From positions 2,999,001 to 3,063,000 of the forward strand of contig NZ_CP115159.1 in NCBI RefSeq assembly GCF_027594425.1: DNA of 64,000 nt. The letters are read 5' to 3'. Both the position numbers and the translations under genes were made by a program. Shown here one piece after another: positions 1 through 64,000 of the stretch. The stretch is from Zunongwangia sp. HGR-M22 (lineage in GTDB: Bacteria; Bacteroidota; Bacteroidia; Flavobacteriales; Flavobacteriaceae). Numbering within the stretch: position 1 is the stretch's first letter; every line of letters begins with the position of its first letter. The notes beneath the pieces are model-generated. The model worked only from the letters and a program-made list of their open reading frames with translations, searched no databases and had not been told where the DNA came from.

Positions 1-1251
1 AATCTTTTTCGCAGATTTTACAGTTTTCACAATTCCTCTTTCGATTAATTTTCTAATTACGAAAGGTTTGTAAAGTTCTGCCGCCATGTTCTTTGGAAGA
101 CCACATTCGAACATTTTAAGCTCTGGTCCCACAACAATTACAGAACGTGCTGAATAATCCACACGCTTACCAAGTAAGTTTTGACGGAAACGCCCTTGCT
201 TACCTTTCAACGAATCTGAAAGAGATTTAAGTGGACGGTTAGAATCAGTTTTTACTGCGGAAGACTTTCTTGTATTATCAAATAATGAATCTACAGACTC
301 CTGAAGCATACGCTTTTCATTACGTAAAATAACTTCTGGAGCTTTAATTTCCATTAAACGCTTTAAACGGTTGTTACGAATAATCACCCTTCTATAAAGA
401 TCATTAAGATCTGAAGTTGCGAAACGACCACCATCTAAAGGTACAAGAGGTCTTAATTCTGGTGGAATAACCGGGATTACTTTCATAATCATCCATTCCG
501 GTAAATTCTCACGGTTTTTATTTGCGTCACGAAGTGCTTCTACAACCTGAAGACGTTTTAAAGCCTCCGTTTTACGTTGCTTAGAAGTTTCGTTATTTGC
601 TTTATGTCTTAATTCATAAGAAAGTTCATTAAGATCAATTCTCTTAAGAATTTCGATTAGACATTCAGCTCCCATCTTAGCGATAAACTTATTTGGGTCA
701 CTGTCTTCTAAATATTGATTTTCCTGAGGAAGTTCATCCAGTATATTAAGATACTCTTCTTCAGTTAAGAAATCCATTTTCTTTAAAGGCTCTCCATCTT
801 CATTTTTAGCATTACCGGCCTGGATTACTACGTATCTTTCGTAGTAAATAATCATATCTAATTTCTTAGAAGGAAGGCCTAATAAATAACCAATCTTATT
901 TGGTAAAGAACGGAAATACCAGATATGAGCTACAGGAACTACCAAATTAATGTGCCCAACACGGTCTCTACGTACTTTCTTTTCTGTTACCTCTACACCA
1001 CAACGGTCACAAACGATCCCTTTGTAACGTATTCTTTTATATTTTCCACAGGCACATTCGTAATCCTTTACAGGACCAAAAATACGCTCACAGAACAATC
1101 CGTCACGCTCGGGTTTGTGCGTACGATAATTGATAGTTTCCGGTTTAAGAACTTCACCACGAGATTCTGCGAGGATAGACTCGGGAGAAGCTAAACCGAT
1201 AGAGATTTTATTAAATCTCTGTACTGTATTCTTATCATTATTTCTAGCCAT
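1..1251 (-). CDS. rpoC: DNA-directed RNA polymerase subunit beta' (5' part; 3' end outside window)
   Basis: This encodes the first 417 residues of the beta' subunit, which with beta forms the catalytic cleft of RNA polymerase. The reading frame is open from the ATG at 1251 to the left edge. Visible hallmarks are the N-terminal zinc-binding domain with cysteines 66, 68, 81 and 84 (CAC...CDRC), the clamp region, and the [22 protein letters not shown] stretch near residue 250. The catalytic NADFDGD aspartates lie beyond the window. It follows rpoB by 73 bases, as in nearly all bacteria, and should be cotranscribed with it. Truncation is due only to the window edge. Identification is certain. Confidence 0.98.
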
Positions 1252-1324
1252 AATAAATGCTGCTATCTAATTATTGTGAAAATCCTGAAAATCGGAGCAG
1301 TTTCCCACTCCGATAACCAGTGTT

Positions 1325-4300
1325 TTATTCTTCTAATTTTAAATCCAGTCCAAGACCTTTCAACTCATGCATCAATACATTGAAAGATTCTGGTAATCCT
1401 GGTTCTGGCATAGGCTCTCCTTTTACAATACTTTCGTAAGTTTTAGCCCTTCCTATCACGTCATCAGATTTTACGGTTAAGATTTCACGTAGAGTACTCG
1501 ACGCACCGTATGCCTCAAGAGCCCAAACCTCCATCTCACCAAAACGCTGACCTCCAAACTGAGCTTTACCACCAAGTGGTTGCTGAGTAATAAGAGAGTA
1601 CGGTCCAATAGAACGTGCATGCATCTTATCGTCGATCATGTGACCTAGTTTAAGCATGTAGATAACACCTACAGTTGCTCTCTGGTCAAAACGTTGTCCT
1701 GTACCACCATCAAATAAGTAAGTATGTCCAAATCTAGGAATACCGGCTTCATCAGTAAGCTCATTGATTTTATCTAAAGATGCTCCATCGAAAATTGGTG
1801 TAGCATATTTCTTACCTAATTTCTGACCTGCCCATCCAAGAACAGTTTCATAAATCTGACCAATGTTCATACGAGAAGGTACCCCAAGCGGATTTAATAC
1901 GATATCAACCGGTGTTCCATCGTCTAAGAATGGCATATCTTCTTGACGAACGATACGAGCAACAATACCTTTGTTACCGTGACGTCCTGCCATCTTATCC
2001 CCTACTTTAAGTTTACGCTTTTTAGCTATATAAACTTTAGCAAGTTTCAAGATTCCAGAAGGAAGCTCATCTCCTACAGAAATAGTAAATTTCTCTCGTC
2101 TTAAATTACCCTGAAGATCGTTCTCTTTAATTTTATAATTATGAAGAAGATCTGCTACAAGTGCATTTGTATGATCGTCTGTGGTCCAGGTACCTTGTGT
2201 AAGGTGAGCATAATCATCTACAGAATTTAACATCTTCAATGTATACTTCTTACCTTTTGGTAGTACCTCTTCACCTAAATCATTTTGAACACCCTGAGCT
2301 GTTTTTCCACCAACGATTGCAAATAATTTGTCAATTAAATTTGACTTAAGAACCGCAAACTTCGCTTCATACTTCTTCTCTAAAACAGCAACATCTTCCT
2401 TATCCTGCGCTCTCTTGCGCTTATCTTTAATTGCACGAGCAAATAACTTCTTATTAATTACTACACCACTTAATGATGGTGAGGCTTTTAATGAAGCATC
2501 TTTCACATCTCCTGCTTTATCACCAAAGATCGCTCTAAGAAGTTTTTCTTCTGGTGTTGGATCGCTTTCTCCTTTAGGAGTGATCTTACCAATAAGAATA
2601 TCCCCAGGCTTCACTTCTGCACCTACTCTAATCATACCGTGTTCATCAAGATCCTTAGTAGCATCTTCTGAAACATTAGGAATATCATTAGTAAGTTCTT
2701 CGTTACCTAATTTAGTATCACGAACTTCTAAAGAATACTCATCGATATGAATAGATGTAAAGATATCGTCTCTTACAACTTTTTCCGAAATTACAATCGC
2801 ATCCTCAAAGTTATACCCTTTCCAAGGCATAAAGGCTACTTTCATATTACGACCTAGTGCTAGCTCACCTTTATCGGTAGCATACCCCTGACATAAAACC
2901 TGACCTTTAGTTACTCTATCTCCTACGCTTACAATTGGCTTAAGGTTAATAGACGTTCCTTGGTTAGTTTTACGGAATTTGATAAGATTATAAGTTTTAG
3001 AATCTGAATCGAAACTAACCATTCTCTCTTCTTCCGTACGATCGTATTTAATTGTAATTTTCTGTGCGTCTACATATTCTACTTCACCTTCTCCTTCAGC
3101 ATTAATCAAAACACGAGAATCTGTAGCAACCTGTCTTTCCAATCCAGTTCCTACGATAGGAGAATCTGCTCTTAATAACGGAACTGCCTGGCGCATCATG
3201 TTAGATCCCATCAATGCACGGTTGGCATCATCATGTTCTAAGAACGGAATCAAAGAAGCTGAAATTGATGAAATCTGGTTAGGAGCAACATCTGTATAAT
3301 GAACCTCTTTAGGATCTACTACAGGGAAGTCACCCTCCATACGAGCAATAACTTTATCTGTATCTATCGTACCATCATCTTCAGTAGGAATGTTTGCCTG
3401 CGCAATCATTTTTCCTTCTTCCTCTTCAGCACTTAAATAAATTGGCTCTTCAGAAATATTTATTTGCCCTTCTGAAACTTTTCTATAAGGAGTTTCAATG
3501 AATCCCATTCCGTTTACTTTCGCATAAACTGAAAGCGATGAAATTAGACCAATATTAGGTCCTTCAGGAGTTTCAATAGGACATAATCTTCCATAGTGAG
3601 TGTAATGAACATCACGTACCTCAAAACCAGCTCTTTCTCTAGAAAGACCACCTGGCCCTAAAGCTGAAAGACGACGTTTGTGAGTAATCTCTGCTAATGG
3701 ATTTGTTTGATCCATAAACTGAGAAAGCTGGTTGGTACCGAAGAACGAGTTAATTACTGAAGATAATGTCTTCGCGTTGATAAGATCTATAGGTGTAAAT
3801 ACCTCATTATCCCTAACGTTCATTCTTTCGCGGATGGTACGAGCCATACGCGCTAAACCAACTCCAAATTGCTGAGATAATTGCTCCCCAACAGTTCTAA
3901 CACGACGGTTAGACAAGTGATCGATATCATCGATCTCTGCTTTAGAGTTAATTAACTCAATTAAATATTTTATAATGGTAATAATATCTTCTTTGGTAAG
4001 CACCTGCTTATCCATTCCGATATCAAGACCAAGTTTTTTATTCATTCTGTAACGACCTACTTCACCAAGACTATAACGTTGGTCTGAGAAGAAAAGCTTA
4101 TCGATAATTCCACGAGCAGTTTCTTCATCTGGCGGTTCAGCATTACGTAGCTGACGATAGATATGTTCAACCGCTTCTTTTTCAGAATTTGTTGGATCCT
4201 TTTGAAGTGTATTATGAATAATAGCATAATCACCGGTAGAATTGTCTTCTTTGTGAAGAAGAATTGTCTTAGTTCCCGTTTCAAGGATTTCTTCTATGTG

Positions 4301-5137
4301 ATCTTTGTCAAGTTCAGTATCACGATCTAAAACAATCTCGTTACGCTCGATAGATACAACTTCACCAGTATCTTCATCAACAAAATCTTCATACCATGTA
4401 TTAAGAACACGAGCAGCTAACTTTCTACCTAAAACTTTTTTAAGTCCTGTTTTTGAAACCTTAACTTCTTCTGCAAGATCAAAGATTTCTAAAATATCCT
4501 TATCGCGCTCAAATCCAATTGCGCGGAAAAGAGTTGTTACAGGTAATTTTTTCTTTCTATCAATATATGCGTACATAACGCTATTGATATCTGTTGCAAA
4601 TTCTATCCAAGAACCTTTAAAAGGAATTACTCTGGCAGAATATAATTTAGTTCCATTTGCATGGAATGATTGTCCAAAGAATACTCCTGGAGAACGATGA
4701 AGCTGAGAAACAACTACACGCTCTGCTCCATTAATGCAAAAAGTTCCACTAGGGGTCATATAAGGAATAGTCCCTAAATAAACATCCTGAACGATAGTTT
4801 CGAAATCCTCGTGCTCTGGATCTGTACAATATAGTTTAAGCCTTGCTTTTAAAGGTACACTATAAGTAAGACCACGTTCAATACACTCTTGAATAGAATA
4901 TCGCGGTGGATCTACAAAATAATCTAAAAATTCTAATACAAATTGGTTACGGGTATCCGTAATTGGGAAATTTTCAAGGAAGGTATTGTAGAGACCTTCA
5001 TTTCCCCGCTCTTCTGATTTTGTTTCTAATTGAAAGAAATCCTGGAAAGACTTGATTTGGATATCCAAAAAGTCAGGATAGTCAGGTCTATTCTTTACAG
5101 AAGAGAAACTCAATCTTTCAGTTTGCTTTGCTAACAT
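1325..5137 (-). CDS. rpoB: DNA-directed RNA polymerase subunit beta
   Basis: Complete beta subunit of RNA polymerase, 1270 residues, a typical length for flavobacteria. The start is taken as the ATG at 5137; a TTG just upstream at 5140 also reads in frame, but homologues begin MLA-QTERL. The rifampicin pocket is wild type: Q473, D476, H486 and S491 correspond to E. coli Q513, D516, H526 and S531, followed by [19 protein letters not shown]. The nucleotide-binding C-terminal region includes [10 protein letters not shown] and [24 protein letters not shown]. It lies between rplL and rpoC. The leader upstream carries two alternative hairpins that may tune polymerase output relative to ribosomal proteins. 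Confidence 0.99.
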
Positions 5138-5174
5138 CAATGGACGGATTATAATTTATAAAAAATGGTGCGTT

Positions 5175-5242
5175 AAAAAGACTAAACCCTATATACGCAA
5201 AAAGGGTTTAGACCTTCAGGAGCGTATCCTGAGGTCTAAACC
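5175..5242 (-). promoter_or_regulatory. Tandem mutually exclusive hairpins between rplL and rpoB (putative attenuator)
   Basis: In the minus-strand RNA the first hairpin pairs GGTTTAGACC-TCAGGA with TCCTGA-A-GGTCTAAACC (plus-strand 5205-5242; 16 pairs, one bulged A, loop of 5) and is followed by C then five U. The 3' arm of that hairpin overlaps the 5' arm of a second one, CTAAACCC pairing with GGGTTTAG (5182-5189 with 5204-5211), which is followed by UC then five U. The two cannot form together. The layout suggests partial termination between ribosomal-protein and polymerase genes, a place where E. coli also has an attenuator and an RNase III site. Function here is inferred. Confidence 0.6.
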
Positions 5243-5266
5243 TAAATAATATTGCTCTTGTCAAGC

Positions 5267-5644
5267 TTATTTAAGCTCAACCTCAGCTCCTGCTTCTTCT
5301 AATTGAGATTTTAAAGCTTCTGCTTCATCTTTAGCAACTCCTTCTTTAACTGGTTTTGGAGCTCCGTCTACTAATTCTTTAGCATCTTTAAGTCCAAGAC
5401 CTGTTAATTCTTTAACTAGTTTTACTACAGCTAGTTTAGATCCACCTGGAGCTTTAAGAATTACATCAAATTCTGTTTGCTCTTCAGCAGCGTCTTCACC
5501 ACCAGCAGCAGCACCACCAGCAACAGCTACAGCTGCAGCAGCAGGCTCAATACCATACTCTTCTTTTAAAATATCAGCTAACTCATTAACTTCCTTTACT
5601 GTTAAGTTAACTAACTGTTCTGCGAATTCTTTTAAATCTGCCAT
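5267..5644 (-). CDS. rplL: 50S ribosomal protein L7/L12 (bL12)
   Basis: Acidic stalk protein of the large subunit, 125 residues, which recruits and stimulates translational GTPases. The N-terminal dimerisation helix (about 1-35) leads into an alanine/glycine-rich hinge (about 35-55), then the globular C-terminal domain with the conserved [20 protein letters not shown] and [11 protein letters not shown] stretches that contact EF-Tu and EF-G. The ATG at 5644 gives the canonical [12 protein letters not shown] start. It follows rplJ by 57 bases and precedes the rpoB leader. No Shine-Dalgarno is visible upstream, as is usual in this phylum. Confidence 0.99.
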
Positions 5645-5701
5645 TTTCTATCGTTTTAAAATTTTTGTAAAAGTTATATTTATTAAAAAGTGCGTACTAT
5701 A

Positions 5702-6223
5702 CTAGTCCTCTTTTTCAGAAAGAGTTTTAAGGATTCCTGCAATTTTTCCACCACCAGATTTAAGTGCTGAAACAACATTTTTAGCAGGAGATTGTAATAA
5801 TCCAACAATATCCCCAATAACCTCTTCTTTAGATTTAATATTAGAAAGAGCTTCTAAATACTCATCTCCAACATAAATAGCTTCGTCTATAAAAGCTCCT
5901 TTAAGAATTGGTTTTTCGTTCTTCTTTCTAAATTCTTTGATTACTTTAGCTGGTGCATTACCAGTTTCAGAAATCATTATAGAGGTGTTACCCTTTAAAG
6001 TTGTAGGAAGTTCTCCAAAATCTTTATCTGAAGCCTCCATCGCTTTAGTTAGTAACGTATTCTTAACTACCGCAAGTTGTACATTAGCTTTAAAACAAGC
6101 TCTACGTAAATTAGAGGTTGTTCCGGCATCTAAACCTGAGATATCTGCAATATAGATAGTTGAAGTATCAGCTAACTGGGCAGTTAAATCTTCTATTACT
6201 TTTGATTTTTCTTCTCTTGTCAT
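5702..6223 (-). CDS. rplJ: 50S ribosomal protein L10 (uL10)
   Basis: Stalk base protein, 173 residues, that anchors L7/L12 dimers on 23S rRNA. The sequence has the N-terminal rRNA-binding domain (MTREEKSKVIEDLTAQL, SGLDAGTTSNLRR, VVKNTLLTKA) and a C-terminal helix that binds L7/L12. In E. coli the L10-L12 complex represses translation through a leader before rplJ. Here only 9 bases separate rplA from rplJ, so no such leader fits and any feedback control must act elsewhere. The ATG start at 6223 agrees with homologues. Confidence 0.98.
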   Translation of the reverse strand: MTREEKSKVIEDLTAQLADTSTIYIADISGLDAGTTSNLRRACFKANVQLAVVKNTLLTKAMEASDKDFGELPTTLKGNTSIMISETGNAPAKVIKEFRKKNEKPILKGAFIDEAIYVGDEYLEALSNIKSKEEVIGDIVGLLQSPAKNVVSALKSGGGKIAGILKTLSEKED

Positions 6224-6232
6224 AATACCTTA

Positions 6233-6931
6233 TTATTGCTCAGTAAACCTTTTTGTATCTATTGCAACACCAGGCCCCATTGTACTGGACATGTGAATAC
6301 TTTTAATGTAAACACCTTTAGCAGCCTGAGGTTTCAGTTTTACAAGCGTAGTTAATAATTCTCTCGCGTTTCCAGCAATCTTATCAGATTCGAAAGATAC
6401 TTTTCCAACCCCTGCGTGTACAATACCAGTTTTATCTACTTTAAAGTCGATTTTACCAGCTTTTACATCAGATACTGCTTTAGAAATATCCATAGTAACT
6501 GTACCTGTTTTTGGGTTTGGCATTAAACCTCTAGGTCCTAAAATACGACCTAACGGACCTAATTTACCCATCACGCTAGGCATAGTAATGATTACATCAA
6601 CGTCTGTCCAACCACCTTTAATTTTCTCAAGGTATTCATCAAGACCAACATAATCTGCACCTGCATCCTTAGCTTCTTGTTCTTTATCTGGAGTAACTAA
6701 CGCAAGAACTTTAACATCTTTACCAGTTCCGTGAGGAAGTGTTACAACACCTCTTACCATTTGATTGGCTTTACGAGGATCAACATTCAAACGAACCGCT
6801 AAATCCACTGAAGCATCAAAGCTCTCACTAGAAACTTCTTTTATTAAGGCAGAAGCTTCTGCTACCGAATAGGTTCTACCGTTTTCGATTTTAGACTGAG
6901 CTTCTTTTTGTTTTTTAGTCAACTTTGCCAT
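6233..6931 (-). CDS. rplA: 50S ribosomal protein L1 (uL1)
   Basis: Large-subunit protein of the mobile L1 stalk, 232 residues, which helps release deacylated tRNA. The family signature lies at about residues 120-145 ([30 protein letters not shown], described here in part). The N-terminal half shows [21 protein letters not shown]1 commonly represses its own operon by binding the rplK leader; a candidate inverted repeat exists before rplK. Start ATG at 6931; the gene lies 19 bases after rplK. Confidence 0.98.
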
Positions 6932-6950
6932 TTTCTAAATTCTTTTTGGA

Positions 6951-7388
6951 TTAAAACGGTGCATCACCTTTTACAGTTATACCCATAGAACGAGCAGTAC
7001 CAGCAACCATTTTCATTGCAGATTCCACAGTAAATGCATTTAAATCTTGCATTTTATCTTCTGCGATATCTTTAATTTGATCCCAAGACACACTTGCTAC
7101 TTTCTTTCTGTTTGGCTCTCCTGAACCTTTCTTAGTCTTTGCTGCTTCCATTAGCTGTACAGCTGCAGGTGGAGTCTTGATTACAAAATCAAAAGACTTA
7201 TCAGAATAAACCGTAATTGCTACTGGTAGCACTTTTCCTTGTTTATCCTGAGTTCTACCATTGAATTGCTTACAGAATTCCATGATATTAACTCCGGCAG
7301 CACCTAAAGCAGGTCCAACTGGTGGTGAAGGGTTAGCAGCACCTCCGCGAACTTGTAGTTTTACAACTTTACTTACTTCTTTTGCCAT
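6951..7388 (-). CDS. rplK: 50S ribosomal protein L11 (uL11)
   Basis: GTPase-associated-centre protein, 145 residues, that binds the 23S rRNA region targeted by thiostrepton. The N-terminal domain has the proline-rich switch [20 protein letters not shown], and the C-terminal rRNA-binding domain has [23 protein letters not shown]. In other bacteria it also sends the stringent-response signal to RelA. The ATG at 7388 follows nusG after a 71-base spacer that holds an inverted repeat. Identification is certain. Confidence 0.99.
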
Positions 7389-7405
7389 TTTTTACATTTT
7401 TAGAA

Positions 7406-7442
7406 GATAGTTTATTAGAGTGGAAGCAAATAAAAAACTATC
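7406..7442 (-). promoter_or_regulatory. Inverted repeat in the rplK leader
   Basis: GATAGTTT and AAACTATC form a perfect 8-base inverted repeat around a 21-base loop in the nusG-rplK spacer. A leader hairpin here would be placed where L1 feedback control of the L11-L1 operon acts in E. coli. No recognisable copy of the L1 rRNA target was found in the loop, so the regulatory role is only a suggestion. Confidence 0.3.
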
Positions 7443-7459
7443 AAAAAACTTTGTAACAG

Positions 7460-8011
7460 TTATACTTTTTCAACTTGCATATAACTAAGCTCTAAAGGAG
7501 TTTTTCTTCCAAAGATCTTAACCATAACTTCAAGCTTTCTTTTCTCTTCGTTAATTTTCTCTACAGTTCCATTAAAACCATTAAAAGGACCATCAATAAC
7601 TTTAATAGTCTCTCCTAAAGTAAATGGAATTGCAACGTTATCGGTTTTAACAGCTAATTCGTCAACTTTACCAAGCATACGATTAACTTCAGATTGTCTT
7701 AATGGAACAGGATCTCCTCCTTTTGTTTCTCCAAGAAAACCTATTACACCATTAATACCTTTTATAATATGAGGAATTTCTCCACCCAGATTAGCCTGAA
7801 CCATTATATAACCAGGAAAATAAACTCTTTCCTTATTAATCTTTTTGCCATTACGAATCTGAATCACTTTTTCAGTAGGAACTAATACCTGGTCTACCCA
7901 GTCTTCCATACCCATGTGAGAAATCTCCCGCTCTATGTAATCTTTTACTTTATTTTCTTGTCCACTTACAGCACGAACAACATACCATTTTTTATCCTTA
8001 ACGTCTGCCAT
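7460..8011 (-). CDS. nusG: Transcription termination/antitermination protein NusG
   Basis: Elongation factor of 183 residues that rides on RNA polymerase and modulates pausing, Rho termination and transcription-translation coupling. The N-terminal NGN domain begins KKWYVVRAVSGQENKVKDYI and includes VYFPGYIMVQ. The C-terminal KOW domain (about 125-183) shows FTLGETIKVIDGPFNGFNGTV. It lies 8 bases after secE in the classic secE-nusG-rplKAJL order. Start ATG at 8011. Confidence 0.99.
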   Translation of the reverse strand: MADVKDKKWYVVRAVSGQENKVKDYIEREISHMGMEDWVDQVLVPTEKVIQIRNGKKINKERVYFPGYIMVQANLGGEIPHIIKGINGVIGFLGETKGGDPVPLRQSEVNRMLGKVDELAVKTDNVAIPFTLGETIKVIDGPFNGFNGTVEKINEEKRKLEVMVKIFGRKTPLELSYMQVEKV

Positions 8012-8019
8012 AACTTAGA

Positions 8020-8217
8020 TTACGATTTTACCCATTCAAAATATCCTTCGATTACATTGCTAAACAAGGTATCAATACCCCATATAGCTAAAGAGAATAC
8101 AATAGAAAAAACTGCAACGAGTATTGTTAACCTTTGAGCTTCAGGCCAACTTGTCCAGGTAACATGGTTTTTTAATTCGTTATAAGACTCAGATATATAA
8201 TTAACTATTCCTGCCAT
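8020..8217 (-). CDS. secE: Preprotein translocase subunit SecE
   Basis: Short SecE of 65 residues with a single membrane helix (about 29-50, LTILVAVFSIVFSLAIWGID), the single-span form found in most bacteria outside the gamma-proteobacteria. SecE clamps the SecY channel in the inner membrane. The amphipathic segment before the helix carries VTWTSWPEAQR, the conserved family motif (V-WP). Its place between tRNA-Trp and nusG supports the call. Start ATG at 8217. Confidence 0.96.
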   Translation of the reverse strand: MAGIVNYISESYNELKNHVTWTSWPEAQRLTILVAVFSIVFSLAIWGIDTLFSNVIEGYFEWVKS

Positions 8218-8234
8218 TCCTTAAAGTATATTTG

Positions 8235-8307
8235 CACGGGTTGAGAGGCTCGAACTCCCGACACCTGGTTTTGGAGACCAGTGCTCTACCAACTGAGCTA
8301 AACCCGT
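8235..8307 (-). tRNA. tRNA-Trp (anticodon CCA)
   Basis: A 73-nucleotide cloverleaf with acceptor stem ACGGGTT/AACCCGT, discriminator G, D-arm with AGCTCAGTTGGTAGAGC, anticodon loop CTCCAAA (CCA) and T-arm GTTCGAG. No 3' CCA is encoded. It sits between tuf and secE, a common place for this tRNA in bacteria. Confidence 0.97.
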
Positions 8308-8318
8308 AAGATAAAGAG

Positions 8319-8345
8319 AAGGTATCCTGATAAACAGGATACCTT
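8319..8345 (-). terminator. Hairpin downstream of tuf (partial terminator or processing site)
   Basis: AAGGTATCCTG and CAGGATACCTT form a perfect 11-pair stem with a 5-base loop, 16 bases after the tuf stop. The RNA continues with CUCUUUAUCUU, a weak U-rich tract, and then tRNA-Trp. Because essential genes follow, it more likely causes partial termination or marks a processing site than complete termination. Confidence 0.6.
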
Positions 8346-8361
8346 ATATATTCAAACTATA

Positions 8362-9549
8362 TTAGTCTAAAATTTCAGTTACCTGTCCAGCTCCTACTGT
8401 TCTACCACCTTCACGGATAGCGAAACGTAGACCAACATTCATTGCGATTGGCTGGATCAGTTCAACAGTAATAGTAAGGTTATCACCTGGCATTACCATC
8501 TCAACTCCTTCTGGAAGATTAATTGTTCCAGTTACATCAGTTGTACGTACGTAGAACTGAGGACGGTAGTTATTATGGAATGGAGTGTGACGTCCACCTT
8601 CTTCTTTCTTAAGGATATAAACCTCTGCTTTAAATTTAGCGTGAGGAGTTACAGAACCTGGCTTAGTAATAACCATACCTCTAGAGATTTGAGTTTTCTC
8701 AATACCTCTTAAAAGGATACCAACGTTATCACCAGCTTCACCTCTATCAAGAATTTTACGGAACATTTCAACTCCAGTAATAGTAGAAGTTAATTTTCCA
8801 GCTCCCATACCAATGATCTCTACAGGATCTCCAGTGTTAGCAACACCAGTTTCGATACGTCCAGTTGCTACTGTACCACGACCTGTAATAGAGAATACAT
8901 CTTCTATAGGTAAAAGGAAATCTTTATCAACATCACGCTGAGGAAGTTCAATCCAGTTATCAACTGCTTCCATAAGATCTAAAACAGACTGAGTCCATTT
9001 ATCATCACCTTCTAAAGCACCAAGAGCAGATCCAGAAATAACAGGACCGTTATCACCATCATATTCATAGAAAGAAAGAAGATCTCTAACTTCCATTTCA
9101 ACAAGCTCTAAAAGCTCTTCATCATCAACAAGGTCAACTTTATTTAAGAATACAACGATTCTTGGAATACCAACCTGACGTCCAAGAAGGATATGTTCAC
9201 GAGTTTGTGGCATAGGACCATCAGTTGCAGCAACAACAAGGATAGCACCGTCCATTTGAGCAGCACCAGTTACCATGTTCTTTACGTAATCGGCGTGACC
9301 AGGACAATCAACGTGAGCGTAGTGACGGTTTCCAGTCGCATACTCTACGTGAGAAGAGTTAATAGTAATACCTCTATCTTTTTCCTCAGGAGCGTTATCG
9401 ATTTGATCGAAAGCTCTTGCTTCAGAAAATCCAGCGTCAGCCAAAACTTTAGTTATAGCTGCAGTTAAAGTAGTTTTTCCGTGATCTACGTGTCCAATTG
9501 TACCTATATTAAGGTGCGGTTTGGAACGATCATAAGTTTCCTTTGCCAT
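8362..9549 (-). CDS. tuf: Elongation factor Tu
   Basis: GTPase of 395 residues that delivers aminoacyl-tRNA to the ribosomal A site. The G1 motif GHVDHGKT is at residues 19-26, with switch [15 protein letters not shown]3 DCPGHADY, G4 NKVD and G5 [10 protein letters not shown]. Domains 2 and 3 are intact through [13 protein letters not shown]. It lies inside the tRNA cluster Thr-Tyr-Gly-Thr-tuf-Trp, the same setting as E. coli tufB. No second copy is in the window. Start ATG at 9549. Confidence 0.99.
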
Positions 9550-9606
9550 AATTAATACTTATTTAATCTTAGTTATATATTAGTGTTCAATTTTATACTA
9601 AACCAG

Positions 9607-9678
9607 AGCCAACGACGAGAATTGAACTCGTGACCTCTTCCTTACCAAGGAAACGCTCTACCCCTGAGCTACGTCGGC
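9607..9678 (-). tRNA. tRNA-Thr (anticodon GGT)
   Basis: A 72-nucleotide cloverleaf with acceptor stem GCCGACG/CGTTGGC (one G-T pair), D-arm AGCTCAGGGGTAGAGC, anticodon stem TTTCC/GGAAG around loop TTGGTAA (GGT) and T-arm GTTCAAT. It is the last tRNA before tuf. No 3' CCA is encoded. Confidence 0.96.
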
Positions 9679-9774
9679 AAAAAAAGGGCTCAACACCCAA
9701 TTGCTCTAAACAACAAAAACCATAAGCCACTTACAGCTTACGGATATTATTGATCTCATTTAATAATTTCTTAG

Positions 9775-9847
9775 AGCGGGAGACCGGGTTCGAACCGGCG
9801 ACATTCAGCTTGGAAGGCTGACGCTCTACCAACTGAGCTACTCCCGC
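9775..9847 (-). tRNA. tRNA-Gly (anticodon TCC)
   Basis: A 73-nucleotide cloverleaf with acceptor stem GCGGGAG/CTCCCGC, D-arm AGCTCAGTTGGTAGAGC, anticodon stem TCAGC/GCTGA around loop CTTCCAA (TCC) and T-arm GTTCGAA. It occupies the third place in the conserved Thr-Tyr-Gly-Thr cluster. Confidence 0.97.
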
Positions 9848-9888
9848 AAAATAAAAAACACCTTAAAAGATGATTTTTATAATTTAAG

Positions 9889-9971
9889 TGGGGAGAGCAG
9901 GATTCGAACCTGCGAAGGTAAAAACCAACAGATTTACAGTCTGTCCTCGTTGGCCGCTTGAGTATCTCCCC
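9889..9971 (-). tRNA. tRNA-Tyr (anticodon GTA)
   Basis: An 83-nucleotide class II tRNA with acceptor stem GGGGAGA/TCTCCCC and discriminator A. The anticodon loop is CTGTAAA (GTA), and a long variable arm (TTGGTTTTTACCTTC region) is typical of bacterial tRNA-Tyr. T-arm GTTCGAA. Second gene of the cluster. Confidence 0.97.
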
Positions 9972-10167
9972 TCAAAATTATTATACCATTATTTCATAGA
10001 ACCACAACCCAAAAGGATTAGCTTTATGATGGTATCAAATCGGCTGCAAATTAAAGTAATTTATCAGCACCATCCAAAGCTTTTTTCAAAATTTTTTTGA
10101 AAAATTTTCAGTCAATTAACTTTCAACAAGTTAAGAAAACCAAAGCTTTCAGATTCAAAATTTCAAG

Positions 10168-10241
10168 AGCCGATGGAGGGACTCGAACCCACGACCTGCT
10201 GATTACAAATCAGCTGCTCTAGCCAGCTGAGCTACATCGGC
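10168..10241 (-). tRNA. tRNA-Thr (anticodon TGT)
   Basis: A 74-nucleotide cloverleaf with acceptor stem GCCGATG/CATCGGC, D-arm AGCTCAGCTGGCTAGAGC, anticodon stem GCTGA/TCAGC around loop TTTGTAA (TGT) and T-arm GTTCGAG. It is the first gene of the tRNA-tuf operon, directly after the predicted promoter. A 196-base spacer to tRNA-Tyr holds no gene. Confidence 0.97.
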
Positions 10242-10258
10242 AACATACTTCTTCTCAC

Positions 10259-10285
10259 AAAAAAGTCCGCTATTTCTAACGGACT
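10259..10285 (-). terminator. hpf: Intrinsic terminator with GAAA tetraloop after hpf
   Basis: In minus-strand RNA, AGTCCGTTA and TAGCGGACT pair over 9 positions (one G-U) around a GAAA loop and run straight into U residues. It lies about 55 bases after the hpf stop and 18 bases before the first tRNA. It reads as the xerC-hpf terminator, though the predicted tRNA promoter overlaps its upstream side. Confidence 0.75.
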
Positions 10286-10286
10286 G

Positions 10287-10316
10287 CAAATGTATACAAA
10301 TTATTCCTTTCTCAAA
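10287..10316 (-). promoter_or_regulatory. Promoter of the tRNA-tuf operon
   Basis: On the minus strand TTTG (10316-10313), an 18-base spacer and TACATTTG (10294-10287) match the Bacteroidota primary sigma factor consensus (TTTG/TTG, about 19 bases, TAnnTTTG). Predicted transcription starts near 10281, about 40 bases before tRNA-Thr(TGT). The start site falls in the 5' arm of the hpf terminator. Confidence 0.65.
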
Positions 10317-10338
10317 ATAAAATTTGAGTTTTTTTTCA

Positions 10339-10641
10339 CTAGGCGTATAATTTAGATTTCTCTTTCCTTTTAATCAATTGGCGCTGCAAAGAGCTAACAC
10401 ACTCATCTACACATTCTTCAAATCTTTTACAGGTCTTTTTCACCATAATATCTTCACCAGGTATACTTAGTAAAATTTCTGTAATTTTATTTTCCTTATC
10501 GCTTGTATTCTGAACTTTCAGAAAAACATCTGCAAAAACCACCTTGTTATAATAATTCTCGAGTTTATCCATTTTCTTTTGAATAAAATCAATTAGTTTT
10601 TGATCCGCATTAAAATTTACAGACTGCACATTTACTTTCAT
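10339..10641 (-). CDS. hpf: Ribosome hibernation-promoting factor (short HPF/YfiA family)
   Basis: Small protein of 100 residues in the HPF/YfiA family, which binds in the mRNA and tRNA channel of the 30S subunit and silences ribosomes in stationary phase. The beta-alpha-beta-beta-beta-alpha fold is readable: MKVNVQSVNFNADQKLIDFI, KLENYYNKVVFADVFLKV and the basic C-terminal helix KKTCKRFEECVDECVSSLQ. It lacks the dimerising tail of long HPF. It lies 33 bases downstream of xerC and is probably cotranscribed with it and rpsU, which groups two ribosome-state genes. Confidence 0.9.
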   Translation of the reverse strand: MKVNVQSVNFNADQKLIDFIQKKMDKLENYYNKVVFADVFLKVQNTSDKENKITEILLSIPGEDIMVKKTCKRFEECVDECVSSLQRQLIKRKEKSKLYA

Positions 10642-10674
10642 AACGTCAAAAATTTAATTAAACAATAGGTTAAG

Positions 10675-11568
10675 CTAGTTCTTACTATTACGGGGATGAG
10701 CTGTTTTATGAATGTTTTTAAGTTCTGCAATACTATTATGCGTATAAACTTGTGTTGATGCCAGGCTAGAATGTCCTAACAATTCTTTCACAGCGTTTAA
10801 ATCTGCTCCCTGATTAAGTAAGTGCGTCGCAAAAGAGTGTCTTAGTATATGAGGACTCTTTTTTAACTTACTCGACGCCTTACTAAAATAGTTATTTATA
10901 ATTCTATAAACAAGACTTTCACTCATTTTATCTCCCTTGGCAGAAACAAACAAATAATCTTCAGGAAAAAGCCCAAACCCTTCATTTTGTCTCTTTTCAA
11001 TATAATATTGCAAGTTTTGATATACGTTTTCTAGCAAAGGAACGTAACGCTCTTTATTTCTTTTACCCAAGACTTTGAGATTAAGTTGTGACGAATCCAA
11101 ATCCATTAATTTTAGATTTATCAATTCGCTACGTCTTAATCCTGTTGAATAAAACACTTCTATGATTGCCTTATCTCTAGCCCCCTCAAAGGCATCTATA
11201 TTTATACTATCTAATGCACTAAGGATTTCTTTTTCTGAAAATGGAATCTGGATCTTCTTACCCGTTTTAAGAGGCTTATGCTTTTGAAGTGGGGACACAA
11301 CTACATCTTCAACTTTTTGCAAGAATTTATAAAAAGATTTTAAAGATGAAATTTTACGATTTATACTTCTATTAGAAAGACCTGCTTCAGAAAGGCTTAT
11401 GATCCAACTCCGAATTTGCGAATAATTTATTTGCTGAAAATCACAGCCCCCAAATTCGATTTCAATAAAATCCTGAAAGGAAAGCAAATCAGCCTCATAT
11501 GCCTTAATGGTATGCGCTGAATAATTCTTCTCCAAGAGAAGGTAGTCATTAAACTGATTAATGGACAT
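10675..11568 (-). CDS. xerC: Tyrosine recombinase XerC
   Basis: Recombinase of 297 residues that with a partner resolves chromosome dimers at dif. The SAM-like N-terminal DNA-binding domain covers about 1-85, and the catalytic domain about 105-290. Catalytic residues are visible: R145 (STGLRRSEL), K169 (LGKRNKER), H240 and R243 (HILRHSFATHLL), H266 (LLGHSSLASTQVYTH) and nucleophile Y275. Its place between rpsU and hpf and the absence of attachment repeats mark it as housekeeping XerC and not a phage or island integrase. The ATG at 11568 directly follows a hairpin and T-tract. Confidence 0.93.
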   Translation of the reverse strand: MSINQFNDYLLLEKNYSAHTIKAYEADLLSFQDFIEIEFGGCDFQQINYSQIRSWIISLSEAGLSNRSINRKISSLKSFYKFLQKVEDVVVSPLQKHKPLKTGKKIQIPFSEKEILSALDSINIDAFEGARDKAIIEVFYSTGLRRSELINLKLMDLDSSQLNLKVLGKRNKERYVPLLENVYQNLQYYIEKRQNEGFGLFPEDYLFVSAKGDKMSESLVYRIINNYFSKASSKLKKSPHILRHSFATHLLNQGADLNAVKELLGHSSLASTQVYTHNSIAELKNIHKTAHPRNSKN

Positions 11569-11618
11569 AAAAAAAACTGTTGATAAACAAAGTTAAGAAA
11601 CTTAATTTACCAACAGTT
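11569..11618 (-). terminator. Hairpin and U-tract between rpsU and xerC
   Basis: In the minus-strand RNA AACTGTTG (11618-11611) pairs with CAACAGTT (11582-11575), with four further pairs inside after one mismatch and an inner TTAAG/CTTAA stem. The 3' arm runs into six or more U that end at the ATG of xerC. It looks like an intrinsic terminator of rpsU with no spacer before the next gene, so read-through would feed xerC-hpf. Confidence 0.7.
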
Positions 11619-11682
11619 ATATATTTTACCAAAGAAGCAGGGCTTCAATGATTACATTCAAACTTTAATAAGAAAGGAGATA

Positions 11683-11877
11683 TTAGATATCTTCTTGATC
11701 TCTAAGGTGCTGAATATATTCGGCTTTTTGAACTTGAGCCCTACGTTCTACAGACGGTTTTGTAAAATGCTGACGACTTCTTAGCTGTCGCATTGTTCCT
11801 GTCTTATCGAATTTACGCTTAAAACGCTTAAGCGCTCTATCAATGTTCTCTCCGTCTTTTACTGGTATTATTAACAT
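11683..11877 (-). CDS. rpsU: 30S ribosomal protein S21 (bS21)
   Basis: Small basic protein of 64 residues with the S21 pattern MLIIPVKDGENIDRALKRFKRKFDKTGTMRQLRSRQHFTKPS. It sits on the 30S platform near the 3' end of 16S rRNA. In Bacteroidota ribosomes it is known to help hide the anti-Shine-Dalgarno sequence. Unlike nearly every other gene here, its start is preceded by a strong, extended Shine-Dalgarno, which fits the autoregulation described for this gene in Flavobacterium. It has its own promoter about 35-60 bases upstream. Start ATG at 11877. Confidence 0.98.
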   Translation of the reverse strand: MLIIPVKDGENIDRALKRFKRKFDKTGTMRQLRSRQHFTKPSVERRAQVQKAEYIQHLRDQEDI

Positions 11878-11882
11878 AGATC

Positions 11883-11892
11883 CACCTCCTTT
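11883..11892 (-). promoter_or_regulatory. rpsU: Extended Shine-Dalgarno of rpsU
   Basis: The minus strand reads AAAGGAGGTG, then GATCT, then ATG. The ten bases are fully complementary to the CACCTCCTTT end of 16S rRNA, with a 5-base spacer. Other starts in this window (rpoB, rplL, rplK, nusG, tuf) have only A/T-rich leaders, so this site stands out sharply. Confidence 0.92.
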
Positions 11893-11909
11893 CGTTGAAA
11901 ATTAGGCTG

Positions 11910-11939
11910 CAAATATAATTGAATTTTACTTACAACCAA
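11910..11939 (-). promoter_or_regulatory. rpsU: rpsU promoter
   Basis: TTG (11939-11937), exactly 19 bases, then TATATTTG (11917-11910) on the minus strand matches the Bacteroidota consensus TTG-N19-TAnnTTTG. Transcription should begin near 11904, which gives a leader of about 27 bases almost filled by the Shine-Dalgarno. Confidence 0.75.
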
Positions 11940-12017
11940 CTAATATCTTATTATTATTAATAAATTATATTTTAAAATCGATCAGCAGCGTATAGGCTAA
12001 ACTTTTAAAAAGTTTTC

Positions 12018-13202
12018 TTAGGATTTAAAAACTTCTTTTACCGGTGCTTTGTACTCTTTTTTATCAATTACCATTTTCGAAATAATCTCTCGTAAAATTT
12101 CAGATGTTCCGCCTCCAATAGGCCCTAGCCTACTATCCCTAAACATTCTCGCCAGTGGATAATCTTCTGTGTAACCATAACCGCCCAGCATTTGTAAACT
12201 CCCGTAAATAACCTCGTCGGCAATTTTGGTGCTTAATAACTTAGACATACTAGCTTCTTTAACCGGATACTCACCATTGCCCAATTTATATGCGGTTGCG
12301 TAATTAAATTCTTTTATTACCGTAACCTCGCTTACCATATCTGCGATTTTATGCCTTAGCGCCTGAAATTCATTTATTTTCTTTCCAAAAGCTTCCCGCT
12401 CACTCATATAATCTATAGCATAATCTAAAGCAAACTCTGCTCGCGCATGCGCATTCACCCCCATAATTAATCGCTCCATAGCAAAATGCTGCATAATATA
12501 TGAGAAACCTTTATCCTCTTCACCTAATAAATGATCTGCAGGAACTTCTACATTATCAAATGCAATTTCTCCAGTATCTGAAGCTTTCCAACCCAGCTTA
12601 TTCAATTTGGAAGCAGAAACTCCCTTAGCATTTCTATCTACAATAAAAATACTCATCCCCTTACTCTTAAGCTCTGGACTTGTTTTCGCAGCAACTACCA
12701 AATAATCTGCATAAACACCATTGGTTATAAAGGTTTTTGAGCCATTCAATATATAAGTATCTCCTTTCTTTTCTGCTGTAGTTCGCATACCAGCTACATC
12801 AGAGCCTCCAAAAGGTTCAGTAACGCAAAGTGCCCCTATCATCTCCCCACGAATACTAGGCGCTAGATACTTTTCTTTTAAAGCTTCGCCAGCTTCTATT
12901 TTAACATGCGTCATTGCTAAATAGGCGTGTGCCCACATAGCCGCTGCAAATCCCCCTGAATTGATCTTTTGTAATTCTTCGAGAAATATTATTGTATAGA
13001 ATATATCGAGATTAAGACCACCATATTCTTCCGGCTGATATAAGCCAAAATATCCCATCTCGCCAAACTTCTGCCAGATAAAACGGTCTATAGTCCCGGT
13101 CTCCTCCCATTTATCGATGTGCGGAACTACTTCTTTCTGTAAAAAATCTCTAAAACTCTCTCTAAAAAGAGCATGCTCTTCGTTAAAATACATGGAATTC
13201 AT
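12018..13202 (-). CDS. Acyl-CoA dehydrogenase family protein
   Basis: FAD flavoenzyme of 394 residues that introduces the alpha-beta double bond in acyl-CoA during fatty acid or branched-chain amino acid breakdown. The N-terminal helical domain covers about 5-120, the beta domain with ALCVTEPFGGSDVAGM at about 124-139, and the C-terminal domain about 230-380. The usual late glutamate position reads IGGGTSEI, with glycine, as in isovaleryl- and long-chain dehydrogenases. In those enzymes the base is on an earlier helix, here probably E243 in FAMERL. Substrate cannot be fixed. ATG at 13202; a second ATG three codons later is possible. Confidence 0.9.
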   Translation of the reverse strand: MNSMYFNEEHALFRESFRDFLQKEVVPHIDKWEETGTIDRFIWQKFGEMGYFGLYQPEEYGGLNLDIFYTIIFLEELQKINSGGFAAAMWAHAYLAMTHVKIEAGEALKEKYLAPSIRGEMIGALCVTEPFGGSDVAGMRTTAEKKGDTYILNGSKTFITNGVYADYLVVAAKTSPELKSKGMSIFIVDRNAKGVSASKLNKLGWKASDTGEIAFDNVEVPADHLLGEEDKGFSYIMQHFAMERLIMGVNAHARAEFALDYAIDYMSEREAFGKKINEFQALRHKIADMVSEVTVIKEFNYATAYKLGNGEYPVKEASMSKLLSTKIADEVIYGSLQMLGGYGYTEDYPLARMFRDSRLGPIGGGTSEILREIISKMVIDKKEYKAPVKEVFKS

Positions 13203-13327
13203 TTAGTCTACTATTGAAAAAATCTTCGATATGATTCTATTAAAAATATCGCAAAAATATATCGATTTTTAAAATTAGAATCTAAAACGCACTTAAAATT
13301 AAGAACACCTTCTTTTTTTACAATGTA

Positions 13328-14173
13328 TCAATTAAAACTTAAATATAATTGAATTCTATCAATTTTATCGACTGGAAATCCATCTATTTTTATTAAATCT
13401 TCAACTGAGCTTATCTTCTCATGCAAATTTCTATAATTTACAAGCGCTCTAGCAAGTTCATAATCAAAATATGGAATTTCAGAAAGCTGAATAACATCAA
13501 TCTCATTAATATTTAACTTCGAAAAATTTTGAGGAATTTTCTTTAAATGCTTTATAAGTTCTAATCTGGTTTCATCGTTTAATCCATAGATATCCTGAAG
13601 CTGAATAAAGCTACGATAACCACCAATAAGCGTTCGATATTTTACTATTCTTTCACCAAGGGTCTGGCCTATTCCTTTAATCTGCATAAGTTCTTCTGCA
13701 GTAGCGGTATTAATATCAACCTTTGCAACATTAGACTGTTTTGAAACAGAGGTAGATTTTATCCAAGCTGGAAATTTAAAATTAGGCGAAATAATATCTA
13801 ATAAACTATCAGAAACCTTAGTAACCTTTTGAAAATCTGAAGCAGAATTTATCCATTTACCGGATGCTCTATAGGCTAACAATCGATCAATCTCTTCAAC
13901 AGACATTCCTAAACGATAAGCCTTATAATCGGTTAGATAATTAGGATTGAAAGGATAAATCGTATCCTTAATACGTTCGGTATTTTTTAAACTATCAAGT
14001 TTGTTTTGAAAAGATTTTAATACAGTAGCTTCTTTTTCTGAAATACGTTCTTCTGAAGCAGAAAAAGGATCGCTAAAATTTATAATTTGAAGAAGAACAA
14101 TAACAATAACCAAAATAAAAATCCCATTCCGTTCACTTTTATTGAAAACGAAATGGGATTTCCAGTATTTCAT
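13328..14173 (-). CDS. Membrane-anchored helix-hairpin-helix (ComEA-like) protein
   Basis: Protein of 281 residues with one N-terminal membrane helix (about 17-33) and three helix-hairpin-helix segments. The middle one is classic: VDINTATAEELMQIKGIG followed by GERIVKYR (about 152-180). The first lies around 78-130 and the third around 218-278. HhH motifs bind DNA backbone; ComEA uses them to capture DNA during uptake. A single pass and outward-facing repeats would suit a DNA receptor, but a structural role is equally possible. It follows the AGCS symporter gene by 15 bases, probably in one transcript. Start ATG at 14173. Confidence 0.8.
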   Translation of the reverse strand: MKYWKSHFVFNKSERNGIFILVIVIVLLQIINFSDPFSASEERISEKEATVLKSFQNKLDSLKNTERIKDTIYPFNPNYLTDYKAYRLGMSVEEIDRLLAYRASGKWINSASDFQKVTKVSDSLLDIISPNFKFPAWIKSTSVSKQSNVAKVDINTATAEELMQIKGIGQTLGERIVKYRTLIGGYRSFIQLQDIYGLNDETRLELIKHLKKIPQNFSKLNINEIDVIQLSEIPYFDYELARALVNYRNLHEKISSVEDLIKIDGFPVDKIDRIQLYLSFN

Positions 14174-14188
14174 AATACTATAATTTCA

Positions 14189-16273
14189 CTATTGCATAGT
14201 CGCCTTTGGCTTTCCATCTTTAGTAAACAATTCTCCTGCTTTAAGCTTTCTAAAATATTCACGAAGATCTTCTCGAACTTCACCGCTCATAATGTAAAGA
14301 CCAATAATATTAGGGAAAGACATAGATAAGATCATCATATCAGAAAAATCAAGTACAGCACCAAGACTTATTGAAGCTCCTATAACCACAAAAACTAAAA
14401 AGAATATTTTGTAAATAAGCTCTGATTTTGTGCTTTTTCCAAAAAGGAACGTCCAGGCTCTCATTCCGTAGTACGACCAAGATATCATAGTAGAAAAAGC
14501 AAACAAAAATACCGCTACAGAAAGCACATAAGGAAACCAATCTATAACACTCGCAAAAGCATCTGATGTTAACTGTGTTCCACCAACACCTTCTACCTCG
14601 TGCATTCCTGTAAATATTAGAACTAAAGCCGTTAAAGTACAAACGACAACCGTATCTATAAAAGGTTCTAATAATGCTACAAAACCTTCAGATGGCGGAT
14701 TATTTGTTTTAACAACACTATGCGCAATGGCTGCAGAACCTACACCAGCCTCGTTAGAGAATGCGGCTCTTTGAAACCCTACAATAAGTACACCTATTAC
14801 ACCTCCTTTTAATGCTGATGGGCTAAAAGCACCATCCCAAATTGCATTAAATGCAGGTCCTATATTATCTATATTAATCCCGATTACAACAAAAGCTCCT
14901 AAAATATAAACCGCTGCCATAACAGGAACAATTTTACCAGTTACATTCGCAATACTGTTAATACCACCAATAATAACGATACCAACAAGCACAGCTAAGA
15001 TAATACCGAACCAAAACCCATTACCTTCTAACATTGGAAATTGCCCTGACAAAATTTCGAAGGACTGGTTTGCTTGGAACATGTTACCTCCACCAAAAGA
15101 AGCACCAACTCCTAATATTGCAAAGAATCCTGCTAAAAATTTACCAAGACTCTTCATGTTACGCTTCTCTAAACCGTAACGCAAGTAATTCATAGGACCT
15201 CCAAAAACTCTACCTTCAGAATTAATGTGCCTGTATTTAACACCTAAAGTACATTCCACAAATTTTGAAGACATTCCCAGTAAACCTGCAACAATCATCC
15301 AAAAAGTAGCTCCTGCCCCACCAAGGGAAACGGCTACCGCCACACCTGCAATATTTCCTAGACCAACTGTAGCAGATACTGCTGTTGCTAAAGCCTGGAA
15401 ATGCGTAATTGTACCAGGTGCATCTGGATCGTCATATTTACCACTAGCCAATTCAAATGAATGCTTAAATCCTCTAATATTAATAAAGCCCATTCTAATT
15501 GTAAAGAACGCCGCTCCAAATACCAGCCATATTACAATAAATGGTATTGGATGGGTTTGAGGATCGCCATTGGGATGCGTTAATATTACCGGCTCATCAT
15601 ATTCTATTTGTCCTAAAAAATGCGCTCCGGTTTCAATTAAATCTTCTGTTTTTTGATAATCATAAATTGTCCCGCCTTCTTTTACAAGATATTTTAAATT
15701 ACCGGTTGCGCTAGCATACACAGGCCTTTCAGGATTGTTAGTTGACGTAACAACAGCAATCTGATCTCCTTTTTCTACATGCTCACCTTCTTCTACAAGC
15801 CACTTTTTTAGAACAAATTTATCTTGAACTTCTGCAGTCCAACCTGGAGTTTCCACGTTTTTGACATCAGCATAAACCACAGGATCATACACACCTATAG
15901 CTGCAAAAGGATCCCAAAAAAGAACAGCGGTTAAACCTTGAACCGCTGGAGTAAAAACACCATTAAAATTTTCTGTAATTGCCTCTGCTTTAACTTTTGC
16001 TTCGACTGTTTTAGAATTACCGTTGCTATCCTGAACAACTACCGTATATGGAATACCCTCTGTAAGTCCTTCAGCCTTAGAAGAGCTTAATGGGGTATCT
16101 TTATCAGACCATTTGTAAGTATAAGGTGGGATTCCTCCAGTTACTTCAATATCTATAAAACCGTCGTTAATTTTATTTGTGGGGTTCCCGACTTTGGTAT
16201 TTACTTCCAGCTCTTGAGCCTGAAGTAATGCTATTGGGAATAGCAATAACATTGAAAGTAAGTACTTTCTCAT
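14189..16273 (-). CDS. AGCS-family sodium:alanine-type symporter with SprB-like and lipoyl-like N-terminal domains (copy 1)
   Basis: 694 residues. The C-terminal two thirds (about 243-690) are an alanine/glycine:cation symporter with VGLGNIAGVAVAVSLGGAGATFWM, FGGPMNYLRYGLEKRNM, AAFSNEAGVGSAAIAHS and TMISWSYYGMRAW. Before it are a cleavable signal peptide (MRKYLLSMLLLFPIALLQAQ), a SprB-type beta repeat (about 22-95, with GGIPPYTYKWSDKDTPLS) and a lipoyl/biotinyl-like hammerhead (about 150-215, VEEGEHVEKGDQIAVV then PVYASATGNLKYLVKEG). The usual modified lysine is not evident. The extension should be periplasmic. A paralogue of the same architecture lies at 18986-21079. Transport substrate is inferred from the family. 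Confidence 0.88.
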   Translation of the reverse strand: MRKYLLSMLLLFPIALLQAQELEVNTKVGNPTNKINDGFIDIEVTGGIPPYTYKWSDKDTPLSSSKAEGLTEGIPYTVVVQDSNGNSKTVEAKVKAEAITENFNGVFTPAVQGLTAVLFWDPFAAIGVYDPVVYADVKNVETPGWTAEVQDKFVLKKWLVEEGEHVEKGDQIAVVTSTNNPERPVYASATGNLKYLVKEGGTIYDYQKTEDLIETGAHFLGQIEYDEPVILTHPNGDPQTHPIPFIVIWLVFGAAFFTIRMGFINIRGFKHSFELASGKYDDPDAPGTITHFQALATAVSATVGLGNIAGVAVAVSLGGAGATFWMIVAGLLGMSSKFVECTLGVKYRHINSEGRVFGGPMNYLRYGLEKRNMKSLGKFLAGFFAILGVGASFGGGNMFQANQSFEILSGQFPMLEGNGFWFGIILAVLVGIVIIGGINSIANVTGKIVPVMAAVYILGAFVVIGINIDNIGPAFNAIWDGAFSPSALKGGVIGVLIVGFQRAAFSNEAGVGSAAIAHSVVKTNNPPSEGFVALLEPFIDTVVVCTLTALVLIFTGMHEVEGVGGTQLTSDAFASVIDWFPYVLSVAVFLFAFSTMISWSYYGMRAWTFLFGKSTKSELIYKIFFLVFVVIGASISLGAVLDFSDMMILSMSFPNIIGLYIMSGEVREDLREYFRKLKAGELFTKDGKPKATMQ

Positions 16274-16428
16274 ATAAAGATTAGTGTTTAGTTTAGATTA
16301 AAATTTCCGCCCAGCAAGATGCTAAAAAATTAGGCTATTTCAAATTTTTAGTAGTTAAAATGTCAAGGTTTTGTTAATGAAACTTCAAATAATCATCAAC
16401 AGCCCCTAATATTTTAAGGGGACATTTA

Positions 16429-16656
16429 TCAAAGATCAAAAACTGAAGTACGCTTGGTATAAATAAGATCTTTAAGTTTTAACCAGAAAGCAAGCGTTAA
16501 ATAAACCGCAAAACCAATCCCGAAGGTAAAAAAGGTAACATAGATAAAAAAAAGCCGAACACTTTTAGCCCGCATACCAATTTTATCTGCTAAGCGAGAG
16601 GAGACGTAAAATCCGTTACGTTCTAAATAATATCGCAAATTGTACATATTCTTCAT
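16429..16656 (-). CDS. PspC-domain membrane protein
   Basis: 75-residue PspC-like protein. The PspC domain spans most of the length: NGFYVSSRLADKIGMRAKSVRLFFIYVTFF, with a membrane helix at about 38-60 (FFTFGIGFAVYLTLAFWLKL). PspC proteins sense envelope stress in proteobacteria; in Bacteroidota small stand-alone forms are common and their role is unclear. The ATG at 16656 is preferred to a TTG one codon upstream. It lies 16 bases after the DUF2851 gene, so the two probably share a transcript. Confidence 0.75.
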   Translation of the reverse strand: MKNMYNLRYYLERNGFYVSSRLADKIGMRAKSVRLFFIYVTFFTFGIGFAVYLTLAFWLKLKDLIYTKRTSVFDL

Positions 16657-16672
16657 CAAAGTCCAAATATAA

Positions 16673-17950
16673 CTAATATTTACCTTTTATAAACTTTGCT
16701 CCCAAAGCACATTTTAGACAATTATTAGGATCGCAATAATTTTTTTTGAGCTGAAGTAGCGATTGAGAATGCATCGCATTTGTAAAAAGCCCAGGTTTTA
16801 AGCTCTGATAATTCTGAATAATACTATTTTTCTCTAAGCTCACCTCAGAAATTAAGTCAAGAAAATAATCTGTTTTAGATACCTTGCTTTTTGAAAAAGC
16901 ATACATAACAGGAACTATGGTGTTGATAATCACTAAATCGATAAATTTTTTGGAGAGCTTTTTATTTCTAGTTTTATGAGCGCTTCGGAAGTTATAGTGC
17001 GTTTTCCAAAATTCAGGAACTTCAATAGAAAAAATAGTATAAATATTTTGTTTGTTTTTCACTCTCGTTATTGCTGAAAAAAGAGCCTTGGTTTTAACCA
17101 AAACTGAAGCTAACTGAACAAGCCGTATCGTTGGAAAATTATCTGGGCGAAGTCTAAAGAAAACCGGCCTTGTTTCTATAGCGCGACCTAAATTAAATTT
17201 CTTCTGAAGATATACATATTCATTTTTTAATTGAATAAAATAAGCCGCTTCGAAATTATCATTTAATAAACCAGAATGCCCCAGTAAAACTGCTTCTAAC
17301 TGGAATTGATTTTGAGAAAGTTTTCTTATAACTTCAAAATCTATGGAATGAGCAAGGTTTAGAAATGCATCGCCATTTCGATTTAATCCAAAATTTTTAG
17401 CTAACGACTTAAATAAAACTGCTTCCCAGTTATTCTTACTTTGGTGAAGTAAATCAGTTATCAAATTGTTCTTAGCTTCTAAACGTTCAAAATATAAACG
17501 GGTTAACCAGGCTTCAATATCAAATTCGTTGAAATTGGGAAAAAATTGCTCGCAATTAATCCACTTTTTATCTGGCGCAAACAATTTGTAATAATTATGC
17601 TGAATCTCAGTTAAGACGATATCTTTAAGTTCCAGAGTTGGCAAAATTGACTCATCTTTTCTAAAAATATCAACATCATGTTCCCAAACTACATGAAGAA
17701 TCACATTATCGTATGCGGGATCAATTTCGTGCTGATGCAAATACCAGTCTGAAGATTTTAAATGAATTTCGACGTTGCCTGCCCAAACCTGCGTATCAAT
17801 TTTGAGTTTAGCAGCAAAAAAATCTGGACCACAATCAATATTATGCATCCCAGGATGATAAATTTCTAAAAACTCGCCATTTACAGTTTCAAGTGGAGAC
17901 TGATTGAATTTTTGAAATTGCCATATATAATGTAGAAAATCTTCCTTCAC
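16673..17950 (-). CDS. DUF2851 family protein
   Basis: Protein of 425 residues with the DUF2851 pattern: KEDFLHYIWQFQKF at the start, then DCGPDFFAAKLKID and WAGNVEIHLKSSDWYLHQH, which resembles a nuclease-like active region (D, E and K in GPDF...VEIH.K). The C-terminus ends in a cysteine cluster, CDPNNCLKCALG. The family is widespread in Bacteroidota and of unknown function. It starts with GTG at 17950; an in-frame stop lies directly upstream and the next methionine is at residue 35, inside the conserved domain, so GTG is the only sensible start. Confidence 0.8.
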   Translation of the reverse strand: MKEDFLHYIWQFQKFNQSPLETVNGEFLEIYHPGMHNIDCGPDFFAAKLKIDTQVWAGNVEIHLKSSDWYLHQHEIDPAYDNVILHVVWEHDVDIFRKDESILPTLELKDIVLTEIQHNYYKLFAPDKKWINCEQFFPNFNEFDIEAWLTRLYFERLEAKNNLITDLLHQSKNNWEAVLFKSLAKNFGLNRNGDAFLNLAHSIDFEVIRKLSQNQFQLEAVLLGHSGLLNDNFEAAYFIQLKNEYVYLQKKFNLGRAIETRPVFFRLRPDNFPTIRLVQLASVLVKTKALFSAITRVKNKQNIYTIFSIEVPEFWKTHYNFRSAHKTRNKKLSKKFIDLVIINTIVPVMYAFSKSKVSKTDYFLDLISEVSLEKNSIIQNYQSLKPGLFTNAMHSQSLLQLKKNYCDPNNCLKCALGAKFIKGKY

Positions 17951-18009
17951 CTATTAAAGTTAAGAAAGAAATAATTAAAATACTAATGATCAGAATTTTA
18001 AAGATTTTT

Positions 18010-18735
18010 TTAATCCTGAGGTAATTTTTCTACAACATTCAGGATAAAATCTTCCACCCATGTTTTGTACATAAGCGCACTGGGATGTAAATCATCATCA
18101 GCTACCAAATCAGGATTATCTTCTGCTCTTCTAGAAATAGGAGTAATATTATAGAAGCTAACATTAAAATCTTGGGCAACACGTTTAAAAACTTCATTAA
18201 AAGCATCAATATCTCGTCCAATCTCATCTTTATGTGCAGCACCAAATGGCGTAAACCCATAATCGGGAATACTCACTGCGAAAACTCCGGCTTCCATTGT
18301 TTTAGAATGATTGATCGCTTTTCTAAAAATTTCTCTTAGTTCTTCTTCGTACTCTGTTATAGGCTTGTTTTGATATTGATTATTAACACCAATAAGAATA
18401 GAAACAAGATCGAAATCTCGCTGCACATTTAATTCAGAATTTATTCCCGCAATTAAATCGGCTGTTGTCCAACCTGTCTTAGCTATAATCTTTGGCGCAG
18501 CCATGGCATAACCACGATTTTTTAATTGCTGGGTTAACTGAACCGGCCACCGTTTAGAAGCATCTACGCTTTCTCCAATCGTATAAGAATCGCCCAAAGC
18601 CAGGTAACTATATTTTGGCTTATCCTCTGCTGCTTCCCCTGTCGTTGTATTTCTTTGGTTAACACTTTTACCTGAACTACAAGAAGTATTAAAATTGATA
18701 AAGATAATTATTGAAAGAAAGTAAAAGATTCTCAT
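18010..18735 (-). CDS. SGNH/GDSL hydrolase lipoprotein
   Basis: 241 residues from the ATG at 18735, chosen because MRIFYFLSIIIFINFNTSC makes a good lipoprotein signal with the lipobox cysteine, while the longer open frame upstream adds no conserved sequence. Block I is YLALGDSYTIGES (nucleophile serine), block III GVNNQY and block V DDDLHPS with the catalytic D-x-x-H. It is probably an outer-membrane-facing esterase acting on a lipid, acyl or acetyl ester; the substrate is unknown. It lies downstream of the second AGCS symporter, past a hairpin. Confidence 0.83.
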   Translation of the reverse strand: MRIFYFLSIIIFINFNTSCSSGKSVNQRNTTTGEAAEDKPKYSYLALGDSYTIGESVDASKRWPVQLTQQLKNRGYAMAAPKIIAKTGWTTADLIAGINSELNVQRDFDLVSILIGVNNQYQNKPITEYEEELREIFRKAINHSKTMEAGVFAVSIPDYGFTPFGAAHKDEIGRDIDAFNEVFKRVAQDFNVSFYNITPISRRAEDNPDLVADDDLHPSALMYKTWVEDFILNVVEKLPQD

Positions 18736-18908
18736 AGTTATAGGTTTAGCGCAGCAATATTGATAAAAGTAGTTTAGCATCATTTTATGCTGTAAAAATA
18801 ACACTTCAAAAACTTCAGAACCGAAAGATTTTCTTAAAACATCAACAATAAACCGATTCAACAACTATACATATTAGGCTTATTATTTCGATAGTCCCTA
18901 AAAGAGAT

Positions 18909-18944
18909 GTTCTGAATTCTGCAAGTTATCACAGAATCCAGAAC
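18909..18944 (-). terminator. Putative terminator after AGCS copy 2
   Basis: GTTCTGGATTCTG and CAGAATTCAGAAC (minus-strand RNA) pair over 13 positions with one mismatch around a 10-base loop. The stem begins about 40 bases after the stop of the symporter gene. The trailing AUCUCUUUUA is only moderately U-rich. Confidence 0.5.
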
Positions 18945-18985
18945 ATAAAGTACTCTATTATTTTGATTGTGTGATTTTTATTGAT

Positions 18986-21079
18986 TTAATCTGCATTTTT
19001 ATACTTCGGATTAATGAAGATTTCGCCATTCTTTAAACGTTTCAAATAATCTTTTAAATCTGCTCTAATTTCCGAAGACATAATATAAAGACCAATAATA
19101 TTTGGAAAAGACATCGCTAAAATCATCATATCAGAAAAGCTAAGTACTGCTCCTAAACTTACTGAAGCACCTATAATCACGAATATTAAAAACAAGACTT
19201 TGTAAATAATTTCAGACTTTTTACTTCTACCAAAAAGGTAAGTCCAGGAACGCATTCCGTAATACGACCAAGACACCATTGTTGAAAATGCAAAAAGGAA
19301 CACTGCAAAAGCAAGCACCGCCGGAAACCAGGAAATTACGCTACCAAATGCATCGGCAGTTAATTCTACTCCTCCCATTCCATCAACTTCATGCATCCCT
19401 GTGAATATTAATACCAAAGCCGTCATTGTACAAACAACCATAGTATCAATAAATGGTTCTACCAGTGAAGTATATCCATCTGCAATTGGATTTTTTGTTT
19501 TAGAAGCACTATGTGCGATCGCTGCTGAACCAACACCAGCTTCACTAGAAAAGGCAGCCCTTTGCAAACCTACAATTAGCACACCTATAAAGCCACCCTT
19601 CATAGCACTAGCAGAGAACGCTCCGTTAAAGATGGCGCTAAACGCATTCCCAATATTTTCTATATTGGTTCCTATTACTACAAGACATCCTAATACATAA
19701 ACTAATGCCATAAATGGCACAACTTTTCCAGTTACTTTGGCAATACTCTGTATTCCTCCAAGAATTACAATTCCTACCAAAACGGCGAAACCAATCCCAA
19801 AAAAGAAACCATTCCCTTCTAGAAAAGGAAGTTGGTCTGACACAATTTTAAAGGCCTGATTGGATTGAATCATATTACCACCACCAAAAGACGCTCCAAC
19901 TCCCAAAATTGCGAATAAAATAGCAAGGCCTTTACCCAGACCTTTCATATTTCTTTTTTCAAGACCGTAACGAAGATAATTCATGGGTCCTCCAAAAATT
20001 CTACCTTCATCATTGATATGTCTATATTTTACCCCTAAAGTACATTCTACAAACTTTAAGGACATAGCAAAAAATCCTGCAATAAACATCCAAAATGTAG
20101 CTCCCGCTCCACCTAAGGATACAGCTACGGCTACGCCGGCAATATTACCTAAACCCACTGTAGCTGAAACTGCAGTAGTCATAGCCTCAAAATGTCGAAT
20201 TCTACCAGGAGCATCTGGATTATCATATTTCCCTTTCGCCAATTCTATAGAATGCGAAAATCCTCTAACATTGATAAATCCGAGACGAATGGTAAAAAAT
20301 ATGCTTCCTAAAATAAGCCAGATTACAATGAATGGAATACTGTTTTTCTTTACATCTCCATTAGGATGCAAAACCGGCTGTGGAGAATCATATTTAATCT
20401 CTGCCACCTGATCTGCATTTTGTTCGATTACATCTGTTTTGTCTTCAGGATTAAAAATAACGGCTCCTTCATCTACCACGTGTTTTAAAGTTCCCGCTGC
20501 AGGCGCATAAACCGGGATACTCTTTTCGCTACCTTTTTGAACTACTGCTATTTTATCTCCTTCTTCTATTTTATTTCCTTCCGGGGCGACCCAGCTCTTT
20601 AGGGTATACTTTTGTTCTGTTTTTGCATCAAAATCGGGAATAAGCACGGGACGATTTTCGGTATATACCACAGGATCATATAAGCCTAAAGGCTCAAAAG
20701 GATCCCAAAACAAAATACTTTCCAGAAAATCTACTGCGGGTTGCACCCTACTATTTACTTTTTCTGCAATGGCCTTTGCTTCTACTTTAAAAGTTTTTTT
20801 CACCTCGTTACCATCAGCATCTGTCACTACAACTTCTTGCTCGCGACCTTCAATAAAACCTGTAGCCTTACTTGCATCTAAAGGCGTTTTTTTCTGGCTC
20901 CACTTATATTTGTAAGGAGGGGTTCCGCCCTGTACTTTAACGACTGCTTCAGCGTCATTAATTTCCTGGGACGGATTGCTAGTAGCAATCGTAACTTTAA
21001 AATCGGAATCTTCCTGCGCTAACAACGGTACCGAACAGAATTGAAAGATTAAAAGAAAGAAAATGTAATTTCTTATCAT
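18986..21079 (-). CDS. AGCS-family sodium:alanine-type symporter with SprB-like and lipoyl-like N-terminal domains (copy 2)
   Basis: 697 residues, paralogous over its whole length to the protein at 14189-16273. Signal peptide 1-22 (ending PLLAQ), SprB-like repeat about 25-100 (GGTPPYKYKWSQKKTPLD), lipoyl-like domain about 157-220 (APEGNKIEEGDKIAVV and PVYAPAAGTLKHVVDEG), symporter domain about 245-690 with VGLGNIAGVAVAVSLGG and AAFSSEAGVGSAAIAHS. The membrane domain is much more conserved between copies than the extension. It follows the cysteine synthase gene by 90 bases. Amino acid uptake coupled to sodium is inferred from the family. Confidence 0.88.
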   Translation of the reverse strand: MIRNYIFFLLIFQFCSVPLLAQEDSDFKVTIATSNPSQEINDAEAVVKVQGGTPPYKYKWSQKKTPLDASKATGFIEGREQEVVVTDADGNEVKKTFKVEAKAIAEKVNSRVQPAVDFLESILFWDPFEPLGLYDPVVYTENRPVLIPDFDAKTEQKYTLKSWVAPEGNKIEEGDKIAVVQKGSEKSIPVYAPAAGTLKHVVDEGAVIFNPEDKTDVIEQNADQVAEIKYDSPQPVLHPNGDVKKNSIPFIVIWLILGSIFFTIRLGFINVRGFSHSIELAKGKYDNPDAPGRIRHFEAMTTAVSATVGLGNIAGVAVAVSLGGAGATFWMFIAGFFAMSLKFVECTLGVKYRHINDEGRIFGGPMNYLRYGLEKRNMKGLGKGLAILFAILGVGASFGGGNMIQSNQAFKIVSDQLPFLEGNGFFFGIGFAVLVGIVILGGIQSIAKVTGKVVPFMALVYVLGCLVVIGTNIENIGNAFSAIFNGAFSASAMKGGFIGVLIVGLQRAAFSSEAGVGSAAIAHSASKTKNPIADGYTSLVEPFIDTMVVCTMTALVLIFTGMHEVDGMGGVELTADAFGSVISWFPAVLAFAVFLFAFSTMVSWSYYGMRSWTYLFGRSKKSEIIYKVLFLIFVIIGASVSLGAVLSFSDMMILAMSFPNIIGLYIMSSEIRADLKDYLKRLKNGEIFINPKYKNAD

Positions 21080-21169
21080 AAGTTATGTATTAAATTAGTA
21101 GTCCTATACGAGCTTAGGCTAATGAAAACAATTCTAGAAAACAAATAATTTTAGTTAACTTAAGATGCA

Positions 21170-22147
21170 CTATATAAAATCGTGTGCTTTCATCCATTCG
21201 TCATTAAACATTTTTCCTACATATCGACTTCCGTGATCGTGAAATAAAACAACCACCACATCATCTTTTGTAAAATGCTCTTTTAATTGTAATAGTCCTT
21301 TAGCGGCCGCACCGGCAGAGTTCCCCAAAAAAAAGCCTTCTTCTTTAGCTAATCTTCTGGTGAAAATAGCAGCATCTTTATCTGAAACCTTGGTAAAACC
21401 GTCTATAACGCTAAAGTCTACATTTTTTGGTAAGATATCTTCACCAATTCCTTCGGTTATATAAGGATATATTTCATTCTCATCAAATTCTCCGGTTTCG
21501 TGATATTTTTTAAAAACTGAGCCATAGGTATCTATTCCCCAAATCTTGATGTTGGGATTCTTCTCTTTTAGAAATTTACCTACCCCAGATATCGTCCCTC
21601 CGGTTCCAACTCCTACCACAAAATGAGTGACCTTTCCGTCAGTTTGTTCCCAAATTTCTGGCCCTGTGCTTTCGTAATGAGCTTTAGTATTCGCTAAATT
21701 ATCATATTGATTTACGTACCATGAATTTGGCGTTTCTTTGGCCATTCTTTTTGCAACAGAGTAATAACTTTTAGGATCGTCTGGCGCAACATCAGTAGGA
21801 CAAACAACAACTTCACTACCTACAGCTTTAAGTATATCTATTTTCTCTTTACTTTGTTTATCAGATAGAACACAAACCATTTTATAGCCTTTTACGATAG
21901 CCGCAAGTGCTAACCCCATTCCCGTATTACCGCTGGTTCCTTCTATTATGGTTCCTCCGGGTTTAATTAAACCCTGTGCTTCTGCTTCCTCCACCATCTT
22001 TATGGCCATACGGTCTTTAACCGAATTTCCCGGATTAAAAGTCTCGTATTTTGCAAGAACAAGAGCGTCTATTTCTTTGGTAAGCCTATTCATTTTAACC
22101 AAAGGGGTGTTCCCTATGGTTTCAAGTATATTTTCTGCGTATTTCAT
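21170..22147 (-). CDS. PLP-dependent cysteine synthase / cystathionine beta-synthase family protein
   Basis: 325 residues from the ATG at 22147 (a TTG one codon upstream is ignored). Fold-type II PLP enzyme with Schiff-base lysine K44 in NPGNSVKDRMA, the substrate loop GTSGNTGMGLA (about 70-80) and the phosphate-binding GVGTGGTISGVG. The stretch VLSDKQSKEKIDILKAVGSEVVVCPTD resembles the catalytic core of cystathionine beta-synthase more than CysK, but no CBS regulatory pair follows. It could make cysteine from O-acetylserine or cystathionine from serine and homocysteine. Neighbouring symporters may supply amino acids. Confidence 0.88.
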   Translation of the reverse strand: MKYAENILETIGNTPLVKMNRLTKEIDALVLAKYETFNPGNSVKDRMAIKMVEEAEAQGLIKPGGTIIEGTSGNTGMGLALAAIVKGYKMVCVLSDKQSKEKIDILKAVGSEVVVCPTDVAPDDPKSYYSVAKRMAKETPNSWYVNQYDNLANTKAHYESTGPEIWEQTDGKVTHFVVGVGTGGTISGVGKFLKEKNPNIKIWGIDTYGSVFKKYHETGEFDENEIYPYITEGIGEDILPKNVDFSVIDGFTKVSDKDAAIFTRRLAKEEGFFLGNSAGAAAKGLLQLKEHFTKDDVVVVLFHDHGSRYVGKMFNDEWMKAHDFI

Positions 22148-22242
22148 CAATTTCTTTTGAAGTCACAATGTAGGTATTCTAAGATGAGAATAGTGTTTAA
22201 GAAAAATTAAAACTTGAAACGAAATTTTAGTATTTTTTTTGA

Positions 22243-22272
22243 TTTGATTTTTTAAAAATCAAATTACTTTTG
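22243..22272 (+). promoter_or_regulatory. Promoter of the NlpE-like gene
   Basis: TTTG at 22243-22246, an 18-base spacer and TACTTTTG at 22265-22272 fit the Bacteroidota consensus. Transcription would begin near 22279, leaving a leader of about ten bases before the ATG at 22290. Confidence 0.6.
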
Positions 22273-22289
22273 CGCAAAATTTGGCAGAC

Positions 22290-22751
22290 ATGAGAAATTT
22301 TATAGCGCAACAGGTTATCTTTCTAGCAGTTACAACTTTATTATTTGGCGTTTCTTGTAAAAACGAAACTGAAGAAAAACCGGAAAACACAAAGGCCGAA
22401 TGGCAGCAAAAAAGCCCGAAACAAAAATGGGATTATGCTGGAAGCTATCAGGTAACTTTACCCTGTACCGATTGTAAAGGTATCGTTGTGCAACTTCATT
22501 TAAAAGAAGATGGTTCTTATAAAATCATACAGAATTATAACGAAAATGACGATACTGCCGGAGAAATTAAAACCGAAAGTGGACAATATAATTGGAGTGA
22601 AAATGATTCTTTAATTATATTGGACAATCAAGAATTTCGTGTTTCTGATAATGTACTTTCTTGGAATAATCCTAAAGTTGCAAGAATGGCGATAGATAGT
22701 ACTAAGAGCTATACATTAAGAATGATCTCTAAAGATTCGATTAGTAAATAA
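22290..22751 (+). CDS. NlpE-like copper-resistance/envelope-stress lipoprotein
   Basis: 153 residues from the ATG at 22290; a TTG nine bases upstream is less likely. A signal peptide ends at lipobox cysteine C23 (FGVSC). The NlpE N-terminal motif is clear: GSYQVTLPCTDCKGI with the CxxC at 59-62, followed by a small beta-barrel (LHLKEDGSYKI, SGQYNWSENDSLIIL). In E. coli NlpE senses surface contact, copper and lipoprotein defects through Cpx; Bacteroidota members usually lack the C-terminal domain, as here. Convergent with the downstream permease. Confidence 0.8.
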   Translation: MRNFIAQQVIFLAVTTLLFGVSCKNETEEKPENTKAEWQQKSPKQKWDYAGSYQVTLPCTDCKGIVVQLHLKEDGSYKIIQNYNENDDTAGEIKTESGQYNWSENDSLIILDNQEFRVSDNVLSWNNPKVARMAIDSTKSYTLRMISKDSISK

Positions 22752-22762
22752 ATCCCAAAGCT

Positions 22763-23995
22763 TTATTCGAATTTTATTGATTTTACTGGTGATATCTTAG
22801 AAATAATCATAGAAGGTATCAAAAGCATTATCATACAAAGTACCAACGTACCAAGATTCACAGCCAAAATATAATCCCATTGTATAGAAATAGGAACTTC
22901 ACTCACGTAGTAGGTTTCAGGATCTAAAGGAATTAGTTTTAGATATTTCTGAATAAACAATATTCCAAGGCCAATAATATTTCCCCATAACAAACCTAGA
23001 AAAATTAGATAACCGGCGTTATATAAAAAGATCTTACGAATCGACCAATCTTGGGTACCCAGTGCTTTAAAAATTCCAATCATCTGCGTTCTTTCTAAGA
23101 TTAACACCAACAAGGCGGTAATCATGTTTATTCCTGCAACCAAAATCATGATACCGATTATCAGCGCAATATTAAAATCGAAAAGTGAAAGCCATTCGAA
23201 AATATTATAATACTTCTGACTAATGTTTTGAGCATCTAAAAAAGAACCGGTATTTAAATAAACTTCGTTCCATTTTTCATCAAGCTTATCAAAATCGTCA
23301 ATAAATACCTCAAAGTTTCCAACTTGATCATCCTCCCAATCATTAAGTTTTTGAATATGTCTTAAATCGGCTATTAAATACAATTCATCGAAATCCTGAA
23401 ATCCCGAATTATAAATACCTACTATTTTAAAACCTCTTACTAGAGGACGATCTTTACCCTCGCGTAAAAAATAGGTTGGAGCACGATCCCCAACTGCCAA
23501 TCCCAGCCTATTCGCTAAATATTGAGAAACTAAAACCTCATCGTTTAGATTAGAAGAAAAATCTGGCAATCGACCTTCTACGAGAAATTCTTGAAAATAA
23601 TGCCAATCATAATCTCGACCAACTCCTTTTACGATCACCCCTTCAAAATCTTCTGCCGTTCTAATAACGCCAGTTTTAGTTGCAGTACCCTGTACATGGG
23701 TTATGCCGCTAACGCTTTCAAAGTCTGGATAAAAATCCTGATTTATAGAAACCGGCTCTAAGGTAACCTCGCTACTATTATTATCATAATTTGTTATTAC
23801 GATATGCCCATTAAAAGCTGCAATTTTGTCCCTAATTTTTTCCTGAAGCCCAAGCCCCGTAGCAAAAGAAACCAGCATCATTATTACACCAATTGCAATT
23901 GCTGTAATCGCAATTTTTATTATAGGTGAGGAAATACTACTTTTATCCTTATTGGCGTTTATTAAACGTTTTACTATGAAAAACTCAAAATTCAA
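22763..23995 (-). CDS. ABC transporter permease, FtsX/LolC-E-like
   Basis: Integral membrane protein of about 410 residues with a MacB-type periplasmic domain between membrane helix 1 (about 22-46) and three C-terminal helices (about 270-295, 315-345, 378-400), the FtsX/LolE topology. The N-terminal helix region reads IIKIAITAIAIGVIMMLVSFATGLGLQ, and the last loop has ILERTQMIGIFKALGTQDWSIRKIF. It may help release lipoproteins or export another hydrophobic cargo; no ATPase gene is adjacent. No ATG is available. A TTG at 23995 aligns with the usual MNFE start; another TTG lies at 24004. Confidence 0.75.
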   Translation of the reverse strand: MNFEFFIVKRLINANKDKSSISSPIIKIAITAIAIGVIMMLVSFATGLGLQEKIRDKIAAFNGHIVITNYDNNSSEVTLEPVSINQDFYPDFESVSGITHVQGTATKTGVIRTAEDFEGVIVKGVGRDYDWHYFQEFLVEGRLPDFSSNLNDEVLVSQYLANRLGLAVGDRAPTYFLREGKDRPLVRGFKIVGIYNSGFQDFDELYLIADLRHIQKLNDWEDDQVGNFEVFIDDFDKLDEKWNEVYLNTGSFLDAQNISQKYYNIFEWLSLFDFNIALIIGIMILVAGINMITALLVLILERTQMIGIFKALGTQDWSIRKIFLYNAGYLIFLGLLWGNIIGLGILFIQKYLKLIPLDPETYYVSEVPISIQWDYILAVNLGTLVLCMIMLLIPSMIISKISPVKSIKFE

Positions 23996-24008
23996 GATCT
24001 GCAATTAT

Positions 24009-25253
24009 ATGATTAATCGGTTATTCAAAAGTACATTTTTATTCCCTCTTATTTTAATTCTTTCCTGCGGAAACATGGAAGCGGAAAAAAAAGATCCTGA
24101 AAAAAACCTTTCAGTTGAAGTACAAGTAAACGATAAAACTTCAGAAGAAATTGTGGTTGGTGCTAATCGAACTGAAATTTATTTACCTCTTCTTCAGAAT
24201 AAAAAAGTAGGATTAGTAGGTAATCAATCTTCTTTAATTCAGAATAAAAATAACGCTTCTAAACATTTAGTAGATTCGCTATTAGCTTTAAATGTCAATC
24301 TAATTAAAGTTTTTGCGCCAGAACACGGATTTAGAGGAAAAGCAGATGCGGGAGAAAAAGTAGAAGATGGCAAAGATCCTAAAACCGGCCTTCCTGTAAT
24401 TTCGCTCTACGGAAACAATAAAAAACCCAAAGCAGAACAACTGAAAAATATCGATATTTTAATTTTCGATTTACAAGATGTTGGCGCAAGATTTTATACA
24501 TATATCTCTTCGCTACATTATGTAATGGAAGCTTGTGCTGAAAATAACATTCAGCTTTTGGTATTAGATCGCCCAAATCCTAATGGTCATTATGTCGATG
24601 GTCCTATCTTAGAAAAAGAGTATCAAAGCTTTGTGGGTATGCATCCTATTCCAACCGTACACGGACTTACAATGGCAGAATATGCAAAAATGATTAATGG
24701 TGAAGGATGGTTGAAAAATGGAATTTCATGTGAGCTTAAGGTGGTAACCATGCTAAATTATGATCATCAAAAAAAATATAGTTTACCTGTAAAACCTTCT
24801 CCCAATTTACCGAACGAAAAATCTATAAACTTATATCCCAGTCTTTGTTTTTTTGAAGGCACTAATGTTAATGCAGGTCGTGGTACCAATAAACAGTTTC
24901 AGGTTTTTGGCTCTCCATATTTGAATGCTCAAAAGTTCGATTACTCTTATACGCCAAAATCGATGGATGGTGCTAAAAACCCAAAGCATTTAAATGTAAA
25001 ATGCTACGGAAAAGATCTTAGCCATACAGAATACCTAAATGAAATCAATTTGGAATGGTTAATAGAAGCTTACCAAAACACTGATGATAAATCGAAATTT
25101 TTCAATAGCTTTTTTACCAAACTCGCCGGTACGAAAAAACTTCAGCAACAAATCGAAAAAGGATTAACTGCAGAAGCTATTAAAAAATCCTGGCAGCCGG
25201 GACTTGAAAAATTTAAACGCAAAAGAGATAAATATTTGTTGTATGCCAATTAG
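24009..25253 (+). CDS. DUF1343 (NamZ/GH171-like) exo-beta-N-acetylmuramidase lipoprotein
   Basis: 414 residues from the ATG at 24009, chosen because MINRLFKSTFLFPLILILSC is a lipoprotein signal and because earlier starts would overlap the divergent permease. The DUF1343 domain is complete: VGLVGNQSSLI, VFAPEHGFRGKADAGE, IDILIFDLQDVGARFYTYISS, LLVLDRPNPNGHYVDGP and SLCFFEGTNVNAGRGT. Members from Bacillus (YbbC/NamZ) and Tannerella release N-acetylmuramic acid from muropeptide chains. It probably works in periplasmic peptidoglycan recycling. Convergent, 4 bases from the YkgJ gene. Confidence 0.85.
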   Translation: MINRLFKSTFLFPLILILSCGNMEAEKKDPEKNLSVEVQVNDKTSEEIVVGANRTEIYLPLLQNKKVGLVGNQSSLIQNKNNASKHLVDSLLALNVNLIKVFAPEHGFRGKADAGEKVEDGKDPKTGLPVISLYGNNKKPKAEQLKNIDILIFDLQDVGARFYTYISSLHYVMEACAENNIQLLVLDRPNPNGHYVDGPILEKEYQSFVGMHPIPTVHGLTMAEYAKMINGEGWLKNGISCELKVVTMLNYDHQKKYSLPVKPSPNLPNEKSINLYPSLCFFEGTNVNAGRGTNKQFQVFGSPYLNAQKFDYSYTPKSMDGAKNPKHLNVKCYGKDLSHTEYLNEINLEWLIEAYQNTDDKSKFFNSFFTKLAGTKKLQQQIEKGLTAEAIKKSWQPGLEKFKRKRDKYLLYAN

Positions 25254-25257
25254 GCTT

Positions 25258-25752
25258 TTAAACCTTTATTCTCCTTTTCATTTCTTCAACAATATTGTAA
25301 GCAGCCGGGCAAATTGCGGTATTCTTTATGGTAAGATTCGATATTTTATGGAAATCTTTACGATCGGTGTGTGGATATTCTCTGCAGGCCTTTGGTCGCA
25401 CTTCGTAGATTAAACAATAATTATCGTGCCCTAAGAATGCACAGGGAACTTCTTGCAAAACATAGTCTTTATCCTCGTCTATCCTAAGGTATTGATCGAT
25501 AAATTGCTGTGGTTTCAATTTTAAAAACTTGCTAATCCTTTCAATATCCTTATTGGTAAAAAGGGGACCGGTAGTTTTGCAGCAATTAGCGCAGTCTAAA
25601 CAATTGGTGCGGGAGAATTCTTCATCATGCATTTGCTGCATTTTGACGTCTAAATCTTTTGGTGGTCGTTTCTTTAACTTAGAAAAAAACTTTTTATTTT
25701 CCTTCTGCTTATCTTTGGCCTTTCCTGGCAGCTCTTTCAATATTTCGTGCAT
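25258..25752 (-). CDS. YkgJ family cysteine cluster protein
   Basis: 164 residues with a CxxxxxxxxCC-type metal cluster: C51, C54, C57 and C58 (NCLDCANCCKTTGP), then C104, C113 and C123 (CAFLGHDNYCLIYEVRPKACREYP) and C148 near the end. YkgJ proteins are thought to bind a zinc or iron-sulfur centre; their biochemical role is unknown. The N-terminal 35 residues are lysine-rich. It is divergent from the methyltransferase with only 20 bases between the two ATGs, so their promoters must lie inside each other's genes or overlap. Confidence 0.85.
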   Translation of the reverse strand: MHEILKELPGKAKDKQKENKKFFSKLKKRPPKDLDVKMQQMHDEEFSRTNCLDCANCCKTTGPLFTNKDIERISKFLKLKPQQFIDQYLRIDEDKDYVLQEVPCAFLGHDNYCLIYEVRPKACREYPHTDRKDFHKISNLTIKNTAICPAAYNIVEEMKRRIKV

Positions 25753-25772
25753 GCCGCAAAGATAATAAGATT

Positions 25773-26480
25773 ATGAAGCAAAAAGATATCTTCGGGATGG
25801 CTATGAAAGCTTTCTATTTCGATAAAGATGAAACCCCTATTACTGTGCATTCGCCAGATTTTGATGACGATGAAATTGCTATCGAGTATCTTTTCAGAAA
25901 TTATTCTGAAATGCCTAAAACCGAACAAAAAGCATTAAAACTCGCCTATGGTAAAGTTTTAGATGTTGGCTGTGGTGCTGGTAGCCATACGCTTTATCTC
26001 CAGAAAAAAGAAATTGACGTAAAAGCAATTGACACTTCTGAAGGTGCAATTGCTATAGCAAAAGAACGCGGTGTAAAAAATGTAAATGTCCAGGATTTTT
26101 ATGCTGAAAATGGATGCTACGACACTTTGTTATTCTTAATGAATGGTACAGGAATCATCGGTAACCTCATCAACACCGACAATTTTTTGAATATCTGCAA
26201 AGAAGTTTTAAAGCCTGGTGGACAAATTTTGATCGATTCCTCAGATCTTAGCTTTTTAGAAGACGATGAAGAACCAAACAATGATTTTGATCGTAATTAT
26301 ATTGGCGAAATTGACTTTAAAATAAGTTATAAAGAAGAACAATCGGAATATTTTCCCTGGCTTTATCTAGATTTTGATATGCTGAAATTAGCCGCTGAAA
26401 AGAACAATTTTAATTGTGAATTAATTCTAGAAGGCGATCACTTTGATTATTTAGCCAAACTAACACTGAAAAATGATTAA
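25773..26480 (+). CDS. Class I SAM-dependent methyltransferase
   Basis: 235 residues. Rossmann motif I is KVLDVGCGAGSHTLYL (about 61-76), motif II acid at VKAIDTS, and post-motif regions FLMNGTGIIGN and LKPGGQILIDSSD (about 150-165). The substrate cannot be told from sequence; it resembles small-molecule or quinone-type methyltransferases. Start ATG at 25773. It is followed after 25 bases by the metalloprotease gene, which may share its transcript. Confidence 0.82.
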   Translation: MKQKDIFGMAMKAFYFDKDETPITVHSPDFDDDEIAIEYLFRNYSEMPKTEQKALKLAYGKVLDVGCGAGSHTLYLQKKEIDVKAIDTSEGAIAIAKERGVKNVNVQDFYAENGCYDTLLFLMNGTGIIGNLINTDNFLNICKEVLKPGGQILIDSSDLSFLEDDEEPNNDFDRNYIGEIDFKISYKEEQSEYFPWLYLDFDMLKLAAEKNNFNCELILEGDHFDYLAKLTLKND

Positions 26481-26505
26481 ATTTGAAATCTGAATTTAAC
26501 AACAA

Positions 26506-27288
26506 ATGAAGAATTTTTATACCTATTTTTATGTAATCTGCCTTTGTGTAATACTTTCATCTTGTTCTAGCGATAGTAATAGCGACGCTGTAGATGATTT
26601 ACCAGTAATCGACAAAACATTAAATCAACGTGGCTTGGGAGAATCTGCTCATGATCTTTTGAGTGATGATAAGTATACTTCAATGAATATCGAAGTACTT
26701 TATGTAAACGGTTTCCAGCCAACTACTGCTGCTATGGAAAATTTTAAATCATTCTTAGAAGAAAGAACATTTAAACCAGATGGCATTACTATTTCTTACC
26801 AAGAGGTGGAATCTTCTGGCTTATCGCCTTTCGAGATAGAAGAAGTTTATGATATTGAAAAGGAAAAACGCAGCTTTTATAGTGTTGGAGATGAAATTAG
26901 CGTGTATATTTATTTTGCTGATGGAAGTAATGAAGGTGACACCGATAAGCGATTTATTTTAGGTTCTGCTTACCGTAATACCTCTATGGTGATTTATGGA
27001 GAAACTATCGACAAGTTTGCAGCAAGAGTTAACGCCCCTAGTAAGAGTGTGATAGAAACCGCTGTTTTAAATCACGAATTTGGGCACTTATTTGGGCTCG
27101 TAAATGTGGGCACCGAATTACAAAGTGATCATGAAGATGAAGAAAATAATGGTCACTGTACTGAAGAAAACTGTTTAATGCGTGCCTCTCTTGAATTTGG
27201 AAGCGGAATTATAGATCAGGTTCGTGGTACACCTCCAGAAATGGGTCCAAAATGTATTGCCGATTTACGAGCTAATGGCGGAAAATAA
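26506..27288 (+). CDS. Metzincin-like zinc metalloprotease lipoprotein
   Basis: 260 residues with a lipoprotein signal ending at C20 (CVILSSC). The zinc site is HEFGHLFGLVN: H190 and H194 as ligands and E191 as base. Position 11 of the motif, where metzincins have the third ligand His or Asp, is N200; H209 in QSDHED may take over. A methionine-turn candidate is M225 in ENCLM. The protein is probably anchored in the outer membrane or periplasm. Similar lipoproteins are common in Flavobacteriaceae but I know of no defined substrate. A strong terminator follows. Confidence 0.75.
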   Translation: MKNFYTYFYVICLCVILSSCSSDSNSDAVDDLPVIDKTLNQRGLGESAHDLLSDDKYTSMNIEVLYVNGFQPTTAAMENFKSFLEERTFKPDGITISYQEVESSGLSPFEIEEVYDIEKEKRSFYSVGDEISVYIYFADGSNEGDTDKRFILGSAYRNTSMVIYGETIDKFAARVNAPSKSVIETAVLNHEFGHLFGLVNVGTELQSDHEDEENNGHCTEENCLMRASLEFGSGIIDQVRGTPPEMGPKCIADLRANGGK

Positions 27289-27307
27289 ATTTTGAACAAA
27301 TCATAAT

Positions 27308-27344
27308 AAAAAAGCCTTTTTAGAAATTCTAAAAAGGCTTTTTT
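27308..27344 (+). terminator. Intrinsic terminator after the metalloprotease gene
   Basis: A perfect stem of up to 17 pairs (AAAGCCTTTTTAGA with TCTAAAAAGGCTTT, extended by A-U pairs) closes on the 3-base loop AAT and ends in U residues. The A-tract on the other side would let it work for the convergent small gene too. Confidence 0.9.
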
Positions 27345-27365
27345 ATGTTTTCTAAATTCAATTTA

Positions 27366-27569
27366 CTAATTGATTTTTGAACTTTTTAATTTAGCTAAAG
27401 CTGATATTGAAATAATCATTACTGAAAATGACAATCCATATATTGCACCATTCCAGAAATCATATCCACCCATAAAGTATTCAAAACTTCCGCCCAAGGC
27501 CAGTAATATTAGACCAACAATTAATAACCAAATGGCTTTATTTTTACTCGGATTCGATAGTAAATTCAT
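27366..27569 (-). CDS. Small two-helix membrane protein, unknown function
   Basis: 67 residues with two predicted membrane helices (about 12-32, KAIWLLIVGLILLALGGSFEY, and about 40-58, AIYGLSFSVMIISISALA). Start ATG at 27569. No family is recognised. It lies downstream of recQ with another very small membrane protein between them, probably in one transcript that ends at the terminator at 27308-27344. Confidence 0.55.
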   Translation of the reverse strand: MNLLSNPSKNKAIWLLIVGLILLALGGSFEYFMGGYDFWNGAIYGLSFSVMIISISALAKLKSSKIN

Positions 27570-27594
27570 GTATTTTAATTATAATTAATCTATA

Positions 27595-27711
27595 TTATTC
27601 AATGACACCTAAGTTTATTAGATAGATTCCTGCAAGTACTCCAATTACAACTCCACAATAAAGACCGTACTTAAATTGTTTTGTTCGAAAAGCAGATTTT
27701 AGTTTATTCAT
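27595..27711 (-). CDS. 38-residue single-helix membrane peptide
   Basis: Reading frame from ATG at 27711 to TAA at 27595: a basic start (MNKLKSAFRTKQFKYG) followed by one hydrophobic helix (LYCGVVIGVLAGIYLINLG). The basic-then-hydrophobic layout is typical of small inner-membrane proteins. It begins 11 bases after the recQ stop and ends 26 bases before the next small gene. Conservation could not be tested. Confidence 0.45.
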   Translation of the reverse strand: MNKLKSAFRTKQFKYGLYCGVVIGVLAGIYLINLGVIE

Positions 27712-27722
27712 CTTAAAAAATT

Positions 27723-29918
27723 TTAATTGGCGACTTCACTAATAAACTTAATTCGGTATAACCGAATTTCTTCATCGTCATAATCACCATCAAATTCTTC
27801 AAGTGCTTCTTCGATTTTATCGGTTTCAGCCTCTAGAAAATATTCGTGAAGTTCCTCTTGCTGATCTTCATCTAAAACATCTTCCAGATAGTAGTCGATA
27901 TTCAGCTTTGTACCGCTATAAACAATAGCTTCCATTTCCTTAATAAATTCTGGCATAGCCATACCTTTTGCTGAAGCTATATCGTCTAATGGCAATTTTC
28001 GATCTACACTTTGTATAATAAACAACTTTAAAGCACTATTCGCCCCAGTAGATTTCACAACCAAATCGTCTGGTCGTATTACTTCGTTATCTTCTACATA
28101 TCTGGCTATAAGATTTACAAAATCTTTACCATATTTCTTTGCTTTCCCTTCACCTACTCCAAAAATATTTCCTAACTCTTTTAGGTCAACAGGGTATTTT
28201 AATGCCATATCATCTATAGAAGGATCCTGAAAAACTACAAAAGGAGGCACGCCATTTTTCTTAGCAACCTTTTTTCGCAGCTCTTTAAGCATGCTTACTA
28301 ATTTATCATCTACTCCTGTGGAGACTTTGGAAGAAACGGCAGCATTATCTGAAGACTCGTTAAAGATATGATCATGAGTCATCATAAAAGGTATAGGATT
28401 TTTCAGAAACTCTTCCCCTTTCTCGGTTAATTTAATTACGCCGTATGTTTCTATATCCTTACGTAAATATCCTGCAACAAGTGCTTGCCTTGTAAGAGCC
28501 ATCCAAAAACTCTCACTTTTATCTTTCCCTTTTCCAAAAAGCGGATTTTGATCGGTTTTATGGGATAAAATCAAAGCATTGCTTTTTCCTACAAGTGTCT
28601 TTACAACTTCTTTTGATTTGTATAACTGCTTTGTTTCTTTGATAACTTTAATTAGTAATCCTAATTCTTCTTTAGCTTCATGCTGTTTTTTAGGATTACG
28701 AACATTATCATCCATAGAAGCTCCCTCTCCTGTTTTGTCATCGAATTCTTCTCCAAAATAATGAAGAATAAATTTTCTTCGCGACATTGAAGTTTCAGCA
28801 TAAGCAACTACTTCCTGAAGTAACGCATGGCCTACCTCTTGCTCTGCAACAGGTTTACCACTCATAAACTTCTCTAATTTTTCTATGTCCTTATAGGCGT
28901 AGAAAGCGAGACAATGTCCTTCACCACCGTCACGACCGGCTCTTCCGGTTTCCTGGTAGTAGCTTTCGATACTTTTTGGAATATCATGATGAATAACAAA
29001 ACGTACATCGGGCTTATCGATACCCATTCCGAAAGCAATGGTAGCCACAACCACATCTACATCTTCCATCAAGAACATGTCTTGATGTTTAGATCGTGTT
29101 TTTGCGTCTAGACCAGCGTGATATGGTATCGCATTAATTCCGTTTACCTGTAGGGTTTGGGCCAGCTCTTCTACTTTTTTACGGCTAAGGCAATAAATGA
29201 TTCCGCTCTTACCATTATTTTGCTTCACAAAACGAATGATATCGGCATCAATATTCTTAGTTTTAGGTCGTACTTCGTAGTAAAGATTAGGTCTATTAAA
29301 ACTGGCTTTAAATGTTTTTGCCTTTTGGATACCCAAATTCTTAAGAATATCTTCCTGTACTTTTGGAGTAGCCGTGGCGGTAAGTGCGATAATTGGAATA
29401 TTTTCGCCTATACGCTGTATTATACTTTTCAGATTTCGATACTCTGGCCTAAAGTCGTGCCCCCATTCGCTAATGCAATGCGCTTCATCAATTGCGAGAA
29501 AAGAAATTTTCTGCTGTTTTAGAAAATCGACATAATCCTCTTTTGTTAAAGATTCGGGAGCGACATATAAAAGTTTGGTCACACCATTCACAATATCTTC
29601 CTTAACCTGCTTTACTTCAGTCTTATTTAGCGACGAATTAAGCACGTGGGCAACGCCATATTCCGAAGAAATTCCTCGAATGGCATCCACCTGGTTTTTC
29701 ATTAAGGCGATAAGGGGCGATACAACAATTGCATTTCCTTCTTCTATTAATGCAGGTAGTTGGTAGCATAGGGACTTACCTCCTCCTGTTGGCATAATTA
29801 CAAAAGTATCGTTTTTGTTTACGATACTTGCTACAACATCTTCCTGAAGACCTTTAAATTGGCTAAAACCAAAATATTTCTTCAGTTCTTTATGTAAATC
29901 AATTTCAGTCAAACTCAT
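27723..29918 (-). CDS. recQ: ATP-dependent DNA helicase RecQ
   Basis: 731-residue superfamily 2 helicase with 3'-5' polarity for recombination and fork repair. Walker A is MPTGGGKS (42-49), the DEAH box DEAHCISEWGHDFRPEY starts at 144, and motif VI is YQETGRAGRDG (about 321-331). The RQC region (about 370-412) keeps YAETSMSRRKFILHYFGEE, but the four zinc-binding cysteines of classical RecQ are absent, with TGEGASMDDN in place of the CGNCDNC stretch. An HRDC domain follows (about 530-610), then an acidic tail. Start ATG at 29918. Two tiny membrane genes follow it. Confidence 0.95.
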   Translation of the reverse strand: MSLTEIDLHKELKKYFGFSQFKGLQEDVVASIVNKNDTFVIMPTGGGKSLCYQLPALIEEGNAIVVSPLIALMKNQVDAIRGISSEYGVAHVLNSSLNKTEVKQVKEDIVNGVTKLLYVAPESLTKEDYVDFLKQQKISFLAIDEAHCISEWGHDFRPEYRNLKSIIQRIGENIPIIALTATATPKVQEDILKNLGIQKAKTFKASFNRPNLYYEVRPKTKNIDADIIRFVKQNNGKSGIIYCLSRKKVEELAQTLQVNGINAIPYHAGLDAKTRSKHQDMFLMEDVDVVVATIAFGMGIDKPDVRFVIHHDIPKSIESYYQETGRAGRDGGEGHCLAFYAYKDIEKLEKFMSGKPVAEQEVGHALLQEVVAYAETSMSRRKFILHYFGEEFDDKTGEGASMDDNVRNPKKQHEAKEELGLLIKVIKETKQLYKSKEVVKTLVGKSNALILSHKTDQNPLFGKGKDKSESFWMALTRQALVAGYLRKDIETYGVIKLTEKGEEFLKNPIPFMMTHDHIFNESSDNAAVSSKVSTGVDDKLVSMLKELRKKVAKKNGVPPFVVFQDPSIDDMALKYPVDLKELGNIFGVGEGKAKKYGKDFVNLIARYVEDNEVIRPDDLVVKSTGANSALKLFIIQSVDRKLPLDDIASAKGMAMPEFIKEMEAIVYSGTKLNIDYYLEDVLDEDQQEELHEYFLEAETDKIEEALEEFDGDYDDEEIRLYRIKFISEVAN

Positions 29919-30003
29919 TAAATTGTGTTACAATTTTACATACATTTGCACATCTAAATATACATATTTCTTTAGTATCTGCAATCCATAATTATTTCAA
30001 AAT

Positions 30004-30969
30004 TTGAAACTTCAGCAAAAAATTCTAAATACCGCAAAGGAAACTGTAAAAATTGAAGCTAAAGCCATTGCAAATTTAGAACATCTTATTGATAATGAAT
30101 TTGTAGAGGCGGTAAAAAAAATTTACAATGCTAAAGGCAGAGTAATTGTAACCGGAGTTGGAAAAAGTGCTGCTATTGCAAATAAAATTGTTGCTACACT
30201 GAATTCAACCGGAACTCCTGCGATTTTTATGCATGCGGCAGATGCAATTCACGGAGATTTAGGTATCATCCAAAAAGACGATATTGTACTTTGTATTAGC
30301 AAAAGTGGAAACAGCCCTGAAATAAAGGTATTGGTACCTTTTATCAAAGATTTTCATAATACGCTTATCGCAATGACAGCAGATAAAGATTCGTTTTTAG
30401 GCAAATCGGCCGATTTTATTCTTAATTCTTATGTGGAAAAAGAAGCTTGTCCCAACAACCTAGCTCCTACGACCAGTACCACTGCACAATTAGTAATTGG
30501 CGATGCTCTAGCGATCTGTCTTTTAAAACTACGCGGTTTTTCTAGTGAAGACTTTGCAAAATACCATCCCGGTGGCAGTCTTGGAAAAAAATTATATTTG
30601 CGAGTTAAAGATATTGCAGCCCAGAATTTGAAACCTAGTGTTTCTCCCGGGACTACAGTAACCGATGCTATTATAGTTATTTCTGAAAATATGCTTGGTG
30701 TAACGGCTGTTTTAGAAAATAATAAAATTGTAGGCATTATAACCGATGGAGATATTCGTAGAATGCTAAAAAATAATGATGAATTTAAGAATCTTACCGC
30801 TGCAGATATTATGAGCAAATCGCCAAAAAGCATCGATGAAGATGCACTGGCTGTGGAAGCTCTTGATGCATTACAGGCGAACAAAATATCGCAGTTGTTA
30901 GCTACAAAAAATGGAAAATATAGTGGCGTGGTGCATATTCATAATTTAATAAGAGAAGGAATTTTATGA
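30004..30969 (+). CDS. kpsF: KpsF/GutQ family arabinose-5-phosphate isomerase
   Basis: 321-residue sugar isomerase that turns ribulose 5-phosphate into arabinose 5-phosphate, the first step to Kdo for lipopolysaccharide. The SIS domain (about 35-170) has VIVTGVGKSAAIANKIVATLNSTGTPA and ISKSGNSPEI; the CBS pair (about 200-320) has GIITDGDIRRML. It begins with TTG at 30004: an in-frame stop lies 15 bases upstream and the first ATG is at codon 76. It overlaps tatC by 4 bases (ATGA), so translation is probably coupled. Confidence 0.93.
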   Translation: MKLQQKILNTAKETVKIEAKAIANLEHLIDNEFVEAVKKIYNAKGRVIVTGVGKSAAIANKIVATLNSTGTPAIFMHAADAIHGDLGIIQKDDIVLCISKSGNSPEIKVLVPFIKDFHNTLIAMTADKDSFLGKSADFILNSYVEKEACPNNLAPTTSTTAQLVIGDALAICLLKLRGFSSEDFAKYHPGGSLGKKLYLRVKDIAAQNLKPSVSPGTTVTDAIIVISENMLGVTAVLENNKIVGIITDGDIRRMLKNNDEFKNLTAADIMSKSPKSIDEDALAVEALDALQANKISQLLATKNGKYSGVVHIHNLIREGIL

Positions 30970-31799
30970 TGAAAAAAATAAGCCAGCCTCAACAAGAGGA
31001 ACCAGAAATGTCTTTTTTAGATCATCTTGAAGAATTAAGATGGCATTTAATACGATCTGTTCTTGCAGTAGTAATTGCAGCAACAGTAGCCTTTCTTTTA
31101 AAAGGTTTTATCTTTGATGTACTTCTATTTGGGCCGAGTAAAGGAGATTTCTGGTCGTATAGTATGTTATGCAAAGTATCTGAAGCACTTGGCATTGATG
31201 GCGGATTTTGCTTTCAAGAGCTACCGTTTACCATACAAAGTAGAACGATGGGTGGGCAATTCTCTGCCCATGTTTGGACCTCTATAACGGCAGGTTTTAT
31301 AATCGCATTCCCATTTATTATATATGAATTCTGGAAGTTTGTTGCCCCGGCAATGCACGAGAATGAAAGAAAACATGCTAAAGGTTTTATATTCGTCACC
31401 TCTCTTTTATTTTTTATGGGAGTGGTTTTCGGCTATTATGTGGTTACACCATTATCTATCAATTTTCTCGGAAAGTATAAAGTAAGCGAACTAGTTTTAA
31501 ACGAATTCGATTTGAGTGACTATATCGGTTTGGTGAGAACCACGGTTATAGCCTCTGGATTAATTTTCGAACTTCCTATCCTTATTTACTTTTTGACTAA
31601 AGTTGGGGTAGTTACGCCGCAATTCCTAAGAAAATATAGAAAATATGCATTAGTAATTGTACTTATTATTTCAGCAGTAATAACACCTCCTGATATTGTA
31701 AGTCAGATTATCGTTGCAGTACCCGTATTAATACTTTACGAGGTAAGTATTGTAATATCGAAGATTATTTATAAAAGAGAAATTAAAGAAAAAAATTAA
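30966..31799 (+). CDS. tatC: Sec-independent translocase subunit TatC
   Basis: 277-residue core of the twin-arginine translocase in the inner membrane. The N-terminal motif EMSFLDHLEELRWHLIRSV binds the twin-arginine signal, and six helices follow with the family features FIIYEFWKFVAPAMHENERK, TPLSINF and the C-terminal AVITPPDIVSQIIVAVPV. The stretch between helices 1 and 2 is longer than in E. coli (about residues 50-95). The start ATG overlaps the kpsF stop. No tatA is in the window. Confidence 0.96.
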   Translation: MMKKISQPQQEEPEMSFLDHLEELRWHLIRSVLAVVIAATVAFLLKGFIFDVLLFGPSKGDFWSYSMLCKVSEALGIDGGFCFQELPFTIQSRTMGGQFSAHVWTSITAGFIIAFPFIIYEFWKFVAPAMHENERKHAKGFIFVTSLLFFMGVVFGYYVVTPLSINFLGKYKVSELVLNEFDLSDYIGLVRTTVIASGLIFELPILIYFLTKVGVVTPQFLRKYRKYALVIVLIISAVITPPDIVSQIIVAVPVLILYEVSIVISKIIYKREIKEKN

Positions 31800-31802
31800 G
31801 CT

Positions 31803-32159
31803 ATGATTAATCAGGTTGACGAATTTAATTCGTATCGCCAAAAAATGAACGATAAAATTCTTGGAGAGAATAATAAAGTTCTAAAACGTATTTTTAATTT
31901 AGATACGAATGCTTTTTCTGAAGGTGCTTTAGACAAAAGAACTAAAGAGCTTTTAGGTTTAGTTGCTTCGCTTGTATTAAGATGCGACGATTGTGTAAAG
32001 TATCACTTAGAGAGCAGTTTTAAAGAAGGTCTAAAGCGTGAAGAAGTAATGGAAACGCTAAGTATAGGAACTCTAATTGGCGGAACCATTGTGATTCCAC
32101 ACCTTCGCCGTGCGTTTGAATACTGGGATTCTTTAGAAGAAGCAAATGCCGAAAAATAA
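31803..32159 (+). CDS. Carboxymuconolactone decarboxylase / AhpD-like protein
   Basis: 118 residues in the CMD/AhpD fold. The redox motif is RCDDCVKYHLESSFKEG, a CxxC followed by the conserved histidine, which in AhpD relays electrons to a peroxiredoxin. The start is ATG at 31803, 3 bases after tatC, so it is cotranscribed. The CxxCxxxH suggests a thiol reductase or peroxidase role more than a decarboxylase. The substrate is unknown. Confidence 0.85.
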   Translation: MINQVDEFNSYRQKMNDKILGENNKVLKRIFNLDTNAFSEGALDKRTKELLGLVASLVLRCDDCVKYHLESSFKEGLKREEVMETLSIGTLIGGTIVIPHLRRAFEYWDSLEEANAEK

Positions 32160-32200
32160 ATCGGTATAATTTATGTTTATTATTGAACTAAACCTAAGAA

Positions 32201-32941
32201 ATGAAATTAAAAGCCGATAATCTTATAAAACAATATAAAGGTAGAAAAGTAGTTAAGGGAATTTCTCTTGAAGTGAATCAAGGCGAAATTGTTGGTCTAC
32301 TGGGTCCTAATGGCGCAGGAAAAACAACTTCTTTCTATATGATTGTTGGCTTAATTAAACCTAATAGTGGTAGTATCGTTCTGGATGCTGAAAACATCAC
32401 CAATTTCCCGATGTACAAAAGAGCACAGCATGGTATAGGTTATTTAGCACAAGAAGCATCTGTCTTTAGAAAGCTAAGTATAGAAGACAATATTATGAGT
32501 GTTTTGCAGCTCACAAAGCTCTCTAAGAAGGAGCGGGAAATGAAAATGGAATCACTAATCGATGAATTTAGCTTAAACCATATTCGTACTAATCGAGGAG
32601 ATTTATTAAGTGGTGGAGAGCGCCGGCGTACCGAAATTGCGCGAGCGCTAGCTACCGATCCAAAATTCATTCTTTTAGATGAACCTTTTGCCGGGGTAGA
32701 TCCTGTAGCGGTTGAGGACATCCAACGTATCGTGGCGCAATTGAAAAACAAAAACATCGGAATATTAATTACCGATCATAACGTACAGGAAACTTTAGCG
32801 ATTACCGACCGCACCTATCTTATGTTCGAAGGAAGTATCCTGAAACATGGTATTCCGGAAGAACTTGCCGAAGACGAAATGGTTCGTAAAGTCTATTTAG
32901 GACAAAACTTTGAGCTTAGAAAGAAGAAATTGTTTGACTAG
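32201..32941 (+). CDS. lptB: LPS export ABC transporter ATP-binding protein LptB
   Basis: 246-residue ATPase that powers lipopolysaccharide extraction through LptFG. Walker A is GPNGAGKT (35-42), Q-loop Q84, signature LSGGE (136-140) and Walker B FILLDEP (156-162), with H-loop DHNVQETL. The LptB-type sequence YLAQEASVFRKLSIEDNI and LSGGERRRTEIARAL separates it from generic importers. It closes the envelope run kpsF-tatC-AhpD-like-lptB, linking Kdo supply with LPS transport. Convergent with pssA. Confidence 0.95.
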   Translation: MKLKADNLIKQYKGRKVVKGISLEVNQGEIVGLLGPNGAGKTTSFYMIVGLIKPNSGSIVLDAENITNFPMYKRAQHGIGYLAQEASVFRKLSIEDNIMSVLQLTKLSKKEREMKMESLIDEFSLNHIRTNRGDLLSGGERRRTEIARALATDPKFILLDEPFAGVDPVAVEDIQRIVAQLKNKNIGILITDHNVQETLAITDRTYLMFEGSILKHGIPEELAEDEMVRKVYLGQNFELRKKKLFD

Positions 32942-32952
32942 AAAATCTAATT

Positions 32953-33693
32953 TCAGCTTTTGTTTCTGGAAAAAATAGATAAAAGTACATAGCTCAAAAT
33001 GATCATCGGCACTGCCAGAAACTGAAACAACACGATTAAAACCACACAGAGAATTAAGAAAATATACCTGATCTCATTTCCCTTAAATCCATAGTTTTTA
33101 AATTTTAGAGCGAATAACGGTAATTCCGCATTTAAAATAATAAAACTAATGATGGTTAAAGCAAAAAGAAACCATTCGTTTAGAATTATTTCTGTAGCAA
33201 AACTATTAGGCTGATAGGTTAAAATGAGCGGTAGCGATAAAATCAATAACGCATTTGCCGGAGTAGGTAAACCAATAAAAGAATCTGTTTGGCGATCATC
33301 TACATTAAATTTAGCTAGTCTGTAACCCGATCCCAATATAATAAGAAGCCCAAATAAAGCTAAAGGGTTAAAAGTGAATTCTAACCAATTCGTTTCCGAA
33401 GTCCACTGCGGAACTCCATTTTCACCCGGCAATGCCATTGTAAGCAGCTGAAACATCACAATACCGGGCACCACCCCACTAGTTACAACATCTGCAAGAG
33501 AATCCAGTTGTAATCCCACTTCACTTTTAACATTCAATGCTCTAGCCGCAAGACCATCAAAAAAATCGAAAAATATTCCTAAAGCTACGAAAAATGCTGC
33601 TGCAACTAAGTTCCCCTGAACGGCAAAAATTACAGCAATACTTCCACTAAATAAATTACAAAGCGTTATAAGATTCGGAATATGTTTCTTCAT
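32953..33693 (-). CDS. pssA: CDP-diacylglycerol--serine O-phosphatidyltransferase
   Basis: 246-residue membrane enzyme making phosphatidylserine, precursor of phosphatidylethanolamine. The CDP-alcohol phosphatidyltransferase motif is perfect: D46-G47-x2-A50-R51-x8-G60-x3-D64-x3-D68. The remaining sequence is hydrophobic with about eight predicted helices. ATG at 33691-33693 on the minus strand. It stands alone between lptB (convergent) and lnt (divergent). Confidence 0.93.
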   Translation of the reverse strand: MKKHIPNLITLCNLFSGSIAVIFAVQGNLVAAAFFVALGIFFDFFDGLAARALNVKSEVGLQLDSLADVVTSGVVPGIVMFQLLTMALPGENGVPQWTSETNWLEFTFNPLALFGLLIILGSGYRLAKFNVDDRQTDSFIGLPTPANALLILSLPLILTYQPNSFATEIILNEWFLFALTIISFIILNAELPLFALKFKNYGFKGNEIRYIFLILCVVLIVLFQFLAVPMIILSYVLLSIFSRNKS

Positions 33694-33868
33694 TGATTGG
33701 TTCGATTAGCAATCAACTAAAATAGGTATTTACAACTCAATGTCTAATAAAATTTCCTTAAAACCTTTTTTCTAACTGAGTTTAGTATTTTTGTCTACAA
33801 AAATCAAAGGCAATTCCCTTAAAGCTGATAACAGTAAAAAGACAAATTTCAGTTTAATTTTTTTTATT

Positions 33869-35461
33869 ATGAAGAATATTCTATTTGCAATTTTAAGCGG
33901 ACTTTTACTTGCTTTTGGCTGGCCTACTAACGGTTTTCCGTTGCTCCTTTTTTTAGGATTTACGCCTTTACTTTTAGCAGAATTCAATATTCGAAATTCT
34001 GAAGCAAAGTTTAAGAAATGGAAGATTTTTGGAGTCGCTTATATTAGCTTTTTCATTTGGAATATTATTACTACCTATTGGATCTATTTTTCTACTCCTT
34101 TTGGCGGTGCGTTCGCTATTTTAGCGAATTCCTTACTCATGTCGGTCGTATTTTTGATTTATCACATTATCGCCAAACGAACAGGTTTTAGAGCTTCTGC
34201 CAGTTTTTTTATAAGCCTTTGGATCGTATTCGAAAAGATACATCTTGGCTGGGATTTTTCATGGCCTTGGCTAAATTTAGGTAATGGATTCTCTGAATAC
34301 ACAAACTGGATACAATGGTACGAATTTACAGGAACCTTTGGGGGAACATTATGGGTCCTACTTGTGAATTTTATATTTTTTAAAGCCATACTTGCTTTCA
34401 ATGAATTTAAGGATAAAACGATTTTATATCGCGCCGGTATTAAATCTATCTTAACTATTGGACTCCCAATTCTCTTATCTTATATTTTGTTGTGGAATTA
34501 TGAGATGCCAAGGGAAACAATAAATGCCCTAATACTTCAACCCAACATAAATCCTTATACCGAAAAGTATAATACGAACGATACAAAAATTGGCGAGTTA
34601 TTGCTGAATATGACTTCGGAAAACATCACAGATTCGACCGAAATCGTTTTGGCTCCTGAAACGGTTTTTGCTGACGGAACAGTTTTATCAAGATTCAACA
34701 AATCTGAAGCGGCATTTTTTGGAAGACAGATTTCGCAACTTAAGCCAAATTTGAGCTTTTTGGGTGGAATCTCATTTTACGAGCGCTTTTCTAACCCAAA
34801 CTTAGTGAATCCTCAATCCAATCGATTAGGAGAAAATGATTGGTTTAATGATTACAATTCAGCTTTTCTAATCAAAAACAATACTGAAAACCAGGTTTAT
34901 CACAAATCGAAATTAGTTGTTGGGGTAGAAAACTTTCCTTACCAAGATATTCTTAAACCAATTTTAGGCGATGTAATGATCGATTTGGGTGGAACTGTTG
35001 CTATGAAAACTACCCAAAAAGATAGAGCTGTATTCAACATAAAAGATAGTATTTCAACCGCTCCAATAATTTGTTACGAATCTATTTATGGCGAATATGT
35101 TACCGGTTATGTAAAAAACGGAGCCAATTTTTTAAGTATAATCACCAATGACGCCTGGTGGGGAAATACATCGGGACATAGACAACATGCCAGTTACGCA
35201 AAACTTAGAGCAATCGAAAACAGACGATCGGTAGCACGAAGTGCAAATACTGGAATTTCAGAAATCATAAATCCAATTGGCGAAATTCAGCAAAAATTAG
35301 AATACGAAAAACGCGGTAGCATTTCCGGAGATATTATTCTGAATAATAAGATTACTTTTTATTCCAAATATGGAGATTATATCGCTCGAGTTTCGAAGTT
35401 TTTAGCGCTCTTTATTTTTCTTTTTACTATGGTTGGGATTAAACGCAGTAAGTATTTGTAG
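33869..35461 (+). CDS. lnt: Apolipoprotein N-acyltransferase
   Basis: 530 residues from the ATG at 33869 (MKNILFAILSGLLLAFGWPT, the usual flavobacterial start); an upstream TTG would add 26 unconserved residues. Lnt adds the third acyl chain to lipoproteins in the inner membrane. Eight or so N-terminal membrane segments precede a nitrilase domain with catalytic E264 (LAPETVF), K346 (VYHKSKLVVG) and C402 (PIICYESIYG). The NDAWWGNTSGHRQH and ENRRSVARSANTG motifs are typical. A TATTTTTG box lies at 33786-33793, but no convincing upstream element. Confidence 0.94.
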   Translation: MKNILFAILSGLLLAFGWPTNGFPLLLFLGFTPLLLAEFNIRNSEAKFKKWKIFGVAYISFFIWNIITTYWIYFSTPFGGAFAILANSLLMSVVFLIYHIIAKRTGFRASASFFISLWIVFEKIHLGWDFSWPWLNLGNGFSEYTNWIQWYEFTGTFGGTLWVLLVNFIFFKAILAFNEFKDKTILYRAGIKSILTIGLPILLSYILLWNYEMPRETINALILQPNINPYTEKYNTNDTKIGELLLNMTSENITDSTEIVLAPETVFADGTVLSRFNKSEAAFFGRQISQLKPNLSFLGGISFYERFSNPNLVNPQSNRLGENDWFNDYNSAFLIKNNTENQVYHKSKLVVGVENFPYQDILKPILGDVMIDLGGTVAMKTTQKDRAVFNIKDSISTAPIICYESIYGEYVTGYVKNGANFLSIITNDAWWGNTSGHRQHASYAKLRAIENRRSVARSANTGISEIINPIGEIQQKLEYEKRGSISGDIILNNKITFYSKYGDYIARVSKFLALFIFLFTMVGIKRSKYL

Positions 35462-35639
35462 TAAAAAACGGTGGAATTATCTATTCGCTTTCAATCTAAA
35501 GATTTAAAAATTGATGTCTAATTTATCGAAATTGGATTTATAAAAATTACGTTTTTCGACATTTCAGAACATTTTTTTTATGCTGTCAAAAGTAGATTCT
35601 AATTTCTCAATTTTAATTGCGTAGCTGCATATATGCAGA

Positions 35640-37031
35640 TTACTGTCCGCGCATAGAAATTACGGTACTCAAGGTTTTCAGAATGATATTGAGGTCTAAG
35701 AAAATACTGCGATGTTTTATATAAAATAGATCATACTGAAGTTTTTCTAAAGCACCGGCCTCTTCTCCGCTATAATCTCCTTTTACCTGCGCCCAACCCG
35801 TTAAACCAGGTTTTATTACATGACGAATGTTGTAAAAAGGAATACTTCTGGAAAGTTCCTGAACAAACACAGGTCGCTCTGGTCTTGGACCTATCAAGCT
35901 CATTTCTCCTTTTAATAAATTCAGAAACTGCGGAATTTCATCGATTCTTGCTTTTCGCATAAATTTACCAAAGGGCGTGGTTCGAAGATCATTCTTTTCA
36001 GCATATCTTGGTCCCTGCTCTTCTGCATTCTTAACCATCGTTCTAAATTTAATGATCTTAAATGGCTTACTATTTTGTCCAATTCTTTCTTGTGTATAAA
36101 GCAAAGGGCCGCGATTAGCTAAAGCGTTTCCTATTAATAAAAATGGTACGATTGCAATGCCTATTACTATTCCTATTAATGAAAATAGAATATCAAATAA
36201 ACGTAAGCTAAAAAGATAAAATTTGTTTTGATTACTTCGGCTAAAAGGAAAATACCTATAGAAATCGTGATCTACATTTTGCACAGGAATTCTTGCAGTA
36301 ATATCTTCGTAAACCTGCATATAATCACGAATTGGGAAGCCTTCATTCAGAAGAAAACTGAGTTCGTTATACAGCGGAAGCATTAATCCATTATAGCCAC
36401 TAGATACCACAATTTCTTTTATATGATATTTTTTAACAGCTTTTCGTAAATCCTCAACCTCAAATTGTAACAAATTTTCATCTTCAACTTCAACCTGCCC
36501 ATCAGTATTTACAAATCCTACAACCTCGTAATTTGGATCTGCTTTTTTAAAGGCTTCTGCAATCATTTTAATATCAAAACTATCCCCAACTACAATTACT
36601 CTTTTATTGAATCTGGGTGAGGCAATCAAAGAAATATAAGCCCAACGCCACAATAAAATTGTGCATAAAATTGTGAGGAAAAAATATAGAATTTGAATTC
36701 TGTTATCGGGTAAACTCGGACTTAACAGCGGTGTTAAAATGAAAAAAAGAACTGTTAAAGAGGTTGTTAGCAATGCATTTTTGAGCACTATATCAAACTG
36801 GCTTGCTTTCTGAAGGTCGTATAGTTCAAAAATATGAGCAAACAGTTTTAAATAGGCGACAAGCAAAACTGTCCAATACCAAAACTCTTTACTAATCCTG
36901 AAGTAACTAAAATTGGTGAAAATTTGCAGTAATGTAAGCGTTAAAAGAACAAACAGAACGTCGAATATTCGTAGAAGAACCTTCCTTTCTGAAATTTCGA
37001 AATGTAGTAGGGGTTTGTCTGCCATTTCCAT
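35640..37031 (-). CDS. Polyprenyl-phosphate sugar-1-phosphate transferase (WcaJ/WbaP type)
   Basis: 463-residue initiating transferase that moves a sugar 1-phosphate from a nucleotide sugar to undecaprenyl phosphate. Four N-terminal helices (about 17-125) and a Rossmann-like middle (VIVVGDSFDIKMIAEAF) precede the catalytic domain from about 270, with YTQERIGQNSKPFKIIKFRTM, KARIDEIPQFLNLLKGEMSLIGPRPE and HVIKPGLTGWAQVKGDYSG. It is the last gene of the glycan locus in transcription order, where a first-step enzyme is often found. A 14-base palindrome follows the stop, but no clear terminator. Confidence 0.93.
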   Translation of the reverse strand: MEMADKPLLHFEISERKVLLRIFDVLFVLLTLTLLQIFTNFSYFRISKEFWYWTVLLVAYLKLFAHIFELYDLQKASQFDIVLKNALLTTSLTVLFFILTPLLSPSLPDNRIQILYFFLTILCTILLWRWAYISLIASPRFNKRVIVVGDSFDIKMIAEAFKKADPNYEVVGFVNTDGQVEVEDENLLQFEVEDLRKAVKKYHIKEIVVSSGYNGLMLPLYNELSFLLNEGFPIRDYMQVYEDITARIPVQNVDHDFYRYFPFSRSNQNKFYLFSLRLFDILFSLIGIVIGIAIVPFLLIGNALANRGPLLYTQERIGQNSKPFKIIKFRTMVKNAEEQGPRYAEKNDLRTTPFGKFMRKARIDEIPQFLNLLKGEMSLIGPRPERPVFVQELSRSIPFYNIRHVIKPGLTGWAQVKGDYSGEEAGALEKLQYDLFYIKHRSIFLDLNIILKTLSTVISMRGQ

Positions 37032-37057
37032 TAATTTACGCTTTCAAATATACTCTT

Positions 37058-38065
37058 TTAAGTCAGTAAATCGTTCCACTGATCTTTTACATTTTTCCAG
37101 TCAAATTTTTCAACTTTCTTTCTAGCATTTTTCGCTATAGTATTCGCATCTAATTGCTTATCTAATAATTTAAAAGTTTTATCTGCCAAATCCTTAAGAT
37201 TATTACTTTCAAATAAAATTCCATCTTTACCATCTTCGATCAGATATGGAATACCGCCTATTTTAGAGCTTAGCACAGGTAAACCCAAGGCCATAGCTTC
37301 CACGATACTCACAGGTGTATTATCAATGGTAGAAGTATTCAAGAAAATATCACATTCTGCAGCTAATTTGTGCCACTGTTTTTTATCTAGTTTTCCTGTA
37401 AAAGTGATTGGTAACTTATTTATTTCAGCGTAATTTTTACACTTTAGCATGCTACCATCTTTGTCGGGACCAACCATGTAAAGCGCTGCGCTCCCGTATT
37501 TCTGCACTAACAACTCCAATAGCTGAATCGCCAGCATTGGATTATAAATTTCAGCAAATGCGCGAACCCAAATTATCTTTGGTGCAAATTGAAAACGCTC
37601 TTTAAAATTATATTCATCTAGTTTTATTGAATTTGGAATAAACTTCAAATTCGACAATCCTACAGTCGAAAATTTAGAATAAAAAAATTCGGATGGCGCG
37701 ATATTGTATTTAGCGTTTTGGAAAAACGAAAAGAATCTTTTGCGTAGTCTTTTCTCCAGATTTCCGCCATGTAAAATATTTATATATTGAACGCCTTTCA
37801 TTTTACTAAGCATTCCGCATAAATAGGCGTACCAAAAATTTTGTGTGCTGTACACATCTATAATTATCCAATCTACCTTATTGCTAAACATCAGCACACT
37901 TTTAAGCATGTCTAGCAGACGTAAAATTTTATTCTCTTTGGCCGAAAATGAATATACAATATATCCCTCTTTTTCAAGTAACCCAGGTAAAATATCAGCA
38001 GAGGTTGGGGTACTCCCAGTATGTGCTAATTTATTACCAATATAAAGCACTTTTTTAACCGACAT
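37058..38065 (-). CDS. Glycosyltransferase family 4 protein (tandem paralogue A)
   Basis: 335 residues, GT-B fold. The N-terminal half has KKVLYIGNKLAHTGSTP and ILHGGNLEKRL; the donor half has IIWVRAFAEIYNPMLAIQLLE, MVGPDKDGSM and the EX7E-like region TSTIDNTPVSIVEAMALGLP with E256. It is strongly similar to the next gene upstream (38055-39077), with shared YIGN, ILHGGNL, DNTP and GKDGIL motifs, so the two arose by tandem duplication. The gene starts 11 bases inside the paralogue. Confidence 0.88.
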   Translation of the reverse strand: MSVKKVLYIGNKLAHTGSTPTSADILPGLLEKEGYIVYSFSAKENKILRLLDMLKSVLMFSNKVDWIIIDVYSTQNFWYAYLCGMLSKMKGVQYINILHGGNLEKRLRKRFFSFFQNAKYNIAPSEFFYSKFSTVGLSNLKFIPNSIKLDEYNFKERFQFAPKIIWVRAFAEIYNPMLAIQLLELLVQKYGSAALYMVGPDKDGSMLKCKNYAEINKLPITFTGKLDKKQWHKLAAECDIFLNTSTIDNTPVSIVEAMALGLPVLSSKIGGIPYLIEDGKDGILFESNNLKDLADKTFKLLDKQLDANTIAKNARKKVEKFDWKNVKDQWNDLLT

Positions 38066-39077
38066 TACTGATAATCTTTAACCAGTCCTTTTTTATCATT
38101 TTCCAATCAAAAAATTCAGCCTTACTCCGTGCATTTAAAGCTAGAGATTCTCCTGTTGTTGGATTTTCTATAATTCTGGAAATTTCTGAAGCCATTTTTT
38201 CCGCATCTCCTGAAGGAACCAATATACCATCTTTGGCATGTACAATTAGATTAGGCATACCACCTACATTTGTTGAGATGATAGGCAAACCTAAGCTCAT
38301 AGCTTCAATAACACTAAGTGGTGTATTATCAATTGTAGTAGTATTAATGAAAAAATCATAATCCTCAGATAATGCTGCCCATTCTATTTTTTTAAGCTTA
38401 TCGGTAAACTTGACTTTTAAATTCTTCTTTTTTACTAAGCGTTTACAATCTTGCATGCTGCCATCTTTCTCAGGTCCAACCATACATAATTCTGCATCAC
38501 TATACTTGGTCGATAACAACTCTAAAACTTCTAAAGCCATTCTAGGATTATATCTATACTGAAAGCGCCGCACCCATAATAACTTAGGCCTGAAATGTGT
38601 TCTTGATTTATAAGGATAATTTTTTAAATCTATAGAATTAGGAATAAGGCAGATTCGATCAAAATTTCTTTTTTCAAATTCGTTTTTTAAAAAATTTGAT
38701 GGGGCAATATTTTGAAATGCATTACCAAACAAATTCCGACTGAATTTAGGATTTTTATCCAAACGTTCAGGTAAATTACCACCATGCAAAATGGGTATAT
38801 AAGGCAATTTATATATCTGGCACAACCTTCCCACCAAATAAGCGTAATAAAAATTAGTGGCGCCATAAGTATCAATTAAAACAACATCTGTTGATTTATG
38901 GAATTTGCTTATCAAACCTAGCATTTCAATAAGTCGAACGGCTTTGTTAGTTACCGAAGAAGCCGTTTTAACCTCATAGCCTTCTTGCCTAAGCATTTCA
39001 CTTAAGAATGAAATATAGGTCGCTGTAAAACTATTAACGCGCAAGTCGTTTCCTATGTACAGGATCTTTTTTGTCAT
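38055..39077 (-). CDS. Glycosyltransferase family 4 protein (tandem paralogue B)
   Basis: 340 residues, paralogue of 37058-38065. It shows KKILYIGNDLRVNSFTATY, ILHGGNLPERLD, LLWVRRFQYRYNPRMALEVLE, MVGPEKDGSMQDCKR and TTTIDNTPLSVIEAMSLGLP with the EX7E glutamate E258. It overlaps the polymerase-like gene by 44 bases at its start and paralogue A by 11 bases at its end. Divergence of the N-terminal acceptor half suggests the two make different linkages; sugars are not predictable. Confidence 0.88.
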   Translation of the reverse strand: MTKKILYIGNDLRVNSFTATYISFLSEMLRQEGYEVKTASSVTNKAVRLIEMLGLISKFHKSTDVVLIDTYGATNFYYAYLVGRLCQIYKLPYIPILHGGNLPERLDKNPKFSRNLFGNAFQNIAPSNFLKNEFEKRNFDRICLIPNSIDLKNYPYKSRTHFRPKLLWVRRFQYRYNPRMALEVLELLSTKYSDAELCMVGPEKDGSMQDCKRLVKKKNLKVKFTDKLKKIEWAALSEDYDFFINTTTIDNTPLSVIEAMSLGLPIISTNVGGMPNLIVHAKDGILVPSGDAEKMASEISRIIENPTTGESLALNARSKAEFFDWKMIKKDWLKIISNVG

Positions 39078-40398
39078 CTACTATATAAAGTAATGCCAAG
39101 CCATAAACGAAGGCAGGTAAAGCAATTCGCATAGCTGAATGGTTAATTGTTAAAAACCAAAAGGCTAAAAACGCTAAAAAATAATAATTGTTTTCGAATT
39201 TAAACCAAAATACAACAGGAACAAAGATTAAAATCAACAAACTAATAAGACCAAGAATACCCTGTTCTGATAGCATTCGGCTAATTTCATTATGTGTTGC
39301 TATTATGATACCCAATTGTTCCTCTCTATATTCTTTTCCTTTTCCAATTCCGATTCCAAGTATAGGATTGTTGGTAAATGCATGCAATTCGGTTTCTATC
39401 AATTCTGATCTTCCGGTAGTAATATCTTCTTTTAATTTCCCTGAGGCATCTTTATTAGTATATCGATTCCCTATTAACCCGGAAGTCTTAACTAACGTAA
39501 ATGACCATACTGCAAGTCCTGCAACTGCTATAAATAATATTTTCCTGAAAATACTTGATCTAGTTTTTGCATTTTGTTTATAATAAAAGAAGAGCACAAA
39601 TGTGCAGATACAAATTACGCCAGTAATAACACCACCCCTAGAAAACGTAACTATTGCACGATAGGCCATTAAACCAAGCAAAACAAAATCCACAAGATTT
39701 ATTAATTTGTCCTTAACCAGAAAAAGTCGGGTTGAAATAAGAAAAAATCCCATTCCGAAAATAGTCGAAATTTGATTAGGCCCATATCCCCCCGTTGCTA
39801 AATAATTCGCGGAGACATTTATGAGTGATTCTTTTAAAGAAGGTGTATACAGATATAAATAAAGCATATTTGAAATTAGCGGTAAGAGCAACATTAAAAT
39901 AACCTTTTCAAAATCTGCTTTTTTAATCTTTTTGTAATAGCAATAGATTGCCACGACACCTAAACAAACCGGACCACTTAAATTAAACGCAACCAATTTT
40001 CTAAACTCAGCACCATAGCTTATATTAATTGCTGAAACCAAAATACCAGGTACCATCATAAGAATAAAAAACCAATAAGGTACAGTTTTAGAAGATGTTC
40101 CTTTAAAAAACATCCCTATAAGGATGTAAACCACAACCATATATTTTCCGGTTTCATAAAATATCATACCGGCAGTCATTCTAAAATACACTTCGCTTCC
40201 TGCAACATAAGCTGCTGCCATTAAAGCTTCATTATTTTTATTCTTTTTCTGAAGAATATAAATTAGCCAAAATAATAACATCCCATGGCAAACAAGTACA
40301 GAGATAGGTCTATATAAATATATAGCAAATGCTATAGCCACATGAAGCAGCAAAAGTCGAAAGTATTCTTTTCTATTTTGATCTATCGTCAACTGCAT
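39034..40398 (-). CDS. O-antigen ligase/polymerase family membrane protein (Wzy- or WaaL-like)
   Basis: 454 residues with about ten to twelve membrane helices and the Wzy_C/O-antigen ligase core: AYRAIVTFSRGGVITGVI, then a periplasmic loop with GRSELIETELHAFTNNPILGIGIGKGKEY and the conserved histidine in IIATHNEISRML. Members either polymerise repeat units or ligate glycan to lipid A core; sequence does not separate the two. In a locus with an ABC exporter, a ligase is the simpler reading. It overlaps both neighbours, by 44 and 10 bases. Confidence 0.82.
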   Translation of the reverse strand: MQLTIDQNRKEYFRLLLLHVAIAFAIYLYRPISVLVCHGMLLFWLIYILQKKNKNNEALMAAAYVAGSEVYFRMTAGMIFYETGKYMVVVYILIGMFFKGTSSKTVPYWFFILMMVPGILVSAINISYGAEFRKLVAFNLSGPVCLGVVAIYCYYKKIKKADFEKVILMLLLPLISNMLYLYLYTPSLKESLINVSANYLATGGYGPNQISTIFGMGFFLISTRLFLVKDKLINLVDFVLLGLMAYRAIVTFSRGGVITGVICICTFVLFFYYKQNAKTRSSIFRKILFIAVAGLAVWSFTLVKTSGLIGNRYTNKDASGKLKEDITTGRSELIETELHAFTNNPILGIGIGKGKEYREEQLGIIIATHNEISRMLSEQGILGLISLLILIFVPVVFWFKFENNYYFLAFLAFWFLTINHSAMRIALPAFVYGLALLYIVDDKKDPVHRKRLAR

Positions 40399-41447
40399 CT
40401 TTTATAGAACTCAATTGATTGTTTTATAATTTCTTCAGCACCAAATTTTCTTTTCACTAATTCATGAAATTTTAATGCATCGCTATTTAGCTTTGTACTA
40501 TCTTCGGCATATGAATTAATGGCCTCCAGCAACTCATCTTCATTCCCAGAATTAATTATTATTCCGGCATCTTCAACAACCGCTCTACACTCCCCTACAT
40601 CTGTACAAATAACAGCTAATTCAGCTTCAGCATACTCCAATAATACTAGTGGTAAGCCTTCTGATTTTGAAACTAAAATTCCTATGGAAGCTTGATTCAG
40701 TATTTCCCTATTAATTGACTTTGGACCATAATAAAAAACATTAGCCGTCTTCTCTACCCGCTCTAAAATCCTATTACCGTATTCATCATTAAAGTGCTTA
40801 CCAAAAAGGTGTAGACTTAGATCCTTATCGCTCAGTTTAGCAAAAACATTAAGTAAAAATAGATGATTTTTTTGAGGTCTAAAGTTTGCTACACAAATCA
40901 ATTTTACTTTTTGGTTTCCTTCCAACTTCACGTTTTCAACTGCATTTTCAGCAAGTTGAACAAAATTATTTATTTGGATACAATTGGTACAATTTAATTT
41001 TTTGCTATTCCAATCTGCCAATTTTTTATTTACTGCAATAATTCCGTCAAATTGAGAGCTGCATAATTTTAAAACTGAATAGCGCCTTTCGTTAAGAAAT
41101 TCACTGTTACCGTAATGATCATGCCAAATAAGAACTAGACGGGGAATTGCAATCTTCAACAAACTCGCAAGAAAATAAGAGCTGCCATGCGCATGAATGT
41201 GAGTTATTTTCTTTGCTCTAACAAATTTCATAAGAGCATAAATAGCTTTAATATCAATTACTCTTTTCCTTTCTAAAAATAGATAATTTGAAGAAATCTT
41301 CAATTCTTTCTTTAAAATCCCCTCCTTTCTGGTCACCACTAAAAAAGAGGTTATGTTTTCTACATTACTTAGGGCGTTATAAAAATTAACCGCCATTCTT
41401 TCAGCACCTCCCGCATCTAGAGAATCGATAAGTTGTAAAACTCTCAT
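40389..41447 (-). CDS. Glycosyltransferase family 4 protein
   Basis: 352 residues, GT-B. The start MRVLQLIDSLDAGGAERMAVNF is the classic GT4 acceptor motif with GGAE. The donor half has LICVANFRPQKNHLFLLNVF, YYGPKSINREILNQASIGILVSKSEGLPLVLLEYAEAE (EX7E region at SEGLPLVLLE) and CTDVGECRAVV. It overlaps the upstream glycosyltransferase stop by 4 bases (ATGA) and the downstream polymerase-like gene by 10. Confidence 0.9.
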   Translation of the reverse strand: MRVLQLIDSLDAGGAERMAVNFYNALSNVENITSFLVVTRKEGILKKELKISSNYLFLERKRVIDIKAIYALMKFVRAKKITHIHAHGSSYFLASLLKIAIPRLVLIWHDHYGNSEFLNERRYSVLKLCSSQFDGIIAVNKKLADWNSKKLNCTNCIQINNFVQLAENAVENVKLEGNQKVKLICVANFRPQKNHLFLLNVFAKLSDKDLSLHLFGKHFNDEYGNRILERVEKTANVFYYGPKSINREILNQASIGILVSKSEGLPLVLLEYAEAELAVICTDVGECRAVVEDAGIIINSGNEDELLEAINSYAEDSTKLNSDALKFHELVKRKFGAEEIIKQSIEFYKRCS

Positions 41448-42553
41448 ACCAATTTAGCAATTTCTTGTTCGAAAAATTCTACTGTATAGGCTTCAGACCA
41501 ATCTTGAGCATTTCGAGACATCTTTACTAATTGTGATTTATCTCCTAATAGAGTTTCTAGAGTTTCAATATCCCTTTGTAAATTTCCTTCAATCAATATA
41601 CCTCGCTCACCAAAACCTAGCATCCAAGGAACACAAGAAATTTTGGTAGCTATAGGAATACATCCAAAGAACATAGCTTCCGCAACGGCTTTGGGCCACC
41701 CTTCACTTTTTGAAGGTAATATTGAAAAATGAGCTTTTTGGTAAGCTTTTTTTAATTCAGATAATGGCCTTCCACCTTTTAAAATTACATAGTTTTGAAT
41801 GTTTTGTTCAGAGATATAGTCTTGTAAGCTTTCTTTTAATTCGCCTTCCCCATATATCGACAAATCCACATCAAATCCTCTATTCCTTAAACTTTCAACT
41901 AATTTAATAGCAAACAGAGGCCTTTTCCCTACTACTAAACTTCCTACAAACACAAAATGAAAAGGCTGATTATATTTTTTTATATTTTGAATTTTATCAT
42001 TTTCTCCAAAAGAAGCGGTAAAAAAAGGACGAATATTTTTAGATTGATTTAGCCATTCCCCGTATACCAAAACCTGAATGTTTTTACTGATTTTCGGATT
42101 AGAAACAATCCATTTTTGCAATTTATACGTCCAAGGTTGCTTTGAATTTGGATCCCAGTTCCCGGCATACTTTACTGTTTTAGCTTTCGAAGGGAAAAAA
42201 ACTTGTATTATACTTCCTAGTAATCCCATATTACCCGGACACCGTAAATGAATATGATCAGCCCATTTCATCGATTTACAAATAGTATAGATTATAATGG
42301 GTAATTTCAGTAGCGTTATGAAAGCACTCCGTAATGAAAGCAACGAAAATTGCGGAACTTCTACAAAATCTAGTTGTTTATGATGGTATGCTGTTGTTAT
42401 TTTCGATGCGTGATTAATATTTGCAGGAGCTACTATTTTTACTGCATCAACATAGTTGAACCATCTATTCATTTCTAAAACATACGGAGCATAAGCCTGA
42501 AAATTAGATCCGACTTTTTTATGAACAACATGTGTGATTACAACAAATTTCAT
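41444..42553 (-). CDS. Glycosyltransferase family 4 protein
   Basis: 369 residues from the ATG at 42553; an upstream TTG at 42559 is less likely because MKFVVITHVVHK is a normal start. GT-B with donor-side motifs FVFVGSLVVGKRPLFAIKLVESL, DLSIYGEGELKESLQDYI and the EX7E-like SILPSKSEGWPKAVAEAMFFGCIPI. The N-terminal half has KYAGNWDPNSKQPWTYKLQ. It overlaps the next gene by 4 bases (ATGA), so translational coupling is likely. Confidence 0.88.
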   Translation of the reverse strand: MKFVVITHVVHKKVGSNFQAYAPYVLEMNRWFNYVDAVKIVAPANINHASKITTAYHHKQLDFVEVPQFSLLSLRSAFITLLKLPIIIYTICKSMKWADHIHLRCPGNMGLLGSIIQVFFPSKAKTVKYAGNWDPNSKQPWTYKLQKWIVSNPKISKNIQVLVYGEWLNQSKNIRPFFTASFGENDKIQNIKKYNQPFHFVFVGSLVVGKRPLFAIKLVESLRNRGFDVDLSIYGEGELKESLQDYISEQNIQNYVILKGGRPLSELKKAYQKAHFSILPSKSEGWPKAVAEAMFFGCIPIATKISCVPWMLGFGERGILIEGNLQRDIETLETLLGDKSQLVKMSRNAQDWSEAYTVEFFEQEIAKLV

Positions 42554-42561
42554 AAGCAAAA

Positions 42562-43548
42562 TTATTGTTTAAATGGTATTACCAATAATGCGCGCATTCT
42601 ACCTAAAAATTCAGTAAATGCTTCCTGCCTTTTAGAGGTAGAAAATACATTTGCTAATCGCACAAAAGTTAATAAATACGCAATTTTATACCATTTTAGC
42701 GTTGCTTTTAGCGATGGCTTTTCATATTTAGTTCGCCAAACATGCCAGCCATTTTCAATAACCATTTTGCCATATCTAAATTGATTCGGCCGTCCGTCGG
42801 GATCGTGATAATGATACAGACATGCTGAGGTATTTACATATAATTGCCCTAGTTTAGAAACTCGCAGGCAATACTCCATATCTTCATACAAGCCATAACC
42901 TTGAAAATATTCTGAAAATTGTAGCTCTTTCAAAATCTTTGTCCTAAAAGATGAAACGCCACCCATAAAAAATTCAACAGGATATGTTTTTCCGCTAGGA
43001 GGTAAAAAACTTATTGAAAAACCATTAGAAAACGCCGGCATAATACCAGGTGCGCAATCGCTTAATAAATTTAGTTTTTTTCGTAACAAGTTTCGACTAC
43101 CTAACTTTCGTTTCCAACCGTCAAATTCATATTCATCATATAGAACAGGGCCATTTTCAGCTTTCTGCCAATTAATAGAATCATCTAATATATAGCCTCC
43201 TACTCCTAAAGCATTTGGATAGCTTTTGTAAGTAAGCAATATATTTTTAAAATAATCAGGCGCTAAAACTACGTCATCATCAAGAAAAAAAGCAATATCT
43301 AGTTCAGAAGAAAGTTTTGCTATTCCAAAATTTCGTTGTCGGGTTAACCCACGATGCTTTTCTTGAACATAATAATAATCTAAGTTTGGAATAGAATACG
43401 CTTGTAATGCTTCCTTAGTGTTGTGAGTCAGCGATCCATCTATTACAAGAATTTGATCGGAATATACCGCTTGGGCTTTTACTGAATCTAACACACGAAG
43501 TAAAGCCGTTGCTCTTTCAAAAGTACATATTATTAAACCAAACTTCAT
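42562..43548 (-). CDS. Glycosyltransferase family 2 protein
   Basis: 328 residues, GT-A fold. LIICTFERATALLRVLDSVKAQ begins the nucleotide-binding half, VIDGS marks the first acidic motif, and the metal-binding DDD lies at 90-92 (FFLDDDVVLAPDYF). GYGLYEDMEYCLRVSKLG supplies the catalytic-base region. The C-terminal tail is an amphipathic region without clear helices. The ATG overlaps the stop of the 511-residue glycosyltransferase (ATGA). Confidence 0.88.
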   Translation of the reverse strand: MKFGLIICTFERATALLRVLDSVKAQAVYSDQILVIDGSLTHNTKEALQAYSIPNLDYYYVQEKHRGLTRQRNFGIAKLSSELDIAFFLDDDVVLAPDYFKNILLTYKSYPNALGVGGYILDDSINWQKAENGPVLYDEYEFDGWKRKLGSRNLLRKKLNLLSDCAPGIMPAFSNGFSISFLPPSGKTYPVEFFMGGVSSFRTKILKELQFSEYFQGYGLYEDMEYCLRVSKLGQLYVNTSACLYHYHDPDGRPNQFRYGKMVIENGWHVWRTKYEKPSLKATLKWYKIAYLLTFVRLANVFSTSKRQEAFTEFLGRMRALLVIPFKQ

Positions 43549-45080
43549 GATCTTCTATTTTGCTGCAATTTAGCGGCCCAACGCTCGCTTACTGCCCAGC
43601 GTTTTTGCATAATCCTTTCATACTTAAATGGATTTTTTATGTGTTGCGATTTATAAAATTTCAACCATAAAATAAGCTGATATCCTCTTTGCTGTTCTAC
43701 CGTATAGTTCTTTTGAATATACGTCATTACTGTAGGTGAAGGTTTTGGAATTGGTGCTGTTTGCTCCCATGGTTTTATAATTTTAGTTCTAAATCCGCCC
43801 ATTGGTGCTTTTAAATGTACAATTTCAATTTCTGGATGATAAATAATATCTACTCCTTGATTACGTAATTGCATTCCAAAATCCATATCTTCGGCATATC
43901 CATATTCTAAAGCCAGATCAAATTTTACATTTCTAAGACAAGCTTTTTTTACAATAGCATTGCCCGCTCCAAACGTTCCCCATTGCTTGGCATTTTTATA
44001 TAATAAAACTTCTTGTTTTGTTCGGTAAGCGGTTACCAACACTTCTAATCCGTATTCTTCAATTTTAGAAAAAGCTTTTTCTAATAAATTATTTTCAAAT
44101 TTATTATCATCATCACAAAAAAACACCCACGATGCAGTAACTTCTTGTAAAGCTAAATTTCTTGCATTGCAGGCTCCGGTTTGATGCGTAAAAATATGCT
44201 GAATTAGAAATGGCCAATCTTCAGCAGCAAAATCAAAATCGCTTTTACTCCCTATATCCGGATTTTGCTCCACTACAGTAACTTTCTGCGGAAGTAAGCT
44301 CTGTTTCTTTAAATCTTTTAACACATTCAGCAAATGTTCTGGCCTACCAATTGTGGGAATTATTACATCTATTGAATTATCGATAGCAGATTTAGAAGAT
44401 TTAACTTCAATATCAGCAAAATTAATTTCGGTATTAAAAAAATTCCTTTTTAAAGCAGTTGAAATAAGTGATAGTAAAGGATATCTTTTTTTATATCGCG
44501 CAAAACAAAATAATAAAATAATTCCTCTTGCCTTTTTATAAAATTGAAAAGCAAAAGAAAACAAATCCTTAGTTGTAGCTTTATATTCTACTTCTGTCGC
44601 TTTTTTTATAGCTAATTGCGGTGCATGATAACAAAATAAGCCATTGTGCTGGCCTAATTTGGCAATAGCATTTAATAAATATTGAAAATCAGAAAATCCA
44701 CTAAAGTTTTTTTGAAATTTCAATATTACAGTAGCATGTATGGCTCCCATATCGCTACTCATTAACCAAGTTGGGTAATTTACGGATCTATTAACAACTG
44801 CAAACGGAAATTGATCGACATAACCAATGTCTTTATTAAAAAAACTGGTTTTAACCGCACAAGAAGCCATGATTAATTTGTGATGAAAAATTTCTAAAAA
44901 AAACAGTTCATTAAAATTATGAACTTGCTCTTCTTCCAGCCAACAAATCCATTGATCGGGATAATCGTTGGCTACTGCCCAAAAAGCTGTTACTACCTCA
45001 TCAGCATAGCCTTCTAATTGCTTAGCACCTTTATAAATGCCTACTATTTTTTCGCTATGTCGATGAACGAACTTAATCAT
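43545..45080 (-). CDS. Glycosyltransferase family 2 protein with an extra N-terminal domain
   Basis: 511 residues. The GT2 domain begins near residue 237 with DVIIPTIGRPEHLLNVLKDLKKQ and has VVEQNPD, FFCDDDNKFENN (DDD metal site) and EYGYAEDMDFGMQLRNQG. The first ~235 residues are unusual for GT2: WICWLEEEQVHNFNELFFLE and LIMASCAVKTSFFNKDIGYVDQFPF match no domain I recognise and may be a partner or acceptor module. Similar glycosyltransferases occur with nearby GT4 genes in Flavobacteriaceae. It overlaps both neighbours by 4 bases. Confidence 0.85.
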   Translation of the reverse strand: MIKFVHRHSEKIVGIYKGAKQLEGYADEVVTAFWAVANDYPDQWICWLEEEQVHNFNELFFLEIFHHKLIMASCAVKTSFFNKDIGYVDQFPFAVVNRSVNYPTWLMSSDMGAIHATVILKFQKNFSGFSDFQYLLNAIAKLGQHNGLFCYHAPQLAIKKATEVEYKATTKDLFSFAFQFYKKARGIILLFCFARYKKRYPLLSLISTALKRNFFNTEINFADIEVKSSKSAIDNSIDVIIPTIGRPEHLLNVLKDLKKQSLLPQKVTVVEQNPDIGSKSDFDFAAEDWPFLIQHIFTHQTGACNARNLALQEVTASWVFFCDDDNKFENNLLEKAFSKIEEYGLEVLVTAYRTKQEVLLYKNAKQWGTFGAGNAIVKKACLRNVKFDLALEYGYAEDMDFGMQLRNQGVDIIYHPEIEIVHLKAPMGGFRTKIIKPWEQTAPIPKPSPTVMTYIQKNYTVEQQRGYQLILWLKFYKSQHIKNPFKYERIMQKRWAVSERWAAKLQQNRRS

Positions 45081-46231
45081 TTTTGTGTAGCTAAAATTTC
45101 CTTATAAAATTCAATATTTTCAATTGCTTTTTGCTGAATATCAAAATTTGTTTCAACTTTTAATCGCGCATTTTTTTGAAGCTTTTCTCTTAAATGATCC
45201 CCGTCAAAAATCTGTTTTATCGCTTCTGCAAAAGCTTCATGATTTGATGGATGTGCCATAAGCCCATCTTCTCCATGAGTTATTATTTCTTTAGCCCAAC
45301 CAATATTAGTATTTACCACTGCTTTTTGTAAAGCCATAGATTCTATAGTTACCATCCCTAAAGTTTCTGCATAGGATGGAAAAACACAAACATGCGCTTT
45401 TTTAATATGCTTTTTTACGTCAGCATAGGGCATTTTACCTAAATACTGAATTCCGAAAAGTTGTTTTTCTTTTAGCTTTTGCTGAAGTAACGCCCAGGTT
45501 GATGTACTTCCGGTTTTGATATCTGCACTATCGCCACCTATCAATAGTAATATTGCTTTTGGATATTTTTGCTGAACCTTTTCAAAAATATCAGGCAATT
45601 CTAAAACGCCCTTTTTACGAATTAGCGTGCCTAAATATAAAATTGTAAATGCCTCAAATTGCGCTGGATTTTCATTATTGAATTGTTCCAAATTCAATCC
45701 ATAATGAATGGTTTTTACAGTTTTATTTTTAATAGGAAACAATTCTTTTGAAACATTACCGGCAAAAGTAGTAGGTGCAATAAAAGCATTTGCATTAGTT
45801 ACCGCTTGCTGTTCAAAAAATCGGTTCTTGAATTTTTGAGATCGGTTTTCTAAATGGCAAAAATAAGTATCACTGCCATGAAATCGCATTATTACCGGAA
45901 CTGAAAATTTCATAAAAGCTGTAATCCCCGTCCAATCCGGAACTTCTAATACATCTATATCGGTGTGCTGAATCCAATAATTCAGCTTTTTATTTATGTA
46001 TTTTCGATAGCAATAAAATCCGCCAATTTTATAAGTTTTCTGTTTAATGCAGTAAAAATGAATCCCGTTTTCTTCAAAATCTGTATCCTCTTTTTGACCA
46101 TATACAAAAACACTAATAGTTACCCCTTGTGCATGTAACGATAAAATCAAATTTTGCAAACTACTTCCTAAACCACCAGAGTGACTTATTTTTGGGTGTG
46201 GATATTCGGGAGTTAGAAAACCGATATGCAT
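45077..46231 (-). CDS. Glycosyltransferase family 4 protein
   Basis: 384 residues from the ATG at 46231 (MHIGFLTPEYPHPKISHSGGLGSSLQNL, a typical GT4 start with the GG loop); an upstream TTG at 46261 would add ten residues. Donor half: TILYLGTLIRKKGVLELPDIFEKVQ, LLLIGGDS, and the EX7E region CVFPSYAETLGMVTIESMALQKAVVNT. The start codon shares one base with the upstream stop (TAATG). Confidence 0.9.
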   Translation of the reverse strand: MHIGFLTPEYPHPKISHSGGLGSSLQNLILSLHAQGVTISVFVYGQKEDTDFEENGIHFYCIKQKTYKIGGFYCYRKYINKKLNYWIQHTDIDVLEVPDWTGITAFMKFSVPVIMRFHGSDTYFCHLENRSQKFKNRFFEQQAVTNANAFIAPTTFAGNVSKELFPIKNKTVKTIHYGLNLEQFNNENPAQFEAFTILYLGTLIRKKGVLELPDIFEKVQQKYPKAILLLIGGDSADIKTGSTSTWALLQQKLKEKQLFGIQYLGKMPYADVKKHIKKAHVCVFPSYAETLGMVTIESMALQKAVVNTNIGWAKEIITHGEDGLMAHPSNHEAFAEAIKQIFDGDHLREKLQKNARLKVETNFDIQQKAIENIEFYKEILATQK

Positions 46232-47625
46232 TAGTTCAAAATATTTTTTATAGTTTCCCAAATCGCTAAAGAGGATGTTTTTGGATGTTTACCGGCCACA
46301 ACTGTAAACCAGTTTTTTGCCTGGGTTACAATAGGCTTAGGATTATCCATTAAATTTTCTAATGTAACTTGTAAACTTTCTTTTGAAGTTCCCCAGGCTA
46401 CTGCGTTTTTAGAAGGCATCGATCTAAAATGAACATAGTTATAATTCTGCCCGATATCTCGAATTCCGCTTTGCAGTTGCGGTTGTTCGTAATTTATATA
46501 GATACAAGGTTTATTATGAATTGCAAAATCGAAAACCATAGAAGAGCAAATATTCACTACAAGTTCTGCATACTCACAAACTGTTGATAATAATGAAAAA
46601 TCATGAGGTTCAGGAAGTATGGTATTCCATTGTTTCCCCATCGCTTTCCAGGCCGGTGCTATTTCTGTAATTTCCTTTTTGTATTTTTCTATAATTTCTT
46701 GATACCTCCCTGTATGGTCTACCGGTGCTTTCCTAAATATAATTCCTAAGTTATAACCTTCTTTATTAAGATTTTGTACTGCAATGGCTAAATCTTCTAA
46801 ATAATATTGATCTAGTGGAGATGTAGTTGTATCGTCTCCTGAGAAACAGATATATTTTTTTGCTTCATCTAATCCGTAATCTGCAAAAAATTTAGCTTTA
46901 GGTATAATTAAATCAGGATTAAAATGAGGCTCAAATTGAGGTGTTCCGGTAACAATAACCTGATGATCTTTTAGAAATGGATAATACTTCAGCATTTCAG
47001 CTTTCATCAAATCGCTCCAAACGAAATAATAATCGGTATCCACCACTAACATCGCTTTAGGTACATTATCCCAACTATAAATAAACGTAGCCGTGGGAAT
47101 TCCTAAATCTTTAGCCGCTAACAGAGCGCTAATGGCCTGGGTAGAACGCTGACTGGTGCATAATATTAAATCGGGTTTGTGCTTTTCCAGTTGCTTTTTG
47201 CAATATTCATATTTAGGATTTTGTCGTTCTAATTTATCAATACGTTTTTTAATTGCAGTTAATCCTTTTTCAGAATTATGTTTTGCAATTAAAAATCGAG
47301 TTAAAAAACTACGTGCAGCTTTCTTAAAATTGCTGTATTCAAAAGGGAATTTGTAGGTCTGATACACCGAATCATCAAACTCCTTATGCCATAAATTTAG
47401 TTCTATTCGCTTCCTTGCCCTAGAATAAACAGGCGTAAGCTTATGCACATTATTGGGGTCGATTTTAACCTCTTCTAGCCCCAATTGTTCTTTTAAAGGA
47501 AAAACACTGTTATTCCAATACACCACGTCCATGCCTAGTTCTTGGCCAAGGGTATTGAAATTGGTATACGCGAAATTCCGAAGCCCTACACCATCGGGAA
47601 GAAAAACAAAAACCTTTTTAGCCAT
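46231..47625 (-). CDS. GT-B-like glycan transferase, possibly CDP-glycerol/nonulosonate type
   Basis: 464 residues. It begins MAKKVFVFLPDGVGLRNFAYTNF and contains KPDLILCTSQRSTQAISALLAAKDLGIPT, FIYSWDNVPKAMLVVDTDYYFVWSDLMKAEML and a C-terminal half with CEYAELVVNICSSMVFDFAIHNKPCIYINYEQPQ. The layout of two Rossmann-like halves and the SS-V-FDFA-HNKP motif recalls CDP-glycerol glycerophosphotransferases and some 2-epimerase-fold transferases. It sits directly before a nonulosonate synthase and cytidylyltransferase, so it may be the transferase using the CMP-sugar, but that is inference. TAATG junctions on both sides. Confidence 0.5.
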   Translation of the reverse strand: MAKKVFVFLPDGVGLRNFAYTNFNTLGQELGMDVVYWNNSVFPLKEQLGLEEVKIDPNNVHKLTPVYSRARKRIELNLWHKEFDDSVYQTYKFPFEYSNFKKAARSFLTRFLIAKHNSEKGLTAIKKRIDKLERQNPKYEYCKKQLEKHKPDLILCTSQRSTQAISALLAAKDLGIPTATFIYSWDNVPKAMLVVDTDYYFVWSDLMKAEMLKYYPFLKDHQVIVTGTPQFEPHFNPDLIIPKAKFFADYGLDEAKKYICFSGDDTTTSPLDQYYLEDLAIAVQNLNKEGYNLGIIFRKAPVDHTGRYQEIIEKYKKEITEIAPAWKAMGKQWNTILPEPHDFSLLSTVCEYAELVVNICSSMVFDFAIHNKPCIYINYEQPQLQSGIRDIGQNYNYVHFRSMPSKNAVAWGTSKESLQVTLENLMDNPKPIVTQAKNWFTVVAGKHPKTSSLAIWETIKNILN

Positions 47626-48500
47626 TAATTTTTTCTGAATTTCAATTTTTCTCGTTGTACTTCTTCAATTTCTAAAATATCTTTCTCTTTGAACGTTAAG
47701 GAGTTATAAACCGCGCTTAAATCTCGTTTTAGCTTTCTCAGTCCCGAAGGTTCTAACGAAGCGGCATGATCTGTTCCTTTCCAGGTTCGATCTAACGTAT
47801 AATGACGTTCTACCACGTTAGCTCCTAAAGTAAAAGCCGCAACATCTACTGCAATTCCTAAATGATGGCCGGAAAACCCGATATGTTTTACTTTATCTTC
47901 ATAAAGTTGTTTCATTCTGGTGATTTCTAATAAACATACGTCTTCAAAAGGAACCGGATAACCCGATGTGCAATTGTAAATCACTAAATCTTTGTTTCTA
48001 CCCTTTTTAGTGAAAAAATCAACTAAATTTCCTATTTCGTTTTTAGTAGTCATTCCCGTAGAAATATGAATTTCGCCGGAATAATTTTCGCACAACCAAT
48101 TCAACATCTCATAATAATTATTACAAGCCGAAGGAATTTTTATAAACTTTGGCTGTAAACTGGCAATTTCTTTTGCTGAAGTTAGATCCCAAACTGAAGT
48201 GGAATACGTAATTTCCATTTCTTCACAAAAATCTTTTAACTCTTGATGCTGCGCTACCGTAAATTCTAAAAATTCACGATGTTCACCATACGTATCTCCA
48301 TACGCATTTACCGGATTGGGATGCGGTGCGTTATACTGACTTTCAGTTAGCAATTCTTTATTATTCCGTTTTTGAAATTTTACGGCATCTACTTTGCAAA
48401 ATATCTTAGCTACTTTAATTAGCTCTTTTGCAATATTTATATCGCCTTTATGGTTACAACCAATTTCGGCAATTACGTAAGGTTCTTTATATGTGTTCAA
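47625..48500 (-). CDS. N-acetylneuraminate synthase family protein (NeuB-like, lacks SAF domain)
   Basis: 291-residue TIM-barrel synthase that condenses phosphoenolpyruvate with a hexosamine-type aldehyde to a nine-carbon sugar acid. Motifs: VIAEIGCNHKGDI, DAVKFQKRNNKELLT, ISTGMTTKNEI, HIGFSGHHLGIAVDVAAFTLGANVVERHYTLDRTWKGTDHAASLEPSGL. NeuB proteins usually add a C-terminal SAF/antifreeze-like lid to about 350 residues; here it is missing. It starts with TTG at 48500 inside a 4-base overlap (TTGA) with the upstream fusion; a stop lies just upstream. Confidence 0.86.
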   Translation of the reverse strand: MNTYKEPYVIAEIGCNHKGDINIAKELIKVAKIFCKVDAVKFQKRNNKELLTESQYNAPHPNPVNAYGDTYGEHREFLEFTVAQHQELKDFCEEMEITYSTSVWDLTSAKEIASLQPKFIKIPSACNNYYEMLNWLCENYSGEIHISTGMTTKNEIGNLVDFFTKKGRNKDLVIYNCTSGYPVPFEDVCLLEITRMKQLYEDKVKHIGFSGHHLGIAVDVAAFTLGANVVERHYTLDRTWKGTDHAASLEPSGLRKLKRDLSAVYNSLTFKEKDILEIEEVQREKLKFRKN

Positions 48501-49651
48501 AATCTAGTATTGTATTTTTTTATGAATTGAGCTGCTTTGCGAATAGCTCCTTCTCCTGATTTTTTTGCCAAATTTATATCGGCAATTCGTTTAATTTCAT
48601 CCATAGCATTTGCGGGAGCAAAACTCCAACCTACACGGCACATATTAGCCATATCGTTCACGTCATCTCCTACGTACGCCAAACTGTTCATCTCTACATC
48701 ATTTTTCAAGCAATAATCTTGAAGCAATCCGAATTTATCTTTTGCTCCTAAAAATACTGTATCGATTTTGAGTTTTTTCATTCTGGCAGCAACCAAGGCA
48801 GAATTTTCTGAAGTCATTACCATAACTTTTACACCAAATTGTCGTAGAATTTCTAGTCCCATCCCATCACGCATATCAAAAGATTTAGCGAGTTCTCCGT
48901 TTTCAGAAAATAGTACTTTTCCATCGGTAAAAACCCCATCTACATCTAATACCAAATGGGTAATTTTAGTATTCTTTTTTTGCTGTTGTAAATTGGTTGC
49001 CAAAAGATTTTCAACAATATTCCAATCGGCTTCACTATCAATTTCAGTATAAGAAATTTCGGGCATTTCAAAAGGAACAATTGAGCCACTTATTCGATTT
49101 TGGCTAGTCTGAAGGGCTTTTTTTGTGGTACAATATACCGCTCCATTTTCAACTAGCAAGCCTTCGAAATCTTGCCTTCTTGGCCTATTTTTATAATCAT
49201 AATTGATAGATTCTCCATTATTATTCCAGATAAAACGATGGGTTTTCACTACGCTTAATGAAGAATCGGCTCCTTCTTCAATTTTTAAAAGACCTTCGTT
49301 AATATGCTCAGCTTTAGTAAATGGAGAGGTCGCTTGTAATAAACAGAATACATCAAAATCATAATCAACAGACTCACAATAGTCTAGCATTGCAATTTCT
49401 GTAGAAGCAGTATCGTTAGCCGTATTTTCGGGACGTAAAACTGCTTTCACTTTTGAAGACCACTTAAATTGATTTTCGATAAATTCAATAACTTCAGTAT
49501 CGTCAGTAAAAACAATTATCTCATCTAGTTTCGAAAAGATAGCTTCGGTTAAGACCCAGCAATACAATGGCCTACCTAGCATTTTACGTTTATTTTTACC
49601 AGGAATACCTTTAGAACCTTTCCGTAATGGAATAAAACCTACTGCCTTCAT
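48497..49651 (-). CDS. Acylneuraminate cytidylyltransferase fused to KdsC-like HAD phosphatase
   Basis: 384 residues in two domains. The N-terminal domain (about 1-220) activates a nonulosonate with CTP: IPLRKGSKGIPGKN, LLQATSPFTKAEHI and NGAVYCTTK. After a short linker (about 220-230) comes a HAD domain like KdsC: LVLDVDGVFTDGKV with D236 and D238, MTSENS and YVGDDVNDMANM. The fusion would dephosphorylate a nine-carbon sugar 9-phosphate and activate it, as in vertebrate CMAS and Bacteroides KDN pathways. It forms a coupled pair with the NeuB-like synthase. A 113-base spacer lies upstream. Confidence 0.88.
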   Translation of the reverse strand: MKAVGFIPLRKGSKGIPGKNKRKMLGRPLYCWVLTEAIFSKLDEIIVFTDDTEVIEFIENQFKWSSKVKAVLRPENTANDTASTEIAMLDYCESVDYDFDVFCLLQATSPFTKAEHINEGLLKIEEGADSSLSVVKTHRFIWNNNGESINYDYKNRPRRQDFEGLLVENGAVYCTTKKALQTSQNRISGSIVPFEMPEISYTEIDSEADWNIVENLLATNLQQQKKNTKITHLVLDVDGVFTDGKVLFSENGELAKSFDMRDGMGLEILRQFGVKVMVMTSENSALVAARMKKLKIDTVFLGAKDKFGLLQDYCLKNDVEMNSLAYVGDDVNDMANMCRVGWSFAPANAMDEIKRIADINLAKKSGEGAIRKAAQFIKKYNTRF

Positions 49652-49764
49652 TAATTTGTTAATTAAATGCTAATATACTATTTATAAATTCCTCATAAAT
49701 TAATTTCGATGAACGCTCAAATTATTCCATAATTGATCGGTTTTCGACGACGAGTAGTACTTTT

Positions 49765-50580
49765 TTATTTCTCAAAAGGACAAACTTCGATTAAACCTTC
49801 CTTGAGATTTTTCATTATTTGCGCATTCGGTAAGCTAGGATAATTGGTAAATAACATTTCTAATTCTGAAAATGTATACGGAGTTTGTCGAATTGCGGGT
49901 TTATAAAAAGGAATTTGAACGGATTCCATATAATCTTGATATTTAATATCGTCACCAAATACTTTATCTGAGAATTTTTGCCAAACTGCAGGTATTCCAT
50001 ACGCATGGCTCACAATAAGACCATGCAAAGAAGAGGATACAATACGCTCACAAGCTAATATTTCGCAAGTAGTTTTTTCAACATCATTGGTCATAAAATC
50101 TATCACAATTATGCATCGCACTCCTTCCAGTAATTTTTTAGCCGCTTTATAATCATTGTAATGTGGAATAATACCCAACGTATAGGCTTTAGGTATTTCA
50201 GGTGTATAAAAATCAGGCAGTAAAATGGCAGGATCGCCATATACTTCGGGAACCTGATAGCCTTTTTCTATTAAATATTTTCTTGTTTGTGGACCTCGTA
50301 CTGCTAAAAAAGTAGCCTCTTTTACCGGATGTGTTTTATTAATAATGCCACTCCCCCAGACAATACATTTTTCACTTACATGCGCTAAAACACTACCAAT
50401 AGTCACATATATGGGCGAAAATAAATTTTTATAACTATTTTTTTGAGGCCAGGCAAATTCAACCTTCTTTCCTGATATTTTTTCTACCAGATACTTCCCC
50501 AACATATCGCCATAATTCTCCTTAGCTTTATTTTGAATTTTACGCTCGTTCCACCAGAAAAGTCGGATTTTTTTTGGCAT
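49765..50580 (-). CDS. Polysaccharide pyruvyl transferase family protein (1)
   Basis: 271 residues in the polysaccharide pyruvyl transferase family (CsaB/WcaK type), which places a pyruvate ketal on sugars from phosphoenolpyruvate. Visible are NYGDMLGKYLVEKISG, IVWGSGIINKTHPVKEATFLAVRGPQTRKYLIEKGYQ, YGDPAILLPDFY and the C-terminal SSSLHGLIVSHAYGIPAVWQ loop. It has a second family member at 60637-61824. Start ATG at 50580, 3 bases from the fucosyltransferase-like gene. Some family members have other activities. Confidence 0.85.
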   Translation of the reverse strand: MPKKIRLFWWNERKIQNKAKENYGDMLGKYLVEKISGKKVEFAWPQKNSYKNLFSPIYVTIGSVLAHVSEKCIVWGSGIINKTHPVKEATFLAVRGPQTRKYLIEKGYQVPEVYGDPAILLPDFYTPEIPKAYTLGIIPHYNDYKAAKKLLEGVRCIIVIDFMTNDVEKTTCEILACERIVSSSLHGLIVSHAYGIPAVWQKFSDKVFGDDIKYQDYMESVQIPFYKPAIRQTPYTFSELEMLFTNYPSLPNAQIMKNLKEGLIEVCPFEK

Positions 50581-50582
50581 AA

Positions 50583-51533
50583 TTAGCTAGCTTTAATTGA
50601 ATGAATTTTTTCTACTATTTTTGTTAAAACCTCTTGCCTAAGCTGTAAACCAAACTCTTTTCCTTTTTCACAAATACTATTGTAGACTTCTAAGCATCTA
50701 TTCATTCTAAAAATAAATTCATCATTTTCCATTGACTTTATATACAGGAAAAGATCCTCAGGCGATTGAAATTCGCTATAATCTATAAAGCTCTTTTTTG
50801 GAAACAAGCTATAGGCATTTGTGTTCTTTGCATAGTAAATTGGTAAACAATAATTTTCGATACTATTCCATATTTTTTCAGTCATATAATTTGGGTAGGC
50901 CGTATTCTCAAAGCAAAGATTAAAATTGTAATCATTTAAAATTTCCTGTTTTCTAGTCCCCCAATTACCTTGTCTGGAATTTTCAATTGCAATATTATCT
51001 GGCCAGTCTTTCCCGTATACATCTAAAACATCTAATCTATTTCCAGCCAGAACAATTTCAGATCGCAAGGATATTAAGTCGATGTTCTTATTCTCGAACA
51101 TTAAAGCAGGTGTGTTTATACCTTTGTAATAAGACATCAATGCTGCTATTCTTCTGTTTTCTAATGAAAAATCCTTCTCTAAAAATTTCAGAGAATTTTT
51201 CATCATTTTCCCATGAAAAGATAAATTTTGAACAAAAACGTTTTTGGTGTATATATTCATGTGATGAACTTTGATAAAACCAAAATGCTTAATTACATCA
51301 GCAAAAGCTAAATCGAACCTTGGTTCATTAGTCCATAACAAAAATTTTACTCCAAAGAAGTATCTCTTATAAAATTTCTTTAGGTGAGTAATATTATCAC
51401 TTACTATAATATCGGCAGATTTGTGATTATCTACAATTTCTACATTATTACTTTGGAAAAATTCTAAATCCCCTTCTTCAAAATTATCAAAAGGAGTATA
51501 TGACATTTTAGATGCTTTAAATATTTTGATCAT
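50583..51533 (-). CDS. GT10 fucosyltransferase-like protein
   Basis: 316 residues. The C-terminal half contains the GT10 alpha-1,3-fucosyltransferase signature: FNLCFENTAYPNYMTEKIWNSIENYCLPIYYAKNTNAYSLFP, with FEN and TEKIW as key residues that bind GDP-fucose. The acceptor half includes NEPRFDLAFADVI. It could add fucose or a similar sugar to a GlcNAc-type acceptor. No GDP-fucose synthesis genes are in the window. It overlaps the upstream glycosyltransferase by 17 bases. Confidence 0.82.
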   Translation of the reverse strand: MIKIFKASKMSYTPFDNFEEGDLEFFQSNNVEIVDNHKSADIIVSDNITHLKKFYKRYFFGVKFLLWTNEPRFDLAFADVIKHFGFIKVHHMNIYTKNVFVQNLSFHGKMMKNSLKFLEKDFSLENRRIAALMSYYKGINTPALMFENKNIDLISLRSEIVLAGNRLDVLDVYGKDWPDNIAIENSRQGNWGTRKQEILNDYNFNLCFENTAYPNYMTEKIWNSIENYCLPIYYAKNTNAYSLFPKKSFIDYSEFQSPEDLFLYIKSMENDEFIFRMNRCLEVYNSICEKGKEFGLQLRQEVLTKIVEKIHSIKAS

Positions 51534-52662
51534 TATATACTTTTCTATAACTTTTTAAACAAAGCGTCTTAACTGTACTATATGAATATGCTTTTTTTAT
51601 TTCTGTATTAGTTTCTATTGAATAGGTTTTTAACGAAGTTGAAATTAAAACAATGATTTCCTTAATATCATTACAATCCGAAATCAACAATCCATTTTTA
51701 CCATGTTCAATAATTTCAGCACTTACACCTCCGGGATTGGACTGGATAGGAAATACGTCTAAACAAAAGGCTTCTAATAATGTGTTGGGCATTCCGTCAG
51801 AATTACTATTCCCAATATAGATTTTGGATTTACCCATTAGTTTTAAAACTTGTTGATGAGGTATTTTTCCTACTATTTCAAAGTTATTCCAATTGATTAA
51901 GTCTTTTTGGTTTACCCATTGAAAAACCACCGGATCGGCTCCAAAAACGATAATTTGATACGATTGAAGTTCTTCTTTTAATTTCAAAATAGCTTTCAAA
52001 ACCGGGATTGCTCTTCCCGACCTGCCTTGATAGCCTTTAATTAAAATTATATTTCTATCTTCTTTTGATTTTTTATAAGTGTTTATCTCTTCTAAATCAA
52101 ATCCGCCACCACCGGGAAACACTCCTAAAAACGTTCCGGTAAAACCATGCTTTTCGGCTATTGTACAATCTCGCTTACAATCGGTTATTAAATAATTTAC
52201 ACGCTTGAGCACTTCCTTTATATCCGCTAAATAATTGGCTTTATGTTGAAAATAAAAAAGATCGCTCCCCCAAGAGCTATAGATCCATTTTAAGCTCATA
52301 TGCTTTTGCATAACCGATAAAATTGGCGTACAGGACACATAAAGGGCAAAACTATGCACTAAGTCGGGTTGTATTTCAGTAATTATTCTTTCAAACTCAG
52401 AAGAAATGCGGCGTTCATTTATTTTTTGTAAGCAACGATATAGATTTGGAAGTTTCGATTTCAAAAAGATTCTACCCGGGAAATTCCATCGTAATTTCCA
52501 GTTAGTGATTTGATGTACCCAGCTTATACGTTCTACAAAATTCCCGGCTCCAGTAATATCAAACCAAAAAACTTCAAAATCACTATCTTTTAGCTGGTCC
52601 ACCCATCTAAAAAAATGCAAACTGGGCATCGCCACCATCAGAATTTTCTTTTTGTTAGGCAT
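51517..52662 (-). CDS. Glycosyltransferase family 4 protein
   Basis: 381 residues, GT-B. The N-terminal half has KKKILMVAMPSLHFFRWVDQL and LVHSFALYVSCTPILSVMQKH. The donor half has IILIKGYQGRSGRAIPVLKAIL, KIPHQQVLKLMGKSKIYIGNSNSDGMPNTLLEAFCLDVFPI (EX7E-type acidic pair at SDGMPNTLLEA) and VSAEIIEHGKNGLLI. It overlaps both neighbours, by 17 and 8 bases. Confidence 0.85.
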   Translation of the reverse strand: MPNKKKILMVAMPSLHFFRWVDQLKDSDFEVFWFDITGAGNFVERISWVHQITNWKLRWNFPGRIFLKSKLPNLYRCLQKINERRISSEFERIITEIQPDLVHSFALYVSCTPILSVMQKHMSLKWIYSSWGSDLFYFQHKANYLADIKEVLKRVNYLITDCKRDCTIAEKHGFTGTFLGVFPGGGGFDLEEINTYKKSKEDRNIILIKGYQGRSGRAIPVLKAILKLKEELQSYQIIVFGADPVVFQWVNQKDLINWNNFEIVGKIPHQQVLKLMGKSKIYIGNSNSDGMPNTLLEAFCLDVFPIQSNPGGVSAEIIEHGKNGLLISDCNDIKEIIVLISTSLKTYSIETNTEIKKAYSYSTVKTLCLKSYRKVYNDQNI

Positions 52663-53728
52663 CGGGTACTATTTTTAATAGTATTTCTTCATTTTCCCAA
52701 TCGATATTATAATGATAAAGGGCTAAGCGATGATGCTGAATTATTGCTTCTAAAAGTGTATTATTGACTCCTTCTAGCGAATACGTTTGTATATGTTTTT
52801 TGCCGCTAATTTTTTTTATCTGATTTTTTATTGATTTTGAACGAGTATCAATTTTAATTTTAATCTCAGAAGCTTCTTGGAGACAAGGAAAGATACCAAC
52901 AATAAAAGCATCAAATTGAAAACATTCAGAACTGATTTCGTATTTATGCATCGGCTTTTGTAAATCCTTCAATTTGGTTATATCAGGTATTTTACCCCAT
53001 TCAAATTCGCCATTGGCCTGGGTTGTTTTATGCTGATCTTGCAAAGTCATATACCGATGATTAATTTTTTCAAGATTGGTATGGAAAGGAAAATTACTTT
53101 TTTTACTTCGGTACTGTTTTGGGTGCCACTGATGTTTTACTAAAATTTCCTGATCATAAAAACGCACCGAATATCCCGCATTTTTTAAACGTAAATGAAC
53201 ATCGGTATCTTCTGCTCCCCATCCATGGTAAAACTCATCGTAACCATGTATTTTTTTTAATATTTGGGTTTGGTATAAAGTGATACCGGTAACCTCTTTA
53301 TTACTGTTAAAAGAGACCTTAGAATTTTCAAAACTTAGATTTTTCCCAGTGGTTTCCTGATTTAGAAATCCCGTCTTAAAATAAACAATCTCTTTTTCTT
53401 TAAAAAGCTGTTTTGATTTCTGAACGAAATTTGGATGAAATAATAAATCGATATCTGCAACACAAAAAAGCTTTGTGGTACACCTTTTTAAAGCGATATT
53501 TATCGCTCTGCTTTTATTCCATAACTGGCCATAAGCTGGTACAAAAATATAGTCTATAAAATTATAGTTTTTAATTTGCTGATCTAAAGCATTGGTAAAT
53601 TTGTCTGAACTTCCATAATTAATTAAAAAAACCTTGAAATCTTGATCGGTTTGATCTTGTAAAGATTTTAAACAACGTTTTACAATTTCTAATTCACGAT
53701 CACGATATGTTAAAACGAGGCTAAACAT
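52655..53728 (-). CDS. Galactosyltransferase-type (GT7-C-like) glycosyltransferase
   Basis: 357 residues. SLVLTYRDRELEIVKRCLKSLQDQ and LINYGSSD open a GT-A fold; ADIDLLF carries the DxD-like metal site at about 91-95, and HGYDEFYHGWGAEDTDVHLRLKNAG matches the C-terminal motif of the beta-1,4-galactosyltransferase family (WGxEDxD). The last ~110 residues form an additional uncharacterised domain. It starts 8 bases inside the upstream glycosyltransferase. Confidence 0.83.
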   Translation of the reverse strand: MFSLVLTYRDRELEIVKRCLKSLQDQTDQDFKVFLINYGSSDKFTNALDQQIKNYNFIDYIFVPAYGQLWNKSRAINIALKRCTTKLFCVADIDLLFHPNFVQKSKQLFKEKEIVYFKTGFLNQETTGKNLSFENSKVSFNSNKEVTGITLYQTQILKKIHGYDEFYHGWGAEDTDVHLRLKNAGYSVRFYDQEILVKHQWHPKQYRSKKSNFPFHTNLEKINHRYMTLQDQHKTTQANGEFEWGKIPDITKLKDLQKPMHKYEISSECFQFDAFIVGIFPCLQEASEIKIKIDTRSKSIKNQIKKISGKKHIQTYSLEGVNNTLLEAIIQHHRLALYHYNIDWENEEILLKIVPDA

Positions 53729-54635
53729 TAAAGGTCTTGATTAAAGAATAAAAATATAATTTTAAAAATTTCAAGTCCTTATTTATAAACAATAATTTAG
53801 AAAATTCTTGAAATCCTTTTATATAATCTTGCTCTCTATTATAGGCCAGAATTAGAGATTTTTTCTTTTTCACTATAGCTTTTTTAAAATAGCCATAAGA
53901 TTTTTCAAAATCGCAATCCTTACTCAAATTCTCTAAAATATAAATGTCGGTTTTAAATGTATTACTAAGCTTTTTCCTCAATTTAAAAGACTCTCCTATT
54001 TCCACTCTATACACCGCCAAATATTCATCTAAGAAAAAAATTTTACTATTCATATTAAGTGTATAGAGATATACAGGCCAATCTCCATAAGGTAGATTTG
54101 AGAACCAACTAGGTAAGTTTCTCAGCCTAGCCGAGTTTCTGAATAAAACGGTTACCGAGGGTATAAAATTAGTCATTACCAAATCCGAAAAGTCAAATGT
54201 AGTTTTATCGAAATTGGTTATTTTTGTACTTAATTTTCCTTTAGAATCTAATCGGTAGCATTTTCCAAATGTAATTGAGTAATCATCATTACGATCTAAA
54301 AAATCTACTTGCTTTTGCAATTTATAATAGTCGGTCCAATAATCATCTCCATCGCAAATCGCTACATATTTTCCGGTTAAATACTTAGCAGTTTCAATAA
54401 AATTCGCAATTAATCCAATATTTTTATCACGAGTTATTAGTTTAATTACATCGCCAAATTTTTCCTGATATGCTTTGCATATTTTTATCGTATCGTCTGT
54501 ACTTCCATCATCCCCAATAACCAATTGAAATTTAAAATTGGTTTTCTGCTTCAAAACACCTTCAATAGCTTGTGCCACCAAATTTTCCTGATTAAAGGTG
54601 AGCATAAAAATACTAACAGTAATCTCTGATGTCAT
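53721..54635 (-). CDS. Glycosyltransferase family 2 protein
   Basis: 304 residues, GT-A. The pattern TVSIFMLTFNQENLVAQAIEGVLKQ, VIGDDGSTDDTIKI (first acidic motif) and YVAICDGDDYWTDYYKLQKQVDFL (metal-binding DGDD) is standard. The C-terminal third is basic and lysine-rich and may lie on the membrane. The start codon shares one base with the upstream sulfotransferase stop (TAATG). Confidence 0.88.
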   Translation of the reverse strand: MTSEITVSIFMLTFNQENLVAQAIEGVLKQKTNFKFQLVIGDDGSTDDTIKICKAYQEKFGDVIKLITRDKNIGLIANFIETAKYLTGKYVAICDGDDYWTDYYKLQKQVDFLDRNDDYSITFGKCYRLDSKGKLSTKITNFDKTTFDFSDLVMTNFIPSVTVLFRNSARLRNLPSWFSNLPYGDWPVYLYTLNMNSKIFFLDEYLAVYRVEIGESFKLRKKLSNTFKTDIYILENLSKDCDFEKSYGYFKKAIVKKKKSLILAYNREQDYIKGFQEFSKLLFINKDLKFLKLYFYSLIKTFNV

Positions 54636-55318
54636 TAAAGATATTTATAGAGTTTCGATATGCCTTTTCTTTCATCTTCAAAAGAGTAATGAAGTAACTT
54701 TATATCTTGCTTAAATAATTCCTCTACGCGTCTTTTATTGGATTCCGTAAAAAATCTTGAATAATGTTTTCTTTTTTTATTACGTTTATTTAGATGCAAG
54801 GTAAAATCGCCTTCAATTTGTAATTGGTTCAATATAAATTTAAAATCACTGTCTATTGATTCGAAGCGTCCTACATGATTTAGTTGGTAATCTCCCTTTA
54901 CATCAAAAAATGAAGTTTGAGGATATAGATGATCTCCCCTAAACTTTAAGGTTCCTTTTTGAGTTAGCGTATCTTGAAATTCACCTTTTTGATCTAAATA
55001 TTCTTTTAAGCTTCCTTTTATGTTTTGATCCTTTTGAAGCCAGAAATAATCAGAAATTACCCGATCCCAAGGATTGCGAACAAATGTAAACTTATAATAA
55101 TCAGCCCACTGGTTTTCTGTAATCAACCCCTCTTCAACCAAAAATTTAGCAGAAGCGTGTTGTAGGAATGTTTTATGTTTGGGGCACCATCCATACAATA
55201 CATTGTAATTAGGCTTATTCCAAGCTATAGATTCATCTCCTAGTAAAAATTTAGTAATACTAATACCTGCACATTTAGGTATGTGAATAAAAATACATTT
55301 ATGTTTATGAGAAATCAT
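54635..55318 (-). CDS. Sulfotransferase family protein
   Basis: 227 residues with both PAPS-binding motifs: the 5'-phosphosulfate loop FIHIPKCAGISIT (about 10-22) and the 3'-phosphate site FTFVRNPWDRVISDYFW (77-93). A conserved H-x-P-Q type strand HLYPQTSFFD follows. It resembles the Sulfotransfer_2 group (chondroitin/heparan and bacterial glycan sulfotransferases). Within a glycan locus it probably sulfates a sugar hydroxyl, adding negative charge. Cysteine and PAPS synthesis genes are not nearby. Confidence 0.86.
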   Translation of the reverse strand: MISHKHKCIFIHIPKCAGISITKFLLGDESIAWNKPNYNVLYGWCPKHKTFLQHASAKFLVEEGLITENQWADYYKFTFVRNPWDRVISDYFWLQKDQNIKGSLKEYLDQKGEFQDTLTQKGTLKFRGDHLYPQTSFFDVKGDYQLNHVGRFESIDSDFKFILNQLQIEGDFTLHLNKRNKKRKHYSRFFTESNKRRVEELFKQDIKLLHYSFEDERKGISKLYKYL

Positions 55319-55325
55319 AATTTAC

Positions 55326-56348
55326 TTAATAATAAACTTTACCATACTTAGCTAAAATACTTTTAGGTAAACCTTTGTATTTGAAATAGAAATCATTAAA
55401 AAATTTAATACGCATAACATTTTTAAAAAACTTATTCTTTACCAGAAAACCTAATTTTGAATTTTGATTTAATTGAAATTTATTATACTCTAATTTCTTT
55501 TGGGTTTGTTGAAATTTCACCTCATCCATCCAATCCTCATAAACGTTTCCCATATGATACGCGTAATTTTTAAAGGTTGTAAGTTTCCATAAGCCGTTAT
55601 TTTGGGCAGTTACATCTAATAAACGTTCACTATTATTTCCCATTTTTGCAGGAACATATTTTTTTATTTCGTTAAAAACCTCTTTCCTGTAAGTTGTCAC
55701 AAAATGGCTAGAACCAATACAGGCTTTTGTTCCCTCCTTTTCAACACCTAATATATATTGCAAGTAATAATGGTCTTCTTTCATATTCCATCCAATACTA
55801 TGATAAAATTTCTGCATTTCTCTTGGTTCTTCTACTTTAAAAAACCGCATTTCTTTATTAAAGAAATTATCGAATATTACATTTGTACAAAAATTGGAAT
55901 ACATATTAAATTGGGGAACGATCCCTACCGTTCCCACTTTTGGAAAAGTATTGAAAACCTTAATCGTTTCTTGTTGCCAATCGCTCAAAAACATCGTGTC
56001 GGCATCGGCAATAGTTACTAAATCAAAATTATGCCCTATTAAACCTTTATAAATTGCATTTAATTTACCAATATTAGAGGTATTAATAAGCTCCTGAATC
56101 GTATTCTCTTCTTTTAATGCTCCAAGGTAATTTTCAACCTCATTACAACTGCCGTTATTTACAATAGAAATATAGGTCTCTTCCAGAGCTACTGTTTCAA
56201 AAATCGATTGAAGACACTTTTTAAAGATCCTAAAGGCGTCTTTAAAATAGTCTTGTTGATTAGGAATATAAACCGGAATTATGATTTGATGAATAAACCT
56301 TATATCAGAGATTACGCTATCTTTATTAGGATTGTGTCCTTCTCTCAT
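55326..56348 (-). CDS. Glycosyltransferase family 2 protein
   Basis: 340 residues. IIIPVYIPNQQDYFKDAFRIFKKCL and SIVNNGSC open the GT-A fold, and LVTIADADTMFLSDWQQE holds the DxD. The acceptor side has YLQYILGVEKEGTKACIGSSHFVTTYRKEV and RLLDVTAQNNGLWKLTT. The C-terminus is hydrophobic and lysine-rich. Start ATG at 56348; 7 bases separate it from the sulfotransferase gene. The donor sugar is unknown. Confidence 0.82.
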   Translation of the reverse strand: MREGHNPNKDSVISDIRFIHQIIIPVYIPNQQDYFKDAFRIFKKCLQSIFETVALEETYISIVNNGSCNEVENYLGALKEENTIQELINTSNIGKLNAIYKGLIGHNFDLVTIADADTMFLSDWQQETIKVFNTFPKVGTVGIVPQFNMYSNFCTNVIFDNFFNKEMRFFKVEEPREMQKFYHSIGWNMKEDHYYLQYILGVEKEGTKACIGSSHFVTTYRKEVFNEIKKYVPAKMGNNSERLLDVTAQNNGLWKLTTFKNYAYHMGNVYEDWMDEVKFQQTQKKLEYNKFQLNQNSKLGFLVKNKFFKNVMRIKFFNDFYFKYKGLPKSILAKYGKVYY

Positions 56349-56357
56349 GATATCAAA

Positions 56358-57152
56358 TTAATATTTAAATTTTTCAGGCTTTCTTTTCTTAAATTTTAAT
56401 ACGAAAAAGAAAAATTTAATTGCATAATACACGTCTAAAAATAAATTTTTAAATCCATTTAAAAATGTAGCCATAACATTATTAAAAGCTTGTCTCACTT
56501 TTATTTCCCTATGCCATATTTGATAATTTCCTAGCAAATCATTTGTTCTTCGAAAATAAGTCTGCGCTTTCGTTCTGCTTACTTTGTAGGCAAATACTAC
56601 CGGAGCAAATTCTATCTGGTATCCATTTTTAAGCACTCTTTTTGTCCAATCCTTATCTTCAAAAGTGGGCACTTTATCATTGAATGGAATTTTCTCCCAT
56701 ACTTTTTTTCTAAATGCCGAACCGGTAAAAATTAAGCCCGATTTATTTGGGTCTTTTTCGGCATCGATATTTAAAATATAATTCCGATAATCGTTTGGAG
56801 TATGCAAACATCTAACGCCTGCCAATCTTGCATTAAAATCGAATTTTTCGTTTATAACATCAAAAAATTCAGGACTTACGGGGTAAGAATGAGCACTAAA
56901 TATTACAATAATATCACCTTTAGCCTTTTCAGCTGCAAAATTCGCACTCCCGCCATATGAAAAATTTTTTATGGTTTCGAATCGAGCCCCGTATTTTTCA
57001 GTAATCTTCTGACTATCATCTGTAGATTCGTTATCAACAACTATAATTTCATCAATGGAATCAATATATCTATTGGTTAAATTAAATAATAAAAACTCTA
57101 AATCTTCAGCTTCGTTTTTATTTCTTATTACTACAGAGATTTTATTTTCCAT
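56358..57152 (-). CDS. Glycosyltransferase family 2 protein with an unusual metal site
   Basis: 264 residues. KISVVIRNKNEAEDLEFLLFNLTNRY, VVDNESTDDSQKI and GGSANFAAEKAKGDIIVIF are GT2 features. At the usual DxD position it reads FSAHSYPVSPEFF, without the aspartate pair. VPTFEDKDWTKRVLKNGYQI could supply the base. It may use a different metal-binding solution or be a relaxed member; similar SxHS sequences exist in some bacterial GT2 proteins. The tail is strongly basic (KFKKRKPEKFKY). It overlaps the upstream gene by 22 bases. Confidence 0.8.
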   Translation of the reverse strand: MENKISVVIRNKNEAEDLEFLLFNLTNRYIDSIDEIIVVDNESTDDSQKITEKYGARFETIKNFSYGGSANFAAEKAKGDIIVIFSAHSYPVSPEFFDVINEKFDFNARLAGVRCLHTPNDYRNYILNIDAEKDPNKSGLIFTGSAFRKKVWEKIPFNDKVPTFEDKDWTKRVLKNGYQIEFAPVVFAYKVSRTKAQTYFRRTNDLLGNYQIWHREIKVRQAFNNVMATFLNGFKNLFLDVYYAIKFFFFVLKFKKRKPEKFKY

Positions 57153-57898
57153 GTATTTGAATTATTAGAAGTTTTAAAATAATACTGCTGCTCTTTCGTT
57201 AGATTTTCAGCATCAATATACCAGCCCCCATGGATAGCCGTTAAAGGAAATTTTGTTCTAATCGCTTTGAAGAAATTATCTTCCAATTTTGTTTCATAAG
57301 GTCTATATAGTGCAAAGGTTGTATCAATTTCTGCTAAATAGTCTCCATCTTTAGTTTTGTGTTCCCAAAATTGGCTTTCCCACTTCATTATTTTATTTTT
57401 TAGGGGATTTGAAATAGGTATATCGTCCAAGGATAAACTAAATCCTACTTTTGAAACTTCTAAATATTTATCTAATTTGGCTTTAAAAATAGCTAAAAAA
57501 TTATCTGGACAAGATTTGATAGGTACAACATCTGGATCTGTTACTACGTGATATCCTCTACCATAGAGCATCCTAAACTCTTTTCTTTTCCAAAAAACTA
57601 GATGCCCATAATTTTTATGTAATCTATGGATTCTTACAGATTTACTTTTTTTCAGCAATTCTAGATATTTTAGTAATTCAGGATAGGTCGAAGCATTATC
57701 AATTATTACGATATTTTCGTAATTCCTTTTTTCTAAAAAGTCGACTAATTTTTTTAAGTAGAAAAATTGATTGAAACTTATAATAATTATAGGATAAGTT
57801 TTGGGATTTTCTTCATCATATTTTTTGCGTCTACTTACATAGAAATAGAAAATAAAATATGAATTTACATTTTTTAATATTGTTTTTAATTTTTTCAA
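57131..57898 (-). CDS. Glycosyltransferase family 2-like protein
   Basis: 255 residues. YPIIIISFNQFFYLKKLVDFL, NIVIIDNASTYPELLKYL and HVVTDPDVVPI (DPD metal site) indicate a GT-A enzyme; IDTTFALYRPYETKLEDNFFKAIR and TAIHGGWYIDAENL complete the fold. It is short and somewhat divergent. It starts with TTG at 57898; a stop lies 12 bases upstream and no early ATG exists. It overlaps the next gene by 22 bases. Confidence 0.75.
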   Translation of the reverse strand: MKKLKTILKNVNSYFIFYFYVSRRKKYDEENPKTYPIIIISFNQFFYLKKLVDFLEKRNYENIVIIDNASTYPELLKYLELLKKSKSVRIHRLHKNYGHLVFWKRKEFRMLYGRGYHVVTDPDVVPIKSCPDNFLAIFKAKLDKYLEVSKVGFSLSLDDIPISNPLKNKIMKWESQFWEHKTKDGDYLAEIDTTFALYRPYETKLEDNFFKAIRTKFPLTAIHGGWYIDAENLTKEQQYYFKTSNNSNTWKIKSL

Positions 57899-57907
57899 TA
57901 AACTGAC

Positions 57908-58864
57908 TTAATTAATATTTAGTGTCCTTAAGAATAAATAACCTCGTCCTGTTAAAAAATAACTCACTAAAGATAAAAGACTTATTATTTTTATCTTGAA
58001 ATTCAAACTATTATCAAAAAGAATAAAAACACGAAAAATCAACCATGATTCTTTGAAAAATTTTCGTTTTAAAAAAAATTTAAAATAGTTAAGTAAAAAA
58101 TCCTTAAGATACATTTTACAATCTGAATTTAAGAATAAGTATTCATTTTGATAGATTTTAAATCTAGCTAAAAAATAATTTAAGTTTTTTATTCTAAAAT
58201 TATTTTCATCGTAAGATATACTTTCTTTGTGCTTCCTTATAAAATCCAAAGAGACATTTGTAAAAACAATCTTTGGCTTAAGAAATAAAAATCTTGAAAA
58301 AAACTCCCATTCTTGAGCAGCTTTGAGTTCTTCATCGAATAAATAATCCAATTCAAATAATTTTTCTTTCAAAATCAAAAACGATGGAGTCAACCATACA
58401 ATATTAGTTTTCAAATAATCCTCAAAAGGCGTACAAGATTGAAATTCTTTACTCCTATGACCTAATATATTAAAAGGGTTCTCATCAAATATCAAATTTT
58501 GACATAGGGATACACTATATTTATTTTTTAATAATTCTGATACTTGAATATTTATTTTGTTATGATGCATCAAATCATCACTATCAAACCAATTGATATA
58601 TTCCCCTGTACTCAATTCAAAACCATAATTTCTACAAGCATTAGCACCTTTTGGTCTATGAGCCGGACGATGATGATATTGTATGCGAGCGTCTACTTGG
58701 GAATAAAATTCCATCAACTCTTCCGTATAGTCGGTAGAACCATCATCTATTACAATACACTCCCAGTTTTGATAGGTTTGGGCGATTACAGATTCCAGGG
58801 TTTCACCAATAAAATGAGCCCGATTATAAGTTGGAATGATTATAGAAACTATAGGATTATTCAT
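57908..58864 (-). CDS. Glycosyltransferase family 2 protein
   Basis: 318 residues. PIVSIIIPTYNRAHFIGETLESVIAQ, IDDGSTDYTEELMEF and INWFDSDDLMHHNKI (DSDD metal site) are typical. KAAQEWEFFSRFL gives the base region. The C-terminal 90 residues are rich in F, L, I and K with short hydrophobic stretches, suggesting membrane association. It overlaps the upstream glycosyltransferase by 8 bases. Confidence 0.88.
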   Translation of the reverse strand: MNNPIVSIIIPTYNRAHFIGETLESVIAQTYQNWECIVIDDGSTDYTEELMEFYSQVDARIQYHHRPAHRPKGANACRNYGFELSTGEYINWFDSDDLMHHNKINIQVSELLKNKYSVSLCQNLIFDENPFNILGHRSKEFQSCTPFEDYLKTNIVWLTPSFLILKEKLFELDYLFDEELKAAQEWEFFSRFLFLKPKIVFTNVSLDFIRKHKESISYDENNFRIKNLNYFLARFKIYQNEYLFLNSDCKMYLKDFLLNYFKFFLKRKFFKESWLIFRVFILFDNSLNFKIKIISLLSLVSYFLTGRGYLFLRTLNIN

Positions 58865-59756
58865 TTATTTTTAAAAAATGTGTACCTGGTTTTGAGATTA
58901 TTTTTCGAGTATTTGAGATTTCTTTCTGGATTCTTAAAAGCATTTTTAAATGCTTTTCTAAACTTTTTAATTTTGAAAATCTTAGCATGAACTTATTTTT
59001 AACAATAGAGCGTTTAGTAAGTTGTAATTTATTAGAAAATTGTTGCTCAAAATCTTTTCTGGCCGGATTGGCATATTCAACTTTATATTTTCGTTCCTTT
59101 AAACTTAAACTTTCCGACTTTATTATATTCTTTTGAACCCTGTCATGTTTGATATATGTTTCGGTTACTATACCTATTTTAAGTTGATGATATCTAACAC
59201 GATGGCAATAATTATCATCCTCCCCATAATGAAAAAAGATAGGATCAAATCCGCCAACGGTTTCTAAGCACTTTCTCGAAATTAACCATCCTGCTGCATT
59301 TACAAATGGAACTTCATAAATATTTTTTAAAGATTTATTTAGAATATAATCTGAATAAAAGTTTCGATTTATAGCTGCGTATTTTGAAAAATTATAATCC
59401 AGATGCGTTCCATCACCATTTAAATGAATAGGACTTACTATTCCAAATTGCATGTTTTTTTGTTGAATTTCAATCAGCCTTTCAAGACAGTCCCCTATAA
59501 GATAAGCATCTTGATTTAATAGGAAAACATAATGTGCTCCATGATTTAATGCATAAGAAATCCCTATGTTATTAGCCTGCCCAAAACCCAAATTTTTCTC
59601 TTGTTCAATTAAATGAACTTTAGGATAATTTTGTTTTATAAAATCTACAGTACTATCCGAACTATTGTTATCTACAACAACAATAGGATGATCTTCACAT
59701 GATTGAAGACATTTGTCTATCCATTTTAAGCCGTTGTAGGTAACAATTACAATCAT
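58857..59756 (-). CDS. Glycosyltransferase family 2 protein (rhamnosyltransferase-like)
   Basis: 299 residues. MIVIVTYNGLKWIDKCLQSC, IVVVDNNSSDSTVDFI, NLGFGQANNIGISYAL and VFLLNQDAYLI (NQD in place of DxD) are the pattern of WbbL/RfbF-type rhamnosyltransferases; FVNAAGWLISRKCLETVGGFDPIFFHYGEDDNYCHRVR supports it. Sugar specificity is a guess from the NQDA motif. Start ATG shares one base with the upstream stop (TAATG). Confidence 0.86.
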   Translation of the reverse strand: MIVIVTYNGLKWIDKCLQSCEDHPIVVVDNNSSDSTVDFIKQNYPKVHLIEQEKNLGFGQANNIGISYALNHGAHYVFLLNQDAYLIGDCLERLIEIQQKNMQFGIVSPIHLNGDGTHLDYNFSKYAAINRNFYSDYILNKSLKNIYEVPFVNAAGWLISRKCLETVGGFDPIFFHYGEDDNYCHRVRYHQLKIGIVTETYIKHDRVQKNIIKSESLSLKERKYKVEYANPARKDFEQQFSNKLQLTKRSIVKNKFMLRFSKLKSLEKHLKMLLRIQKEISNTRKIISKPGTHFLKINE

Positions 59757-60634
59757 TATTTCAGTATTACATTCTTCGCCTTGATAGCTCGTTTTATAAA
59801 AGGTGAAAGTGGATGAAATTTTAAAAACAACTTTTTTTGTTGTTTGCGATTAAGCAGCCAAAAATAATCCTTATATAAAATCTGATTGTAGATTTTATAA
59901 TCATCGATCTTTGATGATCGGTTAATATTTGTAGCCTGATTTTCGTGAATTCTAAATCCTACTAATTTTTCAGGTAGAATAACGATTTTATATTTCTTTA
60001 AAATACGATAATAGAATTCGTAATCTAATATTTGCTTTAAATCCCCTCTAAAGTTTCCTGTCTTTTTTAGCACATCCTTTCTAAACATCACTACTGATGG
60101 CTCGCCAATCTTATTTAATGGAGATTTTAAAAAGGTTTTAGAACTAAATATCTTTTTATCCAGAATTAAGGTTTTAGAATAAGCCTGCTTAAATTCAGAT
60201 TGAAGATCACTATACGTATTTATCCACACCTCTAATTCTTGATTGAAATTAGATTCTATTATAAAATCTCTTTTCGAAGCAACTAATGCTAAATCTTTCT
60301 TATTTTCCAGTACTGCAATCATCTTTTCGATACAATCGGGATAAAGTATATCATCCTGAAATAGAAATTTAATATACTCTCCGTTAGCATGTTTTAGACA
60401 ATTATTCCAGTTTGCCCCAATACCCTGAGGTATATGATTATAAACCCTTACAGGAAAATCTGTATTTTCTTTAAAGCTTGCGATAATATTTAGAGTATTA
60501 TCTGTAGAACAATCATCACTTATAATTACCTCAAAATCCTTAAAATTTTGCTTTAAAATAGAATTCAAGGCATCCTGCAAATATGTCTCGCCATTATAAG
60601 TCGGGATACAAATAGAAACTAATGGAGGAGACAT
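59756..60634 (-). CDS. Glycosyltransferase family 2 protein
   Basis: 292 residues. PLVSICIPTYNGETYLQDALNSILKQ, IISDDCSTDNTLNII and IKFLFQDDILYPDCIEKMI (QDD metal site) are clear. KQILDYEFYYRILKKYKI holds the acceptor base and VGFRIHENQATNI the C-terminal motif shared with Fuc/GalNAc-type GT2 proteins. It lies 2 bases after the second pyruvyl transferase gene. Confidence 0.88.
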   Translation of the reverse strand: MSPPLVSICIPTYNGETYLQDALNSILKQNFKDFEVIISDDCSTDNTLNIIASFKENTDFPVRVYNHIPQGIGANWNNCLKHANGEYIKFLFQDDILYPDCIEKMIAVLENKKDLALVASKRDFIIESNFNQELEVWINTYSDLQSEFKQAYSKTLILDKKIFSSKTFLKSPLNKIGEPSVVMFRKDVLKKTGNFRGDLKQILDYEFYYRILKKYKIVILPEKLVGFRIHENQATNINRSSKIDDYKIYNQILYKDYFWLLNRKQQKKLFLKFHPLSPFIKRAIKAKNVILK

Positions 60635-60636
60635 AT

Positions 60637-61824
60637 CTAAAATTTAAGTTCTAAAAAAATATTTTCAAAATTTCCATAAACCATATTCTTTTGTTCTACC
60701 AAATTTTGTCCAGCGATTAAATAATTCCAATTATTAAAAATTTTCGTGATAGAACTTATATTATCATATTCAATGCATTCATCAATATTTTGTGAAGTCC
60801 AAGTATTACAGTATTCTTTAAGTTTCTTAATCTTATTGTTAATAGGCACAAAAGGCACACTAAAACTTTGCGCCGTTATTAAACCATGTAAACTTGTACC
60901 AACATAAATTTTAGAATTTCCAATAAGATACATGATATCATAAACATTTTTTGGATAAAAAAATATGAATTGATCACTATATAATTGCATTTCTTTTAAA
61001 AAATAATCATCCTCATGTCTTGGAGCCAGACCTATCGGACATAGTAAAATTTTGGTATTGAGGTCTTCCGATAATTCTACAAATGATTTATAAAATTTTT
61101 CTTTGTCTTTTGGTGTATACGGTTTTCCTACTTGAAGAAATATATAGTCTTTAAAATGTTCGGGATTAAAAGATATTCTATCACATACTTCTTCAATGGA
61201 AAAAAGATCCGAAATTATCAAAGCTGAATCAGGAACTAATTTCGATTTAATTCTTTCTGTTAATAAAGATTCTTTAACTCTTGCATCTCTCACTGATAAA
61301 TAGTTTGCACTAGAAATATTTCTCGCAAACAACTTTCGTTTAGAAATCAATCTTGAATTAGAAAACACACCTCCCACAGAATTATAAATGATGCAAACAT
61401 TATTATTATTTAGTTCATTTTTGCTCGGTGCAAAAGGAACCAAAACGTGTCCGTTTGACAACAAATACCTCGTCAAATTAAATCTTCTTTCAATTCTACT
61501 AAATACCTTGTTATATAAAAGTTTAGAATATCTAATATTAATAAAAGCTAATAAGGAGCCCCAATCAACAAATAAAACCTCCCCTCCTCCAATGACTACA
61601 TTCCCACCTTGTTTTTTTACATTTTTCATAAAAGACCTATAGCTTCTAGTAGGCATCGCTCCAAAATATGATAGATCGCTTTTCACAATCCCGTAATTAT
61701 AAAACTCGGCTTGTATATTATGTCTATTCAGCATTTCTTTAAAAATTATAGGAAAAAGCAAATCCCCATAATTTAATCGATCTGACGCAGACAAAAAATG
61801 TATTATTTTTTTATTTCCACTCAT
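60637..61824 (-). CDS. Polysaccharide pyruvyl transferase family protein (2)
   Basis: 395 residues, longer than the first family member. It has SDRLNYGDLLFPIIFKEML, GGNVVIGGGEVLFVDWGS, SVRDARVKESL, VPDSALIISDLF, YIFLQVGKPYTPKDKEKF and the C-terminal GTSLHGLITAQSFSVPFVPINNK. These are the halves of a GT-B-like fold that uses phosphoenolpyruvate. It is the first modifying enzyme after the exporter. Start ATG overlaps the Wzt-like gene by 14 bases. Confidence 0.86.
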   Translation of the reverse strand: MSGNKKIIHFLSASDRLNYGDLLFPIIFKEMLNRHNIQAEFYNYGIVKSDLSYFGAMPTRSYRSFMKNVKKQGGNVVIGGGEVLFVDWGSLLAFINIRYSKLLYNKVFSRIERRFNLTRYLLSNGHVLVPFAPSKNELNNNNVCIIYNSVGGVFSNSRLISKRKLFARNISSANYLSVRDARVKESLLTERIKSKLVPDSALIISDLFSIEEVCDRISFNPEHFKDYIFLQVGKPYTPKDKEKFYKSFVELSEDLNTKILLCPIGLAPRHEDDYFLKEMQLYSDQFIFFYPKNVYDIMYLIGNSKIYVGTSLHGLITAQSFSVPFVPINNKIKKLKEYCNTWTSQNIDECIEYDNISSITKIFNNWNYLIAGQNLVEQKNMVYGNFENIFLELKF

Positions 61825-63070
61825 ATTCGCACATAAATCCCTTATTCCAATTTGGTAAAAATCCGGTATTGTAAAAATCGCCTTTTTCAGATTTAATCCA
61901 AACCGCTTCTTTTACATAATCTATAGTTTCATTTTCATATCTCAAATAAATATTAAGATAATAGCTTCCTGAAGCCAAGGGCCACTTTGGTATTTTTAAA
62001 TAGACAGTCTTTTCTCCTTTTTCGATATTGAAGTAAGGCTGATTCAAAGTTTCTGTTGAACAATGAAACTGCGGGATTTCTTCATTACTATATATTCCCA
62101 GACCAATATGTAAAGAATTCAAATTTTCGGATGCATTCAATTTAATTTCGAAATAAAGCGTTTCTCCTGATAAAATTGTTTCAATTTCTGTATTATATTC
62201 ATTTAGAATTCGAAGATTTTGGATACCTATTTTATTAGACTTTTTAACCCTTCCGGAATTATTAAAACTGAATTTTTGATCCTTCGAGGATAAATAATTG
62301 CTAATTGCTTGTTCAATATTACCTTGAAATACCGTTCCTCCATTCTCTAAAACCATCCCTCTTGTACACAAACTCTTAACACTCGCCATATTATGACTTA
62401 CAAAAAGCACTGTTCTACCTTCTCCGGTAGAAAGATCTTGCATTTTCCCTATCGCTTTTTTCTGAAATTCGGCATCTCCGACTGCTAAAACCTCATCAAC
62501 AACCAAAATTTCGGGTTCTAAATGTGCAGCGACTGCAAACCCCAAACGCACACGCATCCCGCTACTGTATCTTTTTACCGGCGTATCGATATACATTTCG
62601 CAACCGGAAAACGCGATAATTTCATCGATTTTAGATCTAATTTCGGTTTTAGTCATGCCCAGAATTGCGCCGTTCAAAAATATATTTTCTCTTCCGGTTA
62701 ATTCCGGATGAAAACCCGTTCCCACTTCCAATAAAGAAGCGATACGTCCTCTGGTTTTTATACTTCCTGTGGTTGGAGCGGTTATTCTGGAAAGAAGCTT
62801 TAATAAAGTAGATTTTCCCGCGCCATTTTTGCCGATAATCCCTAAAACCTCCCCCGGTTTTACTTCAAAATTAATATCACGTAACGCCCAAACATAATCT
62901 TCGCTGGCTTTCGCTGACCGATCGTTCACGGCACCTACTTTTAAATAAGGATCTTCTTTTCCCCGAATTTGATGCCACCATCTGTTAAGGTCGTGACTCA
63001 AAGTACCTGTACCAACCGTTCCTAAACGGTATTGTTTCGAAATATTTTCAGCTTTTAATATTACGCTCAT
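61811..63070 (-). CDS. wzt: Polysaccharide ABC transporter ATP-binding protein with C-terminal glycan-binding domain (Wzt-like)
   Basis: 419 residues. The ATPase half (about 1-250) has Walker A GKNGAGKS (80-87), signature YSSGMRVRLGFAVAAHL (168-184) and Walker B ILVVDEVLAVGDAEF, the set typical of polysaccharide and teichoic acid exporters. The second half (about 285-419) is an immunoglobulin-like Wzt-C domain: GIQNLRILNEYNTEIETILSGE, FEIKLNASENLNSLHIGLGIYSNEE, YYLNIYLRYENETI. In E. coli O9a this domain recognises the capped glycan end, coupling length control to export. It shares TAATG with the permease gene. Confidence 0.93.
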   Translation of the reverse strand: MSVILKAENISKQYRLGTVGTGTLSHDLNRWWHQIRGKEDPYLKVGAVNDRSAKASEDYVWALRDINFEVKPGEVLGIIGKNGAGKSTLLKLLSRITAPTTGSIKTRGRIASLLEVGTGFHPELTGRENIFLNGAILGMTKTEIRSKIDEIIAFSGCEMYIDTPVKRYSSGMRVRLGFAVAAHLEPEILVVDEVLAVGDAEFQKKAIGKMQDLSTGEGRTVLFVSHNMASVKSLCTRGMVLENGGTVFQGNIEQAISNYLSSKDQKFSFNNSGRVKKSNKIGIQNLRILNEYNTEIETILSGETLYFEIKLNASENLNSLHIGLGIYSNEEIPQFHCSTETLNQPYFNIEKGEKTVYLKIPKWPLASGSYYLNIYLRYENETIDYVKEAVWIKSEKGDFYNTGFLPNWNKGFMCEYEWK

Positions 63071-63930
63071 TATACCGTATCTATAAAATTCTTTTCCGTT
63101 TTATTAAAAATAAGCAAGCCTAGTATAAAAATAAACACACTCACCGCGATAGTATATAAAAGTCCTAAGCTAGTAAACACGCCTTCATCTAAAATCATAT
63201 ATCGAAAGCCTTCAATAATTTGGGTTAACGGATTCATTTTTACCAACCACGCCAATTTGGGCATCTTCTCTTCTACCTGACTTACAGGGTAAGGTACAGC
63301 GGAAACATAAACTAACAGCGAGGTTGCGAAACCAATCAAAACTGTTAAATCTCGATATTTTGTGGTCATTGCAGAAATGATCATTCCAAAACCTAAGCCC
63401 ATTAATGCCATTAATAATACATATACAGGAAATAATAAAATATTCATGTTTGGCGATATACTAAATCCTTGCCATAGAAAATAAGCGTAAAATATGATTA
63501 AAATCAATAACTGAATTCCAAATTTCACCAAGCCTGCAATAACTTTACTCATGGGCATGATCACCCTGGGAAAATACACTTTCCCAAATAAAGCGGCGTT
63601 TTGATTAAAGGTATTTGAGGTACTGGAAAAACATTCGTTAAAATAATTCCATGCCGTTATTCCGGTTAAATTGAATAAAAAACTGGGGACTTCACCGGTG
63701 GGTATATTTGCAATATTATTAAAAACCAGTGTGTAAATTACCGACGTAAACAAAGGTTGAATAAAAAACCAAAGCGGTCCTAAAATCGTTTGCTTATAAA
63801 CCGTCGTGATATCTCGCTTAACAAATAAAACTAATAAATCCCGATATCGCCAAATTTCTTTAAAATTCAGGTCGATCAGTTTCCGTTTAGGACTAATTTC
63901 ATATAACCAGTTATCTTCTGTATGATTCAT
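63070..63930 (-). CDS. wzm: Polysaccharide ABC transporter permease (Wzm-like)
   Basis: 286-residue membrane subunit with six helices of the ABC-2 type. LIDLNFKEIWRYRDLLVLFVKRDITTVYKQTILGPLWFFIQPL is the N-terminal amphipathic gate; ITAWNYFNECFSSTSNTFNQNAALFGKVYFPRVIMPMSKV and KYRDLTVLIGFATSLLVYVSAVPYPV are conserved in Wzm/KpsM-type permeases. It moves lipid-linked glycan across the inner membrane with the ATPase. It is the first complete gene of the locus in this window; 70 bases upstream reach the edge. Confidence 0.93.
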   Translation of the reverse strand: MNHTEDNWLYEISPKRKLIDLNFKEIWRYRDLLVLFVKRDITTVYKQTILGPLWFFIQPLFTSVIYTLVFNNIANIPTGEVPSFLFNLTGITAWNYFNECFSSTSNTFNQNAALFGKVYFPRVIMPMSKVIAGLVKFGIQLLILIIFYAYFLWQGFSISPNMNILLFPVYVLLMALMGLGFGMIISAMTTKYRDLTVLIGFATSLLVYVSAVPYPVSQVEEKMPKLAWLVKMNPLTQIIEGFRYMILDEGVFTSLGLLYTIAVSVFIFILGLLIFNKTEKNFIDTV

Positions 63931-63947
63931 GAATTTCTTTGGAGGCT

Positions 63948-64000
63948 TTACCGTTCCGTTTGTTTTTCGTTTGGTTTATTTAAAGTGCTTGTTTGTATCT
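63948..64000 (-). other. Possible 3' end of a gene entering from beyond the right edge
   Basis: On the minus strand one frame is open from the edge to a TAA at 63950-63948 and would encode a hydrophilic tail (IQTSTLNKPNEKQTER). It ends 17 bases before the permease start. Fifty bases cannot prove coding, and this may be plain intergenic sequence. Confidence 0.25.

Follow-up and report, generated by a model that had tools for sequence, protein, structure and literature searches.

An extended Shine-Dalgarno sequence on rpsU of Zunongwangia sp. HGR-M22 and a second bS21 gene in related Flavobacteriaceae

Introduction

Autoregulation of ribosomal protein bS21 is already known, having been published for Flavobacterium johnsoniae (McNutt et al. 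2023, PMC9976891). In this bacterium loss or mutation of bS21 raises the output of rpsU'-gfp, and purified ribosomes without bS21 initiate faster on rpsU mRNA; in one assay, ribosomes poor in bS21 were no longer faster at 37 C (PMC9976891). Masking of the anti-Shine-Dalgarno sequence (anti-SD) by bS21, bS18 and bS6 has been described for the Bacteroidia (Jha et al. 2021, via PMC8710568 and PMC9976891). Extended Shine-Dalgarno sequences (SDs) are found across the Flavobacteriales and make rpsU stand out clearly in about 80% of them (PMC9976891), and the bS21 loop is restated in a review (PMC10931766).

Here we analyse the rpsU locus of Zunongwangia sp. HGR-M22 within a stretch of 64,000 nucleotides (contig NZ_CP115159.1 of assembly GCF_027594425.1, positions 2,999,001 to 3,063,000 of the forward strand), which we call the window. 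A sequence-only reading had noticed an extended SD on rpsU and proposed that it serves an autoregulatory loop that might also reach the genes downstream. We followed these claims in the window, in the rest of the genome and in related Flavobacteriaceae.

Results and Discussion

The rpsU gene and its leader

The rpsU gene (11683..11877, minus strand) is an open reading frame for a bS21 of 64 amino acids in which Tyr54 is present (Pfam Ribosomal_S21, 1.2e-20; TIGR00030). The top PDB match of its product is chain z of the F. johnsoniae ribosome 7jil (2.5e-27), and the other two pocket proteins of the organism, bS18 and bS6, match the same ribosome at 2.4e-54 and 9.1e-54, a likeness that is one of whole-sequence matches. 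As a side observation, the PDB entries 9oyv, 9ozz and 9p0e list the sequences of F. johnsoniae bS18 and bS6 and not that of bS21, and are possibly ribosomes without full bS21.

Two 16S copies read in the same genome end in ...GGAACACCTCCTTTCT and carry an intact anti-SD, CACCTCCTTTCT. The extended SD of rpsU, GAAAGGAGGTG (11883..11893, minus strand), pairs with this tail over 11 bp and lies 5 bases (GATCT) 5' of the ATG. The first reading had seen AAAGGAGGTG five bases before the start codon, and this is borne out, with the minus strand running GAAAGGAGGTG GATCT ATG; its description of the site as fully complementary to the 16S 3' end is nearly right, since 11 of the 13 bases taken as the tail are paired. 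The duplex with the 13-nt tail has an energy of -20.6 kcal/mol as calculated with ViennaRNA, below the -13 kcal/mol mark of McNutt 2023, which was set with another program.

Further upstream we found the proposed TTG-N19-TATATTTG promoter, made up of a -7 box, TATATTTG (11910..11917, minus strand, read from 11917 to 11910), and, 19 bases upstream of it, a candidate -33 TTG (11937..11939, minus strand, read from 11939 to 11937). Both elements are read against what we take to be the promoter consensus. Because the box sits 32 bases from the ATG, the 5' leader would measure about 25-27 bases, which fits the length of about 27 nt given in the first reading (11878..11904, minus strand, with the start placed from the position of the -7 box); the leader of F. 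johnsoniae rpsU is 25 nt long (PMC9976891). Rfam returned seven matches between positions 10000 and 12500 of the window, the gathering score being reached by tRNA only, and no described family of structured ribosomal-protein leaders was matched at that score.

Strong Shine-Dalgarno sites elsewhere in the genome

Taking as genes the longest ATG frames of at least 100 amino acids, the best start among the 55 other genes of the window has an SD energy of -7.1 kcal/mol, and the best among 353 other genes (the window plus 20 stretches) reaches -13.1 kcal/mol. In this larger sample, -5 kcal/mol was reached at 36 starts versus 62 mock positions, -7 at 11 versus 20 and -9 at 4 versus 6. SD-like sites are rarer at gene starts than at mock positions: the genome avoids SDs where genes begin. 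The short pattern GGAGG-N4-11-ATG occurs 436 times genome-wide versus 336 for its reversed control (1.3 times), an excess that tells against complete SD avoidance, though the count is blind to gene starts.

For strong sites the whole genome was scanned with ATG starts and the AGGAGGT core. The pattern AGGAGGT-N2-9-ATG gave 40 matches, all of which were read, versus 45 for the reversed pattern, and RARGGAGGTG-N3-12-ATG gave four, again all read, versus three. Besides rpsU, only two of the 40 open a frame of at least 60 amino acids that is not within a longer open frame, one for a 164-residue protein with no Pfam match (-17.5 kcal/mol) and one for a tetrapyrrole methylase (-16.8 kcal/mol; L210 near 1503, minus strand); both SDs fall within the 3' end of the preceding gene. 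Three close homologues of the methylase were read, distant matches of 25% identity or less being excluded from the count, and their SDs stand at -13.5 (L343), -16.4 (L344) and -2.9 kcal/mol (L345). The methylase is thus a possible second SD-dependent start, and a weak candidate at that, because these bases also code for the last residues of the protein encoded upstream.

By the 353-gene sample and the pattern matches, rather than by McNutt's ranking against other ribosomal protein genes, rpsU is the outstanding SD gene here, yet it is not the sole strong match. Many unrelated genes with equally strong SDs, which the first reading had named as the finding that would speak against it, did not turn up, the best of the 353 genes remaining at -13.1 kcal/mol and the two genome-wide starts being weaker than rpsU.

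One further match (L208), at -21.8 kcal/mol, was considered as a member of an SD regulon and rejected, as it runs antisense within a coding frame and is followed by a frame of two codons, and was taken as chance. The gene that holds it we take by eye to be similar to phosphatidate cytidylyltransferase, a membrane protein.

Conservation of the site in the family

We compared rpsU leaders across Flavobacteriaceae, a check that the first reading had proposed, in about one genome per genus. A bS21 was found in 115 of the 120 genomes, and 114 of the 115 best copies were read (all but that of G003). Downstream of 107 of these 114 genes lies xerC on the same strand, and hpf was found in 96 of the 107 xerC-linked stretches. 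An SD of -13 kcal/mol or better is kept in 100 of the 107 xerC-linked rpsU genes, the window included, versus none of the 107 at the mock position. That the site on rpsU might be a chance match could draw on the antisense match described above, which is equally strong and looks like chance itself, but chance is refuted by the recurrence of a strong SD in this position in 100 of the 107 genes, and we give it practically no credence. In 102 of the 107 genes a TAnnTTWG box is found no more than 60 nt from the ATG, mostly 28-39 bases away, and therefore the short leader looks general.

The SD is weak or missing in the other seven xerC-linked genes (-9.9 kcal/mol in L083; -6.3 or weaker in L109, L122, L126, L132, L133 and L150), all of which belong to genomes no larger than 1.9 Mb. 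Genomes of this size account for 13 xerC-linked copies, seven of them with a weak or missing SD, versus none of the 94 others. Tyr54 is changed to His or Phe in three of the seven genes whose SD is weak or missing, and it is replaced in one of the 100 with the SD.

The gap between rpsU and xerC

Downstream of rpsU in the window come a xerC-like tyrosine recombinase gene (10675..11568, minus strand; TIGR02224 at 299 bits, below the cut-off of 335) and, 33 nt after it, hpf for the ribosome hibernation factor (10339..10641, minus strand; open reading frame and family match). The first reading had extended the loop to both genes, ribosome state setting their levels as well, which would take a shared rpsU-xerC-hpf transcript. 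The conserved gene order, in which 107 of 114 stretches have xerC on the strand of rpsU and 96 of these 107 also have hpf, is what such a transcript has in its favour. What the gap itself holds points the other way. A terminator-like hairpin (11575-11618) and a T-run (11569-11574), together 11569..11618 on the minus strand, fill the space before xerC, the hairpin being AACTGTTGGTAAA...TTTATCAACAGTT, followed by Ts and immediately by the start codon of xerC. Its folding energy is -19.4 kcal/mol (z -6.93), which none of 200 shuffles equalled. A consensus terminator scan with a loop limit of 8 bases does not list the 11569-11618 hairpin because that limit is too short, and folding was used instead.

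The same arrangement recurs throughout the family. Of 105 rpsU-xerC gaps, the window included, 99 contain a hairpin that is followed by a T-run and reaches -8 kcal/mol, versus 7.6% of shuffles, and 97 contain one that reaches -12, versus 1% (105 of the 107 gaps were counted; L095 and L115, with lengths under 35 or over 400 bases, were excluded). The arms of the hairpin vary between genera and their pairing is kept (e.g. L037, L043, L053, L069 and L130).

Within the hairpin of the window lies TAACTTTG (11588..11595, minus strand), a putative -7 box of xerC; the promoter is only putative because in the window this box lacks a TTG at the customary distance. Of the 99 hairpins, 26 reach to within 15 nt of the xerC start codon, and all 26 contain a TAnnTTW box (11.1 expected from single-base shuffles), whereas in the other 73 the box lies inside in 4 (9.1 expected). 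When the hairpin is separate and the gap is no longer than 220 bases (69 of these 73), TAnnTTW occurs between the hairpin and the xerC ATG in 65 (42.7 expected). From these counts it follows that a single composite element would often serve as both rpsU terminator and putative xerC promoter, the window being a case in point. We therefore judge xerC to be outside the rpsU transcript. With a conserved terminator-like hairpin that usually has a promoter-like xerC box in or after it, and with F. johnsoniae rpsU apparently transcribed alone (PMC9976891), the extension to xerC and hpf is disfavoured, and we regard control through a shared transcript as very unlikely. Rather, rpsU appears to be closed by a terminator of its own, and so probably exerts no control over its neighbours.

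A loop that very probably operates here

Taken together with the loop known from F. johnsoniae, the intact anti-SD, Tyr54, the likeness of bS18 and bS6, the outstanding SD and the short leader suggested by the -7 box agree with the first reading, in that the sequence fits an autoregulatory loop. On replete ribosomes, bS21, bS18 and bS6 would hold the 16S tail and block SD pairing, and most genes of this SD-poor genome would start without it. On ribosomes lacking bS21, the tail would be free to form its 11 bp with the leader of rpsU, and these ribosomes would make bS21 until the shortage is over, a response that we infer from F. johnsoniae, as we do any response of rpsU translation to the level of bS21 in the present organism. 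Transcription would end at the hairpin before xerC.

An SD of this kind could also do no more than make rpsU a constitutively strong start, without any sensing of bS21, and indeed, in the published model, rpsU mRNA continues to be translated by replete F. johnsoniae ribosomes, although more slowly (PMC9976891). Against this, an SD of 11 bp on the very gene whose product masks the anti-SD, in a genome that avoids SDs, is what feedback predicts, and the relative that was tested, F. johnsoniae, does respond to bS21 (PMC9976891). We hold a constitutive start to be unlikely. That rpsU is a stand-alone, translationally autoregulated gene appears highly probable to us, and for this organism the loop can be accepted as well supported by the close analogy with F. 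johnsoniae.

A second bS21 gene in relatives of the window's organism

What appears to be new here lies outside the window, namely a bS21 gene without SD, here called rpsU2, often located behind rpoD, in many Flavobacteriaceae. By hand count, at least two bS21 matches are present in 42 of the 120 genomes surveyed, and 36 second copies were read (L151-L186; the second copies of G015, G037, G057, G062, G079 and G117 and all third copies were left out). An SD of -9 kcal/mol or better is found in none of the 36 (the strongest is -5.5), while the xerC-linked copy of the same genomes has one of -17.2 or stronger in 36 of 36. Tyr54 is kept in 35 second copies. The end of an rpoD-like gene lies no more than 450 bases upstream of 14 of the 36, and likewise of two best copies without a linked xerC; mostly around 30 bases separate the two genes. 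Two genomes rated 99% complete (G053 and G091) yielded only the SD-less kind of bS21, and in the genome of the window one bS21 gene was found, with no bS21 frame seen after its rpoD.

In a tree of the bS21 sequences, 32 of the 36 second copies and four best copies that are not xerC-linked make up a group of 36 (support 89/78), and a second group, of 110 rows, holds the xerC-linked copies and three others (92/92); with 64 columns, these supports are moderate and below the 95/80 mark of the program. The second copies L179, L184, L185 and L186 stand outside both groups, have altered C-termini and are perhaps mobile.

We also scanned named genomes with an rpsU2 alignment and took the best 80 of at least 560 bS21 relatives of any kind (L222-L301). 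These best 80 come from genera of Flavobacteriaceae (Algibacter, Winogradskyella, Psychroserpens, Gelidibacter, Tamlana and others) and a few assemblies named to class or order. None of the 80 has an SD at -9 kcal/mol (the strongest is -7.1), an rpoD-like end lies within 450 bases upstream in 54, and Tyr54 is present in all; seven of the 80 loci are identical to loci of the first set, and the two sets are thus not independent. Among 148 genomes of the order, identity to rpsU2 of at least 80% was seen in three of the 21 family members, and the 127 genomes of other families gave 65% or less.

A 7-bp palindrome (TTTAGGA stop TCCTAAA) lies between rpoD and rpsU2, for example in L154 and L226, and was considered as a regulatory leader. 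Among 112 distinct upstream regions (from 120 loci), 45 have an rpoD-type end, and in 20 of these 45 all seven positions are paired. The palindrome straddles the rpoD-type stop codon and shows few double changes, and we do not claim it as an element. In the 15 rpsU2 loci, out of the 80, that were compared with Rfam, no match reached its gathering score. We found no report of a Flavobacteriaceae rpsU2 paralogue in the open-licence literature, including the bS21 passages of PMC10931766 and PMC10783764, and the discussion of PMC9976891 lists groups with extra bS21 genes, among which the Bacteroidota do not appear.

Could rpsU2 switch the loop off?

Because rpsU2 is without the SD that makes rpsU1, the xerC-linked gene, respond, the loop should not reach it, and its translation should resemble that of other genes. 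Because its product keeps Tyr54, the residue that steers the 16S tail into the pocket, it should, if it enters ribosomes, mask the anti-SD and lower the translation of rpsU1. We therefore put forward the hypothesis that rpsU2 might switch the bS21 loop off: it would be translated by replete ribosomes, fill those that lack bS21, re-mask the anti-SD and shut rpsU1, a one-way switch with two ribosome types, of which the organism of the window would be the one-gene state. We offer this tentatively and consider it rather doubtful. Of the 64 residues of the bS21 of the window, 19 are different in the rpsU2 product of L154, and 10 of these changes fall between positions 23 and 35. Phage and host bS21 differ at positions 21, 23, 25 and 28 (PMC9723584), and the changed run of L154 overlaps these positions. 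Among 11 viral bS21 genes read (L211-L221, from 5 of 10 phage-record matches and all six viral contigs, the start of L221 being extrapolated), an SD beyond -9 kcal/mol was found in one (L211, -12.1), and for these 11 loci no SD pattern is claimed.

The 36 of 36 two-gene relatives with an SD on the xerC-linked copy and none on the other amount to a natural experiment on whether swapping of bS21 serves to regulate the composition of ribosomes, and in part of the Flavobacteriaceae rpsU2 ties bS21 to rpoD. It is a testable side result that deserves a test.

Comparison with known systems

On the whole, the observation made in the first reading is correct and its interpretation largely right and already published, with the extension to xerC and hpf disfavoured by the sequence. 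The rpsU gene of F. johnsoniae (PMC9976891) shares with that of the window an extended SD near -20 kcal/mol, an SD-poor genome, Tyr54 and a probably short leader; transcription of rpsU alone is suggested here by the terminator-like hairpin. Nothing of substance differs in the window, which adds a further clear example to a published case of specialised ribosomes. What is added to the F. johnsoniae picture is an rpsU terminator able to carry a promoter-like box of xerC, and the SD-less second bS21 of relatives. With the anti-SD sequestration described for Bacteroidia (PMC8710568, PMC9976891), the present organism has in common an intact anti-SD and three proteins close to those of F. johnsoniae, although it is known from sequence and not from a structure.

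Three other systems resemble the relatives that bear rpsU2. Francisella tularensis (PMC9578407, via PMC10931766) also has more than one bS21 per genome, and leader-dependent translation effects are reported for its homologues (PMC10931766), but it belongs to another phylum and is without a masked anti-SD. The macromolecular synthesis operon of E. coli, rpsU-dnaG-rpoD (PMC10931766), likewise brings genes for bS21 and rpoD together, whereas rpsU2 sits behind rpoD. Finally, the bS21 of Bacteroidetes phages (PMC9723584) is, like rpsU2, an additional bS21 in which residue 54 remains aromatic and positions around 21-28 differ, while rpsU2 is chromosomal.
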